Below are positions 1 through 64,000 of a stretch of 64,000 bases of DNA, piece after piece. Positions within the stretch are counted from its first letter, which is position 1. The number at the start of each line of letters is the position of its first letter. The stretch is taken from positions 1-64,000 of the forward strand of contig NZ_JAFEMD010000012.1 in assembly GCF_016892765.1 (NCBI RefSeq), given 5' to 3'. Under the pieces are notes generated by a model. That model was not told the DNA's origin, did no database searches, and saw only the letters and a list, made by a program, of their open reading frames with translations. Source of the DNA: Microvirga arvi (GTDB taxonomy: Bacteria > Pseudomonadota > Alphaproteobacteria > Rhizobiales > Beijerinckiaceae). The position numbers and the translations under genes are program-made.

Positions 1-353
1 AAGATCACCGTCGACGTTAAGGGTGAGATGCTGGAGCTGAAGAACACCATCAACACCATGGTGGATCAGCTGAACTCGTTCGCCTCCGAGGTGACCCGCG
101 TGGCGCGCGAGGTGGGTACGGAAGGCAAGCTCGGCGGACAGGCGCAGGTTCGCGGTGTCGGCGGCACCTGGAAGGACCTGACCGACAACGTGAATATGAT
201 GGCGGCCAACCTCACGGGTCAGGTGCGTAACATCGCCGACGTGACCACCGCGGTGGCGAACGGCAATCTGTCGAAGAAGATCACCGTCGACGTTAAGGGT
301 GAGATGCTGGAGCTGAAGAACACCATCAACACCATGGTGGATCAGCTGAACTC
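1..353 (+). repeat. Tandem 276-bp coding repeat (HAMP units) with a 77-bp identical core
   Basis: Bases 1-77 are identical to 277-353, and similarity continues past this core with mostly synonymous changes (for example tcg/tcc and gag/gaa). The period is 276 bp, or 92 residues, which is one pair of alternating HAMP modules. The first copy is cut by the window edge, so more copies may lie upstream. The repeat is in frame, so a gain or loss of units would keep the protein readable. Confidence 0.9.
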
Positions 354-3300
354 CTTCGCCTCGGAAGTGACGCGCGTCGCGAAAGAGGTGGGCACCGAGG
401 GCAAGCTCGGTGGCCAGGCCCGCGTGGAAGGCGTGTCTGGCCTCTGGCGTGATCTGACAGACAACGTGAACCAGCTTGCAGCCAACCTGACCAATCAGGT
501 GCGAGCCATTGCCGAGGTCGCTACGGCAGTGACGCGAGGCGACCTGACCCGGTCGATCACCGCCGAGGCTCTCGGCGAGCTTGCGGCGCTGAAAGACAAC
601 ATCAACGAGATGATCCGCAACTTGCGCGACACGACGCTCAAGAATGCGGAGCAGGATTGGCTGAAGACCAATCTCGCCAAGTTCACTCGGATGCTGCAGG
701 GCGAGCGCGATCTCGCTACCGTCTCGAACATGATCCTGTCGGAGATCGCACCGCTCGTGAACGCGCAGCAGGGCGTCTTCTATACCGTGGAGAACAACAG
801 CGGCGAGCCGACGCTGGAGCTCGTTGCGTCCTATGCCTTCACCGAGAGGAAGCAACTTGGGAACCGCTTCCGTCTCAGGGAAGGCCTCGTCGGACAGGTT
901 GCCTATGAGAAGAAGCGTATTCTTCTCACCAATGCTCCGAACGATTATATCAAGATCGGATCGGCTCTTGGCGAGGCGCCGCCGCTCAACATCATCGTTC
1001 TGCCGGTTCTGTTCGAGCAGGACGTCAAAGCGGTCATTGAGCTTGCTTCGTTCAACCGGTTCTCCGAAACCCACCAATCCTTCCTGGACCAGCTGACCGA
1101 ATCGATCGGCATCGTTCTCAACACGATCGCGGCGAATATGCGGACGGAAGGCCTCTTGAAGCAGTCCCAGCTTCTGACCACCGAGCTGCAGAGCCAGCAG
1201 GAGGAGCTGAGGAATACGAACGATCGGCTTGAGCAGCAGGCTGCCACGCTGCGTCAGTCGGAAGAGCTGCTGCGACAGCAGCAGGAGGCCCTCCAGAAGA
1301 CCAATGAGGAATTGGAGGACAAGGCGCGCCTGCTCGAGCTCCAGAAGCGGGAGGTCGAGACGAAGAACCAGGAGGTCTCCATTGCCAAGACTGCGCTCGA
1401 GGAAAAAGCCGAGCAGCTGTCTCTGACCTCGCGGTACAAGTCGCAGTTCCTGGCCAATATGAGCCACGAACTGAGGACGCCGCTCAACTCGCTCCTTATC
1501 CTCTCGAAACTTCTGACGGAGAATTCGGAAGGGAACCTTACGGATAAGCAGAAGGAATTTGCCAAGACGATCCATGCAGCCGGCTCCGATCTGCTGTCGC
1601 TCATCAACGACATCCTCGACCTGTCCAAGATCGAATCCGGCACGGTCAGCCTGGAGGTGTCGAGCGTCTCCTTCAGGGATCTCGTCGAGAACATGGAGCG
1701 GACGTTCCGCCAGGTGGCGGAAGAGAGAAAGCTCGACTTCCATGTCGAGGTCGACCCCAAGCTCCCGGTCGCGATCAGGACGGATTCGAAGCGCCTGCAG
1801 CAGGTTCTCCGCAACCTTCTGTCGAACGCCTTCAAGTTCACGGAACGTGGAGGTGTGACGCTTCAGATCGGATCGGCGGAAGGCTCGCCGCTTCGGGCCG
1901 GAAGCCAGTGGATCGCCATGTCTGTCATCGATACCGGCATCGGCATCCCGGAGGACAAGCAGCGGATCATCTTCGAGGCCTTCCAGCAGGCGGACGGCAC
2001 TACGAGCCGTAAGTACGGCGGAACAGGTCTTGGGCTGTCCATCAGCCGTGAGATCGCGCGCCTTCTCGGCGGCGAGATTGTGGTGTCGAGCAACCCGAAC
2101 AGCGGCTCCACCTTCACGCTGTTCGTCCCTGTCGAACCTCCCGCAAGCCACGGGACGGCAGGAACAGGTGCCATTGTAAGACCGAATGGGGATGGGACCG
2201 GTTCCTACACCCCTTCTGAGGATACGTCGGGAACAATGATCCGGCAGCCTTCGGCAGCTATGGCGCTCTCGGCATCTCTCGACGATCGGCACGCGATCAC
2301 GACGGGTGATCGCATCGTCCTGATCATCGAGGACGACGCCATGTTCGCGTCGGTTCTGCTGGAGCTTGCGCGTGAGGAAGGCTTCAAGGGGCTTATCGCC
2401 ATGGATGGCGCCTCGGCGCTTGCCCTGGCGCATCGCTACAAGCCCCATGCCATCACCCTCGATATCGGGCTTCCCGACATGGACGGTTGGGCGCTCCTCG
2501 ATCTTCTGAAACACGATCCAAGGACAAGGCATGTCCCCATCCACGTGATTTCGGTCGATGACCAGAAAAAGCGGGGTCTCAAGGCTGGTGCTTTCGGATT
2601 CCTTGAGAAGCCTGTCGATCGCGAGGCTCTCATGGGGGCGCTCAATCGCACGAAGGAGTTCATCGATCGACCCGTGAAGAAACTTCTTCTGGTCGAGGAT
2701 GACGACAACCAGCGCATGAGCCTCTCGGAACTCATGAAGAACGAGCAGGTCGATGTCACCGCTGTGGGAACAGCTGAAAGCGCCCTGGAGGTGATTCAGG
2801 CACGGCAGTTCGATTGTGCTATCATCGATCTTGGTCTGCCGGATCTGCCCGGAGCCGAGCTGATCGAGCGCATCCGCAAGACGACAGGCGGCGAGGAGTT
2901 GCCGATCGTCATCTACACCGGTCAGGATTTGACGAAGGCCGAGGAGCGCCGGTTGCAGAACAGCGCGGCGACTCTCATCGTCAAAGGCGAGGGGTCGTCC
3001 GAACGGCTCCTGAACGATACGGCCTTGTTCCTGCACCGGGCGATCAGCGCCATTCCCGAAGACAAGCATATCATCGTCGAGAGGCGAGCCGACGGCTCTC
3101 TCGAGGGCCGCAAGGTGCTCATCATCGATGACGACATGCGCAACATCTTCTCGCTGACGAGTGCGCTCGAACAGCAGGGGATTTCCGTTATCTTCGCTGA
3201 GAATGGCCTGGAGGGCATCGAAAAGCTTCAAGCCAATCCGGACGTTGATGTGGCTCTGGTCGACATCATGATGCCGGAGATGGATGGGTATGAGACCATG

Positions 3301-3537
3301 CAGGCGATCCGGAACATTCCACGCTACCGCGATCTGCCGCTGGTTGCGGTAACCGCCAAGGCGATGAAGGGTGACCGGGAGAAGTGCCTTGAAGCAGGGG
3401 CGACGGACTATGTGTCGAAACCTGTGGACATCGATCAGCTTCTCGCCGTCTTGCGCGTTCAACTCGGTCGGAGCACGTATATCCCTGATGGAAAGGCTGC
3501 TCCCAACGGTGCGGCAGAGACCGGGTTGAGCGCATGA
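1..3537 (+). CDS. Multi-HAMP hybrid histidine kinase with three receiver domains (5' end outside window)
   Basis: The reading frame is open from the first base, so the gene starts upstream; 1178 residues are visible. Counting from the first visible codon, the order is tandem HAMP repeats of 92 residues (1-215), a GAF domain (about 231-376), a long Gln/Glu-rich coiled coil (382-477), a HisKA domain with His489 in [10 protein letters not shown], and a HATPase domain with N-box LLSNAFKFT (606-614) and G-box GGTGLGLS (to about 682). Three receiver domains follow, with phospho-acceptor Asp at 821, 943 and 1088. No transmembrane segment is visible, so sensing is probably cytoplasmic or lies in the missing N-terminus. 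The stop overlaps the next kinase by 4 bases (ATGA), so the two are co-translated. Three intact receivers and no output domain suggest a branched phosphorelay. The input signal cannot be told from sequence. Confidence 0.93.
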
Positions 3538-5642
3538 TGGACGAGGCTAGTCGGGCGGATACGGGCCCGAGACCAGATGATTTTCATCTGATCTCGGCTC
3601 GCTCCCCGGTAGATTTGATCTCGGCCAAGATCCTTGTGGTCGATGATGATCCCAGGAACCTGGTTGCTGTCAAAGAGGTCCTGCAATCTCCTGGCGTGGA
3701 GATCGTCACCGCCGATTCCGGCGAGGCGGCTCTGCGCCATGTTCTCCAGAGTGACTTCGCGGTCATTCTTCTCGATGTGCAGATGCCGCGTCTCGACGGC
3801 TACGAGGTGGCCGGCTTGATCCGAAGCCGACCTCGCTCATCCCGTGTGCCGATCCTGTTCCTAACGGCTTTCAATAAGGACGACATGCACGTCTTCAAGG
3901 GGTATTCGGCCGGTGCGGTCGATTACGTCTTCAAGCCGATTGAGCCCCTGATCCTCAAGTCGAAGGTCGACATTTTCGTTGATCTCTATCGCAAGACCGA
4001 GGAGATCCGCCGGCAGGCAGAGCAGGAGCGACATCTCCTGATGGACAACCTGCGGGTCCGCAGCGAGAAGCTGGCCGCCGAGCAGGCCCTTCGCCGCCGC
4101 GAGGAGCATCAGTCAATCGTCCTGCAATCGCTGCCAATCGCGCTCTACACGGCGTCCATTCAAGAGGACCATCGTCAGCTTCGCTTTACCAATGAGAGCA
4201 TTGAACGGATTACCGGTTTCAAACCTGAGGCCTTTCTCGAACGCCCGGATTTCTGGTCGTCTCGGATCAACGACGAAGATCGCGACCGGGCGCTCGTTCA
4301 GCTTAAGCGATTGGAGGATGAAGGGTCCGTCAGTCTTGAGTATCGTTGGCTTTGCGCCGACGGCGTCGAGCGATACTTCCTCGATCAGACAGTCCTCATG
4401 AAGGATGACGATGGCCACCCACGTGAGTTCTTCGGCATGTGGTTTGACATCACCGAGCGCAAGCAGATGGAGCAGAACCTGCTCCACGCAAGCAAGCTGG
4501 AGGCCGTTGGACGCTTGACGGGCGGCATCGCCCACGACTTCAACAACATGCTCAGCGTGGTCATCGGCAATCTCGACCTTCTCAAGAAGTCCATTCAGGG
4601 GAATGGGAAGGCGGAGAGGCGGGTTCGGATGGCTATGGAGAGTGCGCAGCATTGCGCAGATCTCACCTATAGGCTTCTAACCTTCTCCCGACGCCAGGCT
4701 CTGCAGGTTTCAACAATCGATGTCACAAGCCTGATGCCGAGCCTGTTGGAACTCATGCGCAGGACCCTTGGTGAAAACATCAACGCGAGCTTCCAAGCCT
4801 GTGAGCCTATCTGGCCGATCCAAGTGGATCGTGCGCAGTTTGAAGCGGCTCTCCTGAATCTCGCAGTGAATGCCCGCGACGCCATGCCGGACGGCGGGGA
4901 TCTGACAATTGCGATCGAGAACCATGTCGTCGAGGATGGGCAGTCCGTTCCCAGCGGCGAGTACGTGATGATTGCAGTCGGCGATACCGGGACTGGAATG
5001 CCGCCTGAAGTGCTGGAAAAGATTTTTGAGCCCTTCTTCACCACCAAGGAGAGCGGCAAGGGCACCGGCCTCGGACTCAGCATGGTCTATGGTTTTGTCC
5101 AGCAGTGCCATGGTCGGGTCGAGGTTGAGAGTACGCCGAATGTCGGCACGACGATCCGCATCTACCTCCCTCGGTCACATGCGGCGGCTGAGGATATTTC
5201 CCAGAGTCATGCAGGTGTCGCCCATCCCTTCGGCGAGGGCCGTACCGTACTGGTGGTCGAGGACAATCCTGCCGTGCGCCAGGTCGCCATCTCGACCCTT
5301 CGCTCGCTCGGATTCAAGGTGCAGGAGGCCGAGAACGGCGACGAAGCCGCTCGACTGCTGAAAGGAAGCAAGGAGATACACCTTGTCCTGTCGGATGTCC
5401 GTATGCCAGGAGAGCTCAGCGGCGTTGATCTCGCCCGCCTCATCCAGCGTGAGCATCCAAAGATCCAAGTTCTCCTGACAACCGGCTACTTCGATAACGA
5501 AGGAGCGCTCGAGGACCTCAATCTCCTCTACAAGCCCTATAGGGCAACAGATCTCGCGGAGAAAATACAAGCGCTGATGAAGCTGTCGCAGACTATAGAC
5601 GTCGATAGCATTTCTCGGCAACCGACTGCCGCAGTTGCATAA
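3534..5642 (+). CDS. Hybrid histidine kinase, REC-PAS-HisKA-HATPase-REC
   Basis: This 702-residue protein has an N-terminal receiver (Asp81 in [11 protein letters not shown]), a short coiled linker and a PAS domain with PAC (about 192-315). A HisKA domain of the GGIAHDFNN type follows (His334), then a HATPase (about 430-545, with [14 protein letters not shown]) and a C-terminal receiver (Asp621 in LSDVRMPG). There is no signal peptide or membrane segment, so it is cytoplasmic. The start ATG overlaps the stop of the preceding multi-receiver kinase. The N-terminal receiver could take phosphate from that kinase and pass the signal to this one. No DNA-binding or cyclase output is encoded in either gene, so the final effector must be elsewhere. 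A terminator-like hairpin follows about 50 bases downstream. Confidence 0.92.
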
Positions 5643-5692
5643 CCTCATTCGGACCGTCTAATCGGTACAGAGAGTTCAAGTGGATTACTCTT

Positions 5693-5716
5693 GGGCTCAC
5701 CAAGCCCTTGTCTTTT
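5693..5716 (+). terminator. Putative Rho-independent terminator of the kinase pair
   Basis: A short GC stem (GGGCT, 5693-5697; AGCCC, 5703-5707) with a 5-base loop is followed by a T-rich tract, TTGTCTTTTTC. It lies 50 bases after the stop of the second kinase. The stem is only 5 bp, so confidence is moderate. Confidence 0.5.
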
Positions 5717-5760
5717 TCAAGATCAATATTGAATTGCCGTGTAGAGGTGAGACAGAATTC

Positions 5761-5991
5761 TTATAGTTCGGCAGTGAGTGCGTCTCTATTCCCTTGCCAC
5801 GCAGTGTAGAAGTCGCCCGTACGATCAAGAACGAACACGGTGGGACAGCTCGACATGGCAGACCAGTACGCCGACTCGACGGCAAACTTCAGGGCTTTGG
5901 CACGAAAGTAAAACGACCCGAGGTCCCTTCCGAACTGGGAAACAGTCCAGCGATTATGCTTAAATGCAACGCAGTACGCTCCGTGGGGCAT
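5761..5991 (-). CDS. Small hypothetical protein, DUF2188-like
   Basis: This is a 76-residue protein with no signal peptide. The N-terminal half (NRWTVSQFGRDLGSFYFRAK, then an Ala-rich helix) resembles the small alpha/beta DUF2188-type proteins common in Hyphomicrobiales, in which a Trp-containing strand is followed by an 'AxxxA' helix; that assignment is by eye. The start at 5991 is chosen because an excellent ribosome-binding site, GGGAGG, lies 7 bases upstream; the longer frame to 6027 has no such site. It stands alone between the kinase terminator and the FAD oxidase gene. Function is unknown. Confidence 0.6.
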   Translation of the reverse strand: MPHGAYCVAFKHNRWTVSQFGRDLGSFYFRAKALKFAVESAYWSAMSSCPTVFVLDRTGDFYTAWQGNRDALTAEL

Positions 5992-6204
5992 CGAGCAACC
6001 TCCCAAGCAGCTTTTCCGGCAAATCACAGGTGCAGTTGCTAGCCATCCTTGAGGGAGAAGGCAACCACCAATGGTCTTGTATGGGGCAAGCGTTAATGGC
6101 GGGTTTCACGTGGCCCCATTTTGAGCCCATGGCTGGAGCCGCCATTCACTAGGCGGAGTAGATGAGGCCGCCGGGCGAGATTAGAGAAACCTTGAAATCC
6201 TTTC

Positions 6205-7581
6205 CTAGAGGATACGGCCCGGATTGAGAATGCCAGTGGGGTCGAGGACCTGCTTCATCTTGGCCATCAGGGCAAGTTCGGGTTCGGTTCGGCTCAATGA
6301 GAGGTATGGTCGTTTGATGCGGCCTATGCCGTGTTCGGCGGATACCGAACCGCCAAGTCGCGATACGAGATCATAGACGAGGTTTTGAACTCCCTTCTTG
6401 ATCTCGTCAGACATGTCCTGAATAGCGGCATTGATATGGATGTTGCTGTCGGCAACATGGCCGTAGACAACATAGACTGCCTCTGGCCAATGCTTCGGCA
6501 TTTCCTGGCGCAGATGGGCGACCGCCTCTGTCATCCGGTCCAAAGGAACGCTCACATCGAAGCGGATCTCCTCGGGCAGGAAGCGCCCATACTCATAGGG
6601 CGTTTCCCGATAGGCCCAGAATCGATTCCTGTCGGCGCTTGATTGCGCAACCACAGCGTCCTTGATCAGATCCTGCTCATAGAGGTCGCTGAGGAAGAGC
6701 GAGAACGCTTCCGTTCCCGCCGGGTCCGCTCCCATATCTGCTTCGATGAGAAGCGTGATATCGTGATCGGCCTCGAAGGCGGGCGAGAGGCCGCAGATTT
6801 GAGTGGCAACCGTCATGAACTCCTGCCACATCGCTTCGAAAACGAGCAGGCGCCCCGGATGGGTTTGCTGGAATTGCCGCAGCACGAGCAGGGCGTCCTC
6901 AAAGCTGCTGACGGCGCAGAGGGCCGTCTGAACGCCCTGAGGCTTCGGGTGCAGCCCGATCACAACTCGCGTGATGACACCGAGAGTGCCCTCGCTGCCG
7001 ATAAACAGCTGAGGCCAATCATACCCTGCATTGTTCTTCAGCATCTTGTTGAGCGAGCGGACGATGGTGCCGTCCGCAAGAACGACTTCCATGCCGAGAA
7101 TGTTGCGCCGGGCCATCCCGTAGCGCAGCACCTGATTGCCGCCAGCGTTGGTGGCGGCATTGCCACCGATCGTGCAGCTGCCGCGTGCGCCGAGATCGAT
7201 CCCACACAGAAATCCTGCTTCATCGGCGGCCTGTTGAACGAGCATGAGGGGTGTGCCGGCAAGAGCCGTAAGTGTCGCGCTGGCTGCATCGACCTCTTCG
7301 ATCCCGTTCATGTGCTCTAGGGAGAGGGCGACTTCTCCTGCTTGAGGGTGAGCGCCACCAGCCAATCCTGTCAGGCCTCCTTGGGTGACCACAGGCTGAC
7401 CATGGTCGTGGCAGATCCTAAGAGCCGCGGAAACCTCTTCTGTCGTCCGCGGCAGGATCAACGCTCGGGGAGGAGTGGGCTGAAGCCCGCTGGCGTCGGC
7501 ACAATTCCGTGCAGGAATATCGGAAGCCGTTCGGATCTGGGATCCCAGCATCGCCCTCAGGGCCTCAATTACGTCGCTCAT
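6205..7581 (-). CDS. FAD-linked 2-hydroxyacid dehydrogenase (GlcD / D-lactate dehydrogenase family)
   Basis: The 458-residue protein belongs to the VAO/PCMH flavoprotein family. The N-terminal FAD-binding domain has the nucleotide loops VVTQGGLTGLAGGA and TIGGNAATNAGGNQVLRYG (about residues 65-150). The C-terminal FAD-oxidase domain has the usual ligands in VYGHVADSNIH and the terminal SAEHGIGRIKRPYL. Family members oxidise D-2-hydroxyacids (lactate, glycolate, 2-hydroxyglutarate) to 2-keto acids and pass electrons to the respiratory chain. It is 38 bases downstream of, and on the same strand as, the enolase-superfamily dehydratase, so the two are probably co-transcribed. With the TRAP transporter opposite, this points to catabolism of a sugar acid or hydroxy acid. 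The exact substrate is not readable. Confidence 0.88.
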   Translation of the reverse strand: MSDVIEALRAMLGSQIRTASDIPARNCADASGLQPTPPRALILPRTTEEVSAALRICHDHGQPVVTQGGLTGLAGGAHPQAGEVALSLEHMNGIEEVDAASATLTALAGTPLMLVQQAADEAGFLCGIDLGARGSCTIGGNAATNAGGNQVLRYGMARRNILGMEVVLADGTIVRSLNKMLKNNAGYDWPQLFIGSEGTLGVITRVVIGLHPKPQGVQTALCAVSSFEDALLVLRQFQQTHPGRLLVFEAMWQEFMTVATQICGLSPAFEADHDITLLIEADMGADPAGTEAFSLFLSDLYEQDLIKDAVVAQSSADRNRFWAYRETPYEYGRFLPEEIRFDVSVPLDRMTEAVAHLRQEMPKHWPEAVYVVYGHVADSNIHINAAIQDMSDEIKKGVQNLVYDLVSRLGGSVSAEHGIGRIKRPYLSLSRTEPELALMAKMKQVLDPTGILNPGRIL

Positions 7582-7619
7582 TGCATACCATGTTCAAGCT
7601 TTGGCTTCGCAGTTCCGGG

Positions 7620-8819
7620 TTAAGATCCTTGAGACACCCTCACAATGGCGTCTGCTCGTTTGCAGAGATCCGGCAGCAGCTCCAGACCAAGACCCGGCTT
7701 CATGTTGACGGTGACCTCTCCGCCTGTGACAGTCGGCAATTCTGTTACAAGCTCCGTGTACCAGCCTGTATAGAACGCGCGGACACTTTCCTGAATAAGG
7801 GCATTCCTCGCGTGCAGCGAGAAATGGCAGGATGCAGCATAAACCACAGGTCCCGTGCAGTCATGCGGCGCAACCGGCACATGCCAAGCCTCGGCGAGAG
7901 CCGCGATCTTGCGTGCCTCCGTCAGTCCGCCGCACCAGGACAGGTCGAGCATGGCGACGCCTGCAACGCCGGTTTCAAGATATTCTCGGAAGGCGTGAGT
8001 ATAGGAGAGGGTCTCCGACGCGCAGACCCAGGCCTTCGAGTGCCGCGCATAGTCTTTCAGGTCGCCGACGTTATCGAGGCGAAACGGGTCCTCGTGCCAG
8101 TAGGTATCGAACTCCGCAAGGGCCGCTGCAAGTTTCTTAGCCATGGGCAGACTCCACAAAGAGTGGAACTCGACCATGATATCCATCTTGTCGCCGACGG
8201 CCTTTCGGATCTTGGAAAAAGGCTCGAGAGCCGTCCTGAGCTCGTCAGGAGAGATGTCGTAGCCGTGGCTGCGTTCGGCTGCGACGTCGAACGGCCAGAT
8301 CTTCATGCCGGTGATGCCCTGCTCCAGCAGAGAATGCGCCAGTTCGTCAGCTGAATGAAGGAATGCCTCCAGGTCCTCGTATGCTCCCTCGGCATTGCCG
8401 ATGCCCCAGTTCGACACCTTCTGAGCACGGCTGTCACGGATATACCTGTATCCGGCACAGGTGTTGTAGACCCGGATCTTATCCCGCGACCGCCCTCCCA
8501 GCATCTCGCAAATGGGCTTGCCGTGAACCTTGCCGAACAGATCCCACAGAGCGATGTCCACGGCCGAGTTGCCGCGTGTTTCAACGCCTGCCGAGCGCCA
8601 GCCCAGATAGTTTTGAAGATCCCGGTTGATGCCTTCGATCTGTAACGGGTCTCGCCCGATCAGCTTGGCCGCGACGGTCTCGTGAATATAGGCTTCGACA
8701 GCTGCCGCGCCCATGAAGGTTTCACCCAGGCCGTAAAGACCCTCATCTGTGTGGATCCGGACCCAGATGATGTTCGCGAATTCCTGCAGGCGGATCGTTT
8801 CGATGCCAGTGATTTTCAT
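7620..8819 (-). CDS. Mandelate racemase / acid-sugar dehydratase family protein (enolase superfamily)
   Basis: At 399 residues this is the normal family length. It has an N-terminal capping domain and a C-terminal TIM barrel. The general-acid/base region contains MKIWPFD, metal ligands fall in IMVEFHS, WHEDPF and CASETL, and the His side in VAPHDCTGPVV. This subgroup is annotated as 'mandelate racemase/muconate lactonizing enzyme'; most related members are acid-sugar dehydratases (aldonate to 2-keto-3-deoxyaldonate), but the substrate cannot be assigned by eye. The start at 8819 (MKITGIETIRL) is chosen because GAGG lies just upstream and it matches the family N-terminus; the frame continues upstream to 8876. 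Divergent from the TRAP operon across a 441-base control region. Confidence 0.88.
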   Translation of the reverse strand: MKITGIETIRLQEFANIIWVRIHTDEGLYGLGETFMGAAAVEAYIHETVAAKLIGRDPLQIEGINRDLQNYLGWRSAGVETRGNSAVDIALWDLFGKVHGKPICEMLGGRSRDKIRVYNTCAGYRYIRDSRAQKVSNWGIGNAEGAYEDLEAFLHSADELAHSLLEQGITGMKIWPFDVAAERSHGYDISPDELRTALEPFSKIRKAVGDKMDIMVEFHSLWSLPMAKKLAAALAEFDTYWHEDPFRLDNVGDLKDYARHSKAWVCASETLSYTHAFREYLETGVAGVAMLDLSWCGGLTEARKIAALAEAWHVPVAPHDCTGPVVYAASCHFSLHARNALIQESVRAFYTGWYTELVTELPTVTGGEVTVNMKPGLGLELLPDLCKRADAIVRVSQGS

Positions 8820-9260
8820 TTGGACCTCGCCATGACCGCACCCATGCATCTGGGCACGTGAAGATAAAAAGAACAACAGTTCGGTGGCTTGGTCCAGGTA
8901 TTGGTCAGCCCGTTGCGATATCCACCGGAATGGAGATGCGAGGCGCTATTCATAAGTATAATGAGATACAATGTTTCATAAACAGCGTCTGCCGCGATAA
9001 CGTCCGGTCTGGCGAACATGAGGCCTCATCCATACGCTTTGTATAGGCAAAGTTCGAAAGACAGGCCGCTTATGGGGCATATCTGACGAGCTTCTGTTGT
9101 CGCTTGAGAGAGGTGACGTCGAGAACACGTTCCGCCTCCGAATTGACACTCCATAAAACAGAGCCTTAGATCGGCAAAACTTTGCCCTTGGACGATCTTG
9201 AACACTTCTCCCGGGCGAACAGAATAAATGGGCGGATGGGGCCTAGGACAGGGAGCGACG
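8820..9260. promoter_or_regulatory. Divergent intergenic control region between dehydratase and TRAP operons
   Basis: There is no convincing gene in these 441 bases. Two candidate operators are visible: a 12-bp perfect palindrome ATGAGGCCTCAT (9018-9029), and GGCAAA-AC-TTTGCC (9173-9186) sited at the likely plus-strand transcription start. No regulator gene for this locus is in the window, so the controlling protein must be encoded elsewhere. Confidence 0.5.
9143..9186 (+). promoter_or_regulatory. Candidate sigma-70 promoter with overlapping palindromic operator for the TRAP operon
   Basis: A perfect -35 hexamer TTGACA (9143-9148) is followed after 17 bases by a weak -10 (TTAGAT, 9166-9171). 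The palindrome GGCAAAACTTTGCC (9173-9186) sits right behind it, where a bound repressor would block initiation. The -10 is poor (3 of 6), so this is a candidate only. It lies 75 bases before the dctQ start. Confidence 0.45.
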
Positions 9261-9803
9261 GTGGACAGAGTCATATCCTTCTTCTTCAAGGGCCTGGAGG
9301 GGCTCCTGGTTCTCCTGCTCGCCGCTATGGTCGCCATGGTCTTCGGCAATGTCGTCCTGCGCTACCTCTTTGATACGGGCATCGATGTATCGGAAGAACT
9401 CTCCCGGTACTTTTTCGTATGGCTGACATTCATCGGAGCCGTCGTGGTAGGACGGCAGAACGCCCATCTTGGCGTGGAGACCCTTGTCTCCCGCCTGGGG
9501 GACCGAGGTCGTAAGCTCTGCATGGTTCTATCGGACCTTTTCGTGATCGGCTGCTGCGTCGTCTTCTTCTGGGGAACGTGGCAGCAGGCGGAGATCAATG
9601 CCACTAATTATGCGCCGATCACGGAGATCTCCATGCTTTGGGTCTATGGTGTCGGCTTCTTCGCGAGCATCGGACTAGGACTCATGGCTGCGCTTCGCAT
9701 CCTGCGGGTCGTCACTGGTCGCTTGACCGATCACGAGCTTCGGGCTTTCGCTGGAGACTACAGCGATGACGAGGCCCATACCCTGAGGGAGCACCTCGAG
9801 TGA
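9261..9803 (+). CDS. dctQ: TRAP transporter small membrane subunit (DctQ)
   Basis: This 180-residue protein has four hydrophobic segments typical of DctQ: LLVLLLAAMVAMVFGNVVL, FFVWLTFIGAVVV, VIGCCVVFFWGTW and MLWVYGVGFFASIGLGL. It contains the family signature around EELSRYFFVWLTFIGA. In TRAP systems DctQ pairs with the large permease DctM and a periplasmic solute-binding protein for Na+-coupled uptake of carboxylates or sugar acids. The GTG start at 9261 is chosen because AGGGAG lies 5 bases upstream; the longer frame from 9228 has a Gly-rich N-terminus unlike the family. The next gene's GTG overlaps the stop by 4 bases. Confidence 0.9.
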   Translation: MDRVISFFFKGLEGLLVLLLAAMVAMVFGNVVLRYLFDTGIDVSEELSRYFFVWLTFIGAVVVGRQNAHLGVETLVSRLGDRGRKLCMVLSDLFVIGCCVVFFWGTWQQAEINATNYAPITEISMLWVYGVGFFASIGLGLMAALRILRVVTGRLTDHELRAFAGDYSDDEAHTLREHLE

Positions 9804-11083
9804 CCATCGTCGTATTCCTCACGTCGCTTCTCGGCGCTATGGCACTTGGAATGCCGATCGCCTTTGCGCTCATCGTGTGCGCGCTGGCGCTCATGCTCTG
9901 GCTCGGAAACTTCGACAGCCAGATCGTAGCCCAGAACATGATCATCGGAGCAGACAACTTCCAGCTCCTGGCCGTTCCGTTCTTTCTTCTGGCCGGGGAG
10001 TTGATGAATGTAGGAGGGCTGTCGAAGCGCATCGTCAACTTTGCCTTGGCGTGTCTGGGACATATCCACGGCGGATTGGGCTATGTCACGATCGTTGCAG
10101 CGCTAATCCTTGCAGCCCTGTCAGGCTCCGCAGCGGCCGATACGGCCGCTCTGGCTGCCATCCTCATTCCGATGATGCGCGATGCGGGGTACAATATTCC
10201 GCGAGCTGCAGGCCTCATCGCAGCAGGCGGCATCATCGCTCCAGTGATTCCGCCTTCCATTGGGTTCATCATCTTTGGGGTGGCGGCTAATGTCTCGATC
10301 TCCCAGCTGTTTCTTGCCGGTGTCGTTCCCGGTCTGATGATGGGCCTGTCCCTGGTCGTCGCCTGGGCAATCGTCAGCAGAAAGGACAAGATGCAGACAG
10401 CCCCACGCGCCACGATGCGGGAGCGTGGGAAGGCTTTTGTGGATGGCTTCTATGCGCTTTTGATGCCTGTCATGATCCTCGGAGGTATCAAATGGGGTAT
10501 CGTCACGCCGACGGAGGCGGCAGTTCTGGCTGCGGTCTATGCTCTCCTGATCGGCATGTTCGTCTATCGCGAACTTAAACCCTCGATGCTCTACGGCGTG
10601 TTCCTCACAGCCGCTAAGACGACGGCCGTGGTGATGTTCCTCGTTGCCGCAGCACTTGTTTCGGCCTGGCTCATTACTCAAGCCAATATTCCGGGTGAGA
10701 TCAGCGGGCTGATAGAACCTCTGATGGGCAACAAGACTCTGCTCATGTTTGCGATGATGTTCCTGGTTGTCATTGTCGGAACGGCGTTGGATTTCTCCCC
10801 AACGGTTCTGATCCTAACCCCAGTTCTCATGCCTATCGTCAAACAGGCTGGCATCGACCCGGTTTATTTCGGCGTTCTGTTCATCATCAACAACGCGATC
10901 GGCCTGATCACGCCTCCGGTCGGCATTGTGCTGAATGTGGTCAGCGGCGTCGCTCGTGTTCCGATGGGGGCTGTGATCCGCGGCGTCAACCCGTTCCTGA
11001 TCGCCCAGCTCATCGTACTCGTTCTACTCATTCTCATTCCCGAGCTGGTCATGGTGCCTCTTGCCTGGTTACGGGGACGATGA
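9800..11083 (+). CDS. dctM: TRAP transporter large permease (DctM)
   Basis: This 427-residue, highly hydrophobic protein has about 11-12 membrane segments and the DctM features NFQLLAVPFFLLAGELMNVGG and TPPVGIVLNVV near the C-terminus. It is the translocation channel of the TRAP transporter in the inner membrane. It starts at GTG overlapping the dctQ stop (GTGA), a layout that favours coupled translation and equal subunit amounts. Length and topology are normal for the family. Confidence 0.94.
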   Translation: MTIVVFLTSLLGAMALGMPIAFALIVCALALMLWLGNFDSQIVAQNMIIGADNFQLLAVPFFLLAGELMNVGGLSKRIVNFALACLGHIHGGLGYVTIVAALILAALSGSAAADTAALAAILIPMMRDAGYNIPRAAGLIAAGGIIAPVIPPSIGFIIFGVAANVSISQLFLAGVVPGLMMGLSLVVAWAIVSRKDKMQTAPRATMRERGKAFVDGFYALLMPVMILGGIKWGIVTPTEAAVLAAVYALLIGMFVYRELKPSMLYGVFLTAAKTTAVVMFLVAAALVSAWLITQANIPGEISGLIEPLMGNKTLLMFAMMFLVVIVGTALDFSPTVLILTPVLMPIVKQAGIDPVYFGVLFIINNAIGLITPPVGIVLNVVSGVARVPMGAVIRGVNPFLIAQLIVLVLLILIPELVMVPLAWLRGR

Positions 11084-11118
11084 GGCGGTTGAAGTTAAAC
11101 AAAAGAGAGGAAACAACC

Positions 11119-12129
11119 ATGAAGGCATTCAAATTCACCCTTGCTGCAGGTGTTGCGGCAACCATCCTTGCGGCTGTTCCTGCCTATGCGCAGTTCACGG
11201 AACGCAACATTCGCATTTCCAACGGCGTGAACGAGGATCACCCCAATGGTAAAGGTGTTGAGAAGTTCAGGGCATGCCTTACCGACAAGTCCGGCGGAAA
11301 GCTGAAGGTGCAAGGCTTCTGGGGCAACGCCCTGGGAGGAGATCTCCAGGCCACTCAGGCTCTTCGCTCGGGCACCCAGGAGATGGTCGTGACCTCAAGC
11401 TCGCCGCTGATCGGCATCCTGCCGGACCTTGGCGTGTTTGACCTGCCATTCCTATTCTCCAATGAGAAGGAGGCCGATGCAGTTCTAGACGGCAACTTCG
11501 GCAAGCACGTCGATGCAAAGCTTGAATCCGTGGGGCTCGTTAATCTCGCTTATTGGGAGAACGGATTCCGCAACCTCACCAACTCGCGCCGCCCGGTGGA
11601 GAAATGGGAGGACTTCAAGGGCCTCAAGGTCCGCGTCATGCAGAACAACGTGTTCCTCGACACTTTCAAGACCCTTGGAGCCAACGCGGTCCCGATGGCT
11701 TTCGGTGAAGTGTTCACGGCACTGGAAACCAAGGCCATCGACGGTCAGGAAAACCCATTCGTGACCATCGACACCTCCAAGTTCTACGAGGTGCAGAAGT
11801 ACCTTTCGGTCACCCGCCATGCCTACACGCCCTTCCTCGTGCTCTATTCCAAGAAGCTTTGGGACGGGTTGTCGAAGGATGAGCAGGCGGCCCTGCGCGA
11901 TTGCGCCATGACGGCTCGGGATGAGCAGCGCAAAGTGTCCCGCGAGCTGTCGCAGGCCTCTCTCAACAAGATCAAGGGTGAGGGCACCATCGTCAATGAG
12001 CTGAATGCTCAGGAGTCGGAGCGCATGCGCGAGCAGGCCAAGGCTGTTTGGGAAAAGCATGCTGCCACGATCGGTCCGGAAACCGTGAAGATGATGCAGG
12101 ACGAGCTGAACAAGATCCGGAAGCAGTAA
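11119..12129 (+). CDS. dctP: TRAP transporter solute-binding protein (DctP family)
   Basis: The 336-residue periplasmic protein has a clear Sec signal peptide (MKAFKFTLAAGVAATILAAV, cleavage after AYA at about residue 24). The body carries DctP-family signatures: a GG-x-L-Q-A-T region at the first lobe, FKGLKVRVMQN with the conserved ligand-binding Arg, and the G-A-x-A-V-P-M-A-F-G-E-V-F-T-A-L element. The start at 11119 is preferred over 11080 because the earlier frame lacks a signal peptide start and AGAGG lies 8 bases before 11119. It is third in the operon and sets substrate specificity. Neighbours suggest a sugar acid such as an aldonate or erythronate; that is inference. An inverted repeat follows the stop. 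Confidence 0.93.
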   Translation: MKAFKFTLAAGVAATILAAVPAYAQFTERNIRISNGVNEDHPNGKGVEKFRACLTDKSGGKLKVQGFWGNALGGDLQATQALRSGTQEMVVTSSSPLIGILPDLGVFDLPFLFSNEKEADAVLDGNFGKHVDAKLESVGLVNLAYWENGFRNLTNSRRPVEKWEDFKGLKVRVMQNNVFLDTFKTLGANAVPMAFGEVFTALETKAIDGQENPFVTIDTSKFYEVQKYLSVTRHAYTPFLVLYSKKLWDGLSKDEQAALRDCAMTARDEQRKVSRELSQASLNKIKGEGTIVNELNAQESERMREQAKAVWEKHAATIGPETVKMMQDELNKIRKQ

Positions 12130-12149
12130 GCTTCTGTGCATATCGACCT

Positions 12150-12181
12150 GACGCCGTTCGAGGGCAGCTTCGAACGGCGTC
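12150..12181 (+). terminator. Strong intercistronic hairpin after dctP
   Basis: A perfect 12-bp stem (GACGCCGTTCGA, 12150-12161; complement 12170-12181) with an 8-base loop lies 21 bases after the dctP stop. No T-tract follows, so it may act as an mRNA-stabilising or attenuating hairpin between the abundant binding-protein message and the downstream SDR gene. Confidence 0.65.
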
Positions 12182-12252
12182 ACCTATGATGCCATCCGCC
12201 CTGCAGGTCTGGCGACCCGGTTGCGGCATTCCTGAAGAAAGGATTTCGATCC

Positions 12253-13233
12253 ATGCAGATCCTCATTCTCGGGGCGGCCGGGATGGTTGGCCGCAAGCTC
12301 GCTGAGCGATTGGTGAGGGACGGGCAACTTGGCGGGCAGACAATCACACGCCTGATCTTGCATGATGTGATCGAGCCTCAACGTCCTGACGTTTCGTTCA
12401 AGATTGACAGCCTGACATCCGACTTCTCCATCCCCGGAGAAGCCGAACGTCTGGTGGCAAGCCGCCCAGACGTCATCTTTCATCTGGCGGCGATCGTGTC
12501 CGGCGAAGCCGAGGCCGATCTGGACAAAGGGTATCGTATCAACCTGGACGGGACCAGATTCCTTTTCGATGCCATCCGCCACATTGGAGATGGGTATCGA
12601 CCGAGGCTGGTCTTTACATCGTCCATTGCCGTTTTCGGTGCCCCGTTTCCGGAGGCGATCGGCGATGATTTCTTCCTGACGCCGCTCACAAGCTATGGCA
12701 CTCAAAAGGCCATAGGCGAATTGCTGCTGGCCGATTATTCACGGCGCGGATTCTTCGAAGGGATTGGGATCAGGCTTCCGACAATCTGTGTAAGGCCCGG
12801 CAAGCCCAATAAGGCTGCCTCGGGCTTCTTCTCAGGCATTATCCGTGAGCCATTGAATGGGCAGGAGGCTGTCCTGCCGGTGAGTATGGATGTGCGTCAT
12901 TCCCATGCCTCACCACGGTCCGCCGTTAATTTCCTCGTCCATGCAGCAACCCTCGACGTGTCCCTAGTCGGGCCCCGGCGTAATCTGACAATGCCGAGCG
13001 TGTCGGTGACCGTCGCAGAGCAGATCGAGGCATTGAGACGCATCGCAGGTGAGCGCTACGTGGCTCGCATTCGTCAGGAGCTTGATCCTGAGATCATACG
13101 ATTCGTCGAGGGATGGCCCCGTCGTTTTGATGCTCGAAGAGCAGAGAGCCTCGGCTTCCGTGCCGAGAGCAGTTTCGACGAGATCATCTCCATCTACATC
13201 GAGGACGAGCTCGGAGGGGAGCTTCCAGGTTAG
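12253..13233 (+). CDS. denD: NAD-dependent epimerase/dehydratase family protein, D-erythronate dehydrogenase-like
   Basis: This 326-residue extended SDR has the Rossmann motif GAAGMVG (residues 7-13) and the catalytic Tyr-x-x-x-Lys in TSYGTQKAIGE, preceded by a Ser in FTSSIAVFG. The RLPTICVRPGKPNKAASGF segment is typical of the D-erythronate dehydrogenase (DenD) group, which oxidises D-erythronate to 2-oxo-tetronate, and of related tagaturonate-type SDRs. It is the last gene after the TRAP transporter and on the same strand, which fits uptake followed by oxidation of a four-carbon sugar acid. The partner isomerase, aldolase/decarboxylase and kinase (OtnI, OtnC, OtnK/DenK) are not in the window. 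The start ATG is preceded by AAAGGATTTCG. Confidence 0.75.
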   Translation: MQILILGAAGMVGRKLAERLVRDGQLGGQTITRLILHDVIEPQRPDVSFKIDSLTSDFSIPGEAERLVASRPDVIFHLAAIVSGEAEADLDKGYRINLDGTRFLFDAIRHIGDGYRPRLVFTSSIAVFGAPFPEAIGDDFFLTPLTSYGTQKAIGELLLADYSRRGFFEGIGIRLPTICVRPGKPNKAASGFFSGIIREPLNGQEAVLPVSMDVRHSHASPRSAVNFLVHAATLDVSLVGPRRNLTMPSVSVTVAEQIEALRRIAGERYVARIRQELDPEIIRFVEGWPRRFDARRAESLGFRAESSFDEIISIYIEDELGGELPG

Positions 13234-13300
13234 GTGATGCTTTCAGGCAAACTCGACACGACAGGCCCTGGGGGTTGCAACAGCCGGTATCAAGATCCTG

Positions 13301-13627
13301 CTATTTGCTGGGGCCTGCTGGAAAGAGCCGCTGTTTGAGCGAAGCCCATTTGCGAATGGCCCAGATTGTGAAGTGCCCCACGGGCTTACGGAGTAGGGGG
13401 ATGTCATAGGCCATCAGGAGAAGGCCTAGAGGCAGCATCCACAATCCAAAGACAGGCAGTATCGAGAAAATTCCTCCTAGGACAAAGAGTATGCCTACAG
13501 GCATTCTGATCCACTTTGCCTGTGGGTGGCGGAGGCTGCGAAGAACTTGAGCGACCTTGCCAGGCACCTCATGTTCCAGATGCCTGAATGCCTGCCTCAG
13601 AACAGCTCTACCGGACATTTTCTTCAT
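13301..13627 (-). CDS. Small inner-membrane protein (PGPGW / transmembrane-protein-like)
   Basis: This 108-residue protein has an amphipathic N-terminus and two close membrane helices (MPVGILFVLGGIFSILPVFG and LWMLPLGLLLMAYDIPLLR) with a tight Gly/Pro turn, then a basic C-terminal tail. The layout resembles the small PGPGW-type membrane proteins of Hyphomicrobiales, whose function is not known. The start at 13627 (MKKMSGRAV) is preferred over an upstream TTG (13711), though its ribosome-binding site is weak (AGAGAGC). It is convergent with the SDR gene. Confidence 0.6.
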   Translation of the reverse strand: MKKMSGRAVLRQAFRHLEHEVPGKVAQVLRSLRHPQAKWIRMPVGILFVLGGIFSILPVFGLWMLPLGLLLMAYDIPLLRKPVGHFTIWAIRKWASLKQRLFPAGPSK

Positions 13628-13780
13628 GCTCTCTGAAGTGCTCGCTCCAGAGAAGAGTTCCAAAATTCTTGGAGTGAGACCAGCGTCCTGACCACAGATG
13701 CGCTCCAGCAAGACCGGCAGGACTGGCCAAACCTTACCGATCGAGAGTAGCCCGGAAAATTGCAGCTTGATCGGAACAGA

Positions 13781-14080
13781 TTAAGACCGAGAATCCAAAA
13801 GGGCAGCAGCTATGGCCTTCGTTCCCTGTTCTCTGATCTGCAAAGCTCTCAGAGACCGCTCTTGCTGCTCAATCCTGTCCAGGTAAGGGTCAAACTCAAG
13901 GGGGAGAGCGGTGTCGCCAAGAAAGCGCGGTTTGTCGCCACGCTCGTAATACTCGGCTCTCAGGATCTGTCCGAGATGGTTTCGAACGTCGGAAGGAAGC
14001 GACGGCACGTTGCTGCCAATCCGAGATGCGGCACGATTCGCTTGGGACGGTCGAAGATATTTCGTAACATTTCTAAGCAT
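13781..14080 (-). CDS. Small hypothetical protein
   Basis: This 99-residue, soluble, charged protein has no signal peptide. It has a basic N-terminus (MLRNVTKYLRPSQANRAA), a central segment LPSDVRNHLGQILRAEYYE, and an acidic then helical C-terminus. No domain is recognised. The start at 14080 is supported by a GGGGG run about 6 bases upstream. A frame on the opposite strand overlaps it but looks less like protein. Function unknown. Confidence 0.42.
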   Translation of the reverse strand: MLRNVTKYLRPSQANRAASRIGSNVPSLPSDVRNHLGQILRAEYYERGDKPRFLGDTALPLEFDPYLDRIEQQERSLRALQIREQGTKAIAAALLDSRS

Positions 14081-14518
14081 AGGTGCCCCCACGACTGCTC
14101 AGGTTAACGCGCTAATTAAGTCTTGGTTGCAGATTGTAAGTGTTGAGCTAGATCGCGTGAGAACGATTGATCAATTGTCCATATCCTGAAGGAAAATCAG
14201 CAAGTTTGAGTCAAGCCAATGCAGGTTAGAACTTCTCTCGTTGCTTGAGGGAAGAGACTTGAATAACGATATATCACTGGAAGAGCGTCTCAGGTTCGTC
14301 GGCATCAATGATGACGTCCATACCAAGATCGACAATCCACCTCTCCATACCTGACAAACGACCCGGAGCCATGAATCTGTGACCGGAGGGACGGCTGCAG
14401 CGATGATGTAGCCAGCCGCGCATGAAGGCGGCAGGTTTTACCGCCCAGGCGTGTCCTTTTTGATACAGACACTTTCCCGCAAATCAGACACCTTGGCAGA
14501 AATATCACCGGCATTTTC
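14081..14518. other. Intergenic stretch without a recognised gene
   Basis: These 438 bases are more AT-rich than the flanking genes. A 10-bp palindrome ATTGATCAAT (14166-14175) is the only ordered element I can see. I found no tRNA-like fold or clear promoter. Confidence 0.5.
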
Positions 14519-14842
14519 ATGGCCGGTGAGGAGAGACGCATAGGTTTCTCTTTGGGGGCACAAGTGGATCAGGCGGACTTGGAGATCGAGCAGATTGCCC
14601 GAACGTTCTTTCTCGCTCGGCACGAAGCCGCCGTTTGGGAAAATGCATCGCAAGCGCTGAAGCACGAGTTCCGCCTCTATGCCAAACAGGCCATCAGAAT
14701 GCTGGAGAGACGTCAGGAACAGGCGGACCGGAACGAGCGGGAAAGGTTGTCCCCCAGGGTTCCGGAAAATGTCTGGCCGACCCCTGCTCGTGGTCCAAGC
14801 ATGACCAATCCTGCAGAGACGACGGGGCATGGGCTGATCTAG
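14519..14842 (+). CDS. Small hypothetical protein
   Basis: This is a 107-residue, helix-rich, charged protein. The middle (IEQIARTFFLARHEAAVWEN and on to RMLERRQEQADRNERER) looks like an amphipathic helix, and third-codon positions are G/C-rich as in the neighbouring genes. No family is recognised. There is no good ribosome-binding site before the ATG, and the frame stays open upstream, so the true start may be earlier. A frame on the opposite strand (14438-14830) also exists but has a less protein-like composition. Confidence 0.42.
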   Translation: MAGEERRIGFSLGAQVDQADLEIEQIARTFFLARHEAAVWENASQALKHEFRLYAKQAIRMLERRQEQADRNERERLSPRVPENVWPTPARGPSMTNPAETTGHGLI

Positions 14843-14971
14843 AACGCCAAGCTGGCTGTTCAGAAATCACGGCTTTTTGTGCGTCAAAAGGGGGAGCCCT
14901 GTTGAAGGGATGGTTTTTCCTGCCATCTTGAAAGGGTGCAGCCTCTCGGCAGAGAGACTGGGGAGCTATTC

Positions 14972-15952
14972 ATGCAGCCACCCGACGAATGGGAAATCCC
15001 TCCTGAGTTCCAACCAGATCCGAGGCTTCTCGATTATGATCTGAAGAGCGCCTTGGCCGCTATTGTATCTCTGCGCGCGCGGGTGCCCGATGATGCCTTC
15101 ACCGCGGAGACGCTCGGCGTCGAGCGGGCGGGTCAGGGTGTCGTTATCAGGGATGATGGCCTGGTGGTGACCATCGGATATCTCATCGCCGAAGCGGAAG
15201 AGGTCTGGCTCACCACCAACAGAGGCCGGGTCGTGGAGGCGCATGTGATCGCCTACGACTACGAGAGCGGATTCGGCCTGGTGCAGGCGCTCGAGCCTTT
15301 GGGCGTGCCGGTTCTGGCGCTTGGAGACTCGCGCCGCCTTGACGCTGGAGATCATGTTGTCATCGGCGGGAGCGGTGGAGCGATCCATTCTCTTGCTGCG
15401 CAGGTCGTCGCCTGCCAGGAATTTGCAGGTTACTGGGAGTATCTGATCGACGGGGCCATCTTTACCGCTCCGGCTCATCCCAACTGGGGCGGAACGGCCT
15501 TGATCGGGCCGCGCGGTGATCTCGTCGGCATCGGCTCGCTCCAACTTCAGCATCAAGCCTCAGGCGGCGCCGTTGTACCCCTCAACATGAGTGTGCCCAT
15601 AGACCTCCTGAAGGCCATCCTGGATGATCTCCTGACGTCCGGGCGCGTCAAGAGCCAGCCGCGGCCCTGGCTCGGCTTCTATGTTGCGGAGGCGGAGGAT
15701 GACGAGCTCACGATCATCGGCCTTGCTGGAGATGCCCCGGCACAGCGGGCAGGCTTGCGGGCCGGAGATCAGATTCATGCGGTCGCCGGGCAGAGCGTGA
15801 CATCGCTGGCGGAGTTCTACAGGGCTATCTGGGCACTCGGGCCCGCCGGTGTCGATGTGCCGCTGACTCTCGAACGGGAGGGCGACAGGTTCGATGTCAC
15901 GGTGAGATCGGCTGATAGAGGCCGCTACATGAAAACGCCCCGGCTGCAATAG
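14972..15952 (+). CDS. Trypsin-like/PDZ (S1C, HtrA-type) protein with degenerate catalytic triad
   Basis: The 326-residue protein has an S1C protease fold (about 45-215) followed by a PDZ domain (about 222-318, containing GLAGDAPAQRAGLRAGDQIH). There is no signal peptide or membrane anchor, unlike DegP/DegS. The usual active-site positions have changed: the T-x-x-His segment reads VTIGYLI (Tyr70 for His), the D-x-x-T-Asp-L segment reads YDYESGFGLV (Gly100 for Asp), and the GNSGG loop reads PNWGG (Trp172 for Ser). It is therefore very unlikely to be a protease; a binding or scaffold role is inferred. The start at 14972 is chosen because GGGGAG lies 7 bases upstream. It is followed by an aldo/keto reductase and an IMPase-family gene on the same strand. 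Confidence 0.85.
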   Translation: MQPPDEWEIPPEFQPDPRLLDYDLKSALAAIVSLRARVPDDAFTAETLGVERAGQGVVIRDDGLVVTIGYLIAEAEEVWLTTNRGRVVEAHVIAYDYESGFGLVQALEPLGVPVLALGDSRRLDAGDHVVIGGSGGAIHSLAAQVVACQEFAGYWEYLIDGAIFTAPAHPNWGGTALIGPRGDLVGIGSLQLQHQASGGAVVPLNMSVPIDLLKAILDDLLTSGRVKSQPRPWLGFYVAEAEDDELTIIGLAGDAPAQRAGLRAGDQIHAVAGQSVTSLAEFYRAIWALGPAGVDVPLTLEREGDRFDVTVRSADRGRYMKTPRLQ

Positions 15953-16055
15953 CACGCAAGAGGGTTGAGAACATTCCACGGAACCCCCCAGCCGTTCTTA
16001 AGCCACCTGAGCCGCAGAGCGGATCGTGAAAGACATCGGACGTGGAGATTTGACC

Positions 16056-16892
16056 ATGAGCCTCACCGCCACCCTGCCGAATGGCGAAAGTGTTCCCGCT
16101 CTCGGGCAGGGAACCTGGCAGATGGCCGAGAATGCCAGCCGCCGAGCGCAGGAGATCGAAGCCTTGCGCCTCGGGGTCGAACTCGGAATGACGCTCATCG
16201 ATACGGCTGAGATGTACGGGGAGGGAGCCGCCGAGGAGCTCGTGGCCGAGGCTCTTGCCGGAGAGCGCGAGCGCCTTTTCCTGGTGAGCAAGGTCTACCC
16301 TCACAATGCAGGCCGCCAAGGCGTGGTTCAGGCCTGCGAGCGCAGCCTTCGACGCCTGAAGACCGACCGGCTCGATCTCTACCTTCTGCACTGGCGGGGA
16401 AGCATTCCGCTGGAGGAGACGATCGCTGGCTTCGAAGAGCTTCGCCGCGCTGGAAAGATCCGCCATTGGGGCGTCAGCAATTTCGACGTCGATGACATGG
16501 AGGAACTGCTTCGCGTGCCGGAGGAAGGTCACTGCGCGACCAATCAGGTGCTCTACAACGTGACGCGTCGAGGCCCTGAATTCGATCTTATGCCGTGGAT
16601 GGAAGCGCGCGGCATGCCGCTGATGGCTTACAGCCCCATCGAACAGGGAAGGCTTCCCCGTGGAGGCGCGCTCAAGGCGATTGCGCAGACGCATGAAGCA
16701 AGCCCGTTCCAGATTGCACTGGCGTGGCTCCTGAACAGGCCGGGTGTGATTTCGATCCCGAAAGCCTCCAGCGTTCATCATGTGAGGGAAAACCACAGGG
16801 CCTTGGAAATCCGTTTGACTCCGGAGGAGCTGGCGTTGATCGATTCCGAGTTTCCAATGCCGAGGCGCAAGCATCCGCTCGAGATGATTTAG
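16056..16892 (+). CDS. Aldo/keto reductase
   Basis: This 278-residue TIM-barrel oxidoreductase has the AKR catalytic tetrad in place: Asp49 and Tyr54 ([13 protein letters not shown]), Lys79 (VSKV) and His112 (LLHWRG). The NADPH-binding C-terminus includes [20 protein letters not shown]. It most resembles the bacterial AKR group annotated as oxidoreductase or 2,5-diketo-D-gluconate reductase-like; the substrate is not known. The start at 16056 is preferred to GTG 16026 because GTGGAG lies 8 bases upstream and the family N-terminus begins there. Confidence 0.9.
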
Positions 16893-16939
16893 CTTCTTCC
16901 TAGCGATCAAACCCCCAAAGACAGGACACGTTGAGCCTC

Positions 16940-17773
16940 ATGAGTTTCTCCCGATCCGATGCCGTCACCGTTGCGGAAGTTCTCAGGAATGCAGCGCGGG
17001 CGGAGATCCTGCCACGGTTCCGGAATCTGTCTGCCGGTGCCGTCCGCACGAAGACTTCGCAGCTCGATCTCGTGACGGATGCGGATGAGGCAGCTGAGCG
17101 GGTGATCGAGGCAGAGCTTCTGCGCCTGTTTCCCAAGGCGATCGTCATCGGCGAGGAAGGGGTGAGCCGCAATCCCGGCATTCTCGAGGGCCTGGACAGG
17201 GCCGATCTCGCCTTCATCCTCGATCCTGTCGATGGCACGCTCAACTTCGCATCCGGTCTCCCCTTGTTCGGCGTCATGGCTGCCGTGGTGATGAGGGGCG
17301 AGGTTGTCTGCGGCATCATTCTGGACCCGATCTCCGACGATTGGGCCATCGCCATCCGCGGGGAGGGAGCCTGGATCCAGCGCCCCGACGGCAGCACTTC
17401 TCCGCTGCGGGTCGCCTCTGCGGTTCCGCTGGAGGAGATGGCCGGCAATGTCTCATGGCGCTACCTTCCGGAGCAGCTCCGTCCTACAGTGACGGGAAAC
17501 CTGCCGAAGGTTGCCATGGCTGCCGATCTGCGATGCGCAGCGCATACCTATCGGCTGATTGCGTCTGGTCACCTGCACTTCGCATTCTCATCCAGCGTAA
17601 TGCCGTGGGATCATGCGGCCGGCTGGCTGATCCATCGTGAGGCCGGCGGCTACACGGCGCATTTCGATGGCTCACCCTATCGTCCGGCTAACCGGAGCGG
17701 AGGCCTGATCAGCGCGCCCGATCAAAAGAGCTGGCAGGCTGTGCGCGACGCGCTGCTCCCTTCTCAGGTGTGA
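16940..17773 (+). CDS. Inositol monophosphatase family protein
   Basis: This 277-residue Mg2+/Li+-sensitive phosphatase-fold protein has the metal-binding motifs GEEG (Glu72, Glu73), DPVDGT (95-100) and the C-terminal PWDHAAG. Family members dephosphorylate inositol phosphates, 3'-phosphoadenosine 5'-phosphate, histidinol phosphate or fructose 1,6-bisphosphate; the substrate is not clear here. The ATG at 16940 is preferred to the TTG three codons earlier. The 3' end overlaps the convergent PAS/HTH regulator by 10 bases. Confidence 0.9.
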   Translation: MSFSRSDAVTVAEVLRNAARAEILPRFRNLSAGAVRTKTSQLDLVTDADEAAERVIEAELLRLFPKAIVIGEEGVSRNPGILEGLDRADLAFILDPVDGTLNFASGLPLFGVMAAVVMRGEVVCGIILDPISDDWAIAIRGEGAWIQRPDGSTSPLRVASAVPLEEMAGNVSWRYLPEQLRPTVTGNLPKVAMAADLRCAAHTYRLIASGHLHFAFSSSVMPWDHAAGWLIHREAGGYTAHFDGSPYRPANRSGGLISAPDQKSWQAVRDALLPSQV

Positions 17774-18408
17774 TCCTTCCTGCGGAGGTAATTGTAGACG
17801 GTGGCGCGGCCCAGGCCGAGTACGCGGGAGATGTAGGCGGCCGCGTTGCGCCCGCCGAAGGCGCCGTCACCCGCCAGATCGGCGACGAGCTGCTGCTTTT
17901 GTATGCGCGTCATCTCCGCGATGGAGAGCCCACGCTGGCGCGTCCAGCTCTGGATGTATTCGTTGATGCGTTCGTGCCAATCCTCCTTGAAGAGGGAGGC
18001 CGGCTTCTCGGACGATTGAGGAACGGCGACGAGAGCGCTCAACGTCTGCATCACGGCATGAAAATGAGAAACATCGACGTTGATGCAGAGAATGCCGGCA
18101 GCCTTGAGGCCTGAACGAAGGACGGCACTGACAGACTTGATGCGCCGTCCATCCCAGTTCACCTTCTCGTAGGGGCCGATGATGGTGTCGGACGGCTTGA
18201 AATCGATCTCATGCAGGAGCGACGGTTCGCCGAGCTCCCGCTTGGAGAAGGGACTGGACAGATAGACCACCGTCTCCGTCGAGAGATCGTGCAGGACCAC
18301 CTCCGCATAAGGCTGGAAGAGCAGGGCGATGGCATCGCACACCGGAGCATAGGCCGCCAGCTCCGGTGGCAAGTTCGTTTCCTGAGATGCCTTCTGCGCC
18401 TGTGTCAT
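17764..18408 (-). CDS. YheO-type transcriptional regulator (PAS + helix-turn-helix)
   Basis: The 214-residue protein has a YheO-like PAS domain (about 20-125, with AEVVLHDLSTETVVYLSSPF and a conserved LKAAGILCINVDVSHF) and a C-terminal HTH (about 165-213, RNAAAYISRVLGLGRATVYN). Such regulators often sit beside, and control, amino-acid catabolic genes. Its ATG overlaps the stop of the upstream aminotransferase gene (ATGA), so it is autoregulated if that operon is its target. The palindrome in the shared aminotransferase promoter region at 19573-19596 is the obvious candidate operator. The ligand is unknown and may be the pathway substrate. Confidence 0.85.
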   Translation of the reverse strand: MTQAQKASQETNLPPELAAYAPVCDAIALLFQPYAEVVLHDLSTETVVYLSSPFSKRELGEPSLLHEIDFKPSDTIIGPYEKVNWDGRRIKSVSAVLRSGLKAAGILCINVDVSHFHAVMQTLSALVAVPQSSEKPASLFKEDWHERINEYIQSWTRQRGLSIAEMTRIQKQQLVADLAGDGAFGGRNAAAYISRVLGLGRATVYNYLRRKDHT

Positions 18409-19520
18409 GCCAGTTCCGCGCGTACGAAAGCCGCAAGGCGTTCGAGGCTGGCCTCCAGGTGGTGGGCAGGGGCGCCGATGCCGATCCTGATGTAACGGTC
18501 CATGCCGTAGACATCGCCCGGCAGCAGCATGATGCCGCGCTCCTCACGCAGGCGGTGCACCAGCTCGGTGGAGTTCATGGGCATGACATAGCGGAGGAAC
18601 GCCATGCCGCCGGCCTTGGGCGGCACGAACGAGAACAGGTCGCTGTTCGCATCGACCCAGCGCTGCAGAAGAGCGAGGTTCTCCCGCAGGATGCGCTTGC
18701 TGCGCGAAAGGATCTCCTGCCGCTTGGCAGGCTCCACGACGATCTCCGCCACGAACTCACTGACGGCTCCCGTGGTGATCGAGGTATAGTCCTTGCGCTG
18801 CCAGGAGGCATAAATCTCCTGGGCCGGTCCGACGAGCCAGCCGATGCGCAGGCCGGGAAGCGCCATCGCCTTCGACAAGCCGCTCGTGATGATGGCCTTC
18901 TCATAAAGGTCTGCAAAGCTCGGCGGTTCGTCCTGGTCCAGTTCCGCTCCCTTGTAGACCTCGTCCGCATGAAGATAGATCCCATGCTCGCGCGCAATCG
19001 CCACGAGCCTGTCCATCGTCTCGCGCGACAGGATGCTGCCGGTCGGGTTGTTCGGGTTGCAGATCGTCATCATCTTGGTGCGGGTCGACACGGCCTTGCG
19101 CACGTCGTCGAGATCGGGCGTCCACCCAAGCTCCTCCCGAAGGAGAACTTCCTTCACGGTCACGCCGATGGCGCGGGCCCAGCCCCAGATCTGAAGATAG
19201 TTCGGCACGAAGACGAGTAGTTCGTCACCTGGCTCGAGCAGCGACATCACGAGCAGGAAGTTGGCCTCCGCCGAACCATTGGTGACAATCACCTCGTCTG
19301 CAGTGCGCTCGCTGTACAGCCTAGCAATGGCCTCCCGCAGTTCCACACGTCCGTTCGTCCAGCCATACCCGAGCTCCACATCGAGCAGCTGGTTCTGCTG
19401 CTTGGGTGTGAGGAGTTCACGCAGGGAATAGGGATGCACGCCGCTGTCGGACAGGTTGTACTCGACCGTATTCTCATAGAGCGACTGAATGCGCTCGAGC
19501 GTGAACTCTTCGATTTTCAT
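18405..19520 (-). CDS. PLP-dependent aminotransferase (class I/II), copy 1
   Basis: This 371-residue fold-type-I enzyme has the PLP Lys217 in SGLSKAMALPG, the Asp186 that pairs with the pyridine nitrogen (HADEVYKG), the NPNNPTG loop (155-161) and a C-terminal IRIGIG. It is close to the capreomycidine-synthase-like branch of aminotransferases, and strikingly similar to the divergently encoded copy 2. The start at 19520 is chosen by GGAG 5 bases upstream; the frame runs on to 19670 across the promoter region but that part is not family-like. It is co-translated with the regulator gene. The amino donor and acceptor are unknown. Confidence 0.88.
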   Translation of the reverse strand: MKIEEFTLERIQSLYENTVEYNLSDSGVHPYSLRELLTPKQQNQLLDVELGYGWTNGRVELREAIARLYSERTADEVIVTNGSAEANFLLVMSLLEPGDELLVFVPNYLQIWGWARAIGVTVKEVLLREELGWTPDLDDVRKAVSTRTKMMTICNPNNPTGSILSRETMDRLVAIAREHGIYLHADEVYKGAELDQDEPPSFADLYEKAIITSGLSKAMALPGLRIGWLVGPAQEIYASWQRKDYTSITTGAVSEFVAEIVVEPAKRQEILSRSKRILRENLALLQRWVDANSDLFSFVPPKAGGMAFLRYVMPMNSTELVHRLREERGIMLLPGDVYGMDRYIRIGIGAPAHHLEASLERLAAFVRAELA

Positions 19521-19572
19521 GGGAACTCCGTGTGAGTGAGCAAGATGCAGGATCTGTAACACTGGAAAATTA

Positions 19573-19596
19573 GACTTCAAAGTCCAAATTGGACTT
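19573..19596. promoter_or_regulatory. Palindromic operator candidate between divergent aminotransferase genes
   Basis: AAGTCCAA-A-TTGGACTT (19580-19596) is a perfect 8-bp inverted repeat with a one-base centre. A third half-site (GACTT, 19573-19577) also pairs with the left arm, giving GACTT-CA-AAGTC. It lies in the 152-base gap between the two divergent starts, about 53 bases from one and 77 from the other. This is where a single regulator could control both operons; the linked YheO-type protein is the natural candidate. Confidence 0.65.
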
Positions 19597-19672
19597 GACG
19601 GTTCAAAACCTCTCCTGCCATGGTCCGGATCCGTTCGGCGCCGGAGCGCTGTCATCCCGCATTGGAGCAATC

Positions 19673-20785
19673 GTGCAGTTCGATACCTTCCTCATGGAAC
19701 GGAACCAGACGCTCTTCGAGAACGGCGTCGAGATCAATCTCACGGAGAGCGGGGTGCATCCCTGCACCATCGAGGAGATCATGCCTGCGGATGCGGCGCA
19801 GGCACTCCTGCAACTGCCGCTCGGCTATGGCTGGACGGATGGACGGCCGGATCTGAGATCGGCGATTGCAGGCTGGTATCCGGGTGCTTCGGCCTCCAAC
19901 GTGCTGGTGACCAACGGCTCCTCGGAGGCGACGATGATCGCGCTGATGGCGATGGTCGATCCCGGCGACAAGGTACTCTTCGCGGTTCCGAACTTCATGC
20001 AGGTCGATGGCCTCGGACGGGCCCTGGGAATGGATGTTCAACGGCTGTCTCTCATGCCCGATCAGGGATGGCAGATCGATCCGGATGCGCTCGCGAAGGC
20101 TGCGAGCGACATGAAGCTGATCGCCGTGACCAATCCCGGCAATCCGACGGGTGCCGTTCTCTCGCCCCGGAGCCGCGAGGCATTGCTGGAGGTGGCGGGC
20201 AGGACAGGGGCCTGGCTGCTGGTCGATGAGATCTATCGCGGTGGGGAGATCGACGGAGCGGAGACGGAAACGTTCTACGGTCGATACGCGCGCGTCATCG
20301 TCACCAGCAGCCTGTCGAAATCCTTTGCCTGCCCTGGGTTGCGTCTCGGATGGATTGTCGGCCCTGAGGAAGTGGTCGGGGAGGCTGCCAAGCGGCAGGA
20401 CTATACCACCATCGGCAGCGGCATCTTGAGCCAGATCGTGGGTGCCGCCGTGATGGAGCCGAAGAACCGTGAACGCATCCTTGCGAGAGGAAGGGCCCTG
20501 CTGCGCGAAAATGCGGATATCGTTGAGCGCTGGGTCGGAAAGCAAAATCGTTGGTCCTGGCAGCGTCCGGCTGCAGGAGGAATGGCATTTCTCCGCTACG
20601 ATTTCGACATGCCGTCCGAGGCACTGTCCAACGAGTTACGAGAAGAAGAAAGTGTCTTCGTCGTTGCCGGTAGCTGGTTCGGGATCGAGAACCACATCCG
20701 CATCGGCATTGGCGTGAAGGCCGAGCATCTGCTGGAAGGCTTAGCCCGTCTAGACAGGTTTCTCGTCCGCCGTGGCTTGGCTTGA
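19673..20785 (+). CDS. PLP-dependent aminotransferase (class I/II), copy 2
   Basis: This 370-residue paralogue of the divergent aminotransferase has the PLP Lys216 in SSLSKSFACPG, Asp185 in LLVDEIYRGGEI, and NPGNPTG. Both proteins share the unusual N-terminal pattern x-E-x-N-L-[ST]-[DE]-S-G-V-H-P and the G-Y-G-W-T-[ND]-G-R motif, so they arose from one duplication. GTG at 19673 is taken as the start because TTGGAG lies 6 bases upstream and it aligns with the start of copy 1. The gene heads a run with the M20 peptidase, PLP dehydratase and ornithine-cyclodeaminase-like reductase. Confidence 0.88.
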   Translation: MQFDTFLMERNQTLFENGVEINLTESGVHPCTIEEIMPADAAQALLQLPLGYGWTDGRPDLRSAIAGWYPGASASNVLVTNGSSEATMIALMAMVDPGDKVLFAVPNFMQVDGLGRALGMDVQRLSLMPDQGWQIDPDALAKAASDMKLIAVTNPGNPTGAVLSPRSREALLEVAGRTGAWLLVDEIYRGGEIDGAETETFYGRYARVIVTSSLSKSFACPGLRLGWIVGPEEVVGEAAKRQDYTTIGSGILSQIVGAAVMEPKNRERILARGRALLRENADIVERWVGKQNRWSWQRPAAGGMAFLRYDFDMPSEALSNELREEESVFVVAGSWFGIENHIRIGIGVKAEHLLEGLARLDRFLVRRGLA

Positions 20786-20800
20786 AGCGGGTTCAAGGCA

Positions 20801-22198
20801 ATGCCGTCCAAGGATCATCTCCTGCAGGCAAGGCAAGAACTCCGCAGCCTCGTCACCATTCCATCCGTCAGCGCACGCGGAGAGAAGCTCTCCGAGTGCG
20901 CCCATGCCGTTCGGGCTCTACTGGCCGAGGCTGGGTTCAGCACGGAGATTCATCCCGGCGAGATCGGCCCCTTCGTGGTGGGGGAGATCGGCAGCGGTCC
21001 TCTGACCGTCATGGTCTACAATCATTACGACGTGCAGCCCGAGGATCCGCTGCCCCTGTGGCACAGCCCTCCCTTCGAGCTGTCCGAGCGCGATGGCCGC
21101 TGGTATGGACGCGGGGCGGCAGACGACAAGGGAGAGTTCGTCAGCCGTCTTGCGGGTTGGCGATTGTTCCGGGAGCGGCAGCCTGGCCCCTTGCCGTTCC
21201 GGCTCATCTGGCTCGTCGATGGTGAGGAAGAGATCGGCAGTCCGTCGCTCGAAGCCTTCCTGAAACGGCGCTTTCAGGGCGAGACAGTCGATGTCTGCTG
21301 GTGGGAATATGGCGAGATCGATGCAACCGGCCGCCCCATCATCCTCTGCGGCTTCAAGGGCGTGATGGCGGTCGAGCTTCGCGCCAAGACGGCCAGAGCG
21401 GATTTGCATTCGAGCCTTGGGGCCGTTTTCGACAATCCTCTGTGGAGGCTTGCGGCCGCAACGGCTTCCTTGCGCGACGGGTCAGGACGCGTCCAGATCG
21501 AGGGCTTTTATGATGCCGTCAGACCGCTTGCGAGCAGGGAAAAGGAACTCGCCGGCACCCCTCCGTTCTCTTTTGAGAGCTTGGTAGAGACGACGGGCGC
21601 GCAGCGGCTTCTGAACGGCATCGACGCGACAGGTTTTTATCATGCGATCAATTTCGAGCCATGCATGAACGTCAATGGCTTCTCCGGCGGCTATGCGGGC
21701 GAAGGCGCGAAAACCGTCCTGCCGGCGGAGGGCTCCGTCAAGATTGATTTCCGCCTCGTGCCCGACCAGCAGCCACAGCAGATTGTTGCGCTTCTACGCG
21801 CGCATCTCGACCGGCACGGCTTCGATGACATCGAACTCATCGTCCACGATGCGAATGTGAAGCCGGTCAGATCGGCAACCGATCATTGGTTCGTTCAGGA
21901 CGCCAAGGAAGTCCTGGAAGCGCATTTCGGGTTGCCAGCGATCGTGCAGCCGAGCTCGCCGGCGTCAGGCACGGCCCATCCTTTCGTCGAGCAGCTCGGC
22001 GCAGAGATCGTCGGCATCGGCATCACACACCATGGGGCAATGCTCCACTCGCCGAACGAGAACATCATCGTCGATCAGTTCGAGACCATGATCGAATGCT
22101 CTGCCGCTCTCTTCCAAAAATTCTCGGAGCAAGCATCCCGGATGGAGTACAGTCTGCAATCGAAAGCGGCGCAAGCATCGAACGGAGAGAGGCCATGA
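20801..22198 (+). CDS. M20 family metallopeptidase (dipeptidase/deacylase)
   Basis: This 465-residue cytoplasmic hydrolase of the ArgE/DapE/CPG2/carnosinase group has the metal ligands His75 and Asp77 (YNHYDVQP), Asp108/109 (GAADDKGEF) and Glu142-Glu144 (DGEEEIGS). The dimerisation lid contains LHSSLGAVFDNPLWRL, with the His that contributes to the neighbouring active site. Substrates in the family are dipeptides or N-acyl amino acids. The gene is 15 bases after aminotransferase copy 2, and its stop overlaps the dehydratase start (ATGA). Its place suggests it frees an amino acid from an N-acyl or peptide precursor before dehydration; the real substrate is unknown. Confidence 0.88.
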   Translation: MPSKDHLLQARQELRSLVTIPSVSARGEKLSECAHAVRALLAEAGFSTEIHPGEIGPFVVGEIGSGPLTVMVYNHYDVQPEDPLPLWHSPPFELSERDGRWYGRGAADDKGEFVSRLAGWRLFRERQPGPLPFRLIWLVDGEEEIGSPSLEAFLKRRFQGETVDVCWWEYGEIDATGRPIILCGFKGVMAVELRAKTARADLHSSLGAVFDNPLWRLAAATASLRDGSGRVQIEGFYDAVRPLASREKELAGTPPFSFESLVETTGAQRLLNGIDATGFYHAINFEPCMNVNGFSGGYAGEGAKTVLPAEGSVKIDFRLVPDQQPQQIVALLRAHLDRHGFDDIELIVHDANVKPVRSATDHWFVQDAKEVLEAHFGLPAIVQPSSPASGTAHPFVEQLGAEIVGIGITHHGAMLHSPNENIIVDQFETMIECSAALFQKFSEQASRMEYSLQSKAAQASNGERP

Positions 22199-23157
22199 TC
22201 AGCATCGTTCTCGAGGCTGCCGCGCGCTCGGTGCAGGCGCGCCGGCGCATCCGCAGTCACATCTATGAAACGCCCTTGCTTCCTTCCCGTCAGATCGGTC
22301 GCGAGGCCGGTTCATCGGTCTTCTTCAAGGCAGAGAACTTTCAGCTCACCGGCTCCTTCAAGATCCGAGGTGCTGCGAGCAAGATGACATCGCTCGGCAT
22401 CGACCGCGGTGTCATCACCGCATCGTCGGGCAACCACGGGATCGCCTCGGCGCAAGCGGCCGCATCGATCGGTCAGGCGTTGACTGTCGTTCTGCCAGAA
22501 ACCGTGGCTCGGGCTAAGCTCGACCGCATCCGCTCCTTCAACGTGGATGTTGTCCTGCACGGCGCGGAAAGTGGCTTGGCCGAGCTTCACGCGCAGAAGG
22601 AAGCGGAGGCCAGAGGCCTCGTCTACGTGTCTCCCTACAACGATCCCGAGATCGTCGCAGGGCAGGGGACCATCGGGTTGGAACTGCTCGAACAGGCAGA
22701 GGGCATCGACAACATCTTCATCGCCATGGGCGGTGGCGGACTGATCGGCGGCATCGGCTCCGTGCTGAAGGCTTTCAGCCCCAACACGCGGGTCTACGGT
22801 GTGGCGGCTCAGAGTTCGGCTACGCTTGCAGCCTCCATGATCGCCGGGCGTATCGTCGAGACGGAGCATCACGATACGCTCGCGGATGGCGTCGCAGGAG
22901 GCATGGACGAGGACAGCATCACGCTGCCGCTTGCCGTTTCCGTTGTCGACGAGGTCGTCACCTGCACGGAAACCGAGATTGCCGATGCTCTCAGGGATCT
23001 CGCGTTCAAGGAGAACCAGATCGTGGAGGGTGCGGCCGCTCTTGCCCTGGCCGGGCTCCTCAAGGTTGCGGAGCGTTGCAGGGGACAGAGGAATGTGGTC
23101 GTGCTCTGTGGAGCGAACTTCGACCGTGACAAGATCTTTTCTGTTCTCGGCGGTTAG
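22195..23157 (+). CDS. PLP-dependent threonine/hydroxy-amino-acid dehydratase (EutB/BhcB-like)
   Basis: At 320 residues it has the catalytic domain only, with no ACT regulatory domain, so it is catabolic rather than a biosynthetic IlvA. The PLP Lys56 lies in GSFKIRGA, the substrate loop is SSGNHG, and the phosphate-binding Gly loop is MGGGGLIGG. The fold-type-II group covers threonine dehydratase, serine racemase, beta-hydroxyaspartate dehydratase and the ectoine-pathway protein EutB. The next gene is in the ornithine cyclodeaminase family, so the pair resembles eutB-eutC and bhcB-bhcD. In those pathways a hydroxy-amino acid is dehydrated and the resulting imine is reduced. That reading here is inference. 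Confidence 0.88.
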   Translation: MISIVLEAAARSVQARRRIRSHIYETPLLPSRQIGREAGSSVFFKAENFQLTGSFKIRGAASKMTSLGIDRGVITASSGNHGIASAQAAASIGQALTVVLPETVARAKLDRIRSFNVDVVLHGAESGLAELHAQKEAEARGLVYVSPYNDPEIVAGQGTIGLELLEQAEGIDNIFIAMGGGGLIGGIGSVLKAFSPNTRVYGVAAQSSATLAASMIAGRIVETEHHDTLADGVAGGMDEDSITLPLAVSVVDEVVTCTETEIADALRDLAFKENQIVEGAAALALAGLLKVAERCRGQRNVVVLCGANFDRDKIFSVLGG

Positions 23158-23169
23158 GACCAAACGACG

Positions 23170-24129
23170 ATGATTGCGCCGAGCCCGATCACCTTTCTCG
23201 ATCGATCGCAAATCGAGCAGCGCCTGAGAGGGCTCGATCTGGTCCGGCTGATGGAGGAAGCTTTTGCAGCCTTCTCCCGGGGCGAGGCTGTCGTCCCGCC
23301 TCCGGGCGAACTGCTGTTCGAGAGCCCGCCCGGAGAGGTTCACATCAAGTACGGCTACCTGAAAGGCGGCGACACTTATGTGGTCAAAATCGCGTCAGGC
23401 TTCTGGCATAATCCCGAACGCGGCCTGAGCAGCAGCGATGGTCTCCTGCTGGTCTTCAGAAAGGAGACCGGAGAGCTGGCGGCCGTTCTCAACGACCGAG
23501 GGCACCTGACGGATCTGCGCACGGCGGCGGCAGGGGCGGTTGCCGCCAAATACCTCGCTCCTGAGCGGATCGACGCGATTGGCGTGCTTGGGACCGGCAT
23601 CCAGGCCGAACTTCAGGTGCGGCTGCTTCAGTCGGTCCGGCCATGCCGGCGCATCGTGATCTGGGGGCGCAATCCCGAGCGGGCTTCAGCCTATTCTCAG
23701 AGGATGCGGGATGAAGGCTTCATCATCGAGGCGGTGCATTCACCTGCGGAGGTTGCCTCCCGCTGTCGCCTGATCATTACCGCGACGGCGAGCCAGAATC
23801 CTCTTCTGCAATGGTCCGATCTTCACCCCGGCACGCACATCACGGCCATCGGCGCTGACAGTGCCGACAAGCAGGAGCTGGACCCAGCCATCATCACGCG
23901 AGCCGATCTCGTCGTGACGGACAGCAGGATCCAGGGCCGATCGCGGGGCGAGCTCTGGCATGCCTATGGCGGGGATGACACGGCCATGGGCCGCATCGCG
24001 GAGATCGGAGAGATCGTCCAGGGAACGGCCAAGGGCCGCACGGCAGCGGGACAGGTGACCGTCTCGACGTTCTCGGGACTGGCTATCCAGGATATCGCGA
24101 TTGCCTCGGCTGTCTTAGGCCAGTCTTAG
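23170..24129 (+). CDS. Ornithine cyclodeaminase/mu-crystallin family reductase (EutC/BhcD-like)
   Basis: The 319-residue protein has an N-terminal dimerisation/substrate lobe (with HIKYGYLKGGDTYVVKIASG) and an NAD(P)-binding Rossmann domain with GVLGTGIQAELQ. Other family signatures are HLTDLRTAAAGAVAAKYLA and the late GDDTAMG. Family enzymes include ornithine cyclodeaminase, alanine dehydrogenase and iminosuccinate reductase; imine reductase activity fits the neighbouring dehydratase best, but this is not proven. It is the last gene of the cassette, and its final 15 bases overlap a convergent membrane-protein gene. Confidence 0.88.
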   Translation: MIAPSPITFLDRSQIEQRLRGLDLVRLMEEAFAAFSRGEAVVPPPGELLFESPPGEVHIKYGYLKGGDTYVVKIASGFWHNPERGLSSSDGLLLVFRKETGELAAVLNDRGHLTDLRTAAAGAVAAKYLAPERIDAIGVLGTGIQAELQVRLLQSVRPCRRIVIWGRNPERASAYSQRMRDEGFIIEAVHSPAEVASRCRLIITATASQNPLLQWSDLHPGTHITAIGADSADKQELDPAIITRADLVVTDSRIQGRSRGELWHAYGGDDTAMGRIAEIGEIVQGTAKGRTAAGQVTVSTFSGLAIQDIAIASAVLGQS

Positions 24130-24726
24130 ATCAGCGCCTTCGCAAGGTGCATGCTCGATCCGCTCGAGCAAGGCATCGATCTCCGAGATCTTCGCAAGGC
24201 GGCGCTTGCATTGCCTGTCGAGATGCCAGGCCCTCCCAATGCTGAGTGCAAAGAGTGGCAGCCCCCAGAAGACACTGACGACATTCAGCAGTAAAAGGGT
24301 CAGGATTGCGATCGACAGGGCCCAGATTTCGAGCCGACCGAAGCCTTCGGTGAATTCGTTCTTGAGAAAAAGCTGCTGCCGTTCGATGAGCAACTGACTC
24401 TTGGCATGTGCGAGCAGATGCTTCTGATCCGGCCTGGAAGGAGCACTGCGCTGGCGCTCAAGAGTCCGCTTGAGAGCGGCTAGATCCGCAGATCGGTCCG
24501 GGATGTCGCCTTCCCGCTCGATGGGCGAGAAGGCGGCGATGATCCTTCGCTGAAGGGCGGCGAGGGCCGGGGGCTGATTGTCTTGCTCGATCCGAAGTTC
24601 GTCAGGCTGGAAGCTGTCCGTGATGCGGTCGCGGATATAAGCTGCGGTCGTTCTCTGCTGATAAGACTTGGCAAGATGTCTCTTAATCGCAGCCTCGACC
24701 CCAGACTCAGCCCTGTCCGTCGACAT
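24115..24726 (-). CDS. Hypothetical protein with C-terminal membrane segments
   Basis: In this 203-residue protein, residues 1-115 are soluble and charged (helical, Arg/Gln-rich). One or two hydrophobic segments follow (about 130-165, IWALSIAILTLLLLNVVSVF and WGLPLFALSIG), then a basic/acidic helix with two late Cys. No family is recognised. The C-terminal SKxxEIDALLERIEH-like helix could be a coiled coil. It converges on, and overlaps by 15 bases, the cyclodeaminase-family gene. Confidence 0.6.
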   Translation of the reverse strand: MSTDRAESGVEAAIKRHLAKSYQQRTTAAYIRDRITDSFQPDELRIEQDNQPPALAALQRRIIAAFSPIEREGDIPDRSADLAALKRTLERQRSAPSRPDQKHLLAHAKSQLLIERQQLFLKNEFTEGFGRLEIWALSIAILTLLLLNVVSVFWGLPLFALSIGRAWHLDRQCKRRLAKISEIDALLERIEHAPCEGADLRLA

Positions 24727-24925
24727 CTACAGCTTCCTTCGCCTTTGGTCCGCCAGCAGTCAGAGACAGCAAGGCGATGGACCCATTCTTCAAGCCGAGG
24801 CACTCGGCGAATCCGATATGGCGCTTTGTGCAGATTGAGGCAGTGCGGTTAACGGATGCTTAAACGAGGTGTAACTCTCCGGCATCCTGATCAGACAGTC
24901 GAGGAACAAAGGGGCTGGGAGCAGA

Positions 24926-25573
24926 TCAGCGCTGTTCCTCGGGAAGCATGTCGGCAAGATCCTGAAGGAACTTGATGGAGGCGGCAGGGCGGCCTTCCTG
25001 CTCGGCGATCTTGATGATGTTGTTCAGGATCGCGGCAATCTCGCTCAGCTTGGCGACGCGCCCTGCCGAGAGAACGTGAAAGAAGGTCGAGAACGCAACG
25101 GCGATCGCCTGATCGTGCTCCTCAAGCTTGCGGCACTGCTCCTTGAGCGCCTTGATGTCCCTCTCCTGGGCCGAGACGATTTCCACCAAGGTCAGCATCT
25201 GCTCGGCCAAGGTGTCCATAGAGGTGTTCATGTCGCTGAAGCGTCCCAGTTGATCATGGATTGAGGGGCGGGCACCGTCCGGATCGGCACTCGATTGGCT
25301 GCTTAGGGTTTGTCTCATCACGGGTGACACGGATGAAACCTTATGGTCCTCATCCGACGCCAAGGCTGCTGTCGGTGATGAGGTCTGTCCCAGGGTAGGC
25401 TCCGATCCATCTGCAACGATACGAGGAAACCCTATGGCACGGGTAAGCGTAGTCACTGCCTTCTGCAGGAGATGACGTAGCTGCACCTGAACATTGCCAA
25501 TCACGTTTCCAGTCTCGCTCCGAACGGTGGACCTATTCTGCACCTCACAGGAAGGTGCGATCAACGGTACCAT
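24926..25573 (-). CDS. Hypothetical coiled-coil protein downstream of serA
   Basis: In this 215-residue soluble protein the first ~100 residues are low-complexity and Ser/Thr-rich. Residues 110-165 form a likely coiled coil (MDTLAEQMLTLVEIVSAQER, DIKALKEQCRKLEEH). The C-terminus is helical (KLSEIAAILNNIIKIAEQEG). No known domain is recognised. It lies 39 bases after serA on the same strand, so it is probably co-transcribed. The start is uncertain: the ATG at 25573 has only a weak AAGG, and internal Met codons near residues 86 and 115 are possible. Confidence 0.5.
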   Translation of the reverse strand: MVPLIAPSCEVQNRSTVRSETGNVIGNVQVQLRHLLQKAVTTLTRAIGFPRIVADGSEPTLGQTSSPTAALASDEDHKVSSVSPVMRQTLSSQSSADPDGARPSIHDQLGRFSDMNTSMDTLAEQMLTLVEIVSAQERDIKALKEQCRKLEEHDQAIAVAFSTFFHVLSAGRVAKLSEIAAILNNIIKIAEQEGRPAASIKFLQDLADMLPEEQR

Positions 25574-25612
25574 GCCTTGAGCAAGATGACTTCAGGAAGA
25601 CCGCCAGACGGC

Positions 25613-26860
25613 TTATCCACGCGCATACAGCAGGCGGGCGCGGATGGTTCCCTCCAAGGCGCGGATCTCCTCAAGGGTTTCCCTGCTCTGTTCGGGTAGC
25701 CCTTCCGCCTCGATCACCACATAGCCGAGTTCGCCATCCGTCTGCAGATGCTGAGCCGTGATGTTGAGCCCGCGCTGCGAGAAGGCGTTGTTGAGGCGTC
25801 CAAGCATGCCGGGGACGTTCCTGTGCACATGGATGTAGCGCGTTCCGACAGTCCGCGACGGCAGCTGAACCTGAGGAAAGTTCACGGCGCCAACGGTCGT
25901 GCCTACATCGGAATACTCAATGAGCTTCTTCGCCACTTCGGCCCCGATGCGCTCCTGTGCTTCCTCCGTCGATCCACCGATGTGAGGTGTCAGGATAACG
26001 TTGTCGAGCCCCTGGAGCGGGCTGAGGAAGGGGTCCTTGTTGGAGGCCGGCTCCACGGGAAACACATCCACGGCGGCACCCCGTAGGTGGCCGCTTCTCA
26101 AGGCTACGGCCAGAGCCTCAAGATCGACGACCGTGCCGCGGCTGTTGTTGATGAGGTAGGAGCCTTTCTTCATGACGGCGATCTCGGCCTTGCCGATCAT
26201 TCCATGGGTCGCCGGCGTCTCGGGAACGTGCAGGCTGACAACGTCGCTCTGGCTCAGCAGCTCGTGCAGGCTGTCGGCAGGCTCCGTGTTGCCATGCCGA
26301 AGCTTGTCGGTCTGATCGAAGAAGATGACGCGCATGCCCATGGCTTCCGCCAAGTAGGAGAGCTGCGAGCCGATATTGCCATAGCCGACTATTCCAAGGG
26401 TCTTGCCGCGAACCTCGTGGCTGTCGGTGGCGGACTTGTCCCATTGGCCCGCATGGGCGGCCGCGGATTTGGGGAAGGTGCGTCGCAGGAGCATGACGAT
26501 CTCTCCGATCACAAGTTCCGCCACGCTTCTCGTGTTGGAGAAAGGAGCATTGAAGACGGGGATGCCTGCATGCCGGGCAGCCTCCAGATCGACCTGGTTC
26601 GTGCCGACGCTGAAGCAGCCGACGGCGATCAGGCGGTTGGTGGCCTCCAGGACTTTGCTGGTCAACTGGGTGCGGGAGCGAATGCCGAGGAGATAGACAC
26701 CCTGCAAGGCTTCGATCAGATGATCCTCATCCAGAGCGGTCTTGAGAGAGGTCAGGTTGGTGTAGCCGGCTGCCTTGATCAGATCGACCGCGCTGTCGTT
26801 CACTCCTTCGAGCAGGAGAACGCGAATCTTGTCTTTCTGAAGGGAGAACATTTCGGACAT
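25613..26860 (-). CDS. serA: D-3-phosphoglycerate dehydrogenase
   Basis: This 415-residue protein matches the E. coli-type SerA length, with a D-2-hydroxyacid dehydrogenase core and a C-terminal ACT domain. The NAD motif GIVGYGNIGSQ lies near residue 150. The catalytic Arg is in NNSRGTVVD, the Glu in DVFPVEPAS, and the His in LTPHIGGST. The ACT part begins near residue 340 (YIHVHRNVPGMLGRLNNAFS) and in E. coli binds serine for feedback inhibition. It catalyses the first step of the phosphorylated serine pathway. The start at 26860 is chosen because GGAG lies 6 bases upstream; the frame extends to 26887. serB and serC are not nearby. Confidence 0.93.
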   Translation of the reverse strand: MSEMFSLQKDKIRVLLLEGVNDSAVDLIKAAGYTNLTSLKTALDEDHLIEALQGVYLLGIRSRTQLTSKVLEATNRLIAVGCFSVGTNQVDLEAARHAGIPVFNAPFSNTRSVAELVIGEIVMLLRRTFPKSAAAHAGQWDKSATDSHEVRGKTLGIVGYGNIGSQLSYLAEAMGMRVIFFDQTDKLRHGNTEPADSLHELLSQSDVVSLHVPETPATHGMIGKAEIAVMKKGSYLINNSRGTVVDLEALAVALRSGHLRGAAVDVFPVEPASNKDPFLSPLQGLDNVILTPHIGGSTEEAQERIGAEVAKKLIEYSDVGTTVGAVNFPQVQLPSRTVGTRYIHVHRNVPGMLGRLNNAFSQRGLNITAQHLQTDGELGYVVIEAEGLPEQSRETLEEIRALEGTIRARLLYARG

Positions 26861-27333
26861 GCAAGCTCCATTGCCTTCCACCGGCATGCCATAGCGCGCC
26901 CGAGCCGGAGCGGGAATCCTTTTTCTTGCACCCCTCCGCTTCGGCGAGTGCGGGCTCCTTCAGCGTCCCTGACAGCAGCGCCCTCGTCCGGGTGAGGTCC
27001 CCTACCTCCTATGCTCTGCCCTGTGGAACGGCACTTGGCCTATGATGGCTGAATCCGGTTGCAGCTGTAGCCGGTCCAGAAAGCGGGAGCCGTTGCCGGA
27101 TGTACGCACGGCTCCCGTTCCTTGTCTGCCAAGCCGCTGGCTTCTGACCGATTATCCCTCTCCAAGCCTTTGACTTCGCTATGGAATGCCCAGACCTCCG
27201 GATGTGTCCCAGGACAAAAAAGCCGAGCTTGGATGGATCCAACCCCCGCTGAAAAGAGTTCTGGCTCCAACCGCATGAGAACGAGCCGGTGGGGCAGGAT
27301 GCTCCGCCTGGAGGTGTGTCAACAGGGGGCGCA
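26861..27333. other. Intergenic region upstream of serA and the EEP gene
   Basis: These 473 bases between two divergent genes hold no convincing gene. The main ordered element is an inverted repeat: CGGGAGCCGT (27084-27093) and its complement (27108-27117) around a 14-base loop. It could be a terminator or an RNA element; no T-run follows. I could not recognise a riboswitch. Confidence 0.5.
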
Positions 27334-28107
27334 GTGCCACGGATCCTGACCTACAACGTGCACCGCTGCCTCGGGACGGACGGTCGATTATCCCCCGCGC
27401 GCATTGCCGATGTGATTGCAGCCTATGAGCCTGACGCGGTGGCGCTTCAGGAGCTCGACGTCGGACGGGCCCGCTCCGGGGGGATCGACCAAGCCCATGC
27501 GATTGCCCAGGCACTCGGGATGCATGTGCACTTTCATGCCAGCATGCGCGTGCTCGAAGAAGAGTACGGCAACGCCATCCTGACCCATAGACCCTCAGAG
27601 CTCGTCAAGGCGGAGGCGCTGCCGGGGTTGCCGGGCAAGCCACGCCTCGAGCCAAGGGGCGCCCTGTGGGCCTGCGTCAACTTCGGGGGCATCGACGTCC
27701 AGATCATCAACACCCATCTGGGCCTGCGCCGGCATGAGCGGCTTGCTCAGGTCAATACTCTGCTGGGCCCGCACTGGCTCGGTCATCAAGCCTGCCGGAA
27801 ACCGGTGATCCTGGTGGGCGATCTCAACGCCACGCCGCGGTCGCGCGCCTATCAGCGCCTGGCCTCGCACCTTGGGGATGCGCAGGCACACGCTCGTCTT
27901 GCCCGCCCCAAGGCGACCTTTCCGTCTCGTCTGCCGATGCTGCGCATCGACCATGTCTTCGTCAGCCGCGAGATCCGGGTCCTGCGGGTCGAAACCGTAA
28001 AGACTCCTCTGGCCCGCATCGCCTCCGATCATCTGCCGCTTCTGGTCGACTTCCAGATCGTTCTTGGCCGAGCGCAGAAGACCAGCATGGCCTTTGCACA
28101 GGATTGA
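27334..28107 (+). CDS. Endonuclease/exonuclease/phosphatase family protein (YbhP-like)
   Basis: This 257-residue member of the DNase I-like fold has the motifs LTYNVHRC (Asn), LQELDV (Glu metal ligand), NTHLGLRRHERLAQ, VGDLNATPRS (Asp/Asn) and ASDHLPLLVD (Asp-His). All catalytic positions are present. Together with the YbhN-like and cardiolipin-synthase-like genes next to it, it matches the E. coli ybhP-ybhN-ybhO group, so a role in phospholipid turnover or phosphodiester hydrolysis is likelier than DNA repair. GTG 27334 is chosen because AGGGGG lies 5 bases upstream; an earlier GTG at 27289 is possible. Confidence 0.8.
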   Translation: MPRILTYNVHRCLGTDGRLSPARIADVIAAYEPDAVALQELDVGRARSGGIDQAHAIAQALGMHVHFHASMRVLEEEYGNAILTHRPSELVKAEALPGLPGKPRLEPRGALWACVNFGGIDVQIINTHLGLRRHERLAQVNTLLGPHWLGHQACRKPVILVGDLNATPRSRAYQRLASHLGDAQAHARLARPKATFPSRLPMLRIDHVFVSREIRVLRVETVKTPLARIASDHLPLLVDFQIVLGRAQKTSMAFAQD

Positions 28108-28207
28108 GGAGAATTGTGTAACAACTTGGCGGATCGCAGGCCCTCTCACGGCGTTGTGTTCTACGAAGCGCTGCTTCGAGCGGCTGCGACGCGGATGAGG
28201 AGAGGGA

Positions 28208-29152
28208 ATGCGGAACTGGAAGTATCTGATCGCTGCGGCTGCCATTGGCCTTGCGGCCTTTCTTCTCTACCGCACGCTGAGCCGCTACAGCCTGGAGCAA
28301 CTCGTCGCTGCCGTCTCTGCGGTTCCTGCTCCACGGCTCCTGGCCGCCGCCGGCTTTGCGGCTGCAAGCTATCTGTCTCTGACGTTCTTCGACTATCTGG
28401 CCCTGCGCTATGTCGGCAGGGCGCTTCCTTATCCGAAGGCGGCCTTGGCTTCGTTCACGGCTCTCTCCCTCGGCCACAACATCGGTTTGGCCGCTCTAAG
28501 CAGCGGCGCGGTGCGCTATCGCTTCTACAGCCGCTGGGGCCTCGGAGCCGGCGAGGTTGCGAAGGTCATTGTCTTCTGTGGGGTGACCGTAGGTCTCGGC
28601 CTGCTGACCCTGGGCGGCGCAGCCCTGCTGCTGCGGTCCCGCCTTGCCGTGGAGATCACGGGCCTGACGGAACCTGCCGTCATCGCCCTGGGTCTGGGCT
28701 GCCTCGCCGTTCCGACGATCTATCTGGCCCTATCCCTCTTCGTGCGCAGGCCTTTGCGAATCCGTCGCTGGTCGCTCGAAATTCCAGCCTTTCGCCTCGC
28801 GATCGGCCAAGTCCTGATCGGATCCATCAACTTCGCCTTCGTGGCTGCCTGCCTTCATCAGGCGCTCGCGGCGGTCGCCGACGTCGCCTATCTCGGCGTG
28901 GCGTCGGTTTATGTGATCGCCAACGCGACAGCGCTTGTCAGCCATGTGCCGGGAGGTCTTGGCGTGATCGAGAGCGTCGTCATGTATCTTCTGCCGCAAA
29001 GCGACCTGATCGGCCCACTCCTGGTTTTCCGCTTCGTCTATTTCCTCGTGCCCCTTGGCCTGGGCGGCATTCTTCTTGCCGTGACGGAGCTGGTCTACCG
29101 ACGCAGGGAAACGTCTTACGGCAGAGACGATCAGTTTGCCGCGAAGGCCTAG
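28208..29152 (+). CDS. UPF0104 / lysylphosphatidylglycerol synthase TM-region family protein (YbhN-like)
   Basis: This 314-residue integral membrane protein has about 8 hydrophobic segments, the first right at the N-terminus (YLIAAAAIGLAAFLLYRTL). Family marks include SLGHNIGLAALSSGAVRYRFY and SHVPGGLGVIESVVMYLLP. The fold is the flippase-like domain of MprF without the synthase part. With an EEP-family gene upstream and a convergent cardiolipin-synthase-like gene 3 bases downstream, a role in membrane lipid movement is plausible. The start is well supported by AGAGGG. Confidence 0.86.
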   Translation: MRNWKYLIAAAAIGLAAFLLYRTLSRYSLEQLVAAVSAVPAPRLLAAAGFAAASYLSLTFFDYLALRYVGRALPYPKAALASFTALSLGHNIGLAALSSGAVRYRFYSRWGLGAGEVAKVIVFCGVTVGLGLLTLGGAALLLRSRLAVEITGLTEPAVIALGLGCLAVPTIYLALSLFVRRPLRIRRWSLEIPAFRLAIGQVLIGSINFAFVAACLHQALAAVADVAYLGVASVYVIANATALVSHVPGGLGVIESVVMYLLPQSDLIGPLLVFRFVYFLVPLGLGGILLAVTELVYRRRETSYGRDDQFAAKA

Positions 29153-29155
29153 GCT

Positions 29156-30766
29156 TCAATCTCTGCGGCGCCGGAACAGCGCAAGAGGCTCGAAGGGTTC
29201 AGGCGGGTCCAGGAGTCCTGTTCCCGGTGCCGGCACATCCGGCCCCTCATCCGACATGGCCTGGAAGGGGCGCAGCCCCCGTGTTCCGGTATTGAGCTCG
29301 TCGATGGCCCGAATGATGGATCCGTCTGCACGCGTCAGAGCTTCGGCGAACGTATCCGGTCGCGTCTCCAGATGCTCGGCAATGAGGCGCTCTCTCAGGC
29401 GGGCGATGGTCCGGCGCTCTTCCTCGGTTGCGGCCTCGATGGCGAGGTCGCATTCGCTGTCGAGACCCATCGAACGGTTGTTCAGGTTCGAGGAGCCGAT
29501 GCGCAGGAACACGTCATCAACGATGATGAGCTTGGAATGGATCAGGACTTGGCATTCCCTGCCTTCGCCATTGGGAATGACCGGATAATAGACGCGCAGG
29601 CGGTTGTGCCGGTCGCATTTGCGCAGGCGCCGGATCAACCGGTCCCGGTTGCTGCCCATGACCAGTTCTTCGGCCCAGCCATGGGATTCGTGGGTTTGGA
29701 TCACGACGATCTCGGGTCCATCGGGATCAGCCAAGTGGCGCTCGAGAGCGTCGCCGATCTGCGGAGCCGTCATGTACTGCGCTTCGATGTAGATGCTATT
29801 CCTCGCAGCGGAGAGCGCATCCAGCGTCAGCGCCGCCACCTCTTGTGCGGCCGGCTGGTCGCCCCAGGCCGGATAGGTGCGGGCGATGGCGACGGGCACG
29901 TCGGTGAAGTTGGGAGCAAGGTCCTCCGGCCAAGGATCGGCTCCCTCCGGCGCAGTGGGGCTCAGCTCTTCGCCCGTCGCGAATTTCCAGCGGCCATAGC
30001 CGACCTCGGCAACGGATCGTGCAGCCTCGCCGTCGACCGCCATCTGAAGATCGTGGACGGGCTCGTAGATGCTTCCATCGTCCCGCGAGCGGCATGGATC
30101 ATCGCAGGCGTGACGATCGGTGTCCCAGCGCTCGACCGTCAGATCCATGCCGCCGACAAAGGCCAGCGCATCGTCGATGCAGACGATCTTTTGGTGGTGG
30201 GCGGCATAAAGCGGGTGATGGGTGTCGAGCTTGAGCTGAAGCCGCGGGTGGTTCTGCCAATCGGCGCCGAAGATCAGCGGACCAGGAGCACCAGGGGCGT
30301 GCACGACGGCAACGCTCCACACCAGGATCCTGACTTCGAGTTCGGGCTTGGCCTCGACGAGCGAGCGGAGCAGGGGGCCGAGAGGCGGCGATTCTTCGGC
30401 GCTCACGCCCGGGCGCAGGCGTATGCTCCCGTCGAAGTCCCAGCCGATGATGAGGATCGAACGCCGCGCCTTGCGCAGGGCCGCTTCCAGGAAGGCGAAA
30501 TAGGGCGCGCCGTCGACCAGGATCGAAGCCCTTTCGGCCTGTGCCACGCGCCAGCAATTCTGTCCTGCACGCAGAATGGGACCCGCAGGCAGCCGCGCAG
30601 CTGCCCGGGTGAGCTCAAGTGCTTGCCGGCTCGTCGATTCTTCCAGAAGCTGCACGTCCACTACAATCCCAACAGAGTTACTTGCCAACTCCGGGACCGA
30701 GGCCAAGGTTCCGGGTGGGAAACAGGGCGGCGCCAAAGCGTTGCCCGTGAACGCCCGAACCTGCAT
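29156..30766 (-). CDS. Phospholipase D / cardiolipin synthase-like protein (two HKD motifs)
   Basis: The protein of about 536 residues has two PLD half-domains. The first HKD motif is HHQKIVCIDDALAFVGGMD and the second IHSKLIIVDDVFLRIGSSN. Cardiolipin synthases transfer a phosphatidyl group between two phosphatidylglycerols; PLDs hydrolyse or transphosphatidylate. The extra N-terminal segment (about 40 residues) is not conserved in character. The start is uncertain: ATG at 30766 has a poor ribosome-binding site, a TTG exists at 30787, and a downstream GTG near 30655 is possible. There is no N-terminal membrane helix pair, unlike ClsA, so it is more like ClsB/YbhO. Convergent with the YbhN-like gene. 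Confidence 0.86.
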   Translation of the reverse strand: MQVRAFTGNALAPPCFPPGTLASVPELASNSVGIVVDVQLLEESTSRQALELTRAAARLPAGPILRAGQNCWRVAQAERASILVDGAPYFAFLEAALRKARRSILIIGWDFDGSIRLRPGVSAEESPPLGPLLRSLVEAKPELEVRILVWSVAVVHAPGAPGPLIFGADWQNHPRLQLKLDTHHPLYAAHHQKIVCIDDALAFVGGMDLTVERWDTDRHACDDPCRSRDDGSIYEPVHDLQMAVDGEAARSVAEVGYGRWKFATGEELSPTAPEGADPWPEDLAPNFTDVPVAIARTYPAWGDQPAAQEVAALTLDALSAARNSIYIEAQYMTAPQIGDALERHLADPDGPEIVVIQTHESHGWAEELVMGSNRDRLIRRLRKCDRHNRLRVYYPVIPNGEGRECQVLIHSKLIIVDDVFLRIGSSNLNNRSMGLDSECDLAIEAATEEERRTIARLRERLIAEHLETRPDTFAEALTRADGSIIRAIDELNTGTRGLRPFQAMSDEGPDVPAPGTGLLDPPEPFEPLALFRRRRD

Positions 30767-30802
30767 CGCAGGCTTTGTTCTCTCCAATCTTGGTGAATTA
30801 GC

Positions 30803-31417
30803 GTGTTCGACTGGATCGTCAGCCTCATCGACAAGGCCGGTTACCTCGGCATCGCCCTGCTCATGCTGCTGGAGAATGTCTTCCCGCCGATCCCGTCGGA
30901 GGTCATCATGCCTCTGGCCGGTTTCTCCGCAGCCAAGGGAACGTTCAGCTTCGCCGGGGTGGTTCTGTCAGGGACGGTCGGTTCGCTCGCCGGAGCCTAT
31001 TTCTGGTTCCTGATCGGCCGCTGGATCGGTCCGAAGCGGCTTAAGCGCTTCGCTGCCAAGCATGGACGATGGCTGACCATGCATCCCGACGGGATCGATC
31101 AGGCCAGGGCTTTCTTTTCGCGCCATCAGGCGCTCGCTCTTTTCCTCGGCCGGCTGATCCCGGCGATCCGCTCCCTGATTTCGGTCCCGGCCGGCGTGAA
31201 CTGCATTCCCATCTCCACATTCCTACTCTGGAGTTCTCTCGGAACGGCACTCTGGACGGCTCTTCTCGCAGGCGCCGGATATCTCCTCGAGAGCCAATAT
31301 GAGAAGGTCTCGGAATGGCTGAACCCTGTATCGAACGTCGTCTTTGGAGGTTTGGCGCTGTGGTATCTGTACAGGGTCATCTGCTTCAGGGCACCCGAGA
31401 CGTCACAAGGCGCCTAA
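30803..31417 (+). CDS. DedA family membrane protein
   Basis: This 204-residue polytopic protein has the DedA/SNARE-associated (VTT) core: LLENVFPPIPSEVIMPLAGF with its conserved Glu and Pro, then GSLAGAYFWFLIGRWIG, and FLGRLIPAIRSLISVPAG with the conserved Arg. DedA proteins are implicated in lipid carrier (undecaprenyl phosphate) flipping and in membrane homeostasis. It begins at GTG, divergent from the PLD gene by only about 36 bases, so the two promoters must overlap. This fits a small regulon of membrane-lipid genes. Confidence 0.9.
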   Translation: MFDWIVSLIDKAGYLGIALLMLLENVFPPIPSEVIMPLAGFSAAKGTFSFAGVVLSGTVGSLAGAYFWFLIGRWIGPKRLKRFAAKHGRWLTMHPDGIDQARAFFSRHQALALFLGRLIPAIRSLISVPAGVNCIPISTFLLWSSLGTALWTALLAGAGYLLESQYEKVSEWLNPVSNVVFGGLALWYLYRVICFRAPETSQGA

Positions 31418-31612
31418 AACTTTAGCGAGGCCCGTCCGGAATCTGGGCGGGATTTGCATCGGATTCGGATTGCTGCCGTTGTCAATCCTGAGACGCGCCT
31501 AATAATTTACACAAGTTCGCATCGGTGAGCGCGCCGCTGGCGGCAGGATGGCCCGTTGGCCTTCTTTTGCGTTTCATCGGCTGGGGCATGACATCAGGAC
31601 TGAAGGGCGACC

Positions 31613-31939
31613 ATGGACAAGCAGATTGAACAAAGAATCCGCGAACGGGCCTATGAACTTTGGATGCGGCACGGGAGCCTCCCTGGCCAGGCAGATGAAT
31701 ATTGGTACCAGGCCGAGCGTGAGATCCTCGGTGAGAGTGAACAATCGTCGGATCATGAGCCTCTGCCGCTCATCGATCCCGCTCCCTTAGGCATGACGAG
31801 CATGACGGCTGATGAGGTTCTCCCATCCGTTCCCAAGACACGCAGGAAGCGCAGCCCGGTCCCCGCTCCCACGGATGAGGGCGGCGGTGACTCTCCCGTC
31901 GCAGCGCCCAAACGCAGGCGGACGACCCGTACGACCTGA
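31613..31939 (+). CDS. DUF2934 domain-containing protein
   Basis: The 108-residue protein has an N-terminal DUF2934 domain (about 3-45: RIRERAYELWMRHGSLPGQA, then DEYWYQAERE). It is followed by a Pro/Ala-rich linker and a basic C-terminus with repeated Lys-Arg clusters (KTRRKRS, PKRRRTTRTT). The tail suggests binding to nucleic acid or another polyanion. It is placed directly before the glycogen genes on the same strand, separated by a hairpin. The start is supported by GAAGGGCG. Function unknown. Confidence 0.8.
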   Translation: MDKQIEQRIRERAYELWMRHGSLPGQADEYWYQAEREILGESEQSSDHEPLPLIDPAPLGMTSMTADEVLPSVPKTRRKRSPVPAPTDEGGGDSPVAAPKRRRTTRTT

Positions 31940-31956
31940 ACAAGACTCACGAGGTA

Positions 31957-31983
31957 AGCCTTCGATCTTGAGGATCGAAGGCT
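31957..31983 (+). terminator. Perfect hairpin between the DUF2934 gene and glgC
   Basis: AGCCTTCGATC (31957-31967) pairs perfectly with 31973-31983 around a 5-base loop, 17 bases after the DUF2934 stop. No T-run follows, so it may be a Rho-dependent terminator or an mRNA end-protecting stem that insulates glgC. Confidence 0.6.
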
Positions 31984-32070
31984 GCGGGGCAGGAACTCTA
32001 CTGAAGCCGAGCACGCACCAAGAACCTGCGGCCGTTTTCAGCGTCTATAGAGCAGGGCAGGTGGCTGCCT

Positions 32071-33372
32071 TTGAGTGAGGACCCGGTCTTGCCGAATTCC
32101 AGCGTCGCCTACGCACCTCTCGCCCGCCATGCCATGGCCTACATTCTCGCTGGCGGGCGCGGCAGTCGCTTGATGGAGCTGACTGATATCCGTGCCAAGC
32201 CCGCCGTCTATTTCGGCGGTAACACGCGGATCATCGATTTTGCCCTGTCGAATGCCTTGAACTCCGGTATCAGGCGCATCGGTGTTGCAACCCAGTACAA
32301 GGCCCATAGTCTCATCCGCCATCTCCAGAGGGGCTGGAACTACTTTCGCGCAGAGCGGAATGAAAGCTTCGATATCCTCCCGGCCAGCCAGCGTGTCTCC
32401 GAGACCATGTGGTACGAAGGCACGGCCGATGCGGTGTATCAGAACATCGACATCATCTCGAGCATCGATCCCGAATACATCATCATCCTTGCCGGTGATC
32501 ACGTGTACAAGATGGATTACGAGATCATGTTGCGGCAGCACGTCGACACAGGAGCCGACGTGACCGTCGGCTGCCTCGAGGTGCCGCGCATGGAGGCCGT
32601 TGGTTTCGGCGTCATGGCGATCGACGAGACGGACCGCATCATCTCCTTCCTCGAAAAGCCCGCCGATCCTCCGGGCATGCCCGACAATCCGGACAAAGCC
32701 CTGGCCAGCATGGGCATCTACGTCTTCAACACCAGGTTCCTCTTCGACCAGCTGCGGCGCGATGCGGAGACGCCCGGCTCGAACCGGGATTTCGGCAAGG
32801 ATATCATCCCCTATCTGGTTCAGCACGGCAAAGCCGTGGCGCATCGCTTCACGACATCCTGTGTACGGTCGGGTGCCGAAGCGGGCGGGAGTGAAGCAGA
32901 GGCCTATTGGCGGGACGTGGGAACGGTCGATGCGTATTGGGAGGCCAATATCGACCTCACGGCGATCGTTCCGTCTCTCGACCTTTATGACCGGGACTGG
33001 CCGATCTCCACGTTTTCGGAGACCTGGCCGCCGGCGAAATTCGTTCATGACGAAGAAGGACGGCGCGGGCATGCCATCAACTCGCTCGTCTCCAGCGGCT
33101 GCATCGTGTCGGGCGCAGCCCTGCGCCAGTCGCTCGTGTTCACGGGCGTGCATCTCCATTCCCATGCCTCCGTCGAGGGAGCCGTGATTCTCCCCTACGT
33201 CGACATCGGAAAGGGGGCGAGGCTGAAGGATGTCGTGATCGATCGCGGTGTGCGTATCCCGGACGGGCTGGTCGTGGGCGAGGATCCCGAGGAGGATGCC
33301 AAGCGCTTCCGCCGTACCGAGAGGGGCATCTGCCTCATCACGAAACCGATGATCGAGAGATTGGCGGAATGA
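32071..33372 (+). CDS. glgC: Glucose-1-phosphate adenylyltransferase
   Basis: This 433-residue enzyme makes ADP-glucose from glucose-1-phosphate and ATP, the committed step of bacterial glycogen synthesis. It has the nucleotidyltransferase signature LAGGRGSRL, the catalytic Asp region [10 protein letters not shown], the glucose-1-phosphate site FLEKPA, and a C-terminal left-handed beta-helix ([20 protein letters not shown]). The TTG at 32071 is taken as start because AGGTGG lies 6 bases upstream and no earlier start exists in frame. The ATG of glgA overlaps its stop (ATGA), so the two are translationally coupled. Confidence 0.93.
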
Positions 33373-34817
33373 AGCCTCTGAACGTTCTGTCAGTAGCGTC
33401 AGAGGTCTTTCCCATCATCAAGACAGGCGGACTGGCCGACGTCGCCGGAGCCCTGCCGGCTGCACTGGCCCGCGAGGACGTGACGGTCGTCACGCTCGTC
33501 CCAGGCTATCCGGCGGTGCTGAAGGCTCTGCAACGCTCAGAGGTCGTGCATCACTATCCGAGCTTCTTCGGCGGAACGGCCAATCTGCTGTCCGGGAGGG
33601 CTGGGGGCCTCGACCTGTTCGTCATCGATGCCGCCCATCTTTTCGAGAGGCCAGGTTCTCCTTATCTCGCGCCGAACGGCAAGGACTGGCCGGACAATGC
33701 CCGGCGCTTTGCGGCGCTTTCCCGAGCCGCCGCCGATATCGGACAGGGGCTGGCGCCAGGTTTCATGCCGGACATCATTCATGCCCATGACTGGCAGGCA
33801 GGCCTCGTTCCAGCCTACCTGAGCCTCACCGACAGCCCACGCCCTGGAACGATCATCACGATCCACAACATCGCCTTCCAAGGCATCTTTCCAGCGGATC
33901 TGCTGTTCGAGCTGGGATTGCCGGCGAGCACGTTCACGGTCGACGGGGTGGAGTATTATGGTCAGATCGGTTTCCTGAAAGCGGGCCTTCAACTCGCAGA
34001 TCACATCACCACGGTTTCTCCGACTTACGCCAAGGAAATCCAGACGCCCGAAGGGGGGATGGGACTCGACGGGTTGCTGCGCGCGCGCTCGCATGTCGTC
34101 TCCGGTATTCTCAACGGCATCGACGATAAGGCCTGGGATCCCGCCACGGATGCCCATCTCGCGCGGACTTACAGCCGTGACCATCTTGAGGTCCGGGCGG
34201 TCAACAAGGCCGCCTTGCAGAAGCGCCTGGGATTGAAGCAGGACCCGGAGTCGATGCTCTTCGGCGTCGTGAGCCGGTTATCCGAACAGAAGGGTCTTGA
34301 TCTTGTGCTCGGAAGCCTTGCGAGACTTCTTGCCGACGGCGCGCAGTTGGCTCTGCTGGGCGCTGGAGACAAAACCCTCGAGGACAGCTTCAAGACCGCC
34401 GGCATCGTCTATCCCGGTCAGGTCGGGTGCTTCTTCGGCTATGACGAAGCGCTGGCTCACCTGATCCAGGGCGGCAGCGACGCCCTGCTCGTACCGTCGC
34501 GGTTCGAGCCCTGTGGCCTGACGCAGCTTTGCGCCATGCGTTATGGCAGCGTCCCCATCGTCTCTCGAGTCGGCGGACTGGCGGACACGATCATCGATGC
34601 CAACGAGATGGCCATCGCCATCGGTGCCGCAACGGGATTCCAGTTCGGCCCTGTCGCACTCAGTCCTGCGATCGATGCCTTCGAGCGAGCGAAAGCCCTG
34701 TGGCGCGACAGGAGCACCTGGCAGCGCCTGCAGACGAACGGCATGAGCGCCGACGTGAGCTGGCGCCGTCCTGCAAAGCAATATGCCGGCCTCTATCGCT
34801 CCTGCCGTCCAACGTGA
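33369..34817 (+). CDS. glgA: Glycogen synthase, copy 1
   Basis: This 482-residue GT5 enzyme transfers glucose from ADP-glucose to the growing glucan. The ADP-glucose motif KTGGLADV is intact (Lys18), as are TIHNIAFQG, and the C-terminal catalytic Glu and nucleotide region [17 protein letters not shown] and VGGLADTI. It is the canonical partner of GlgC, overlapping its stop by 4 bases. A second, more divergent GlgA is encoded at 46452-47978. Confidence 0.94.
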
Positions 34818-34829
34818 AGCCAACCGGTA

Positions 34830-34860
34830 GAGCGCCTTATCAGGCGCTCCTCCTCTTTTC
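34830..34860 (+). terminator. Terminator of glgCA overlapping the glgX stop codon
   Basis: A perfect 8-bp stem GAGCGCCT/AGGCGCTC (34830-34837 and 34842-34849) with loop TATC is followed by CTCCTCTTTTC. It lies 13 bases after the glgA stop and contains the glgX stop codon (34840-34842) in its loop and right arm. Confidence 0.75.
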
Positions 34861-37047
34861 AGGCTTCGGCTGCTTGGCGGGCTTCAGCTGGAACAACAGC
34901 AGAGAGTGAGCCGTGACCGTGTAGACCTTGCCGAAGCCGAATTCCGTCGGGGTTTCCAGATCCGGCTGGTTCGTATCGATGTGGCACATCCATGCCTCGC
35001 CGCCCACCACCTCCGGCAACGTGCATTTCACCACGTCGTGATAGGCGTTCAGGATCAAAAGAAGCGTCACGTCCGTACCGCGCCTGCGGATGCCGGTCGG
35101 CTGGGCGCGGCCATCCAGCAGGATGCTGATGCACCGGGCATTCGCATCCTCCCAGTGCTCGGGGGTCATCTCATCGCCGGAGGGCGTGAGCCAGGTTATG
35201 TCCTTGACGTCGAGTTCCTCGTTGTAGACACCTGACAGGAAACGCCCGCGCCGCAGGATCGGCAGGTTCTGGCGCAGCTGGATCAGCTTGCGGGTGAATT
35301 CAAGAAGTTCGACTCCGTCCTCGTCGATTCTCTCCCAGTTGATCCAGGAGATCTCGTTGTCCTGGGCATAGGCATTGTTGTTGCCCTGCTGCGTCCGGGC
35401 GAACTCGTCGCCGGCCAGCAGCATGGGCGTGCCTTGCGAGAAGAGCAGGGTGGCCAGCATGTTGCGGATCTGGCGCTGCCGCACCGCGCGGATCTCGGGA
35501 TCGTCGGTCGGACCTTCGACGCCATGGTTGAAAGAGAGGTTATGGGCGTGTCCGTCCTTGTTGTCCTCTCCGTTCGCCTCGTTGTGCTTCTCGTTGTAGG
35601 AGACGAGATCGTTGAGCGTGAAGCCGTCATGGGCCGTGATGAAGTTCACCGAGGCCCAGGGCCGGCGCCCGCGCTTGTTGAAGATGTCGGCCGACGCGGT
35701 GATGCGGGAAGCGAGTTCCGGCAACTTGCCGTCCTCACCTTTCCAATAGGCGCGGACCGTGTCGCGGTAGCGGTCGTTCCACTCCGCCCATCCGGGAGAG
35801 AAACGCCCGACCTGGTAGCCGCCGGGGCCGCAATCCCAGGGCTCCGCGATGAGCTTGACCTGGCTGAGGGCTGGATCCTGCCGGCAGGTGTCGAGAAAGC
35901 GGCCGTCCTCCTCGAAGCCATGCGGCTCCCGCCCTAGGATCGTCGCGAGATCGAAGCGGAAGCCGTCGATCTGCACCTCCTGCGCCCAGTAACGCAAGGA
36001 GTCCGTGACCATCTGGAGCACGCGGGAATGGCTGAGATTGACCGTGTTTCCCGTGCCCGTGTCGTTGATGTAGTAGCGCTTGTCGGGGGCCAGCCTGTAA
36101 TAGGAGGCATTGTCGATGCCCTTGAACGACAGGGTCGGTCCCAGCTCATTGCCTTCGGCCGTGTGGTTGTAGACCACATCCAGGATCACCTCGATGCCCG
36201 CGTCATGGAGATGGCTCACCATCTCCTTCACTTCATTGACGAAGGGCGTTGCGAGATAGCGCGGTTGAGGCGCGAAGAAACCGATCGTGTTGTAGCCCCA
36301 GTAGTTCCGCAATCCCTTCTCGATGAGGTAGCTGTCATCTACGAAGGCATGGATAGGCAGCAACTCGACGGCTGTGACGCCGAGGTTCTTGATGTACTCG
36401 ATCACCTCATGCTGCATGAGGCCCGAGAAGGTGCCGCGCAGCTCTTTTGGAACAGCCGGGTGCTGCATGGTGAAGCCGCGCAGATGGGTCTCATAGATGA
36501 TCGTGCGCTCCCAGGGGATCTGCGGCCGGCGCACACGCCCCCAGGTGAAAGCCGACTCGACGACCCGGCATTTCGGCATGAACCGCGCGCTATCCCGCTT
36601 GTCGAAGGACAGATCCGCATCGGGCGATCCGATCGTGTATCCGAAGAGGGCGGGGTTCCAGGTCAGATCGCCGATAAGCTGCTTCGCGTAAGGATCGAGC
36701 AGGAGCTTGTTCGGGTTGAAGCGGTGGCCCGCTGTGGGCTCATAGGGGCCGTAGACACGATAGCCATAGGTCGTGCCGGGCCGGGCATCCGGCAGATAAC
36801 CATGCCAGACCTCGTCCGTGTATTCCGGAAGTTCGATCCTCTCCAGTTCCTGACGGCCCTCCAGGTCGAACAGGCAGAGCTCCACCTTCGTGGCGTTGGC
36901 GGAGAAGAGCGCGAAGTTGACGCCCAAGCCATCCCATGTGGCACCGAGAGGATAGGGCAGTCCTTCTCTGACACGCGATGTGCGCCTCACATTCGGAGCG
37001 ACGACCTGAGATGGTGGAGCTTCGCGGATGTCGACCTTGTCGTTCAT
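34840..37047 (-). CDS. glgX: Glycogen debranching enzyme
   Basis: This 735-residue GH13 isoamylase-type enzyme cleaves alpha-1,6 branches of limit dextrins. It has an N-terminal CBM48 domain (about 25-130) and a catalytic barrel with IEVILDVVYNHTAEG, the nucleophile Asp in DGFRFDLATI, the acid Glu in KLIAEPWDCG and the transition-state Asp in FITAHDGFTLND. A C-terminal beta domain ends in a basic tail (PEKRRSA). The start at 37047 is chosen over a TTG at 37059; the ribosome-binding site is weak (GAGA). It is convergent with glgA and 81 bases downstream of glgB on the same strand. Confidence 0.93.
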   Translation of the reverse strand: MNDKVDIREAPPSQVVAPNVRRTSRVREGLPYPLGATWDGLGVNFALFSANATKVELCLFDLEGRQELERIELPEYTDEVWHGYLPDARPGTTYGYRVYGPYEPTAGHRFNPNKLLLDPYAKQLIGDLTWNPALFGYTIGSPDADLSFDKRDSARFMPKCRVVESAFTWGRVRRPQIPWERTIIYETHLRGFTMQHPAVPKELRGTFSGLMQHEVIEYIKNLGVTAVELLPIHAFVDDSYLIEKGLRNYWGYNTIGFFAPQPRYLATPFVNEVKEMVSHLHDAGIEVILDVVYNHTAEGNELGPTLSFKGIDNASYYRLAPDKRYYINDTGTGNTVNLSHSRVLQMVTDSLRYWAQEVQIDGFRFDLATILGREPHGFEEDGRFLDTCRQDPALSQVKLIAEPWDCGPGGYQVGRFSPGWAEWNDRYRDTVRAYWKGEDGKLPELASRITASADIFNKRGRRPWASVNFITAHDGFTLNDLVSYNEKHNEANGEDNKDGHAHNLSFNHGVEGPTDDPEIRAVRQRQIRNMLATLLFSQGTPMLLAGDEFARTQQGNNNAYAQDNEISWINWERIDEDGVELLEFTRKLIQLRQNLPILRRGRFLSGVYNEELDVKDITWLTPSGDEMTPEHWEDANARCISILLDGRAQPTGIRRRGTDVTLLLILNAYHDVVKCTLPEVVGGEAWMCHIDTNQPDLETPTEFGFGKVYTVTAHSLLLFQLKPAKQPKPEKRRSA

Positions 37048-37128
37048 TGAAAATCTCAAAAATCCAAGCGGAGCAAAAGGTACTTTCTATCAACGCACAA
37101 GCTTTGTGGAGGTCCCAGCCAAGCTCAA

Positions 37129-39375
37129 CTATATCTTCGCTTCCAGGGCCTCCGGGTCGAGAACAAGGATCAGCGTCGCAAGGGGCGGAATCGTCAGGGT
37201 GAGCGAGCAGGGTTGTCCGTGGCTCGGCGTGTCCACCGCCATCACCCCTCCGAGGTTGCCCACATTGGCGCCGCCATAAAGAGCGGCATCCGTATTGACG
37301 GCCTCGCGGTAAAACCCCGGTGATGGAACACCGATGCGATAGGTTTCACGTGAAACAGGAGTGAAGTTCGAGACGACGACGGCGAGGGAATTCTCATCCT
37401 CGCCCCGCCGAAGCCAGGCGATGACGCTGTTGTCCCGATCGTCCGAAACGATCCATTCAAAACCCTTCGTCTCACAATCCCGCTCATGCAAGGCGGGAAT
37501 GGAGCCGTAGGCCTCGTTCAGGTCCTTGATAAGGTTCTGGACGCCCTTGTGGTAGGAGTTATCAAGAAGATGCCAATCGAGACTGGTATCGTGATCCCAC
37601 TCCCGCTCCTGCGCGAACTCGCCGCCCATGAACAGGAGCTTCTTACCGGGATGCCCCCACATGAAGCCGAAATAGGCGCGAAGATTGGCGAAGCGCTGCC
37701 ACTCGTCACCCGGCATCTTGCCGATGAGGGAGCCCTTGCCGTGAACGACCTCGTCATGGCTGAGGGGCAGGATGAAGTTCTCCGAGAAGGCGTAGAGAAG
37801 ACCGAATGTCAGATCGTGATGATGGTAGCGCCGGAAGACCGGATCCTTGCTGATGTAACGCAAGGTGTCGTGCATCCAGCCCATGTTCCACTTGAAGCCG
37901 AAGCCGAGGCCCCCCGTGTAGGTTGGCTGCGAGACGCCGGGCCAAGCGGTCGATTCCTCCGCAATGGTGACGGCGCCCGGAGACGCTGCATAGGCGACCT
38001 CGTTCATCTTGCGGATGAAGTCGATGGCACTGAGGTTCTCGTTGCCGCCGTAGCGGTTGGGAATCCACTCGCCGGGCTTTCGCGAGTAGTCGAGATAGAG
38101 CATGGATGCCACCGCATCGACGCGCAACCCATCGAGATGGTAGCGCTCCAGCCAGAAGCGGGCATTCGCCACCAGGAAGCTCATCACCTCCTGGCGCTCG
38201 AAATTGTAGATGTAAGTGCCCCAATCCTGATGGAAGCCGAGCCGCGGATCGGCATGCTCGTAGAGATGCGTCCCGTCGAAATAGGAAAGCCCGTGCGGAT
38301 CGTTGGGGAAATGCGCAGGCACCCAGTCGAGGATGATGCCGATCCCTGCGGCATGCGCCGCCTCGACGAAAGCGGAAAAATCCTCCGGGGTGCCGAAGCG
38401 GCTGGTGGGGGCATAGAGCGAGATGGGCTGGTAGCCCCATGATCCATCGAACGGGAATTCCGTGATCGGCAGCAGCTCGATATGGGTGAAGCCGAGGTTC
38501 TTCACATAGGGAATGAGCCGTACGGCCAGTTCGCGATAGGTGAGATACCGGTTTCCTTCCTCCGGCACCCGCGCCCAGGAGCCGAGATGACACTCGTAGA
38601 TCGACATCGGTTCTTTGCGGTGGTTCCGGGTCGATCTTGCTGCCATCCACTCCGCATCCCGCCACTCGAATTGCGGCGGCTTTTTGAGAATGGAGGCCGT
38701 TGCCGGCGGATGCTCAGCGGCAAAGGCGATCGGGTCCGCCTTGAGCGCAAGGAGATTTCCCTGCAGGCCGATGATTTCGAATTTGTAGCGCTGGTCAGGC
38801 GTCACATCCGGAATGAATAATTCCCAGATGCCGCCTTCGTGGCGTCGCCGCATGGGGTGGCATCGTCCATCCCACGAGTTGAAATCCCCGACGACGCTGA
38901 CGCGGCGGGCATTGGGGGCCCAGACCGTGAAGAGAAAGCCCTCAATTCCGCCGAGATCAAGGTGATGGGCGCCGAGCTTCGTGTAGACGGCATCGCTCGT
39001 CGGATCGCCGATCTGCATGAGATCGTCATGGGAGAGGAACGTGCCGAAACTGTAGGGATCGTGAAGAAGCTCGGCGCGGCCCTGGCGCTCAATCCGCAGC
39101 CTGTAATCGGGACGCTCAGAGGCGCTAACCGTGCCAACGAAGAGGCCTTCGGGAAGTCGCCGTTCCATGGAGGCGAGAACCGTTTCCCCATCGCGGCCCA
39201 CCACCGCAGCTGTTTCGGCATCTGGCAGGATCGCGCGGATCTCCCATCGTCCGGGTGCGATCTCATGGGGGCCGAGAATGGAGAAGGGATCGCCCGAATT
39301 GACGATGTCGGCAACCGAGTGCGGCTCGGCGGGGCGCGTCGTTGCGCTCTGCGATCCACCTCGGTGCTGATCCAT
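37129..39375 (-). CDS. glgB: 1,4-alpha-glucan branching enzyme
   Basis: This 748-residue GH13 enzyme introduces alpha-1,6 branches. It has two N-terminal CBM48-like modules (about 25-215) and a catalytic barrel with HIELLPITEFPFDGSWGYQ, the nucleophile Asp in DGLRVDAVASMLYLDYSR, the acid Glu in IAEESTAWPGVS and the LSHDEVVHGKGSL loop. The start at 39375 is preferred because AGGGG lies 8 bases upstream; an ATG six codons earlier is possible. It is transcribed with glgX. The intergenic stretch between this gene and the MalQ-TreY fusion (155 bases) holds no obvious promoter, so it may belong to one long operon with treZ and the fusion. Confidence 0.94.
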   Translation of the reverse strand: MDQHRGGSQSATTRPAEPHSVADIVNSGDPFSILGPHEIAPGRWEIRAILPDAETAAVVGRDGETVLASMERRLPEGLFVGTVSASERPDYRLRIERQGRAELLHDPYSFGTFLSHDDLMQIGDPTSDAVYTKLGAHHLDLGGIEGFLFTVWAPNARRVSVVGDFNSWDGRCHPMRRRHEGGIWELFIPDVTPDQRYKFEIIGLQGNLLALKADPIAFAAEHPPATASILKKPPQFEWRDAEWMAARSTRNHRKEPMSIYECHLGSWARVPEEGNRYLTYRELAVRLIPYVKNLGFTHIELLPITEFPFDGSWGYQPISLYAPTSRFGTPEDFSAFVEAAHAAGIGIILDWVPAHFPNDPHGLSYFDGTHLYEHADPRLGFHQDWGTYIYNFERQEVMSFLVANARFWLERYHLDGLRVDAVASMLYLDYSRKPGEWIPNRYGGNENLSAIDFIRKMNEVAYAASPGAVTIAEESTAWPGVSQPTYTGGLGFGFKWNMGWMHDTLRYISKDPVFRRYHHHDLTFGLLYAFSENFILPLSHDEVVHGKGSLIGKMPGDEWQRFANLRAYFGFMWGHPGKKLLFMGGEFAQEREWDHDTSLDWHLLDNSYHKGVQNLIKDLNEAYGSIPALHERDCETKGFEWIVSDDRDNSVIAWLRRGEDENSLAVVVSNFTPVSRETYRIGVPSPGFYREAVNTDAALYGGANVGNLGGVMAVDTPSHGQPCSLTLTIPPLATLILVLDPEALEAKI

Positions 39376-39530
39376 TCTAGCATCCCCTTTCATGGTCCGG
39401 TCTCTTAAGACATGAGCGGGGCCGTGGCCCCGATGCTTCTATGTGATCCTTTTCAGAAGAACTTCATTATGGGGCAAGCCTTGGCGCAGACCAGAAGTCG
39501 GCAGGCCAATAAAGGCCGCGAGCTTCCTGC

Positions 39531-42500
39531 CTAACGGGAAGTAACATCGGCTGCAGCCAGCCTGAGCACCAGGAAAGGGATTTCCTCCATAAGATCCGCA
39601 ACCTTCATTCGATCCGTTCCGATGGAGATCATCTCTCCCGTTATTACGTTCAGCCAGCGCCCTTGAGGCAGAGCAAGGCTCGTGTCCTCCCAGCTCTCCG
39701 CACCAATGGCATTTCCGTCCATGCCGTTCCAGAGACGGGGAACGACCACAGCAAGGGCATCGCTGCCGTTCCATCTGATATAGCCGAGAAGACGGAAGGC
39801 CTGAGCGCCCTCGGCATTCAAAGCTTGGTAGCCGCCTTCGGCATACAATTCAGGGGCCTCCGCCCGGTCGCGAAGCAAATCGGAGATGATCCGCTGCTTG
39901 ATCCGTCCGTCCGTCCAGCTCTTCATGAGAGTTTTGAGCGACTCCCGCATCTCCAAAGCCTTGGCGCGGGCGGCGTAGTCGACCGGGCGCCGGTTGTCCG
40001 GATCGACCAGCGAGAAATCCCAGAACTCCGTACCCTGATAGATGTCTGGTACTCCCGGCAGTGTCATCTTGAGGATCGTGCGGGACAATCCGCTCAACAT
40101 TCCCAGAGTGGAGAGGCGCCAAACCAGAGGGCCGAAGTGCTCAAGGAATGAGCCTTTCGGGTCGAGCATGGCTCTCAGGAGCTTGAGAGAAGCCTCCTCA
40201 TAGGCTTCGTCCGGATCGATCCAGCTTGTGTGCCGTTTGGCCTCTCGAAGCGCCTTCGTGAAGTAGCCCTCCATCCGTTCGCGGAATGAGTCGAGCGTCC
40301 TGCGATCCAACTTCTCCAGAAGCTCCAATGGCCAGGCGCCGAGGAGGGCTTGGAATAGAATGACTTGGTCGTTCGCGTCCGGCGCGGGCAAACCGCCGAT
40401 TTCGGTCAGGTGGGGAGCCGCCACCTCCCGCCAGAGATCGAGAGCTTTCGCCCATTCCTCCGGGATCTCGGAGAGCGCGAGAAGCCTGATCCGCGCATCT
40501 TCGCCGCGCTTGGTGTCGTGCGTGGCAGTGGCGAGCATGGCGTGCGGCCAATTCCGGGCTCGATCCGCATTCGCCCGATGGAAGTCCGCTGCGGACAAGC
40601 CAAAATGACCGGGATCGCCGCCGACCTCGTTGAGCGCGATCAGGCGCCCGTAGCGATAGAAGAGCGTATCCTCCAGGCTCTTGGCCATGACAGGGCCTGT
40701 GAGCTGCTGGAAGCGCCGGCGGAACCGGCGGACGTCGCCAGGATCGCCGCACTCTGCCCGACCGAGAATCGCTGAGGCAACGAAGTCATGAACGCTGGTG
40801 TCAGGAAGCTCGCTCGACTGCTTGGCCGCACCGATCGTCTCTTCGATCAGACGCACATCTTCCTGCGCCGGTTCATCGTCCTGGATATAGCTGCGGTAGA
40901 CCGGGAAGGCGGCGACGATCTCGACCAGAGCCTGGCGCAGGGCGAAGCTCGTGTAGTCGCGCGTGCGGCGGCTGGCATCGGTGACGAGCTTGATGTCAGA
41001 GACAAGGGCCTCAAGTTCACTGGCGAAGTTCTTTTCGGTGATTTCGACCTTGGCCTGCCTCAGAAGCTCCTCATAGCTGCCCTGAAGACCGGATGCATCC
41101 CGGTAGATCTGCTCGAATGTATCGCCTGCATTGGAATCGATCAGCACGCCGTCGATCACGTTGAGCGCATCGTAGCCTGATGTTCCGGCGACGGGCCAGG
41201 GAGGCAGCTCCTCGCCGGGTTCGAGGATCTTCTCGACCACGACATAGAAGCCGGATCCGACCTTGTGCTGGAGCGCTCGGGCATAACCCTCCGGATCGGC
41301 AAGGCCGTCGATATGATCGATCCGCAGGCCATGGATCAGACCCTCATCCACCAGACGGACAATGAGCTCATGCGTTTTTTCGAAGATCTCCGGGATCTCC
41401 ACCCGCATGCCGGCCAGGGTGTCGATGTCGAAGAAGCGGCGGTAGTTGATGTCGCTCGACGCCACCCGCCAATAGGAGAGCCGATAGGCTTGTGCCTCCA
41501 GGAGACGATGAAGAGTGTTGAAGCTCTTCGGATCGTCCGGCGAGCCGTTGACGGTCGCAATCGCGCTGTCGATGGCTTTGCGCAATGCTGATGAGTCTGC
41601 AACGGCCACGGCCAGTTGGCGCTTCAGGGTTTCCGCCTGTTCCGGTATGGCGGTGCCGTGACCTGCCTTGGCCAAGAAACGAAGCTGCTCGGTCAGCGCG
41701 CGCAGGGCTCCGGCCTTCGCAGAATCGCTGAGAGCTGCTATGGCATGGTCAAGCACCGCCGGATAGGTGGTGGGACAGACCGGGAAGCGGTGCTCCCAAT
41801 GCCAGACGCTGAATGATCCTTCCACGGGATCGAACTTCAGCTGCAGCTCACCTCTTTCGAGAACCTCGCCGTAGAGACCGCCCAGCGACGGCACAATGAG
41901 CTTGCCCTCAGTGCCCGGGCGCTTCCAGTCGATGTCGAACGCCTCCGCCACAGGGGAGAGCGGTCCCCATTCCAGCACGGAAAGCCACCAGCCGTTGGAC
42001 TGGCCGCCGACGCCCATGTGGTTCGGCACGATGTCGAGCAGAAGCTTGAGGCCTTGCTCCCTGAGAGCATCCGAGAAGCGGCGGAAACCTTCCTCTCCAC
42101 CGAGCTCCGGATTGATCGTGGAATGGTCGACGATGTCATAACCGTGCGTGGAGCCGGGGGCAGCCGCCTGGATGGGTGAGGAATAGACATGGCTGATCCC
42201 CAGCTTCGCCAGATAGGGCACGATCTTCACGGCATCGTCGAAGGTGAAGTCCTTATGAAACTGGAGCCGGTAGGTGGCGCGGGGCGGCGGGCCGGCGAGG
42301 ATGTTCCGGCGCGAGCGAACATCCCGACCCTCTTCCGCCAGAACGACGGCGAGTTTCGCCATCAGACTCCCGGGGGATGCGATCTCCTCGATCGTGTTCG
42401 AGAGCCGTCTGCGCCAGTTGGGATGCCCTACATCCATGCCTGGCATGTTGGTCTGGTTCAACTCACCCGATGCATCCTCCATCTGCAGGGTTGTGAGCAC

Positions 42501-44381
42501 GGAAGAGGTGCGTGCGAGATAGCGGATCGTTGCATCCAATGGCGGCTCTTCAGGCACGTGCGGCGAGGACAGGAGACCTTCCTCCGCGAGGGCCTTGGCG
42601 AAATGCTCCTTGTCCGCCTTCCGCGCAGCACGCTCCCGGGCGGCAGTCTTCGGATCGAAGATGCCGAGGGTCTGGCGCAGGTCGACATCGAGACCGCGCC
42701 ACCAGCCGATGAAGGTCGGCAGGTCGTGGGTGGTGATGACGGCAAGGGCCGAGCGAGGGTACTGGCTCGGTTTCTTGAAGGCAGCCCCATCCCGCTCGAA
42801 GGGCAGCACCCGGTAGCTGAGGACGCCCGATTCCATGATGGCGTCCGAGAAGCCCTCCGGCGCAGTGCCGAGGTCCTCCGCGATGACCAAGCATTGGGCG
42901 CGATGGCTCTCCACGCGCAGAACCGCCAGCATGGCTTCGAACGGATAATCAACATAGGCGCCCTGCGAGGCGGGGGCGCCGGATGGGATCAGGAAGAGGC
43001 GCTGAAGCTGAAAGGCATGGTCGATGCGGATGGCACCGGCGTGGCGCATGTTGGCGGCAACGAGATCGCGGAAGGCAGCCAGACCCTGCTCTTCCAGGGT
43101 CAGAGGATTGAAGGGCGGCAGGCCCCAATCCTGGCCCTGGGGGCCGAGCGGGTCGGGTGGGGCACCGATGGAAAGCCTGGGGGCATAGCGCTCTGGCGTC
43201 GCCCATATCTCTGATCCGCCACCATCGGCGCCCACGGCGAGGTCCCGGTAAAGGCCGATGGGAAGACCAGCGGCTCGGGCGCGGGCGGCTGCTTGGCCCA
43301 ACTGATGGTCGGCAAGCCATTGCAGCCAGGCATGGAAGGCGACACGCTCCGCTTGGTCCAGGCGGAAGCGCCGGACCGCTACGGAATGGCCCGAGCGATA
43401 ATCTTCCGGCCATTCGCCGATCCAGAACCGGCTCTGCTCGTAAAAATACTCGGAAAGCGCTTCAAAGGTCGCGTGCGCCTCCAGGGCCTCGCCGCCCGCA
43501 CGTCGAAAGGCCTCGAAGGCGGTATGGTCGCCCGATGTCCGGAAATAGGTCCAGAGACTATCGAGGAGAGGGCGCTTGATTGCCCAGACCTCAGCATAAT
43601 TGATGAGTTGGGCGTTCCGGAGACGGGCGAGGCGCGCCTGCACCGACTGGTCTTCGAGAAGTTGCGCGGCGCCGCCTTCAGTGAAGCCATCAACATCGGT
43701 CAGGTCGATATAAATCGGCTCCAGGAAGAGACGCGAGGAAGGGGAATAGGGCGAGATCTTCGAGCGATCAGACGCGAAGAGCGCGTGGACTGGGCTAAGA
43801 CCCAGGAAAGCGCCGCCAGCCCGGCCGATGCTCTCCGCCGCAAGTGCCACATCGGAATAATCGCCGATCCCGAAGTCGCGCTCCGCGCGCAGGGAGTAGA
43901 TCTGAGCGGATGCGCCCCAGAGCCGTGCATTACCTTTCAGGACGTCCGGCTCCCAGCATTGCGCGGGAGCAGCAATGACCGTCGTCTCGTTGCGCCCCAG
44001 ACGGAGGCGGTGATAACCCATCGGCAGCGCCGGAATGTCGAGGGACATGCTGCCCTTATCAATCGTGCCTTCGTGGACTGCGCCGTTCTCTTCGATAAGG
44101 ATCCAATCCTGTCGCCCGATGCGCGCACGAAACTTGATCGTCGAGGCTCTCTCGGCTTCGAGCGTAACAACGGCCGGGATCGGCCCCGTCTTCAGTCTCT
44201 CCAGTCGGGAGAGGCTCTCCTGTGCCCCCTGTTCGGAGGTGACGTCGAGCCCGAGGGCAGCGAGCAGGGCCTTCCGGGTTTCCTCGGTCGTCTCGACACG
44301 TTTGCCGAAAGCATCGGTGTAGTCCGGCGACATACCAACGAGCGCAGCCATCCGCTCCAGCAGAGCATCCAGCTTGCTCAT
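39531..44381 (-). CDS. Fused 4-alpha-glucanotransferase and malto-oligosyltrehalose synthase (MalQ-TreY)
   Basis: This 1616-residue protein joins two complete GH enzymes. Residues 1 to about 690 are a GH77 amylomaltase (MalQ) with nucleophile Asp in AIRIDHAFQLQRLFL, acid Glu in LVIAEDLGT and TTHDLPTFIGWW. Residues about 698 to the end are a GH13 TreY with RLQFHKDFTFDDA, LLLDIVPNHMGVGGQ, nucleophile Asp in LRIDHIDGLADPEGY and Glu in VVEKILEPGEELPPW. MalQ redistributes maltodextrin units; TreY turns the reducing end into a trehalosyl group. The start at 44381 is chosen because the ATG overlaps the treZ stop (ATGA) and AAGGGAA precedes it; the frame extends to 44468. Both parts keep their catalytic residues. 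Confidence 0.94.
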   Translation of the reverse strand: MSKLDALLERMAALVGMSPDYTDAFGKRVETTEETRKALLAALGLDVTSEQGAQESLSRLERLKTGPIPAVVTLEAERASTIKFRARIGRQDWILIEENGAVHEGTIDKGSMSLDIPALPMGYHRLRLGRNETTVIAAPAQCWEPDVLKGNARLWGASAQIYSLRAERDFGIGDYSDVALAAESIGRAGGAFLGLSPVHALFASDRSKISPYSPSSRLFLEPIYIDLTDVDGFTEGGAAQLLEDQSVQARLARLRNAQLINYAEVWAIKRPLLDSLWTYFRTSGDHTAFEAFRRAGGEALEAHATFEALSEYFYEQSRFWIGEWPEDYRSGHSVAVRRFRLDQAERVAFHAWLQWLADHQLGQAAARARAAGLPIGLYRDLAVGADGGGSEIWATPERYAPRLSIGAPPDPLGPQGQDWGLPPFNPLTLEEQGLAAFRDLVAANMRHAGAIRIDHAFQLQRLFLIPSGAPASQGAYVDYPFEAMLAVLRVESHRAQCLVIAEDLGTAPEGFSDAIMESGVLSYRVLPFERDGAAFKKPSQYPRSALAVITTHDLPTFIGWWRGLDVDLRQTLGIFDPKTAARERAARKADKEHFAKALAEEGLLSSPHVPEEPPLDATIRYLARTSSVLTTLQMEDASGELNQTNMPGMDVGHPNWRRRLSNTIEEIASPGSLMAKLAVVLAEEGRDVRSRRNILAGPPPRATYRLQFHKDFTFDDAVKIVPYLAKLGISHVYSSPIQAAAPGSTHGYDIVDHSTINPELGGEEGFRRFSDALREQGLKLLLDIVPNHMGVGGQSNGWWLSVLEWGPLSPVAEAFDIDWKRPGTEGKLIVPSLGGLYGEVLERGELQLKFDPVEGSFSVWHWEHRFPVCPTTYPAVLDHAIAALSDSAKAGALRALTEQLRFLAKAGHGTAIPEQAETLKRQLAVAVADSSALRKAIDSAIATVNGSPDDPKSFNTLHRLLEAQAYRLSYWRVASSDINYRRFFDIDTLAGMRVEIPEIFEKTHELIVRLVDEGLIHGLRIDHIDGLADPEGYARALQHKVGSGFYVVVEKILEPGEELPPWPVAGTSGYDALNVIDGVLIDSNAGDTFEQIYRDASGLQGSYEELLRQAKVEITEKNFASELEALVSDIKLVTDASRRTRDYTSFALRQALVEIVAAFPVYRSYIQDDEPAQEDVRLIEETIGAAKQSSELPDTSVHDFVASAILGRAECGDPGDVRRFRRRFQQLTGPVMAKSLEDTLFYRYGRLIALNEVGGDPGHFGLSAADFHRANADRARNWPHAMLATATHDTKRGEDARIRLLALSEIPEEWAKALDLWREVAAPHLTEIGGLPAPDANDQVILFQALLGAWPLELLEKLDRRTLDSFRERMEGYFTKALREAKRHTSWIDPDEAYEEASLKLLRAMLDPKGSFLEHFGPLVWRLSTLGMLSGLSRTILKMTLPGVPDIYQGTEFWDFSLVDPDNRRPVDYAARAKALEMRESLKTLMKSWTDGRIKQRIISDLLRDRAEAPELYAEGGYQALNAEGAQAFRLLGYIRWNGSDALAVVVPRLWNGMDGNAIGAESWEDTSLALPQGRWLNVITGEMISIGTDRMKVADLMEEIPFLVLRLAAADVTSR

Positions 44382-46201
44382 GCCGACATTCCCTTCATGA
44401 TGATTGCCGTCCATGGGAGAAGCTGAAGTCCCGAGCCTGCCGACACGATGCTTGTTGAACTCGACCAAAGCACGCGAGCATCCTCATCCATGATCCCGCT
44501 CACGGGGCCATCGCTGAAGTTGGCGAGCAGGCGGAGCGTGCCGGAGGCAAAGGTCCAGGTCACATCGAGGGCTTTCTCAGAGGAAATCGTAATGCGGGAA
44601 CCATGGTACTCGCTCTTCAGGAGCGGTACGATATCTGTTTGCCTCAGATCGAGCAGACGACGTGTTTGCGACAGCGTCTCTCTGTATGGCGGTAGCTCAG
44701 TCTCCGACCAGTCGAGCCGCGATCGCTCGAATGTCGTGCGGTCCGTCGGATCAGGTATGCGCTGGGACATTTCCGGATCCGTGAAGGCCTTGAACCGCTT
44801 GAACTCGCCGCGGCGGCCGTCGCGAACCGCCTTCGCCAGATCCGGGTCGTTCTCGAAATCGACAAAGAACTGGAATGGCGTCGATGCCGACCATTCCTCA
44901 CCCATGAAGATCAAGGGAATCTGCGGCGAAAGCAGGAAGATGCCTTGCGCGAGAGACAAACGCTCCGGCGGTATTAGATGCGACAGGCGTTCACCGAAGG
45001 CGCGGTTCCCGACCTGATCATGGTTCTGGAGGAAGGACACGAACGCTGTCGGGTGCAGGTGACCCGAGGGTTCGCCGCGGACAACGCCGCTCTTATGCGG
45101 TGACCGATCGCCTTGATACGCAAAACCTTCCGCCAGGGCCCGCCCGAGATGCTCGAGCGGACGGTTGGCGTAATCCTCGTAGTAGCCTTCGTTCTCGCCG
45201 GTCAGCAGGGCATGCCACGAATTGTGGATGTCATCGGCCCATTGCGCCGTGTGCAGCCTCGGCTGCTGCTCCCCGTCACGGCCGAGCCAGCGTGCCTGGT
45301 TGGCTTCGTTCTCGAGCACCAGGTGAATCTGGCGTCCGGGCAGGGCTTCGCGGATTCGGTTTGCCAGTTCCTCGATGAAGTGGGGCTCGCCGTCGTCCAC
45401 GATGGCATGAACCGCATCGAAGCGAAGCCCGTCGAAGTGAAATTCTTCCAGCCAGTAAAGCGCGTTGTGGAAGAAGAAGTCGCGCACGATACGGCTGCCT
45501 TCGCCGTCCACGTTGATACCCGCTCCCCACGGTGTCGGGTGGCGCTCCGTGAAGAAGGTCTTGGCATAGGCATGGAGATAGTTCCCGGATGGTCCGAAGT
45601 GGTTGTAGACCACATCGAGGAAAACCATCAGGCCGAGCGCATGTGCACGGTCGACGAGGCGCTTCAGATCGTTCGGGCTCCCATAGGCGGCATCGGGCGC
45701 ATAGGGGAGGACACCGTCATATCCCCAGTTCCGCTGCCCCGGAAACTCGCCGATGGGCATGAGCTCGATGGCCGTCACACCGAGGTCGCGCAGATTTTCG
45801 AGCTTCGCCATCAAGCCGGCATAGGTGCCCTCTGGTGTCGCCGTTCCGACGTGGATCTCATAAAGAACAGCTTCCTCCCACGGACGCCCCATCCAGGATG
45901 TGTCGGACCAGGAATATGACCCGGGATCGACTATGAGGCTCAGGCCGTGGACGTCATCAGGCTGGAATCGTGACGCCGGATCGGGCACAACAAGATTGCC
46001 ATCGATCTTGTAGCCGTAACGACTGCCTGCGCGAGCATCTTGCGAGACGAGGCGATACCAGCCTTCGTCATCGGATGTCATCGGCAGCTCGGCATTGTTC
46101 AGCACGAGCCCTACCTCGTGAGCCGTGGGGGCCCACAGAGCAAAGCGAACACCATCGGGGGTTATCTCAGCCCCAAAGGGCATGGAGTGAACGCGCCGCA
46201 T
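44378..46201 (-). CDS. treZ: Malto-oligosyltrehalose trehalohydrolase
   Basis: This 607-residue GH13 enzyme releases trehalose from malto-oligosyltrehalose made by TreY. It has an N-terminal CBM48-like domain (about 1-95, starting MPFGAEI) and a barrel with VMVFLDVVYNHFGPSGNYL-like sequence, nucleophile Asp in FDGLRFDAVHAI, acid Glu in HLVLENEANQ and FLQNHDQVGNRA. It is first in its operon, with the fusion gene overlapping its stop. The start is supported by GGAG 5 bases upstream. An exact EcfG-type promoter match lies just upstream, so it is probably induced by general stress. Confidence 0.94.
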   Translation of the reverse strand: MRRVHSMPFGAEITPDGVRFALWAPTAHEVGLVLNNAELPMTSDDEGWYRLVSQDARAGSRYGYKIDGNLVVPDPASRFQPDDVHGLSLIVDPGSYSWSDTSWMGRPWEEAVLYEIHVGTATPEGTYAGLMAKLENLRDLGVTAIELMPIGEFPGQRNWGYDGVLPYAPDAAYGSPNDLKRLVDRAHALGLMVFLDVVYNHFGPSGNYLHAYAKTFFTERHPTPWGAGINVDGEGSRIVRDFFFHNALYWLEEFHFDGLRFDAVHAIVDDGEPHFIEELANRIREALPGRQIHLVLENEANQARWLGRDGEQQPRLHTAQWADDIHNSWHALLTGENEGYYEDYANRPLEHLGRALAEGFAYQGDRSPHKSGVVRGEPSGHLHPTAFVSFLQNHDQVGNRAFGERLSHLIPPERLSLAQGIFLLSPQIPLIFMGEEWSASTPFQFFVDFENDPDLAKAVRDGRRGEFKRFKAFTDPEMSQRIPDPTDRTTFERSRLDWSETELPPYRETLSQTRRLLDLRQTDIVPLLKSEYHGSRITISSEKALDVTWTFASGTLRLLANFSDGPVSGIMDEDARVLWSSSTSIVSAGSGLQLLPWTAIIMKGMSA

Positions 46202-46232
46202 CGAAACTCCGGAATTACGGGAAGCACTTGCG

Positions 46233-46257
46233 AACGAGGATGGTCAAGCAATGTTCC
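46233..46257 (-). promoter_or_regulatory. EcfG-type (general stress response) promoter of treZ operon
   Basis: On the minus strand the sequence reads GGAAC (46257-46253), a 16-base spacer, then CGTT (46236-46233). This is an exact match to the alphaproteobacterial EcfG consensus GGAAC-N16/17-CGTT. The treZ ATG is 32 bases beyond the -10 element, leaving a short leader of about 25 bases. Confidence 0.78.
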
Positions 46258-46367
46258 GGCAGAGAAAAGAAAAACAGCCAAGCTCACAATCGTGCATCAC
46301 TGATCGACTGGCATTCTGCGGCCAAGCTGGCTTGAAGGACTAGTCAAAAATTTTCTGATTTTTCTGT

Positions 46368-46393
46368 GGAACTAACCCTGGGGCAAGTGAGTT
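46368..46393 (+). promoter_or_regulatory. EcfG-like promoter of the second glycogen synthase gene
   Basis: GGAAC (46368-46372), a 17-base spacer, then AGTT (46390-46393). The -35 is exact and the -10 keeps the conserved GTT. It lies 58 bases before the glgA2 ATG, back to back with the treZ promoter in the same intergenic region. Confidence 0.6.
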
Positions 46394-46451
46394 AAAAGCC
46401 CGACTTCCTGTGGCGCGGGGGAGTCGATGGGGACCGCGCCTTTGAGCTAAT

Positions 46452-47978
46452 ATGCTGGATTCACTTCACCTGGACGCCGGTTCGGCTGTCTTGCCCTTGG
46501 CGCATGCCGAATTGCAAAGCGGCTCCCACGCTTCCATTTCGATCAAACGCCGTCAGTCAATTCTTTTTGTCACATCTGAGATCGCCGATTACATCAAGGC
46601 CGGCGGCCTCGGTGAGGTATCGGCGGCGTTGCCGCGCGCGCTTCGCCACCACTACGATGTTCGCATTCTCATTCCCGGATACCGTCAGGTTCTGTCGCAG
46701 ATTGAAGACGTGGAGGAGATCGCCCGCCTGCCGGCCTCATTCGGCATTCCAGCCTGCGGCCTCGGCCGCGGCACCACGAAGGACGGCCTGACGGTTTATA
46801 TTCTCCTATGTCCGGAACTCTATGACCGTGACGGTTCGCCCTACGTCGACAGCTTCGGCGCGGACTGGGGCGACAATGACATTCGCTTCGCACGCCTGGG
46901 GCTTGCAGCGGCCGACATCGCCTGCGGCTACGGCGATCCTTTATGGCGCGCCGATCTCCTGCACCTCAACGATTGGCCCTCCGGCCTCGCATCGGCGTAC
47001 CTTGCCTGGCGTGGGCAACGCATCCCGACGATCCTCACCATTCATAATCTTGCTTATCAGGGCAACTTCGACAGGGGGCGCCTGTCCCATCTCGGCATTC
47101 CCGATGCGGCGTTTCAGGTCAACGGTGTCGAGTTCTATGGCAAGCTCTCGTTCCTGAAAGCCGGCATCTACTACTCGTCCCATATCACGACGGTAAGCTC
47201 CACCTATGCCAAGGAGATCACGCGTCCGGAATTCGGCTGCGGCCTCGATGGGCTTCTCAGAACGCGAGCCGAAGAGGGACGTCTCGACGGGATCATCAAC
47301 GGCATCGATGCAAGTTGGGACCCGAGCACAGACCCTTACCTGGTCAGCCGTTTCTCGGCTGAGAATTGCCGAGGCAAGCGCGCTAACGCAAACACCGTGC
47401 GGAGAAGTTTCGGGCTGAACCTGTCATCCGGACCGCTCTTCGCGGTGGTGTCCCGTCTGGTTCATCAGAAGGGCGTGGATCTCGCCATCTCGGCGGCAGA
47501 AACCATTGTTTCGCAGGGCGGGCAGATTGCCGTCATCGGTCAGGGAGAGCCTCGCTTCGAAGCTGCATTGAAATCGCTCGCCAACCGTCATTCCGGATCC
47601 GTCGGTGTTAAGATTGGCTATGATGAGGGAGATGCCCGCCGCATGTATGCAGGCAGCGATTTCCTGCTCATGCCTTCGCGGTTCGAGCCCTGCGGCCTCA
47701 GCCAGATGTACGCGCAGAGGTTCGGCTCATTGCCGATCGCACATAAGACGGGTGGGTTGGCCGACACCATCGAGGATGGCGTCACAGGCTTCCTTTTCGG
47801 CGAGCCTTCGCTCAATCGGTTTATGGACGCCATCAGAAGAGGGCTCGACACCTTCCGCTCGACATCCCGTCTGACGGCCATGCGCCGTGCTGCGATGAAG
47901 AGGCCTCATGGCTGGGATCGCTCTGCGTCCCGCTATCAGGAGGTTTATGATCGTGCCTGCCAAGCGGCCTTGGCTTAA
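46452..47978 (+). CDS. Glycogen/starch synthase family protein, divergent copy 2
   Basis: The 508-residue GT5 family protein has an extra N-terminal extension of about 32 residues. The ADP-glucose motif has changed from KTGGLADV to KAGGLGEV (Lys49 kept), while TIHNLAYQG and the C-terminal [17 protein letters not shown] and TGGLADTIEDGVTGFLF are conserved. It should therefore still be an alpha-1,4-glucosyltransferase, possibly with altered donor or primer preference; that is inference. It has its own likely stress promoter and is divergent from treZ, separate from the housekeeping glgC-glgA pair. Confidence 0.88.
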   Translation: MLDSLHLDAGSAVLPLAHAELQSGSHASISIKRRQSILFVTSEIADYIKAGGLGEVSAALPRALRHHYDVRILIPGYRQVLSQIEDVEEIARLPASFGIPACGLGRGTTKDGLTVYILLCPELYDRDGSPYVDSFGADWGDNDIRFARLGLAAADIACGYGDPLWRADLLHLNDWPSGLASAYLAWRGQRIPTILTIHNLAYQGNFDRGRLSHLGIPDAAFQVNGVEFYGKLSFLKAGIYYSSHITTVSSTYAKEITRPEFGCGLDGLLRTRAEEGRLDGIINGIDASWDPSTDPYLVSRFSAENCRGKRANANTVRRSFGLNLSSGPLFAVVSRLVHQKGVDLAISAAETIVSQGGQIAVIGQGEPRFEAALKSLANRHSGSVGVKIGYDEGDARRMYAGSDFLLMPSRFEPCGLSQMYAQRFGSLPIAHKTGGLADTIEDGVTGFLFGEPSLNRFMDAIRRGLDTFRSTSRLTAMRRAAMKRPHGWDRSASRYQEVYDRACQAALA

Positions 47979-48087
47979 CGTCCATCAGTTCTGATTGCAT
48001 AATGTCTGTGATGAGCTGAATGACATTCAGCTCATTCTCATGTCGTCCTGAGCCATCACTCTTGCACATGCTCCAGTGATGCCGAAG

Positions 48088-48130
48088 GAAAATGAAGAAC
48101 CCGTGGCTGCGGATAGCGGCCACGGGTTCT
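48088..48130 (-). terminator. Terminator for the Gly-rich protein gene
   Basis: A 12-bp perfect stem (48096-48107 and 48119-48130) with an 11-base loop lies 19 bases past the stop of the minus-strand gene. Read on the minus strand it is followed by TCATTTTCC. It may also end plus-strand transcripts of the second glycogen synthase gene. Confidence 0.7.
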
Positions 48131-48149
48131 GTTCTGCAGCTAGAAAACT

Positions 48150-49001
48150 TTAGTCTTTGCCGCCCCCATTTCCGCCGCGACCGCCATCACCGCCCTTATC
48201 TCCACCCGGCCCGCGTCCACCACCGTTGCCGGGGTTAGACGGGTCGGAACCCTTGGGGCCATCAGGTTCGCCCTGGCTCGGCTCACCACCGTTGCCCAGG
48301 CCGTTGTTGCCCTTACTGCCGCCGTGGTCTGATCCCTTACCACCACCTTTGCCGCCGCCGTTTCCGCCAGCATTGCCAGGATTGGACGGGTCGGTGCCCT
48401 TCGGACCATCGGGCTCACCACGGTCTGGGCCATTGCCGATACCGTTGTTGCCCTTACCACCGGCTCCGCTATGGCCACCCGTTCCACCGTTGCCACCTGT
48501 ACCACCGGTTCCGCCGTTGCCGTCGTCACCGTTGGTGCCGGTTCCGCCAGTGCTGCCCGTGCCGCCCGGCGTCTGACCATTGCCGGTCGATCCGCCCGTG
48601 CTGCCGTTGCTGCCGGTTCCTGAGTTGCCACGGCCTGCAACAGCGCCCCCACGGCTCGGAGCGCGTCCGTCGGTGACGGTCCCGGGCGAGCCGACGATCG
48701 GGCTGCCAACAATCGGGCTGCCGGCGCCGGGTGTGATCGCCGGGTTGCGCCCGATCGAGCCGGTCACTGCATCGCGCTGATCCGAGAGGCGATCCGTTCT
48801 GCGCAAGGCTTGAGGCCGGATGGCGCAAGTGCAGACCTCCTGCCCCTGCACGATCCGAAGGCGGCAGTCATGGTACATGGATGGGTTGGCGACGGCTGGT
48901 ACGCATACCGGGCCAGGCCTGAGAGTCTGTGCATAGGACGGGGCCGCAAAACCAAGGATAAGGGCCGCGCCAGACAGAGCGAGAGCGTGCGAACGCTTCA
49001 T
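48150..49001 (-). CDS. Secreted Gly/Asn-rich repetitive protein
   Basis: The 283-residue protein has a clear signal peptide (MKRSHALALSGAALILGFAA, cleavage after SYA). A short Cys-containing region follows (four Cys; CVPAV, HDC and VCTC patterns), then a long low-complexity tail of Gly, Asn, Asp, Ser and Pro. Two imperfect repeats of about 47 residues start near 183 and 230, each with GNNG-[IL]-GNG, then GEPDGPKG-[TS]-DPSNPGN. The tail should be unstructured and surface-exposed or extracellular. The start at 49001 is chosen for the signal peptide and TAGGTGA upstream; the frame runs on to 49124. An EcfG-like promoter is found 66 bases upstream. Function unknown. Confidence 0.72.
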   Translation of the reverse strand: MKRSHALALSGAALILGFAAPSYAQTLRPGPVCVPAVANPSMYHDCRLRIVQGQEVCTCAIRPQALRRTDRLSDQRDAVTGSIGRNPAITPGAGSPIVGSPIVGSPGTVTDGRAPSRGGAVAGRGNSGTGSNGSTGGSTGNGQTPGGTGSTGGTGTNGDDGNGGTGGTGGNGGTGGHSGAGGKGNNGIGNGPDRGEPDGPKGTDPSNPGNAGGNGGGKGGGKGSDHGGSKGNNGLGNGGEPSQGEPDGPKGSDPSNPGNGGGRGPGGDKGGDGGRGGNGGGKD

Positions 49002-49066
49002 GTGTTCACCTACAAGTTTGCCAATTTTGATGTGTAGCTGCCTATAGACAGCCTGCTTGGCTAAAA

Positions 49067-49091
49067 GACGCAGGTATAGGAATAACGTTCC
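49067..49091 (-). promoter_or_regulatory. EcfG-like promoter for the Gly-rich protein gene
   Basis: On the minus strand GGAAC (49091-49087), a 16-base spacer and CGTC (49070-49067) match the EcfG consensus at all but the last -10 base. It is 66 bases before the chosen start. Confidence 0.5.
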
Positions 49092-49241
49092 CGAGGTCTG
49101 ATAAAAATCTAATCGCTTAGGCAAAGGAACTTTTGTCGGCTATATAATTTGCTTGGCTTACATGAACTTGATGCTTAGCAATATGATTGAGTTATGCTTG
49201 GTATATAGCTTGGCTTATGAAAGCCAGCCAAAGAGCTTAGA

Positions 49242-50678
49242 TCAAGGTTCAGCGAAGCGGCTCCCCTGATAGGCTTGTGCCATCTCAAGAATGCTGCCGA
49301 GCTTAGCCGAGAAAGCCGACCAGTCATCCTCAGCTGTGATGGGGCTCCAGATTGCCTCAACCTCATCGATGAGCATGGTGCAGGGAGCAGTCCGTTCAAA
49401 GTAGGGATGATCAAGGTTGACCCCTGTTCGCGGCTCATAGCCAGCGAGAGCTGAGCTGACAGCTCGAAAGGATTCATGAGCATAAAGAGCCGCTGACGGA
49501 CTTGCCTCCGCACGTCGTGCGCTCAGGCTTCCGCCATACCAATCAAAGAAGGTTTGTTCGAAGGGAGCGCGAGTTTCGTGAAGGAAAGTCCATAGCGCCT
49601 TCGACAAGGCACCATCGTATTCGTAACCTCTGGACTCGAGTCCGAGGCGGCGCAGAATTGAATGCGCGAATTCACGATGAAGGGCAGGCTCGAAGGCGGC
49701 AAGCGCTTGTTCCAGAGCATTCTGCGGAGCCAGAGGGAGAAGGCATTCCGCCAGACGGTACAGGTTCCACAGCAGGGCGTCAGGCTGACGTCCAAAAGCA
49801 TAGAGGCCCGTCTCGTCGAAATAGGCAGCTGTGAAAGCTGGATCGTAGTGCGGCAGGAAACGCCAGGGGCCGTAATCGAAGCTTTCTCCTGTGACATTGA
49901 TGTTGTCAGTATTCAGCACGCCGTGCACGAAGCCGGCGGTCATCCACTGTGCTCCCATCCGGGCAACGCTCTGGCAGACATGCTCGAGAAAGGCCTCCGC
50001 ACGTGCGGCTTCATTCTCGCGCCAGGCGTCGGGCAAGTAGGTCCGAATGGTATGATCGAGCAGCTTGCGGATGTTGTGGGGTTCATTGAGATACAGAAGG
50101 CGTTGGAATGTCCCAATGCGAATGTGGGAATGACTGAGCCGGACCAGAACGGATGAACGTGTGGGAGAGGGCTCGTCGCCTCTTTCGAGTTCCTCGCCTG
50201 TCTCGATCAGGCTGAAGGATTTCGATGTCTCGACCCCGAGGGCTTCCAGCATTTCCGTCGCAAGAATTTCCCGTATACCGCCCTTCAGCGTGAGCCTGCC
50301 GTCCGCATGACGAGACCAAGGCGTCTGACCGCTTCCTTTCGTGCCGAGATCGAGAAGCCTTTCATCCTCAGCATCCTTGAGCTGGGCGAAGAGAAATCCA
50401 CGTCCGTCACCGAGATGAGGGTTGTAAGCTCGGAACTGGTGACCGTGATAGCGCAGCGCAAGCGGCTGCTCAAAACTTCCCGGAAGCGGTTTGAACTCAC
50501 CGAAATGTTCGATCCACTCCTGGTCCGTCAGAACTCCGAGACCAACCCGTTCTGCCCAACGCTGGTTGCGGTAGCGCAGGATATGCTGCGGAAAGCTTGC
50601 CGGTTGAACGATGTCGTAGAAGTCGGGCCCGAGCTCCTCATGGCGCTTCGAGGCAGAAAAGACAGGAGCGTAGGGCAT
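49242..50678 (-). CDS. selO: SelO family protein adenylyltransferase (YdiU/UPF0061)
   Basis: At 478 residues this matches E. coli YdiU length. The family has a protein-kinase-like fold with a flipped ATP and transfers AMP to Ser/Thr/Tyr of target proteins. Visible marks are PLALRYHGHQFRAYNPHLGD, LDLGTKGSGQTPWSRHADGR with the Lys that holds the phosphates, TLKGGIREILATEMLEALG (Glu), and GFVHGVLNTDNINVTGESFDYGPWRFL with the metal-binding Asn/Asp. In E. coli, SelO is linked to oxidative stress. The gene stands alone on the minus strand, preceded by a long intergenic stretch with no obvious EcfG promoter. Confidence 0.92.
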   Translation of the reverse strand: MPYAPVFSASKRHEELGPDFYDIVQPASFPQHILRYRNQRWAERVGLGVLTDQEWIEHFGEFKPLPGSFEQPLALRYHGHQFRAYNPHLGDGRGFLFAQLKDAEDERLLDLGTKGSGQTPWSRHADGRLTLKGGIREILATEMLEALGVETSKSFSLIETGEELERGDEPSPTRSSVLVRLSHSHIRIGTFQRLLYLNEPHNIRKLLDHTIRTYLPDAWRENEAARAEAFLEHVCQSVARMGAQWMTAGFVHGVLNTDNINVTGESFDYGPWRFLPHYDPAFTAAYFDETGLYAFGRQPDALLWNLYRLAECLLPLAPQNALEQALAAFEPALHREFAHSILRRLGLESRGYEYDGALSKALWTFLHETRAPFEQTFFDWYGGSLSARRAEASPSAALYAHESFRAVSSALAGYEPRTGVNLDHPYFERTAPCTMLIDEVEAIWSPITAEDDWSAFSAKLGSILEMAQAYQGSRFAEP

Positions 50679-51053
50679 CCGGGCAACTCCATTCCATTCA
50701 CCTGATCATAAAGCCAACAATGCTGAAATGTTCACCTGATCGGGTCGGTGCGGCGTATGCAATCCGGATGCTCCATAGAAAGCCATGGCGTTGGAGGAAT
50801 CGACGAACTTAAAATTCAAGTGAGTTTGAGCTACAGAGTTTCAATCATGCATTGACGGGAGGTATTCGTCCCAAGCCGGTAAATTTTTTTAACCTCTGAT
50901 CAGCATCCCAAAATCTCTTTGGTTCCCGAGTGTTCCGGTCGGTTGCTCAAGCTGCTACAGCCGATGCCGGAACGATCTTGCGCTCTGGTCTATTGGCTGA
51001 CGCACCATCGTCTCTTAAGCTTCCCTTCAACGAAACAAGCGGGAGGCGGGTCT
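50679..51053. other. Intergenic region between selO and a small membrane-protein gene
   Basis: These 375 bases are AT-richer than average, with a run of T (AATTTTTTTAACC near 50884). They should hold divergent promoters. I see no gene, hairpin or RNA fold that I can name. GGAAC motifs occur but lack a matching -10. Confidence 0.45.
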
Positions 51054-51254
51054 ATGGCATTGAAGGATGTGCTGAGCCTTTGTGGACGGATCGGCTTGAT
51101 CGTGGCTGCATTCACATTCGTTGCAGGAATCGTGGCGGGTCCCCTGCTGGAGAAGATCTTCTTCTCCCCTCTGACGGTGACGGAACGCACCGGACAACCT
51201 ATTCTTCCGCCCGCCGATATTCTTTCCGAACAGCAGTCTGGAAAGCAGGGCTAA
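51054..51254 (+). CDS. Small single-pass membrane protein
   Basis: In this 66-residue protein one hydrophobic helix (about 13-30, IGLIVAAFTFVAGIVAGPLL) is followed by a short soluble tail (about 36 residues, Pro/Glu/Gln-rich). The start is strongly supported: GGGAGG lies 8 bases upstream. It is 83 bases before another small gene on the same strand. No family is recognised. Confidence 0.6.
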   Translation: MALKDVLSLCGRIGLIVAAFTFVAGIVAGPLLEKIFFSPLTVTERTGQPILPPADILSEQQSGKQG

Positions 51255-51337
51255 CCACTTTTTAGAGACCTGTGGGGCATACCCACTTCATCGCCGATGC
51301 AGGCAGGAATGCAGCTCCTGACGGAGGGGAGGGCGCG

Positions 51338-51712
51338 ATGAGCGACGATATGATTTTGCGGCAGGAAATCCGTTATTCCATCGGATATCTTCGCAGCATG
51401 ATCGACAGCTATTCAGGACTTTATTCGGGAGAAAACCTCACGCGCGATGTCCTGCGTTTTTGCGATGAGATGGACTGCCCAGGATCTCCCCACCCGCGCC
51501 TGCAGGAGGCAAGGCGCATGGTAGAGGATCGCTGCAGACGGCTTGCTCAGGCGACGGATCGCTTCGCCCGGCGTGATCCGGCCTCGATTGCAACCTCACG
51601 GGCTCAAGCCATAGCCGCCATCGACATGCTCCAGGATGCGGTGTTCGAGGCACGCAAGTCCCGGATGCCCGTTCCGTCCTCGGGATGCCTGCTGCGCAGA
51701 CAGGGCTCTTGA
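51338..51712 (+). CDS. Small hypothetical helical protein
   Basis: This 124-residue soluble, charged, mostly helical protein has four Cys and a repeated basic pattern (RRMVEDRCRRLAQATDRFAR). It is not recognised. The ATG at 51338 has a very strong ribosome-binding site (GGAGGGGAGGG); the longer frame from 51272 lacks one. It is convergent with the L,D-transpeptidase gene, 28 bases away. Confidence 0.6.
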   Translation: MSDDMILRQEIRYSIGYLRSMIDSYSGLYSGENLTRDVLRFCDEMDCPGSPHPRLQEARRMVEDRCRRLAQATDRFARRDPASIATSRAQAIAAIDMLQDAVFEARKSRMPVPSSGCLLRRQGS

Positions 51713-51740
51713 CGGGCAAGCTTGTGAGGGTGTGGGCTGC

Positions 51741-53135
51741 TTACAAGCGCTTGGGTTTGATGGATGCCGTCGCCGGCACGTCGATGACTTCCGGCTCAGG
51801 CACAGGCTCGCTCTTCGGAACGTCGAGTCCATAGATATCATTCCGGAAATGCACCGTGCCATCTGCCGTCGCATATCCCGTCAGATAGACCCATGCGACC
51901 GGGATAGGCCTGTCGAGGCGGATATCCTGACGTGCCGTGCTGGCAATGGCAGCGTCGATGCCTGCTTTCGTCCATTGGCCTGATGGCCCATTGGTGCCGC
52001 GCAGCAGCCATTCAGCGAACTCGCCCACATCGGCAACACGAACACAGCCTGAGGAGTGATAGCGGATGTCCTGAGCAAAAAGCTGCTTCTTGGGTGTGTC
52101 ATGCATGTAGACGGCATGCTTGTTCGGCATGTCGATGCGGATCTGTCCGAGGGAGTTGATCGCACCCGGATCCTGCCGAAGGGTGTAGTTGACAGCGTTC
52201 TGTGTCGACCAGTCGATCGTCTTCGGATCGACCTCCTGTCCCTTGGCGTCCAGAATGCGGATCTTCATCTTCTGCAGATAATCCGGATCCTTCCGCACAT
52301 GAGGGATGATGTCCTTCTTGATCAGCGACACCGGCACGGTCCAGGTTGGATTGAGATTGACCGCCGTCACGCGCGTCTCGACAAGAGGCGACGGGCGATC
52401 GACCTTGCCGACGATCGCGACGTAGCGGCGCACGACCTGTCCCTGCTCGATTGCTTCCACAGCAGCGGACGGAATGTTGACGACGACATACCGATCACCA
52501 AAGGCAAAGATGGAACTTGCCAGCCGCTGCGCGGAAGCCGTGAGCTGGCGGTGACGCGTTGCCGCTGAAACGTTCAGTGCCTCCAGAGTCCTTGCTCGTA
52601 CGGCGCCCGATTCGGATAGCCCATGGCGCGCCTGGAACCGTTTGACAGCGCCGGTGAGCGCGGCATCGAAAGCCGTGCTGGTCGAGAGGTCGGCGGAGAG
52701 GTCGCCCTCAAGGATGAGCCGTTGCCGAAGTATGGGGACCAGCGGCCCCTTGTCGCCTGCTTTCAAGACCGTTCCGACCGGGAGCGAAGGCCAACCACCC
52801 GCTTCGGCGATGCGCTTGTAGTTCCATGCCGCACGCATCGTGTTGATGAAGGTGCTTCCATCCAGGGTCGGTCGGTTGTCCTGCGAAATGGTTGCCACGG
52901 GGATCTGTGGCGGTGATGCCGGCAGCTCGGAACTTACAGAAGCCGGAAGTGCAGCTTTCTGCCGCAGCTCCATCCCTGCTACAGGTGCAGAGGTGCTCGG
53001 TGATGCTTGGGCCGGAGCGGCCGGGGACGTGGACTGAGAAGCAGCCCAGGCCCCGTTCGGGCTCCCCCATGGCGCGTGAAAGAAAAGGGCCAATCCAAGG
53101 CCGAAAGTAAGGCTTGTTGCATTCCGGTAGGTCAT
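51741..53135 (-). CDS. L,D-transpeptidase, YcbB/LdtD type
   Basis: The 464-residue exported protein has an N-terminal hydrophobic signal (about 1-32), then a Pro/Ser/Ala-rich linker and a peptidoglycan-binding domain (about 125-190, with FQARHGLSESGAVRARTLEAL). The YkuD catalytic domain (about 215-400) has the active-site set HDTPKKQLF and HSSGCVRV with the nucleophile Cys. It makes 3-3 cross-links in peptidoglycan in the periplasm. The PG-binding-before-YkuD order and YMHDTP motif are typical of YcbB. The gene is divergent from the Mfd-like gene with a short shared upstream region. Confidence 0.92.
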   Translation of the reverse strand: MTYRNATSLTFGLGLALFFHAPWGSPNGAWAASQSTSPAAPAQASPSTSAPVAGMELRQKAALPASVSSELPASPPQIPVATISQDNRPTLDGSTFINTMRAAWNYKRIAEAGGWPSLPVGTVLKAGDKGPLVPILRQRLILEGDLSADLSTSTAFDAALTGAVKRFQARHGLSESGAVRARTLEALNVSAATRHRQLTASAQRLASSIFAFGDRYVVVNIPSAAVEAIEQGQVVRRYVAIVGKVDRPSPLVETRVTAVNLNPTWTVPVSLIKKDIIPHVRKDPDYLQKMKIRILDAKGQEVDPKTIDWSTQNAVNYTLRQDPGAINSLGQIRIDMPNKHAVYMHDTPKKQLFAQDIRYHSSGCVRVADVGEFAEWLLRGTNGPSGQWTKAGIDAAIASTARQDIRLDRPIPVAWVYLTGYATADGTVHFRNDIYGLDVPKSEPVPEPEVIDVPATASIKPKRL

Positions 53136-53213
53136 ATCGGGACTATGGGCGAGGATGGTTTACAAAGTGCTGCAGCGGGTGAAGGCGATGAAACTGCAAC
53201 TGGTCCAGGCCAT

Positions 53214-56200
53214 ATGCGTTGTCCCTGGCTTCAGCCCTCTCGCCGCACGAGTTTCTCCATGCACGTGACGCCCGCTCCCTCCGAGGACATTCGGCGGATC
53301 GACCTCACCTTGCCATCATCCATCGGTCTCCATGCCGTCCGGCTGATCGAGCAGTTCGCAAATACAGGCCAAGGGCAAATCATCTACGTATCGGAAGGGG
53401 AGAACCAGGCGGAGCAGCTTGCGCAAGCCCTGGCAGGTCTTGCCCCGGATCTAGACGTCTGTCTTCTGCCGCCATGGGATTGTCTTCCTTATGGCAGCGC
53501 ATCGCCTTCCCGCGAGGCGATGGGACGACGCATGTCCGTCCTACGGCGCCTGAGCGAGCCGGCAAAAGGCCAGCAGGTGGTGATCGCCAGTGCTGCTGCC
53601 ATCGTTCAGCGGGTGCCGCCGCAACATATCTGGCAAGAGGCGAGCTATCATCTCAGGAAGGGCGAGGTCTTCGCGCAGGCGGAGCTTGAAAACTATCTCG
53701 AGCGCGCAGGCTATATCCTCGACGAGAGAGTGGATGAACCCGGTGAGGCTGCTTTTCGCGGCCAAGTAGTCGATCTGTTCCCGGCGAGCAGTTCATTGCC
53801 CTACCGCATCGAGCATGATGGGCAGGTCATCACTGCTATCCGCTCGTACGATCCGGTTTCCCAGCGAACCGAAGCCGACGTCGAGAGCCTCGAACTGGAT
53901 CCCGCATCCGAGATCTTGTTCGAGAGGAAGGTTGATGACAACGCCGCACCCGAACGATTCGATGGAATAGAGCATCAGCTGCCGGAATACTACCCGTCTC
54001 TCGAAACGGTTTTCGATTACTGGCCTGACGCTTCCGTCGTGATCGGCACAGGAGCGGCGGAGCGGCGCAAGCTTGTGATGGAGCAGGTTGCAGATGCACA
54101 TGAAGCCCGCACAGCACTTCGGCCGGCGGGTGCGGTAAGAGGCTCTGCAATTGCTCCCGAGAAGCTCTTCATCGGAGATGAGGAGTGGCAGCAGATCCTG
54201 TTTGAACGCCGCTTGACATTCATCCACGCCTCGTCCCGAGAAGACTCACAGCGAAGTGTCATACCCCGTTTCGCAACGGCGACGAAGGCTTCACGGGCTC
54301 TTGCCAGCTTCATAGAAACGCAGGTCGGCAGCAATCGTAAAATCGTTCTCGTTGCCGCGACGAAGGATGATCTGAACCGTATGAAGCGCCGCGTTCAATC
54401 GATGCAGGTCAGCCCCGCAGCGGCCAGGAGCTGGAACGAGGTGATCGCAGGGGCATCGAAGAGTTCGTTTGCGCTTCAAGCCGATATCAAGAACGGTTTT
54501 ATCGATGACAGAAGCGGGACTGCGGTCATCACCGCCTCCGATGTCCTCGGAAGCCGCGCATCGAGCGGGACGGGGCAGGAGATCAAGGCTGTCGCTCACC
54601 AGTTCACTGATTTGCATTTCCAAATCGGCGATGCGGTCATTCATATCGACCATGGACTTGGGCTGCTTGAAGGCACTGAAGCCATCAGCGTCGGCACCGA
54701 AGGCATGAGCGATGCGATCAGACTCACCTATGCCGGTGATACGACGCTCATGATCCCTGCTACAGAGATGAGGCGCGTGTGGCGCTATGGGCGAATGTCC
54801 GAATCTGTTCAGCTCGATAAGCTGAAAAGCGAATCGTGGTTGGCGCGACGGGCTGAGATAGAGGCCGAGATACGGGAGACGGCGGAACGTCTGAACAAAC
54901 TGGTCAAAGCTCGCGAAGCGGTGCAGATGGAACCGCTCGTGCCGCCGACCCGCGAGTATGAACGCTTCGTGGCCCGCTTCCCGTACTCGGAAACATCGGA
55001 CCAGTTGCGCGCCATTGAAGACGTTCTTGATGATCTGGCTTCGAGCCATCCCATGGACCGTCTCGTCTGCGGCGATGTGGGATTCGGAAAGACCGAGGTT
55101 GCCCTGAGGACCGCTGCAGTTGTGGCGCTTTCAGGGAGGCAGGTGGCGGTAATCGCTCCTACCACGGTCTTGGCACGCCAGCATGTGAGAAGTTTCCAGA
55201 GGCGCTTTGCAGGCTTCGGCATCGAGGTGGCTCATCTGTCCCGGCTCGTGACGGCGGCCGAGGCTCGGCATGTGAAGAAAGGCTTGGCTGACGGGTCCGT
55301 GCGGATCGTGATTGGAACCCATGCACTGGCCGCCAAGGGTATTGCTTTCAATGACCTCGGTCTTGTCATCATAGACGAGGAGCAACGGTTCGGTGCGGCT
55401 CACAAGGCGAAGCTCCGGGCGATGGCGTCGGGCGGGCACGTGCTGACCCTGACCGCGACGCCCATTCCGCGAACCTTGCAGGCTGCCTTGGTGGGGCTGC
55501 AGGAGCTGAGCGTCATCGCAACGCCTCCGGCCCGGCGGCAGCCCATCCGTACGTTCCTCACGGCGTTTGACCCTGCGACCCTTCGTCAGGCGCTCATGCG
55601 GGAGCGACGCCGGCGCGGACAAAGCTTTGTGGTCTGCTCACGCGTGGAAGACATCGAACCGATGCGTGAGGAACTGGCAAGGATCGTGCCTGAATTGAAG
55701 GTTGTCGTGGCACATGGACAGATGCCGCCCGCAGAGACCGACGAGGCCATGGTCCGGTTTGCGGATGGCGAAGGCGATGTTCTGCTCGCCACGAACATCA
55801 TCGAGAGTGGTCTTGATGTTCCCCGCGCCAATACCATGCTGGTGTGGCGGGCCGATCGTTTCGGTTTGTCTCAGCTCCATCAGCTGCGAGGACGCGTCGG
55901 GCGCGGTCGCATTCGAGGTACTGCCTATCTGCTGACGGAGCCAGGGCAGGAGTTGCCCAAAGCAACCGAGAAGCGTCTGCGCACATTGGAAGCTCTCGAT
56001 CGCCTCGGAGCCGGTTTCGCCATCAGCGCACAGGATCTCGATCAGCGCGGGGCCGGAACCCTCCTCGGTGAGGAGCAGGCGGGACATATGAAGCTGATTG
56101 GAGCGGATCTCTACCAGCACATGCTGAGGCGTGCGCTGCGCGGGCAGACCTATGAGGATGAGTGGACGCCTGAATTCAACATCGGTCTGACAGGTTCGAT

Positions 56201-56594
56201 TCCGGTCGATTATGTGAACGAGCCGGAAGTTCGGATCAACCTCTACGCCCGGCTTGCACGGATGGGGCCCTCTGAAGCGATTGATGACCTGGAGGAGGAA
56301 ATCGAAGATCGCTTCGGCCCGATCCCGGAAACTCTAAAGAATCTGCTGGCTCTCACGGGCATGAGGCAGCTCTGTCATCGTCTTGGAATTGCCCGAATCG
56401 ACGCTGGCCCCCAAGCAATCGCCCTGACCTTCAGGCCGGGAGCCGCTGAAAGGCTTCCGTTGGAGGATTTGATCGGCTCATCACAAGGAGAGATGCACTG
56501 GAGCGGAGAGAGGCTCATCTCTGCAGCGTCGGACGAGGATCCAGAGAAGCGTCAGAAGCGTATCCTGGACTTGCTTGCCCGCCTGGAGCCATGA
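53214..56594 (+). CDS. Mfd-like transcription-repair coupling factor / DNA translocase (divergent)
   Basis: The protein of about 1126 residues has the Mfd domain order. It comprises a UvrB-homology region (with LPPWDCLPYGSASPSREAMG), an RNA-polymerase-interacting CarD-like domain (GDAVIHIDHGLGLLEGTEAI), a helicase core (Walker A GDVGFGKTEVAL, DEEQRFG, LTATPIPRTL, LRGRVGR), and a C-terminal TRCF domain (YVNEPEVRINLYARL). The family displaces stalled RNA polymerase and recruits UvrA. Several segments differ from standard alphaproteobacterial Mfd (for example GQVVDLFPASSSLP and WRYGRMSESVQ), so it may be a second, paralogous copy. The start is uncertain: ATG codons at 53145, 53214 and 53259 are all possible, and 53145 would leave only 9 bases to the divergent gene. 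Confidence 0.85.
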   Translation: MRCPWLQPSRRTSFSMHVTPAPSEDIRRIDLTLPSSIGLHAVRLIEQFANTGQGQIIYVSEGENQAEQLAQALAGLAPDLDVCLLPPWDCLPYGSASPSREAMGRRMSVLRRLSEPAKGQQVVIASAAAIVQRVPPQHIWQEASYHLRKGEVFAQAELENYLERAGYILDERVDEPGEAAFRGQVVDLFPASSSLPYRIEHDGQVITAIRSYDPVSQRTEADVESLELDPASEILFERKVDDNAAPERFDGIEHQLPEYYPSLETVFDYWPDASVVIGTGAAERRKLVMEQVADAHEARTALRPAGAVRGSAIAPEKLFIGDEEWQQILFERRLTFIHASSREDSQRSVIPRFATATKASRALASFIETQVGSNRKIVLVAATKDDLNRMKRRVQSMQVSPAAARSWNEVIAGASKSSFALQADIKNGFIDDRSGTAVITASDVLGSRASSGTGQEIKAVAHQFTDLHFQIGDAVIHIDHGLGLLEGTEAISVGTEGMSDAIRLTYAGDTTLMIPATEMRRVWRYGRMSESVQLDKLKSESWLARRAEIEAEIRETAERLNKLVKAREAVQMEPLVPPTREYERFVARFPYSETSDQLRAIEDVLDDLASSHPMDRLVCGDVGFGKTEVALRTAAVVALSGRQVAVIAPTTVLARQHVRSFQRRFAGFGIEVAHLSRLVTAAEARHVKKGLADGSVRIVIGTHALAAKGIAFNDLGLVIIDEEQRFGAAHKAKLRAMASGGHVLTLTATPIPRTLQAALVGLQELSVIATPPARRQPIRTFLTAFDPATLRQALMRERRRRGQSFVVCSRVEDIEPMREELARIVPELKVVVAHGQMPPAETDEAMVRFADGEGDVLLATNIIESGLDVPRANTMLVWRADRFGLSQLHQLRGRVGRGRIRGTAYLLTEPGQELPKATEKRLRTLEALDRLGAGFAISAQDLDQRGAGTLLGEEQAGHMKLIGADLYQHMLRRALRGQTYEDEWTPEFNIGLTGSIPVDYVNEPEVRINLYARLARMGPSEAIDDLEEEIEDRFGPIPETLKNLLALTGMRQLCHRLGIARIDAGPQAIALTFRPGAAERLPLEDLIGSSQGEMHWSGERLISAASDEDPEKRQKRILDLLARLEP

Positions 56595-56693
56595 GTAAGA
56601 CAGTAGGCTGCAGTTTGATTCATATGCATTATCTGCGAACGGATTCAGCCCACAGGACTTATCCCTCAAAATGACACTCAGCGTGAGGAGCCC

Positions 56694-56921
56694 ATGACCT
56701 CGGAGGAAATCAAAGAACTGAATGCGGCGCGGGAGAGCCTCGTGAAGCGGCGCCGGGAAATGGCCCGGCAGCTTTCCGAGGCGCCGCTTCCATCCGTCGA
56801 AATGGCTGAAGAGCTCACCAAGATCCTTGTCGCCATCGAGGTCCTGGATCGCGCCCTCAACGAAGCGGGCCACCCCTATATGAGCCAGGGCGTCGTCGAC
56901 CAGCTCCGAGCTGAAGGCTAG
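56694..56921 (+). CDS. Small hypothetical helical protein downstream of the Mfd-like gene
   Basis: This 75-residue, all-helical, charged protein (SLVKRRREMARQLSEA, then a leucine-patterned helix ILVAIEVLDRALNEAG) is probably a small coiled coil. The start is well supported by GAGGAG upstream. It is 99 bases after the Mfd-like gene on the same strand, and is followed by a palindromic hairpin. Function unknown. Confidence 0.62.
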   Translation: MTSEEIKELNAARESLVKRRREMARQLSEAPLPSVEMAEELTKILVAIEVLDRALNEAGHPYMSQGVVDQLRAEG

Positions 56922-56930
56922 GGCATCAAA

Positions 56931-56956
56931 CCCAAAAGTGGATGTGCACTTTTGGG
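56931..56956. repeat. REP-like palindrome / terminator
   Basis: CCCAAAAGTG (56931-56940) pairs perfectly with CACTTTTGGG (56947-56956) around GATGTG, 9 bases after the small gene's stop. Palindromes built on a CAAAAGTGGA core recur in intergenic regions of Hyphomicrobiales genomes, as I recall; only one copy is seen in this window. Confidence 0.55.
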
Positions 56957-56989
56957 ATCACTCTCGTGCTCCATTCCTTGATGAGCGCC

Positions 56990-57547
56990 TCAAGGACGCA
57001 GTCTCCCGACGACATCGAAGCCGATCTCCGTCCTCGGCTTGAGCACCAGCACTTCTCCCTCGCTAGGGAAGATGCCGGTCAATGCCGTGATGTTGACCTG
57101 ATGGGTCACAAGCACCAGAACTCCGTTTGAGCGCCAGCCCTCGACGATCTGGCGGAGAGCATGTGTCTGGGCAGGTTCCTGCTCGCGCCCCGAGAAGAAT
57201 GAATCCAGGGGAGCCGCCGCTTCCGTCATGGATCCGAAGGCCAGGCGGGCCGTATCCAGGGAGCGGCACCATCGGCTTGAGAGCACCCGCTCGACAGGGA
57301 TTTGCCGTGCTCTGAACTGCTCTCCTGTGCGTTGGGCCTGCTGCCTGCCTTCTGCGGAGAGATTGCGTTGGGTCGCGCAATCATCGAGCCGGAAATCAGC
57401 CGGGTCGCCTGTTCCGGGCGCGCGGGCGTGACGAAGCAGAGCCACCGCGCCTCCCTGCCGGAGCGCCTGCCAAGCTTCATCGGAGGCGCGGCCGGGTTGC
57501 GTCCAGCCTGCCAGCATAAGGATCACAAGAGCCACCGCTAACGGCAT
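56990..57547 (-). CDS. Exported histidine phosphatase family protein
   Basis: The 185-residue protein has a signal peptide (MPLAVALVILMLAGWTQPGRA). The phosphohistidine motif is LLRHARAPGTG (Arg39, His40), the second Arg lies in SSRWCRSLDTA, and the second His in VLVTHQVNITALTG. The family includes SixA, phosphoglycerate mutases and periplasmic phosphatases; the export signal argues for a periplasmic phosphatase with unknown substrate. The start is supported by GGAGG. It faces away from the BTLCP gene across a 135-base divergent region. Confidence 0.85.
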   Translation of the reverse strand: MPLAVALVILMLAGWTQPGRASDEAWQALRQGGAVALLRHARAPGTGDPADFRLDDCATQRNLSAEGRQQAQRTGEQFRARQIPVERVLSSRWCRSLDTARLAFGSMTEAAAPLDSFFSGREQEPAQTHALRQIVEGWRSNGVLVLVTHQVNITALTGIFPSEGEVLVLKPRTEIGFDVVGRLRP

Positions 57548-57682
57548 GGCAAGCCTCCGAAGCGACAGCCAAGCTGCCTCAATGTTGTCTCATAAAGCAG
57601 GCCTACAGGTCTCAAAGACAAACGGCACCGGAGCGAATCTACGGCCCCGGAAACGCCGACAAGTAGCAGAGGGGCATATTCA

Positions 57683-58222
57683 ATGATATCCATCACACGT
57701 ATGGCCGCTATGGGCCTCGTCACAGGTCTCGCGATCCTTCAGGCTGACGCTGCGCTGGCAAGGCCTGTCCACCCGTTCGTTCTGACCTCCGAGCGGATGT
57801 CGCAGCTGCAGCAGATCAACAGCCATGTAAACAGCACCATCCGCGAGGTCTCGGATCTGGAGCAGTATGGCCGCGAAGATGTATGGACGCTGCCGACCAG
57901 CGGCAAGGGAGATTGCGAGGACTTCGCGCTTCTGAAGCGCAAGATGCTGGTTGAACGCGGCTGGCCCTCGTCAGCTCTGTCCATCACCGTTGGAGCGACG
58001 GCGCAGGGCGAGGCTCATGCGGTGCTGATGGTGTCGACCGCGCAAGGGCAGTATATCCTCGACAATCTCACCTCGTCGATCCTCAGCCCTGAGCGGACAG
58101 GCCATGTGTTCCACGCAAGGCAATCGGGCCGCGGCTGGATTTCGGCGTCAGGAGAGAGGACAAGCGAGCCGGTTGCCGATCTGCCGGTTGCGCAGATCAT
58201 CACGCGTGGAAGGCGCGGCTGA
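57683..58222 (+). CDS. Bacterial transglutaminase-like cysteine proteinase (BTLCP) family protein
   Basis: In this 179-residue exported protein the signal peptide covers about residues 1-26 (ending AALA). The catalytic triad is in place: Cys78 (GKGDCEDFALLK), His112 (GEAHAVLMV) and Asp127 (YILDNL). The family is related to LapG, the periplasmic protease controlled by c-di-GMP that releases adhesins, but no LapD or adhesin gene is near, so that role is not supported. It could act on periplasmic peptides. The start has AGAGGGG upstream. Confidence 0.88.
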   Translation: MISITRMAAMGLVTGLAILQADAALARPVHPFVLTSERMSQLQQINSHVNSTIREVSDLEQYGREDVWTLPTSGKGDCEDFALLKRKMLVERGWPSSALSITVGATAQGEAHAVLMVSTAQGQYILDNLTSSILSPERTGHVFHARQSGRGWISASGERTSEPVADLPVAQIITRGRRG

Positions 58223-58240
58223 TTCCTGGACGCCGGCCTG

Positions 58241-59071
58241 TCAGGCCTGTGCGCTCAATTCGACGAGGATATCCACCAGCGAATCTGCCGGGTCCGCCAA
58301 GCCTGCGATGACATCGAAATGGTGAGCGCCCGTCACCTCGTGATAGCGGGCTGTCACTCCTGCCTTACCCCAGGTGTCGACGATGGCACGGGACTGGCGC
58401 AGGAATTCGCTGCTTTCCGCACCGCCGACAACGGCGACGAGATGGCCGCCTTCAGGCGGCGCCCACTCGAGCGGGCTCAGGCGGTGCGCCTCCTCGATCG
58501 TGAGTCCGAGAGCCCTGTTGATCGAGGTTGGCACAAGGGGCGGAAGATCGAACAATCCGGAAATCGGCATCGCCGCGCGGATGGGACGCTGCTGCGGGTT
58601 GAGCCGCGCCATCAGACAGGCCGCCAGATGTCCGCCAGCCGAGTGCCCCGTAGCGACGATGGGGCGGCCCGTTCGCTGCATGACAAAATCAGCTGCCCTT
58701 TCGATCTCGGAGACGATATCGGCGAGTTTGGCTGCTGGGGCGAGCGTATAGCTCGGCACCGCCACCGTTAGACCACGCTCGTTGGCACCACGGGCGAGAT
58801 GACTGGAGGAGGACTTGTCGAAGGCTTGCCAGTATCCGCCATGAATGAAAAGCACGACCGGACCGCCCGCATCGCCGCTCTGCGAGTGGAAGAGATCGAG
58901 CCGGTGCCGCTCGCTGGTTCCATAGGAAACATCGAGCTCGCAGCGTGCCATCTCGCGATACGCAGCGGCATCCCGCTGCCAGCCTGCGATATGTGTGGGA
59001 TATTCCGGCACCCGCGCCCGGTTGTTGTACTCGGCCTCGAGGTCGAGATCTTCGGATGCCATAGCATTCAT
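58241..59071 (-). CDS. Alpha/beta hydrolase, kynurenine formamidase-like
   Basis: This 276-residue cytoplasmic hydrolase has an oxyanion motif HGGYWQ and nucleophile Ser in GHSAGGHLAA; the His near the C-terminus lies in GAHHFDVI. HGGYW is typical of the arylformamidase/carboxylesterase branch that includes kynurenine formamidase and carbamate hydrolases. The gene lies 2 bases past livF and is the last in the operon, so it may act on the transported substrate after uptake. Substrate unknown. The start at 59071 has TAGGG very close upstream, so a slightly later start is possible. Confidence 0.82.
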   Translation of the reverse strand: MNAMASEDLDLEAEYNNRARVPEYPTHIAGWQRDAAAYREMARCELDVSYGTSERHRLDLFHSQSGDAGGPVVLFIHGGYWQAFDKSSSSHLARGANERGLTVAVPSYTLAPAAKLADIVSEIERAADFVMQRTGRPIVATGHSAGGHLAACLMARLNPQQRPIRAAMPISGLFDLPPLVPTSINRALGLTIEEAHRLSPLEWAPPEGGHLVAVVGGAESSEFLRQSRAIVDTWGKAGVTARYHEVTGAHHFDVIAGLADPADSLVDILVELSAQA

Positions 59072-59073
59072 CC

Positions 59074-59772
59074 CTAGACGTGCAGATACCGGTCCTTCAG
59101 GCTGGTATCGGTCATGAGTTCTTCGCTGGTTCCCGTCCAGACCGAGCGGCCCTTCTCGACGATTACGTGGCGGTCGGCGAAGGTTGCCAGCACTCCCACG
59201 TTCTTGTCGATGACGAGGATCGACTGGCGCTCACCCTTGAGGCGTTTGAGACAGGTCCAGATCTCGGCGCGGATCAACGGCGCCAGTCCTTCGGTCGCCT
59301 CGTCCAGGATGAGCAGCTTCGGGTTCGTCATCAAGGCGCGTCCGATGGCCAGCATCTGCTGCTCGCCCCCTGACAGCTGCGTCCCGAGATTGCTCCGTCG
59401 CTCCTTCAGGCGCGGGAACAGGTCGTAGACGGTATCGAGTGTCCAGCGGCGCGAACCCCTGCGTGCAGAGGCCGTAGCGACGAGGTTTTCCTCGACCGTC
59501 AGGGTCGGGAAGATCTGCCGTCCTTCCGGCACCAGTCCGATGCCGGTCTGCGCAATCCGATAAGGCGCAAACCCCGTCACGACAGCGCCGTCGAAGCGCA
59601 CCTCGCCGCCGCGCGGGCGCAGGAGGCCCATGATCGATCGCACGGTGGTGGTCTTGCCCATGCCGTTGCGGCCGAGCAGCGTCACCACCTCGCCGGCACC
59701 GACATCGAGCGAAATGTCGAACAGGACCTGGGCTGCGCCGTAGGAGGCCTGAAGCTGCCGGACCGAAAGCAT
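59074..59772 (-). CDS. livF: HAAT-family ABC transporter ATP-binding protein (LivF type)
   Basis: This 232-residue ATPase has Walker A GRNGMGKTT (with Lys40), signature LSGGEQQMLAIGRAL, Walker B LLILDEATEGLAP and a terminal His-switch region. The pattern LVPEGRQIFPTLTVEENL is typical of LivF. It is the second ATPase of a five-component branched-chain amino acid/amide-type importer. Its ATG shares one base with the livG stop. Substrate class is not certain because HAAT systems also carry amides, urea and aromatic acids. Confidence 0.92.
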   Translation of the reverse strand: MLSVRQLQASYGAAQVLFDISLDVGAGEVVTLLGRNGMGKTTTVRSIMGLLRPRGGEVRFDGAVVTGFAPYRIAQTGIGLVPEGRQIFPTLTVEENLVATASARRGSRRWTLDTVYDLFPRLKERRSNLGTQLSGGEQQMLAIGRALMTNPKLLILDEATEGLAPLIRAEIWTCLKRLKGERQSILVIDKNVGVLATFADRHVIVEKGRSVWTGTSEELMTDTSLKDRYLHV

Positions 59773-60527
59773 CAGACCAACTCCTCTTCGCCGAGATAGG
59801 CGGCGCGTACCTCGGGATTAGCTCTGATCCGCTCCGGCGTATCGGTGGCGATGAGGCGCCCATAGACAAGAACGGAGACGCGGTCGGCGAGGGAGAAGAC
59901 CGCGTCCATGTCATGCTCGATGAGAACGACCGTCAAGCGATTCTTCAGGCGGCGCAAGGTCTCGACGACGCGCTGGGATTCGTCATGCCCGGTTCCGGCC
60001 AGGGGCTCGTCGAGCAGGAGCAGCTTCGGCTCGGTCGCAAGGCCGATGGCGAGCTCCAGCTGGCGCTTCTCCCCGTGTGAGAGAAGGCCCGCGGGGATGT
60101 GGGCGCGTGCCCCAAGCCCGACCTCGCTGAGACATTCCATCGCCGGATCGTTCAGCTTTTTCTCCTGCGAGGCATTGCCGAAGAAGCGGAAGCTTGAGCC
60201 GGAGCGGGCCTGAGCCGCAAGGGCGACGTTCTCCAGGGCTGAGAATCCGGGCAGGATGGACGTGATCTGAAACGATCGAGCCAATCCACAATTGACCCGC
60301 TGCGGCATGGTGAGGTGCGTGATGTCCTCGCCAGCGAACAGGATCTGCCCCGAATTGGATGGCAGCATCCCTGAGATCTGGTGGATGAGGGTCGTCTTCC
60401 CCGCACCGTTGGGACCGATGATGGCATGCAGCTCGCCAGGCGCAACCGAAAGGCTGACATCGTCGGTGACGACGAGGGCGCCGTAATTCTTCCGCAGACT
60501 GCGAAGCTCGAGCAGCGGTTCAGCCAT
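59772..60527 (-). CDS. livG: HAAT-family ABC transporter ATP-binding protein (LivG type)
   Basis: This 251-residue ATPase has Walker A GPNGAGKTT, the signature segment LLSHGEKRQLELAIGLATEP and Walker B LLLLDEPLAGTG. The LivG-specific C-terminal extension ends RANPEVRAAYLGEEE. The signature reads LSHGEKR rather than LSGGE, a change common in LivG. The start overlaps the end of livM by 8 bases. Confidence 0.92.
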   Translation of the reverse strand: MAEPLLELRSLRKNYGALVVTDDVSLSVAPGELHAIIGPNGAGKTTLIHQISGMLPSNSGQILFAGEDITHLTMPQRVNCGLARSFQITSILPGFSALENVALAAQARSGSSFRFFGNASQEKKLNDPAMECLSEVGLGARAHIPAGLLSHGEKRQLELAIGLATEPKLLLLDEPLAGTGHDESQRVVETLRRLKNRLTVVLIEHDMDAVFSLADRVSVLVYGRLIATDTPERIRANPEVRAAYLGEEELV

Positions 60528-61551
60528 GATGCGGCCTCCGCAGCAGGCCCATGATCCCGCCTCTGACGAACAGCACGATCAGGATGAGCAGGGGCCCGAA
60601 CACCATCTTCCAGTTCTCGGCGAGATGCGCTCGCGTTTCCTCGCCGAGAAAGAAGCTCGAAGCATGCAGGATCTCGGGCAGGAACTCTTCCAGCAGCAGG
60701 AAGGCGGCGGCACCGATGATGGCTCCATGCAGAGAGCCGAGCCCGCCGAGCACGACCATGAAGATCAGCTCGCCCGAACGCTGCCACGTCATGAAGGCAG
60801 GGCTGACGAACTCCGCCTGATTGGCCAGAAGACATCCGGCCAATCCCGCCATCATGCCGCTGATGACATAGGCCGCGAGCTGAAAGCGGAAGGGCTGGAA
60901 GCCGATGGCTTCCATGCGGACGGAGTTCTCCCGCGTCCCGCGCAGGACCCGGCCAAAGCGGGAGGCGACGATCGACCGCGAGAGAGCGTAGGCTCCGACT
61001 AGGCAGACCAGGCAGAGCCAGTAGAAGGTGAAATCGTTCTCAAGCCAGTCGGTTCCGGCGACAAGGCTGCGGGATGCCAGGGTCATGCCATCGTCGCCGC
61101 CATAAGCCGCGAGCGATGTTGCTAGGAAATACAGCATCTGCCCGAAGGCGAGGGTGATCATGATGAAATAGACGCCCTTGGTCCGCAGGGAGATGGCGCC
61201 CGTGAATAATGCGAACACGGCTGACGCGAGGAGGGCGACGGGGATCTGAACGAGGGCATCCTCGAAACCATGGCTTGCCAGGATGCCGACCGTATAGGCG
61301 CCGAGGCCGAGAAACGCCGCATGGCCGAAGCTCACAAGGGCGCCGTAGCCGAGGATGAGGTCGAGAGCCATGGCAGCAATGCCGAAGATCATCACCCGCG
61401 TCAGCAGGGACAGGACATAGCCTTCCGCACCGGAGAAGGTGGCGAGGAGCGGCGCTGCTGCGAAGGCGGCAAAGAGCACGAGGGGAACGATCTCGAACCG
61501 CGTCGTGAACGACGTGGCAGGAGCGGATTGGGTCTCGGCGATCTCAGTCAT
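60520..61551 (-). CDS. livM: HAAT-family ABC transporter permease (LivM type)
   Basis: This 343-residue polytopic protein has 8-10 membrane helices. It has family marks ALDLILGYGALVSFGHAAFL and GTRENSVRMEAIGFQPFRFQ (the coupling loop), plus LIFMVVLGGLGSLHGAIIGA. With LivH it forms the transmembrane pore. It is 10 bases downstream of livH. Confidence 0.92.
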   Translation of the reverse strand: MTEIAETQSAPATSFTTRFEIVPLVLFAAFAAAPLLATFSGAEGYVLSLLTRVMIFGIAAMALDLILGYGALVSFGHAAFLGLGAYTVGILASHGFEDALVQIPVALLASAVFALFTGAISLRTKGVYFIMITLAFGQMLYFLATSLAAYGGDDGMTLASRSLVAGTDWLENDFTFYWLCLVCLVGAYALSRSIVASRFGRVLRGTRENSVRMEAIGFQPFRFQLAAYVISGMMAGLAGCLLANQAEFVSPAFMTWQRSGELIFMVVLGGLGSLHGAIIGAAAFLLLEEFLPEILHASSFFLGEETRAHLAENWKMVFGPLLILIVLFVRGGIMGLLRRPHHG

Positions 61552-61561
61552 GGCTGCGCCC

Positions 61562-62482
61562 TCAGCGCTTTACGGGAAACAGCCCGGAGGGGCGGAAGAA
61601 CAGGATGGCTGCCATGAAGATGTAGATCAGCATCGGTGCGATGGCGCGTCCGGTCTGACTCGCGGCGGCTGGATCTAGGACGAGGCGCAGCAGGTTCGGC
61701 GCGAAGGAGCGGCCGACCGTATCGACCAGGCCGATCAGGAGAGCGGCCAGGAAGGCGCCGCGGATCGAGCCGATGCCGCCGATGACGATGACCACGAAGG
61801 CGAGGATGAGGATGTTGTCGCCCATGCCGGGCTCGACGGACAGGATCGGAGCCACCATGGCGCCAGCGAAGCCCGCAAGCATGGCGCCGAACCCGAACAC
61901 CACCATGAACAGCCGCTGGATATTGACGCCGAGCGCCGAGACCATGGCAGCATTGCTGGCGCCAGCGCGCACCAGCATGCCGACGCGCGTGTGATTGACC
62001 AGAACATAGAGCAGGGCGGCGACCACGAGGCCGGCCGCGATAATGGCAAGGCGATAGACCGGATAGAGCAGGCCGTTGGCGATCTCCACCGAGCCGGAGA
62101 GCAGTTCGGGCACGGGGACGCTTAAGGGAGCCGCGCCCCAGACGAACCTGACACCCTGGTTCAGGAACAGGATCACGCCGAAGGTTGCCAGCACCTGGTC
62201 GAGGTGATCGCGGTCATAGAGGTGTCTGAACACCAGGACCTCAAGCAGGAGACCGAAAGCCAGCGCAGAGGGAAGGGCAAGCAAAAGGGCCCAGCCGAAG
62301 CTCCCGGTCCAGGCGCTGAACGCCGCGACCAGATAGGCGCCGACCATGTATTGCACGCCGTGAGCCAAGTTGATGAAGTCCATCACCCCGAAGACCAGGG
62401 TCAAGCCGGCGGCGATGAGGAAGAGAATGAGGCCGAACTGAAGGCCGTTCAGAGCCTGGACGAAGAAGAGGGTTGCTGTCAT
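61562..62482 (-). CDS. livH: HAAT-family ABC transporter permease (LivH type)
   Basis: This 306-residue membrane protein has the N-terminal LivH signature (NGLQFGLILFLIAAGLTLVF, then GVMDFINLAHGVQYMVGAYL) and the coupling region ASNAAMVSALGVNIQRLF. About 8 helices are visible. It pairs with LivM. A 138-base stretch with two hairpins separates it from the binding-protein gene, which probably raises the level of the latter. Confidence 0.93.
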   Translation of the reverse strand: MTATLFFVQALNGLQFGLILFLIAAGLTLVFGVMDFINLAHGVQYMVGAYLVAAFSAWTGSFGWALLLALPSALAFGLLLEVLVFRHLYDRDHLDQVLATFGVILFLNQGVRFVWGAAPLSVPVPELLSGSVEIANGLLYPVYRLAIIAAGLVVAALLYVLVNHTRVGMLVRAGASNAAMVSALGVNIQRLFMVVFGFGAMLAGFAGAMVAPILSVEPGMGDNILILAFVVIVIGGIGSIRGAFLAALLIGLVDTVGRSFAPNLLRLVLDPAAASQTGRAIAPMLIYIFMAAILFFRPSGLFPVKR

Positions 62483-62529
62483 CGGCGCGTCACTGGCTGC
62501 AGGCCTGCATCAACCGAGCCTCCGCTCGC

Positions 62530-62604
62530 ATGCCCTCAGGCGAGGGCATCATGAAAGGTGCATTGAAAGAGACGGCCTGTCCCAGCATTCTCCGAGACAG
62601 GCCG
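62530..62604 (-). terminator. Two hairpins between livK and livH (attenuator)
   Basis: Stem 1 is CGGCCTGTC (62573-62581) with 62596-62604; read on the minus strand it is followed by TCTCTTTC, terminator-like. Stem 2 is ATGCCCTC (62530-62537) with 62542-62549 and loop AGGC. Together they should end part of the transcripts after livK and protect that message. Confidence 0.6.
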
Positions 62605-62620
62605 CGTCAGCCAAATAGAC

Positions 62621-63799
62621 TTAGTTCGTCGGCGCGCATTCCTTTGCGTAGGCGTCCGTGTAGTTGTCGAACACCTTCTCGGCGATTTCCGTCTGAAGCT
62701 TACCATCTGGACGCTTGGCCGCCTTCACCAGATAGAAGTCCTGGACCGGGAAGCCGTTGGCGCCGAACTTGAAGTCGCCGCGCAGGGATTTGAACTCGGC
62801 CTTCTGGATGGCGGCGCGCAAAGCATCCTTGTTGTCCGTCTTGCCGCCGGTGGCCTTGAGGGCGGAATCGATCAGGAGAGCTGCATCATAGGAATGCATG
62901 GCATAGGAGGCCGGAACCGCGTTGTAGGCGGCTTCGTAGGCGGCCACGAACTTCTTGTTCTCCGGCGTGTCCATGTTCGGAGCCCAGTTCGACCCGCTGA
63001 GCATGCCGATGGCGGCATCCTGCTGCGCCGGCAGGTTGGTCTCGTCCACGGTAAAGGCGGAGAGAAACGGGATGCGGTCGGCAAGACCCGCTGCGCGGTA
63101 TTGCTTGACGAGGTTCACGCCCATGCCGCCCGGCATGAAGGTGAAGATCGCATCCGGCTGCATGGAGGCGATCTTCGCAAGCTCGGACTGGAAGTCGAGG
63201 GTGTTGAGAGGAGTGTAGGATTCCTCGACAATCTCGCCCTTGTAATGGCGCTTGAACCCGGCCAGCGCATCCTTGCCGGCCTGATAGTTCGGCGCTAGCA
63301 GATAGACCTTCTTATAGCCGCGGTCCTGCGCCACCTTGCCGAGAACCTCATGGTTCTGATCGTTCTGATAGGATGTCGCGAAGAAGTAGGGGTTGCAGCT
63401 CTTGCCGGCGAGGTTCGACGGGCCGGCATTCACGCTGATGTAGAATGTCTTGGAATCGACGATCGGCTTGTGGGTGGCGACCGCCACGTTCGAGAAGATC
63501 GGGCCGACGACGAAGTCCACCTTGTCGCGTTCGATGAGGCCTTTGACCTTCGTCACGGCAACATCAGGCTTCAACTCGTCGTCGACGACAATCACCTCGA
63601 CATCGCGTCCACCGAGCTTGCCGCCCAGATCCTTGACGGCGAGCTGGAAGCCGTCCCGCGCATGCTGGCCGAGCACGGCCGAGGGGCCGGAGAGGGTCAG
63701 CAGCAGGCCGACCTTCAGCTTTTCCTGCGCCATGGCCGGCGCTGCAGCCAAAGTCACGGCCGCTGCAAGGCCAAGGGTTTTGATCGTTCCGTTCATCAT
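62621..63799 (-). CDS. livK: HAAT-family ABC transporter substrate-binding protein (LivK type)
   Basis: The 392-residue periplasmic protein has a signal peptide (MMNGTIKTLGLAAAVTLAAA, cleavage after AMA at about 24). The Peripla_BP_6 fold shows KVGLLLTLSGPSAVLGQHAR, VDFVVGPIFSNVAVATHKPI and YFFATSYQNDQNHEVLGKVA. It has two lone Cys (one in GKSCNPYFF). It delivers substrate to LivHMGF. The ligand pocket cannot be decoded by eye; similar proteins bind branched-chain amino acids, amides or aromatic acids. The start is supported by GGGAGACC. It heads the operon. Confidence 0.93.
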   Translation of the reverse strand: MMNGTIKTLGLAAAVTLAAAPAMAQEKLKVGLLLTLSGPSAVLGQHARDGFQLAVKDLGGKLGGRDVEVIVVDDELKPDVAVTKVKGLIERDKVDFVVGPIFSNVAVATHKPIVDSKTFYISVNAGPSNLAGKSCNPYFFATSYQNDQNHEVLGKVAQDRGYKKVYLLAPNYQAGKDALAGFKRHYKGEIVEESYTPLNTLDFQSELAKIASMQPDAIFTFMPGGMGVNLVKQYRAAGLADRIPFLSAFTVDETNLPAQQDAAIGMLSGSNWAPNMDTPENKKFVAAYEAAYNAVPASYAMHSYDAALLIDSALKATGGKTDNKDALRAAIQKAEFKSLRGDFKFGANGFPVQDFYLVKAAKRPDGKLQTEIAEKVFDNYTDAYAKECAPTN

Positions 63800-64000
63800 G
63801 GTCTCCCGGGTGGCTGTTCCCTGCGCACGTTTGCCGTGCTTTGAGTGATTGTATCCGGCGGGACGCGAGGCGCCTCGACGGAAGGGGCGGCGCTACTGTG
63901 CCGCAAAACGTTTCTGCCGAACACTCCCTTTGTTGGAGCCTTCGCACTGGCATCCTCAAACTTTGGGATTGCCAAGTATTGTTTTAAGTTTAAAATAATT
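63800..64000 (-). promoter_or_regulatory. Upstream region of the liv operon
   Basis: These 201 bases hold no gene that I can support. The outer 40 bases are very AT-rich (AGTATTGTTTTAAGTTTAAA near 63977-63996), as expected for a promoter or activator site. No clear -35/-10 pair was recognised. Confidence 0.35.

Follow-up and report, generated by a model that had tools for sequence, protein, structure and literature searches.

Two glycogen synthases are encoded by some Hyphomicrobiales, and the locus described here offers a concrete, testable answer as to why. In the 64,000-nt stretch of Microvirga arvi DNA analysed (the window), a classical glgC-glgA pair is accompanied by a second glycogen synthase gene, glgA2, which is transcribed divergently from the trehalose gene treZ. 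The region between treZ and glgA2 carries a sequence on each strand that resembles the promoters of EcfG, the alphaproteobacterial general stress sigma factor. Upon stress, phosphorylated PhyR takes the anti-sigma protein NepR off EcfG. Two points are addressed below: whether the two sequences are promoters of this kind, and what a glycogen synthase would contribute next to enzymes that release trehalose.

Genes of the locus

The genes and candidate promoters, with positions in the window and with model scores and cut-offs in brackets, are as follows:

32071..34817, plus strand: glgC-glgA1, the classical pair, given for contrast and lying outside the module; without an EcfG-type site
34840..37059, minus strand: glgX, debranching enzyme (TIGR02100, 1073.9 bits, cut-off 640.9)
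37129..39393, minus strand: glgB, branching enzyme (NF003811, 1017 bits, cut-off 741)
39531..44468, minus strand: malQ-treY fusion, 4-alpha-glucanotransferase / malto-oligosyltrehalose synthase (NF011077, 2160.8 bits, cut-off 2148)
44378..46201, minus strand: treZ, malto-oligosyltrehalose trehalohydrolase (TIGR02402, 722.7 bits, cut-off 538.8); ATG at 46201
46233..46257, minus strand: putative EcfG-type promoter of treZ, GGAAC-N16-CGTT; conserved letter for letter in 20 of the 21 aligned regions
46368..46393, plus strand: putative EcfG-type promoter of glgA2, GGAAC-N17-AGTT; GGAAC-N16/17-NGTT in 21 of 21 regions
46452..47978, plus strand: glgA2, GT5 glycogen synthase of the NF001901 type (815.3 bits, cut-off 649); ATG at 46452

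GlgA2 is distinct from GlgA1. A GlgA of the GT5 family is encoded together with treZ, malQ, treY and glgX, which is the gene set that marks the GlgA-TreYZ route. The longest frame of malQ::treY overlaps the end of treZ; because the NF011077 match starts only at residue 35, the gene may in fact start near the treZ stop. The frames of treZ and malQ::treY adjoin or overlap, and intervals of 137 and 69 nt precede glgB and glgX, respectively. A simple scan of the minus strand of treZ-malQ::treY-glgB-glgX revealed no sigma-70-like site, and the terminator-like stems found there were weak and fewer than in shuffled sequences. For these reasons glgB and glgX probably belong to the treZ transcription unit, and the minus-strand site would serve treZ, malQ::treY, glgB and glgX.

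Two EcfG-type sites between treZ and glgA2

The preliminary description had reported GGAAC-N16-CGTT on the minus strand and GGAAC-N17-AGTT on the plus strand, and both were borne out letter for letter. In the minus-strand site, GGAAC (46257-46253) and CGTT (46236-46233) are separated by 16 nt, and GGAAC starts 56 nt 5' of the treZ ATG. In the plus-strand site, GGAAC (46368-46372) and AGTT (46390-46393) are separated by 17 nt, and the distance from the start of GGAAC to the glgA2 ATG is 84 nt. The EcfG consensus reported for R. etli, GGAAC-N16-CGTT, covers the minus-strand site, and the form reported for S. melonis, GGAAC-N17-20-GTT (PMC6599016), covers both.

GGAAC-N16/17-NGTT occurs only three times on both strands of the window. 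Two of these matches are the treZ and glgA2 sites; the third (30712, minus strand) lies within a reading frame. At the rate of the M. arvi genome, approximately 0.012 matches would be expected in the 250-bp treZ-glgA2 region, and the Poisson probability of two or more is approximately 7e-5. This figure is suggestive only, as the genome has many intergenic regions and a reversed-pattern control gave more matches than the pattern itself. In the 6.46-Mb genome (both strands), the reversed control, itself imperfect, yielded 379 matches versus 332 for GGAAC-N16/17-NGTT, and 304 versus 215 for the N15-18-CGTT form. The bulk of the genomic matches may be fortuitous. Since the reversed control was the commoner, counts in a single genome cannot decide the matter and were rejected as proof. 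It is conservation, not motif count, that lifts the treZ and glgA2 sites above chance.

Conservation within Microvirga

TreZ identity of at least 71% was found at 20 loci (L001-L018, L025 and L040), all from Microvirga. The alignment comprised 21 intergenic regions, that of the window and those of 20 Microvirga loci, with pairwise identities of 44-87% (median 60%). The treZ site was exact in 20 of the 21 regions, the exception being L013 with CGAAC, and CGTT followed at 16 nt in all of them. On the glgA2 side, GGAAC was present in 21 of 21 regions, with a spacer of 17 nt in 16 and of 16 nt in five; the -10 element read AGTT in 13, CGTT in seven and GGTT in one. When spacers from 6 to 35 nt were scanned, the treZ strand gave 20 matches at 16 nt, two at 12 nt and none elsewhere, and the glgA2 strand gave five at 16, 16 at 17, one at 22 and one at 34 nt.

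Mean conservation was 0.99 for the nine treZ positions and 0.94 for the nine glgA2 positions, compared to 0.69 for the remaining 232 positions. By this measure the treZ template ranked first among its 226 placements in the intergenic region. The glgA2 template ranked only 12th of 225, because the glgA2 leader is conserved as well. All pairs of a 5-mer and a 3-mer (spacing 8-29) that were kept in at least 20 of the 21 regions fell on the treZ site, on either strand.

For the genus as a whole, 45 loci were reduced to 32 by merging identical 250-nt upstream sequences. At up to 400 nt from the aligned start of glgA2, the glgA2-strand site was found at 31 and the treZ-strand site at 27 of these 32 loci; the sole miss for the former was a second, more distant GlgA2-type paralogue (L181, genome G150). 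Scanned from treZ, the site was present at 23 of 25 loci, among them the distant second treZ of genome G154 (L211). The treZ site starts 53-68 nt before the gene (22 close homologues with the site), and the glgA2 site 81-94 nt before the gene (loci aligned from residue 1).

The two genes are not always neighbours. In genome G149, glgA2 and treZ are convergent and separated by approximately 7 kb, and each retains its site (L177 and L209); this persistence after separation argues that each site would serve its own gene. In G154, the site was kept at glgA2 (L180) and was absent at the close treZ homologue (L210). No site was found at glgA1 within the genus, for which five loci were covered (0/5, L182-L186 only).

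The PhyR-NepR-EcfG system of the genome

In the M. arvi genome, the phyR gene adjoins nepR and a sigma factor gene. PhyR matched NF006623 with 367.8 bits (cut-off 240), and NepR matched PF18557 with 66.4 bits (cut-off 25.7), the equivalog NF051865 scoring below its cut-off. The sigma factor exceeded the cut-off of NF009199 (253.5 versus 219 bits), and its best match, NF009192, fell just below its own (306.7 versus 307). No model bears the name EcfG; the name given to the sigma gene rests on its place beside nepR and phyR. In total, eight EcfG-like sigma genes (L212-L219, 55-100% identity to the nepR-linked one) and four NepR matches above the cut-off were found in this genome.

The phyR/nepR-ecfG locus (L080, 3.1 kb) contains six GGAAC-N16/17-CGTT sites arranged in three divergent pairs, where 0.16 matches would be expected even for the looser NGTT form. 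The central pair is directed toward nepR and phyR. Its nepR-side site is located inside nepR when the longest frame is taken, and the nepR family match begins further in, for which reasons nepR probably starts later than its longest frame. Further divergent pairs of exact EcfG-type sites, at 512-581 and 2880-2927 of L080, flank the phyR/nepR-ecfG genes. For the M. arvi genome, the locus serves as a positive control of the consensus, and its three divergent pairs suggest that back-to-back placement of EcfG sites is nothing unusual.

The earlier proposal that treZ and glgA2 have EcfG-type promoters is well supported: the sites are conserved, canonically spaced and suitably placed, and genes for PhyR, NepR and EcfG-like factors are present. 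Very probably, therefore, the treZ-glgA2 region would contain two divergent EcfG promoters, the sigma factor dependence and the start sites being predicted from the DNA sequence.

Which EcfG uses them is a separate matter. Another EcfG paralogue than the nepR-linked one might recognise the two sites, in which case the trigger would differ from the canonical cascade; the promoter reading itself would be unaffected. The eight homologues described above provide candidates, and both canonical and non-canonical EcfG factors have been reported for R. etli. The treZ and glgA2 sites match those at the phyR/nepR-ecfG locus, however, and we consider the involvement of a different paralogue rather unlikely.

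Other genera and plasmids

GlgA2-type proteins from outside Microvirga showed identities of 53-69%; in a rapidly built tree of aligned segments, GlgA2-type proteins were separated from the glgC-adjacent GlgA1 type with full local support. In the 600 nt upstream of 27 such GlgA2 loci, GGAAC-N16/17-NGTT was found on the coding strand at 13 and on the opposite strand at two, with 0.4 expected per strand at the own-genome rate; gene starts were taken from the alignment in these genera, and some sites may sit near or inside the coding start. All 13 coding-strand matches survived when those overlapping an opposite-strand match were dropped. The remaining 14 loci lacked a coding-strand match over this distance.

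Flanks of up to 8 kb were analysed for 20 of the 27 GlgA2 loci and for 20 GlgA1-type loci. Within 500 nt, a coding-strand site was present at 10 of the 20 GlgA2 genes and an opposite-strand site at none. At the GlgA1-type loci, the site was found at 0/18 GlgA1, 0/19 GlgC and 1/14 GlgB genes. The difference between 10/20 GlgA2 and 0/18 GlgA1 genes corresponds to a Fisher p of approximately 5e-4, in which independence is overstated as the genomes are related. Two loci fetched as GlgA1-type (L135 and L142) matched GlgA2 better (41-44%) and were excluded from the GlgA1 count; at one of the two, a match was found 13 nt ahead of the aligned start. The absence of such a promoter from the glgC-glgA pair, as stated in the preliminary description, thus holds in the window and in relatives.

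At four of the 20 GlgA2 loci (L114, L115, L117 and L120), treZ is again divergent from glgA2, approximately 2 kb away, with matches at both genes. A gene of the GH13 alpha-amylase family lies between them at L115, L117 and L120, in the direction of glgA2. L117 and L120 are weak cases, since the glgA2-side match is located inside the GH13 frame; at L120, additionally, the treZ-side match overlaps an opposite-strand match.

The treZ gene itself behaved differently outside Microvirga. A coding-strand match within 400 nt was found at only three of 38 loci (L043, L052 and L054), and at the latter two it was overlapped by an opposite-strand match. The other 35 of the 38 loci had no match on either strand with spacers of 15-18 nt allowed; the titles of 20 of the 38 do not assign them to the alphaproteobacteria, outside which EcfG is not expected. 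Judged from these sequences, the treZ-side site is mainly a Microvirga feature, and about half of the GlgA2 genes elsewhere are without a recognisable site.

On plasmids, a coding-strand site was found at two of five GlgA2-type genes, those of Methylobacterium aquaticum (L223) and Bosea (L224); L220, L221 and L227 had none. The three plasmid treZ genes (L220, L225 and L226) were likewise without a coding-strand site. L220, from Bradyrhizobium japonicum, has a divergent glgA2-treZ pair, in which glgA2 matches in two pieces. On the plasmid of Bosea sp. Tri-49 (L224, 5745-5941), glgX and glgA2 are divergent, and EcfG-type matches occur on both strands. The two opposite matches use the same bases, so that only one of them may be real, and the region was rejected as a second back-to-back arrangement.

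Comparison with known systems

EcfG-type control of such genes is already known in related bacteria, and the present locus is a further, well-conserved case. No published title on a treZ-glgA2 locus was among the matches listed; it may still have appeared in print earlier.

The glgA gene on pSymB of S. meliloti, which we take to be the gene called glgA2, has GGAAC-N17-TGTT 90 nt before its ATG. Its product is closer to the GlgA1 (47%) than to the GlgA2 (39%) of the window, and no treZ, treY, glgB or glgX match was found in the surrounding 13.5-kb stretch. As this GlgA is nearer to GlgA1 and yet its gene carries such a site, different glgA paralogues may have come under the same control. In S. 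meliloti, glgA2 and glgX2 are reported among the genes dependent on RpoE2 (EcfG) (PMC2651895, citing Sauviac 2007). The window resembles the regulon so described in that a second glycogen synthase gene and glgX would stand under an EcfG-type sigma factor.

For Sphingomonas melonis Fr1, an EcfG-dependent treY-malQ-treZ-glgX cluster has been described (PMC6599016). TreYZ trehalose genes are thus combined with glgX there as well, under EcfG control. The available part of that report names no glgA in the cluster and treats the glgX upstream region, which was tested, as a putative indirect target, whereas candidate sites of the direct type are found at treZ and glgA2 in Microvirga.

In P. aeruginosa PAO1, the operon glgA-treZ-malQ-treY-glgX is reported to encode a GlgA that makes linear glucan, which is converted to trehalose via TreY/TreZ; deletion of GlgA removes the downstream metabolites (PMC8084333). 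The association of GlgA with treZ, malQ, treY and glgX is shared with the window. PAO1 is reported to have a single operon, no glgC and UDP-glucose as donor. The window, by contrast, has a divergent glgA2, a malQ-treY fusion and a nearby glgC-glgA1 pair, with EcfG as the candidate sigma factor.

Trehalose genes of Bradyrhizobium diazoefficiens reported to be under EcfG are ots and treS (PMC8092242). This species differs in that OtsAB is the important route: treZY mutants reportedly did not differ from the wild type in symbiosis and continued to accumulate trehalose (PMC8092242). In R. etli, glgX and a treY-like gene have been described as induced by salt.

A probable glucan-to-trehalose route

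Taken together, the two predicted divergent EcfG promoters probably switch on a single route that leads from NDP-glucose through glucan to trehalose. Upon stress, PhyR~P would remove NepR and set EcfG free. RNA polymerase with EcfG would then transcribe treZ leftward, probably along with malQ::treY, glgB and glgX, and glgA2 rightward. GlgA2 would polymerise NDP-glucose into alpha-1,4-glucan, the chains would be reshaped by GlgB, GlgX and MalQ, and TreY/TreZ would release trehalose from this glucan.

The preliminary description had proposed that the stressed cell converts glucan to trehalose and at the same time produces a dedicated glycogen synthase, separate from the glgC-glgA pair. This framing is probably mistaken, as the GlgA of P. 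aeruginosa reportedly supplies the glucan for TreY/TreZ. Since that GlgA is treZ-linked and feeds TreY/TreZ, GlgA2 is quite likely the first step of the TreY/TreZ trehalose route, the direction of flux being read from analogy.

Alternatively, the sites may be EcfG-dependent and GlgA2 may make a separate storage glycogen under stress, with TreYZ drawing on the GlgA1 pool. The presence of glgB in the probable treZ unit would allow a branched polymer, and high expression of glgA2, glgB2 and glgX of S. meliloti has been tied to glycogen accumulation after osmotic shock (PMC4167512). Against this stand the divergent glgA2-treZ pairs that recur in other genera and the reported supply of TreYZ by the treZ-encoded GlgA of P. 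aeruginosa; we regard separate storage as unlikely. The distribution of the genes does not separate the two readings: of 31 genus genomes, 24 encode GlgA2, GlgA1 and TreZ together, and seven encode none of the three.

The inventory of the genome also bears on where the glucan may go. Despite two glycogen synthases, no glycogen phosphorylase match was found in the M. arvi genome, and no TreS was found above the cut-off, the weak matches being the window's own GH13 genes, far below it. The visible exits from glucan in this genome are consequently GlgX with MalQ, and TreYZ, as far as gene content indicates. This argument is not general, since 16 of the 31 genus genomes have a phosphorylase match. 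OtsA-like genes are present in the M. arvi genome, the best of them just under its cut-off. Of three OtsA-like loci analysed, L155 and L156 showed no EcfG-type match, and the single match at L154 lies over 1 kb away from the gene. A leading role of TreYZ in the trehalose supply is plausible but unproven.

That both sites are chance matches and expression is given by unrelated promoters is highly improbable: the genome-wide count does not exceed the reversed control, but the fixed spacing is conserved among regions of 44-87% pairwise identity, and the sites are present across the genus and strand-biased in other genera.

If GlgA2 does feed TreY/TreZ, two glycogen synthases might be kept, one for growth and storage and one for stress. 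GlgA1 stands beside glgC without a stress promoter, in contrast to GlgA2, which seemingly shares control by the general stress sigma factor with the enzymes that release trehalose from a glucan. More tentatively, GlgA2 could represent a stress-linked lineage of the Hyphomicrobiales with trehalose, not storage glycogen, as end product, in which the site stays with the gene when the locus is rearranged, Sinorhizobium having recruited a GlgA1-like paralogue independently. Besides Microvirga and several more genera of its family, the reading would take in Methylobacterium aquaticum and perhaps Bosea; we consider it possible without favouring it.

Other features of the intergenic region

No known RNA family was found in 46150-46560 at E-values up to 1. 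The glgA2 leader contains an inverted repeat, GGCGC...GCGCC (46412-46440), which occurs in 21 of 21 Microvirga regions. An RNA hairpin is not claimed, as the arms were invariant in the 12 aligned sequences and the fold of the window's leader was not better than that of shuffled sequences (z +1.21). A conserved short leader peptide before glgA2 was likewise rejected, since start and stop codons vary (alignment by eye).

The sequence CGTTCGCAAGTG (46225-46236, minus strand) comprises the treZ -10 element and the stretch just after it, and is kept in 18 of the 21 Microvirga regions. Its conservation exceeds the need of the promoter alone.

Between the promoters, two copies of AGCTTGGC are located on the minus strand (46277-46284 and 46321-46328). 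The window contains nine copies compared to 3.1 expected, a number reached by none of 100 shuffled sequences. Copies outside the larger reading frames include at least those at 37118, 46277, 46321 and 49207. The sequence is possibly a regulator site or a small repeat.
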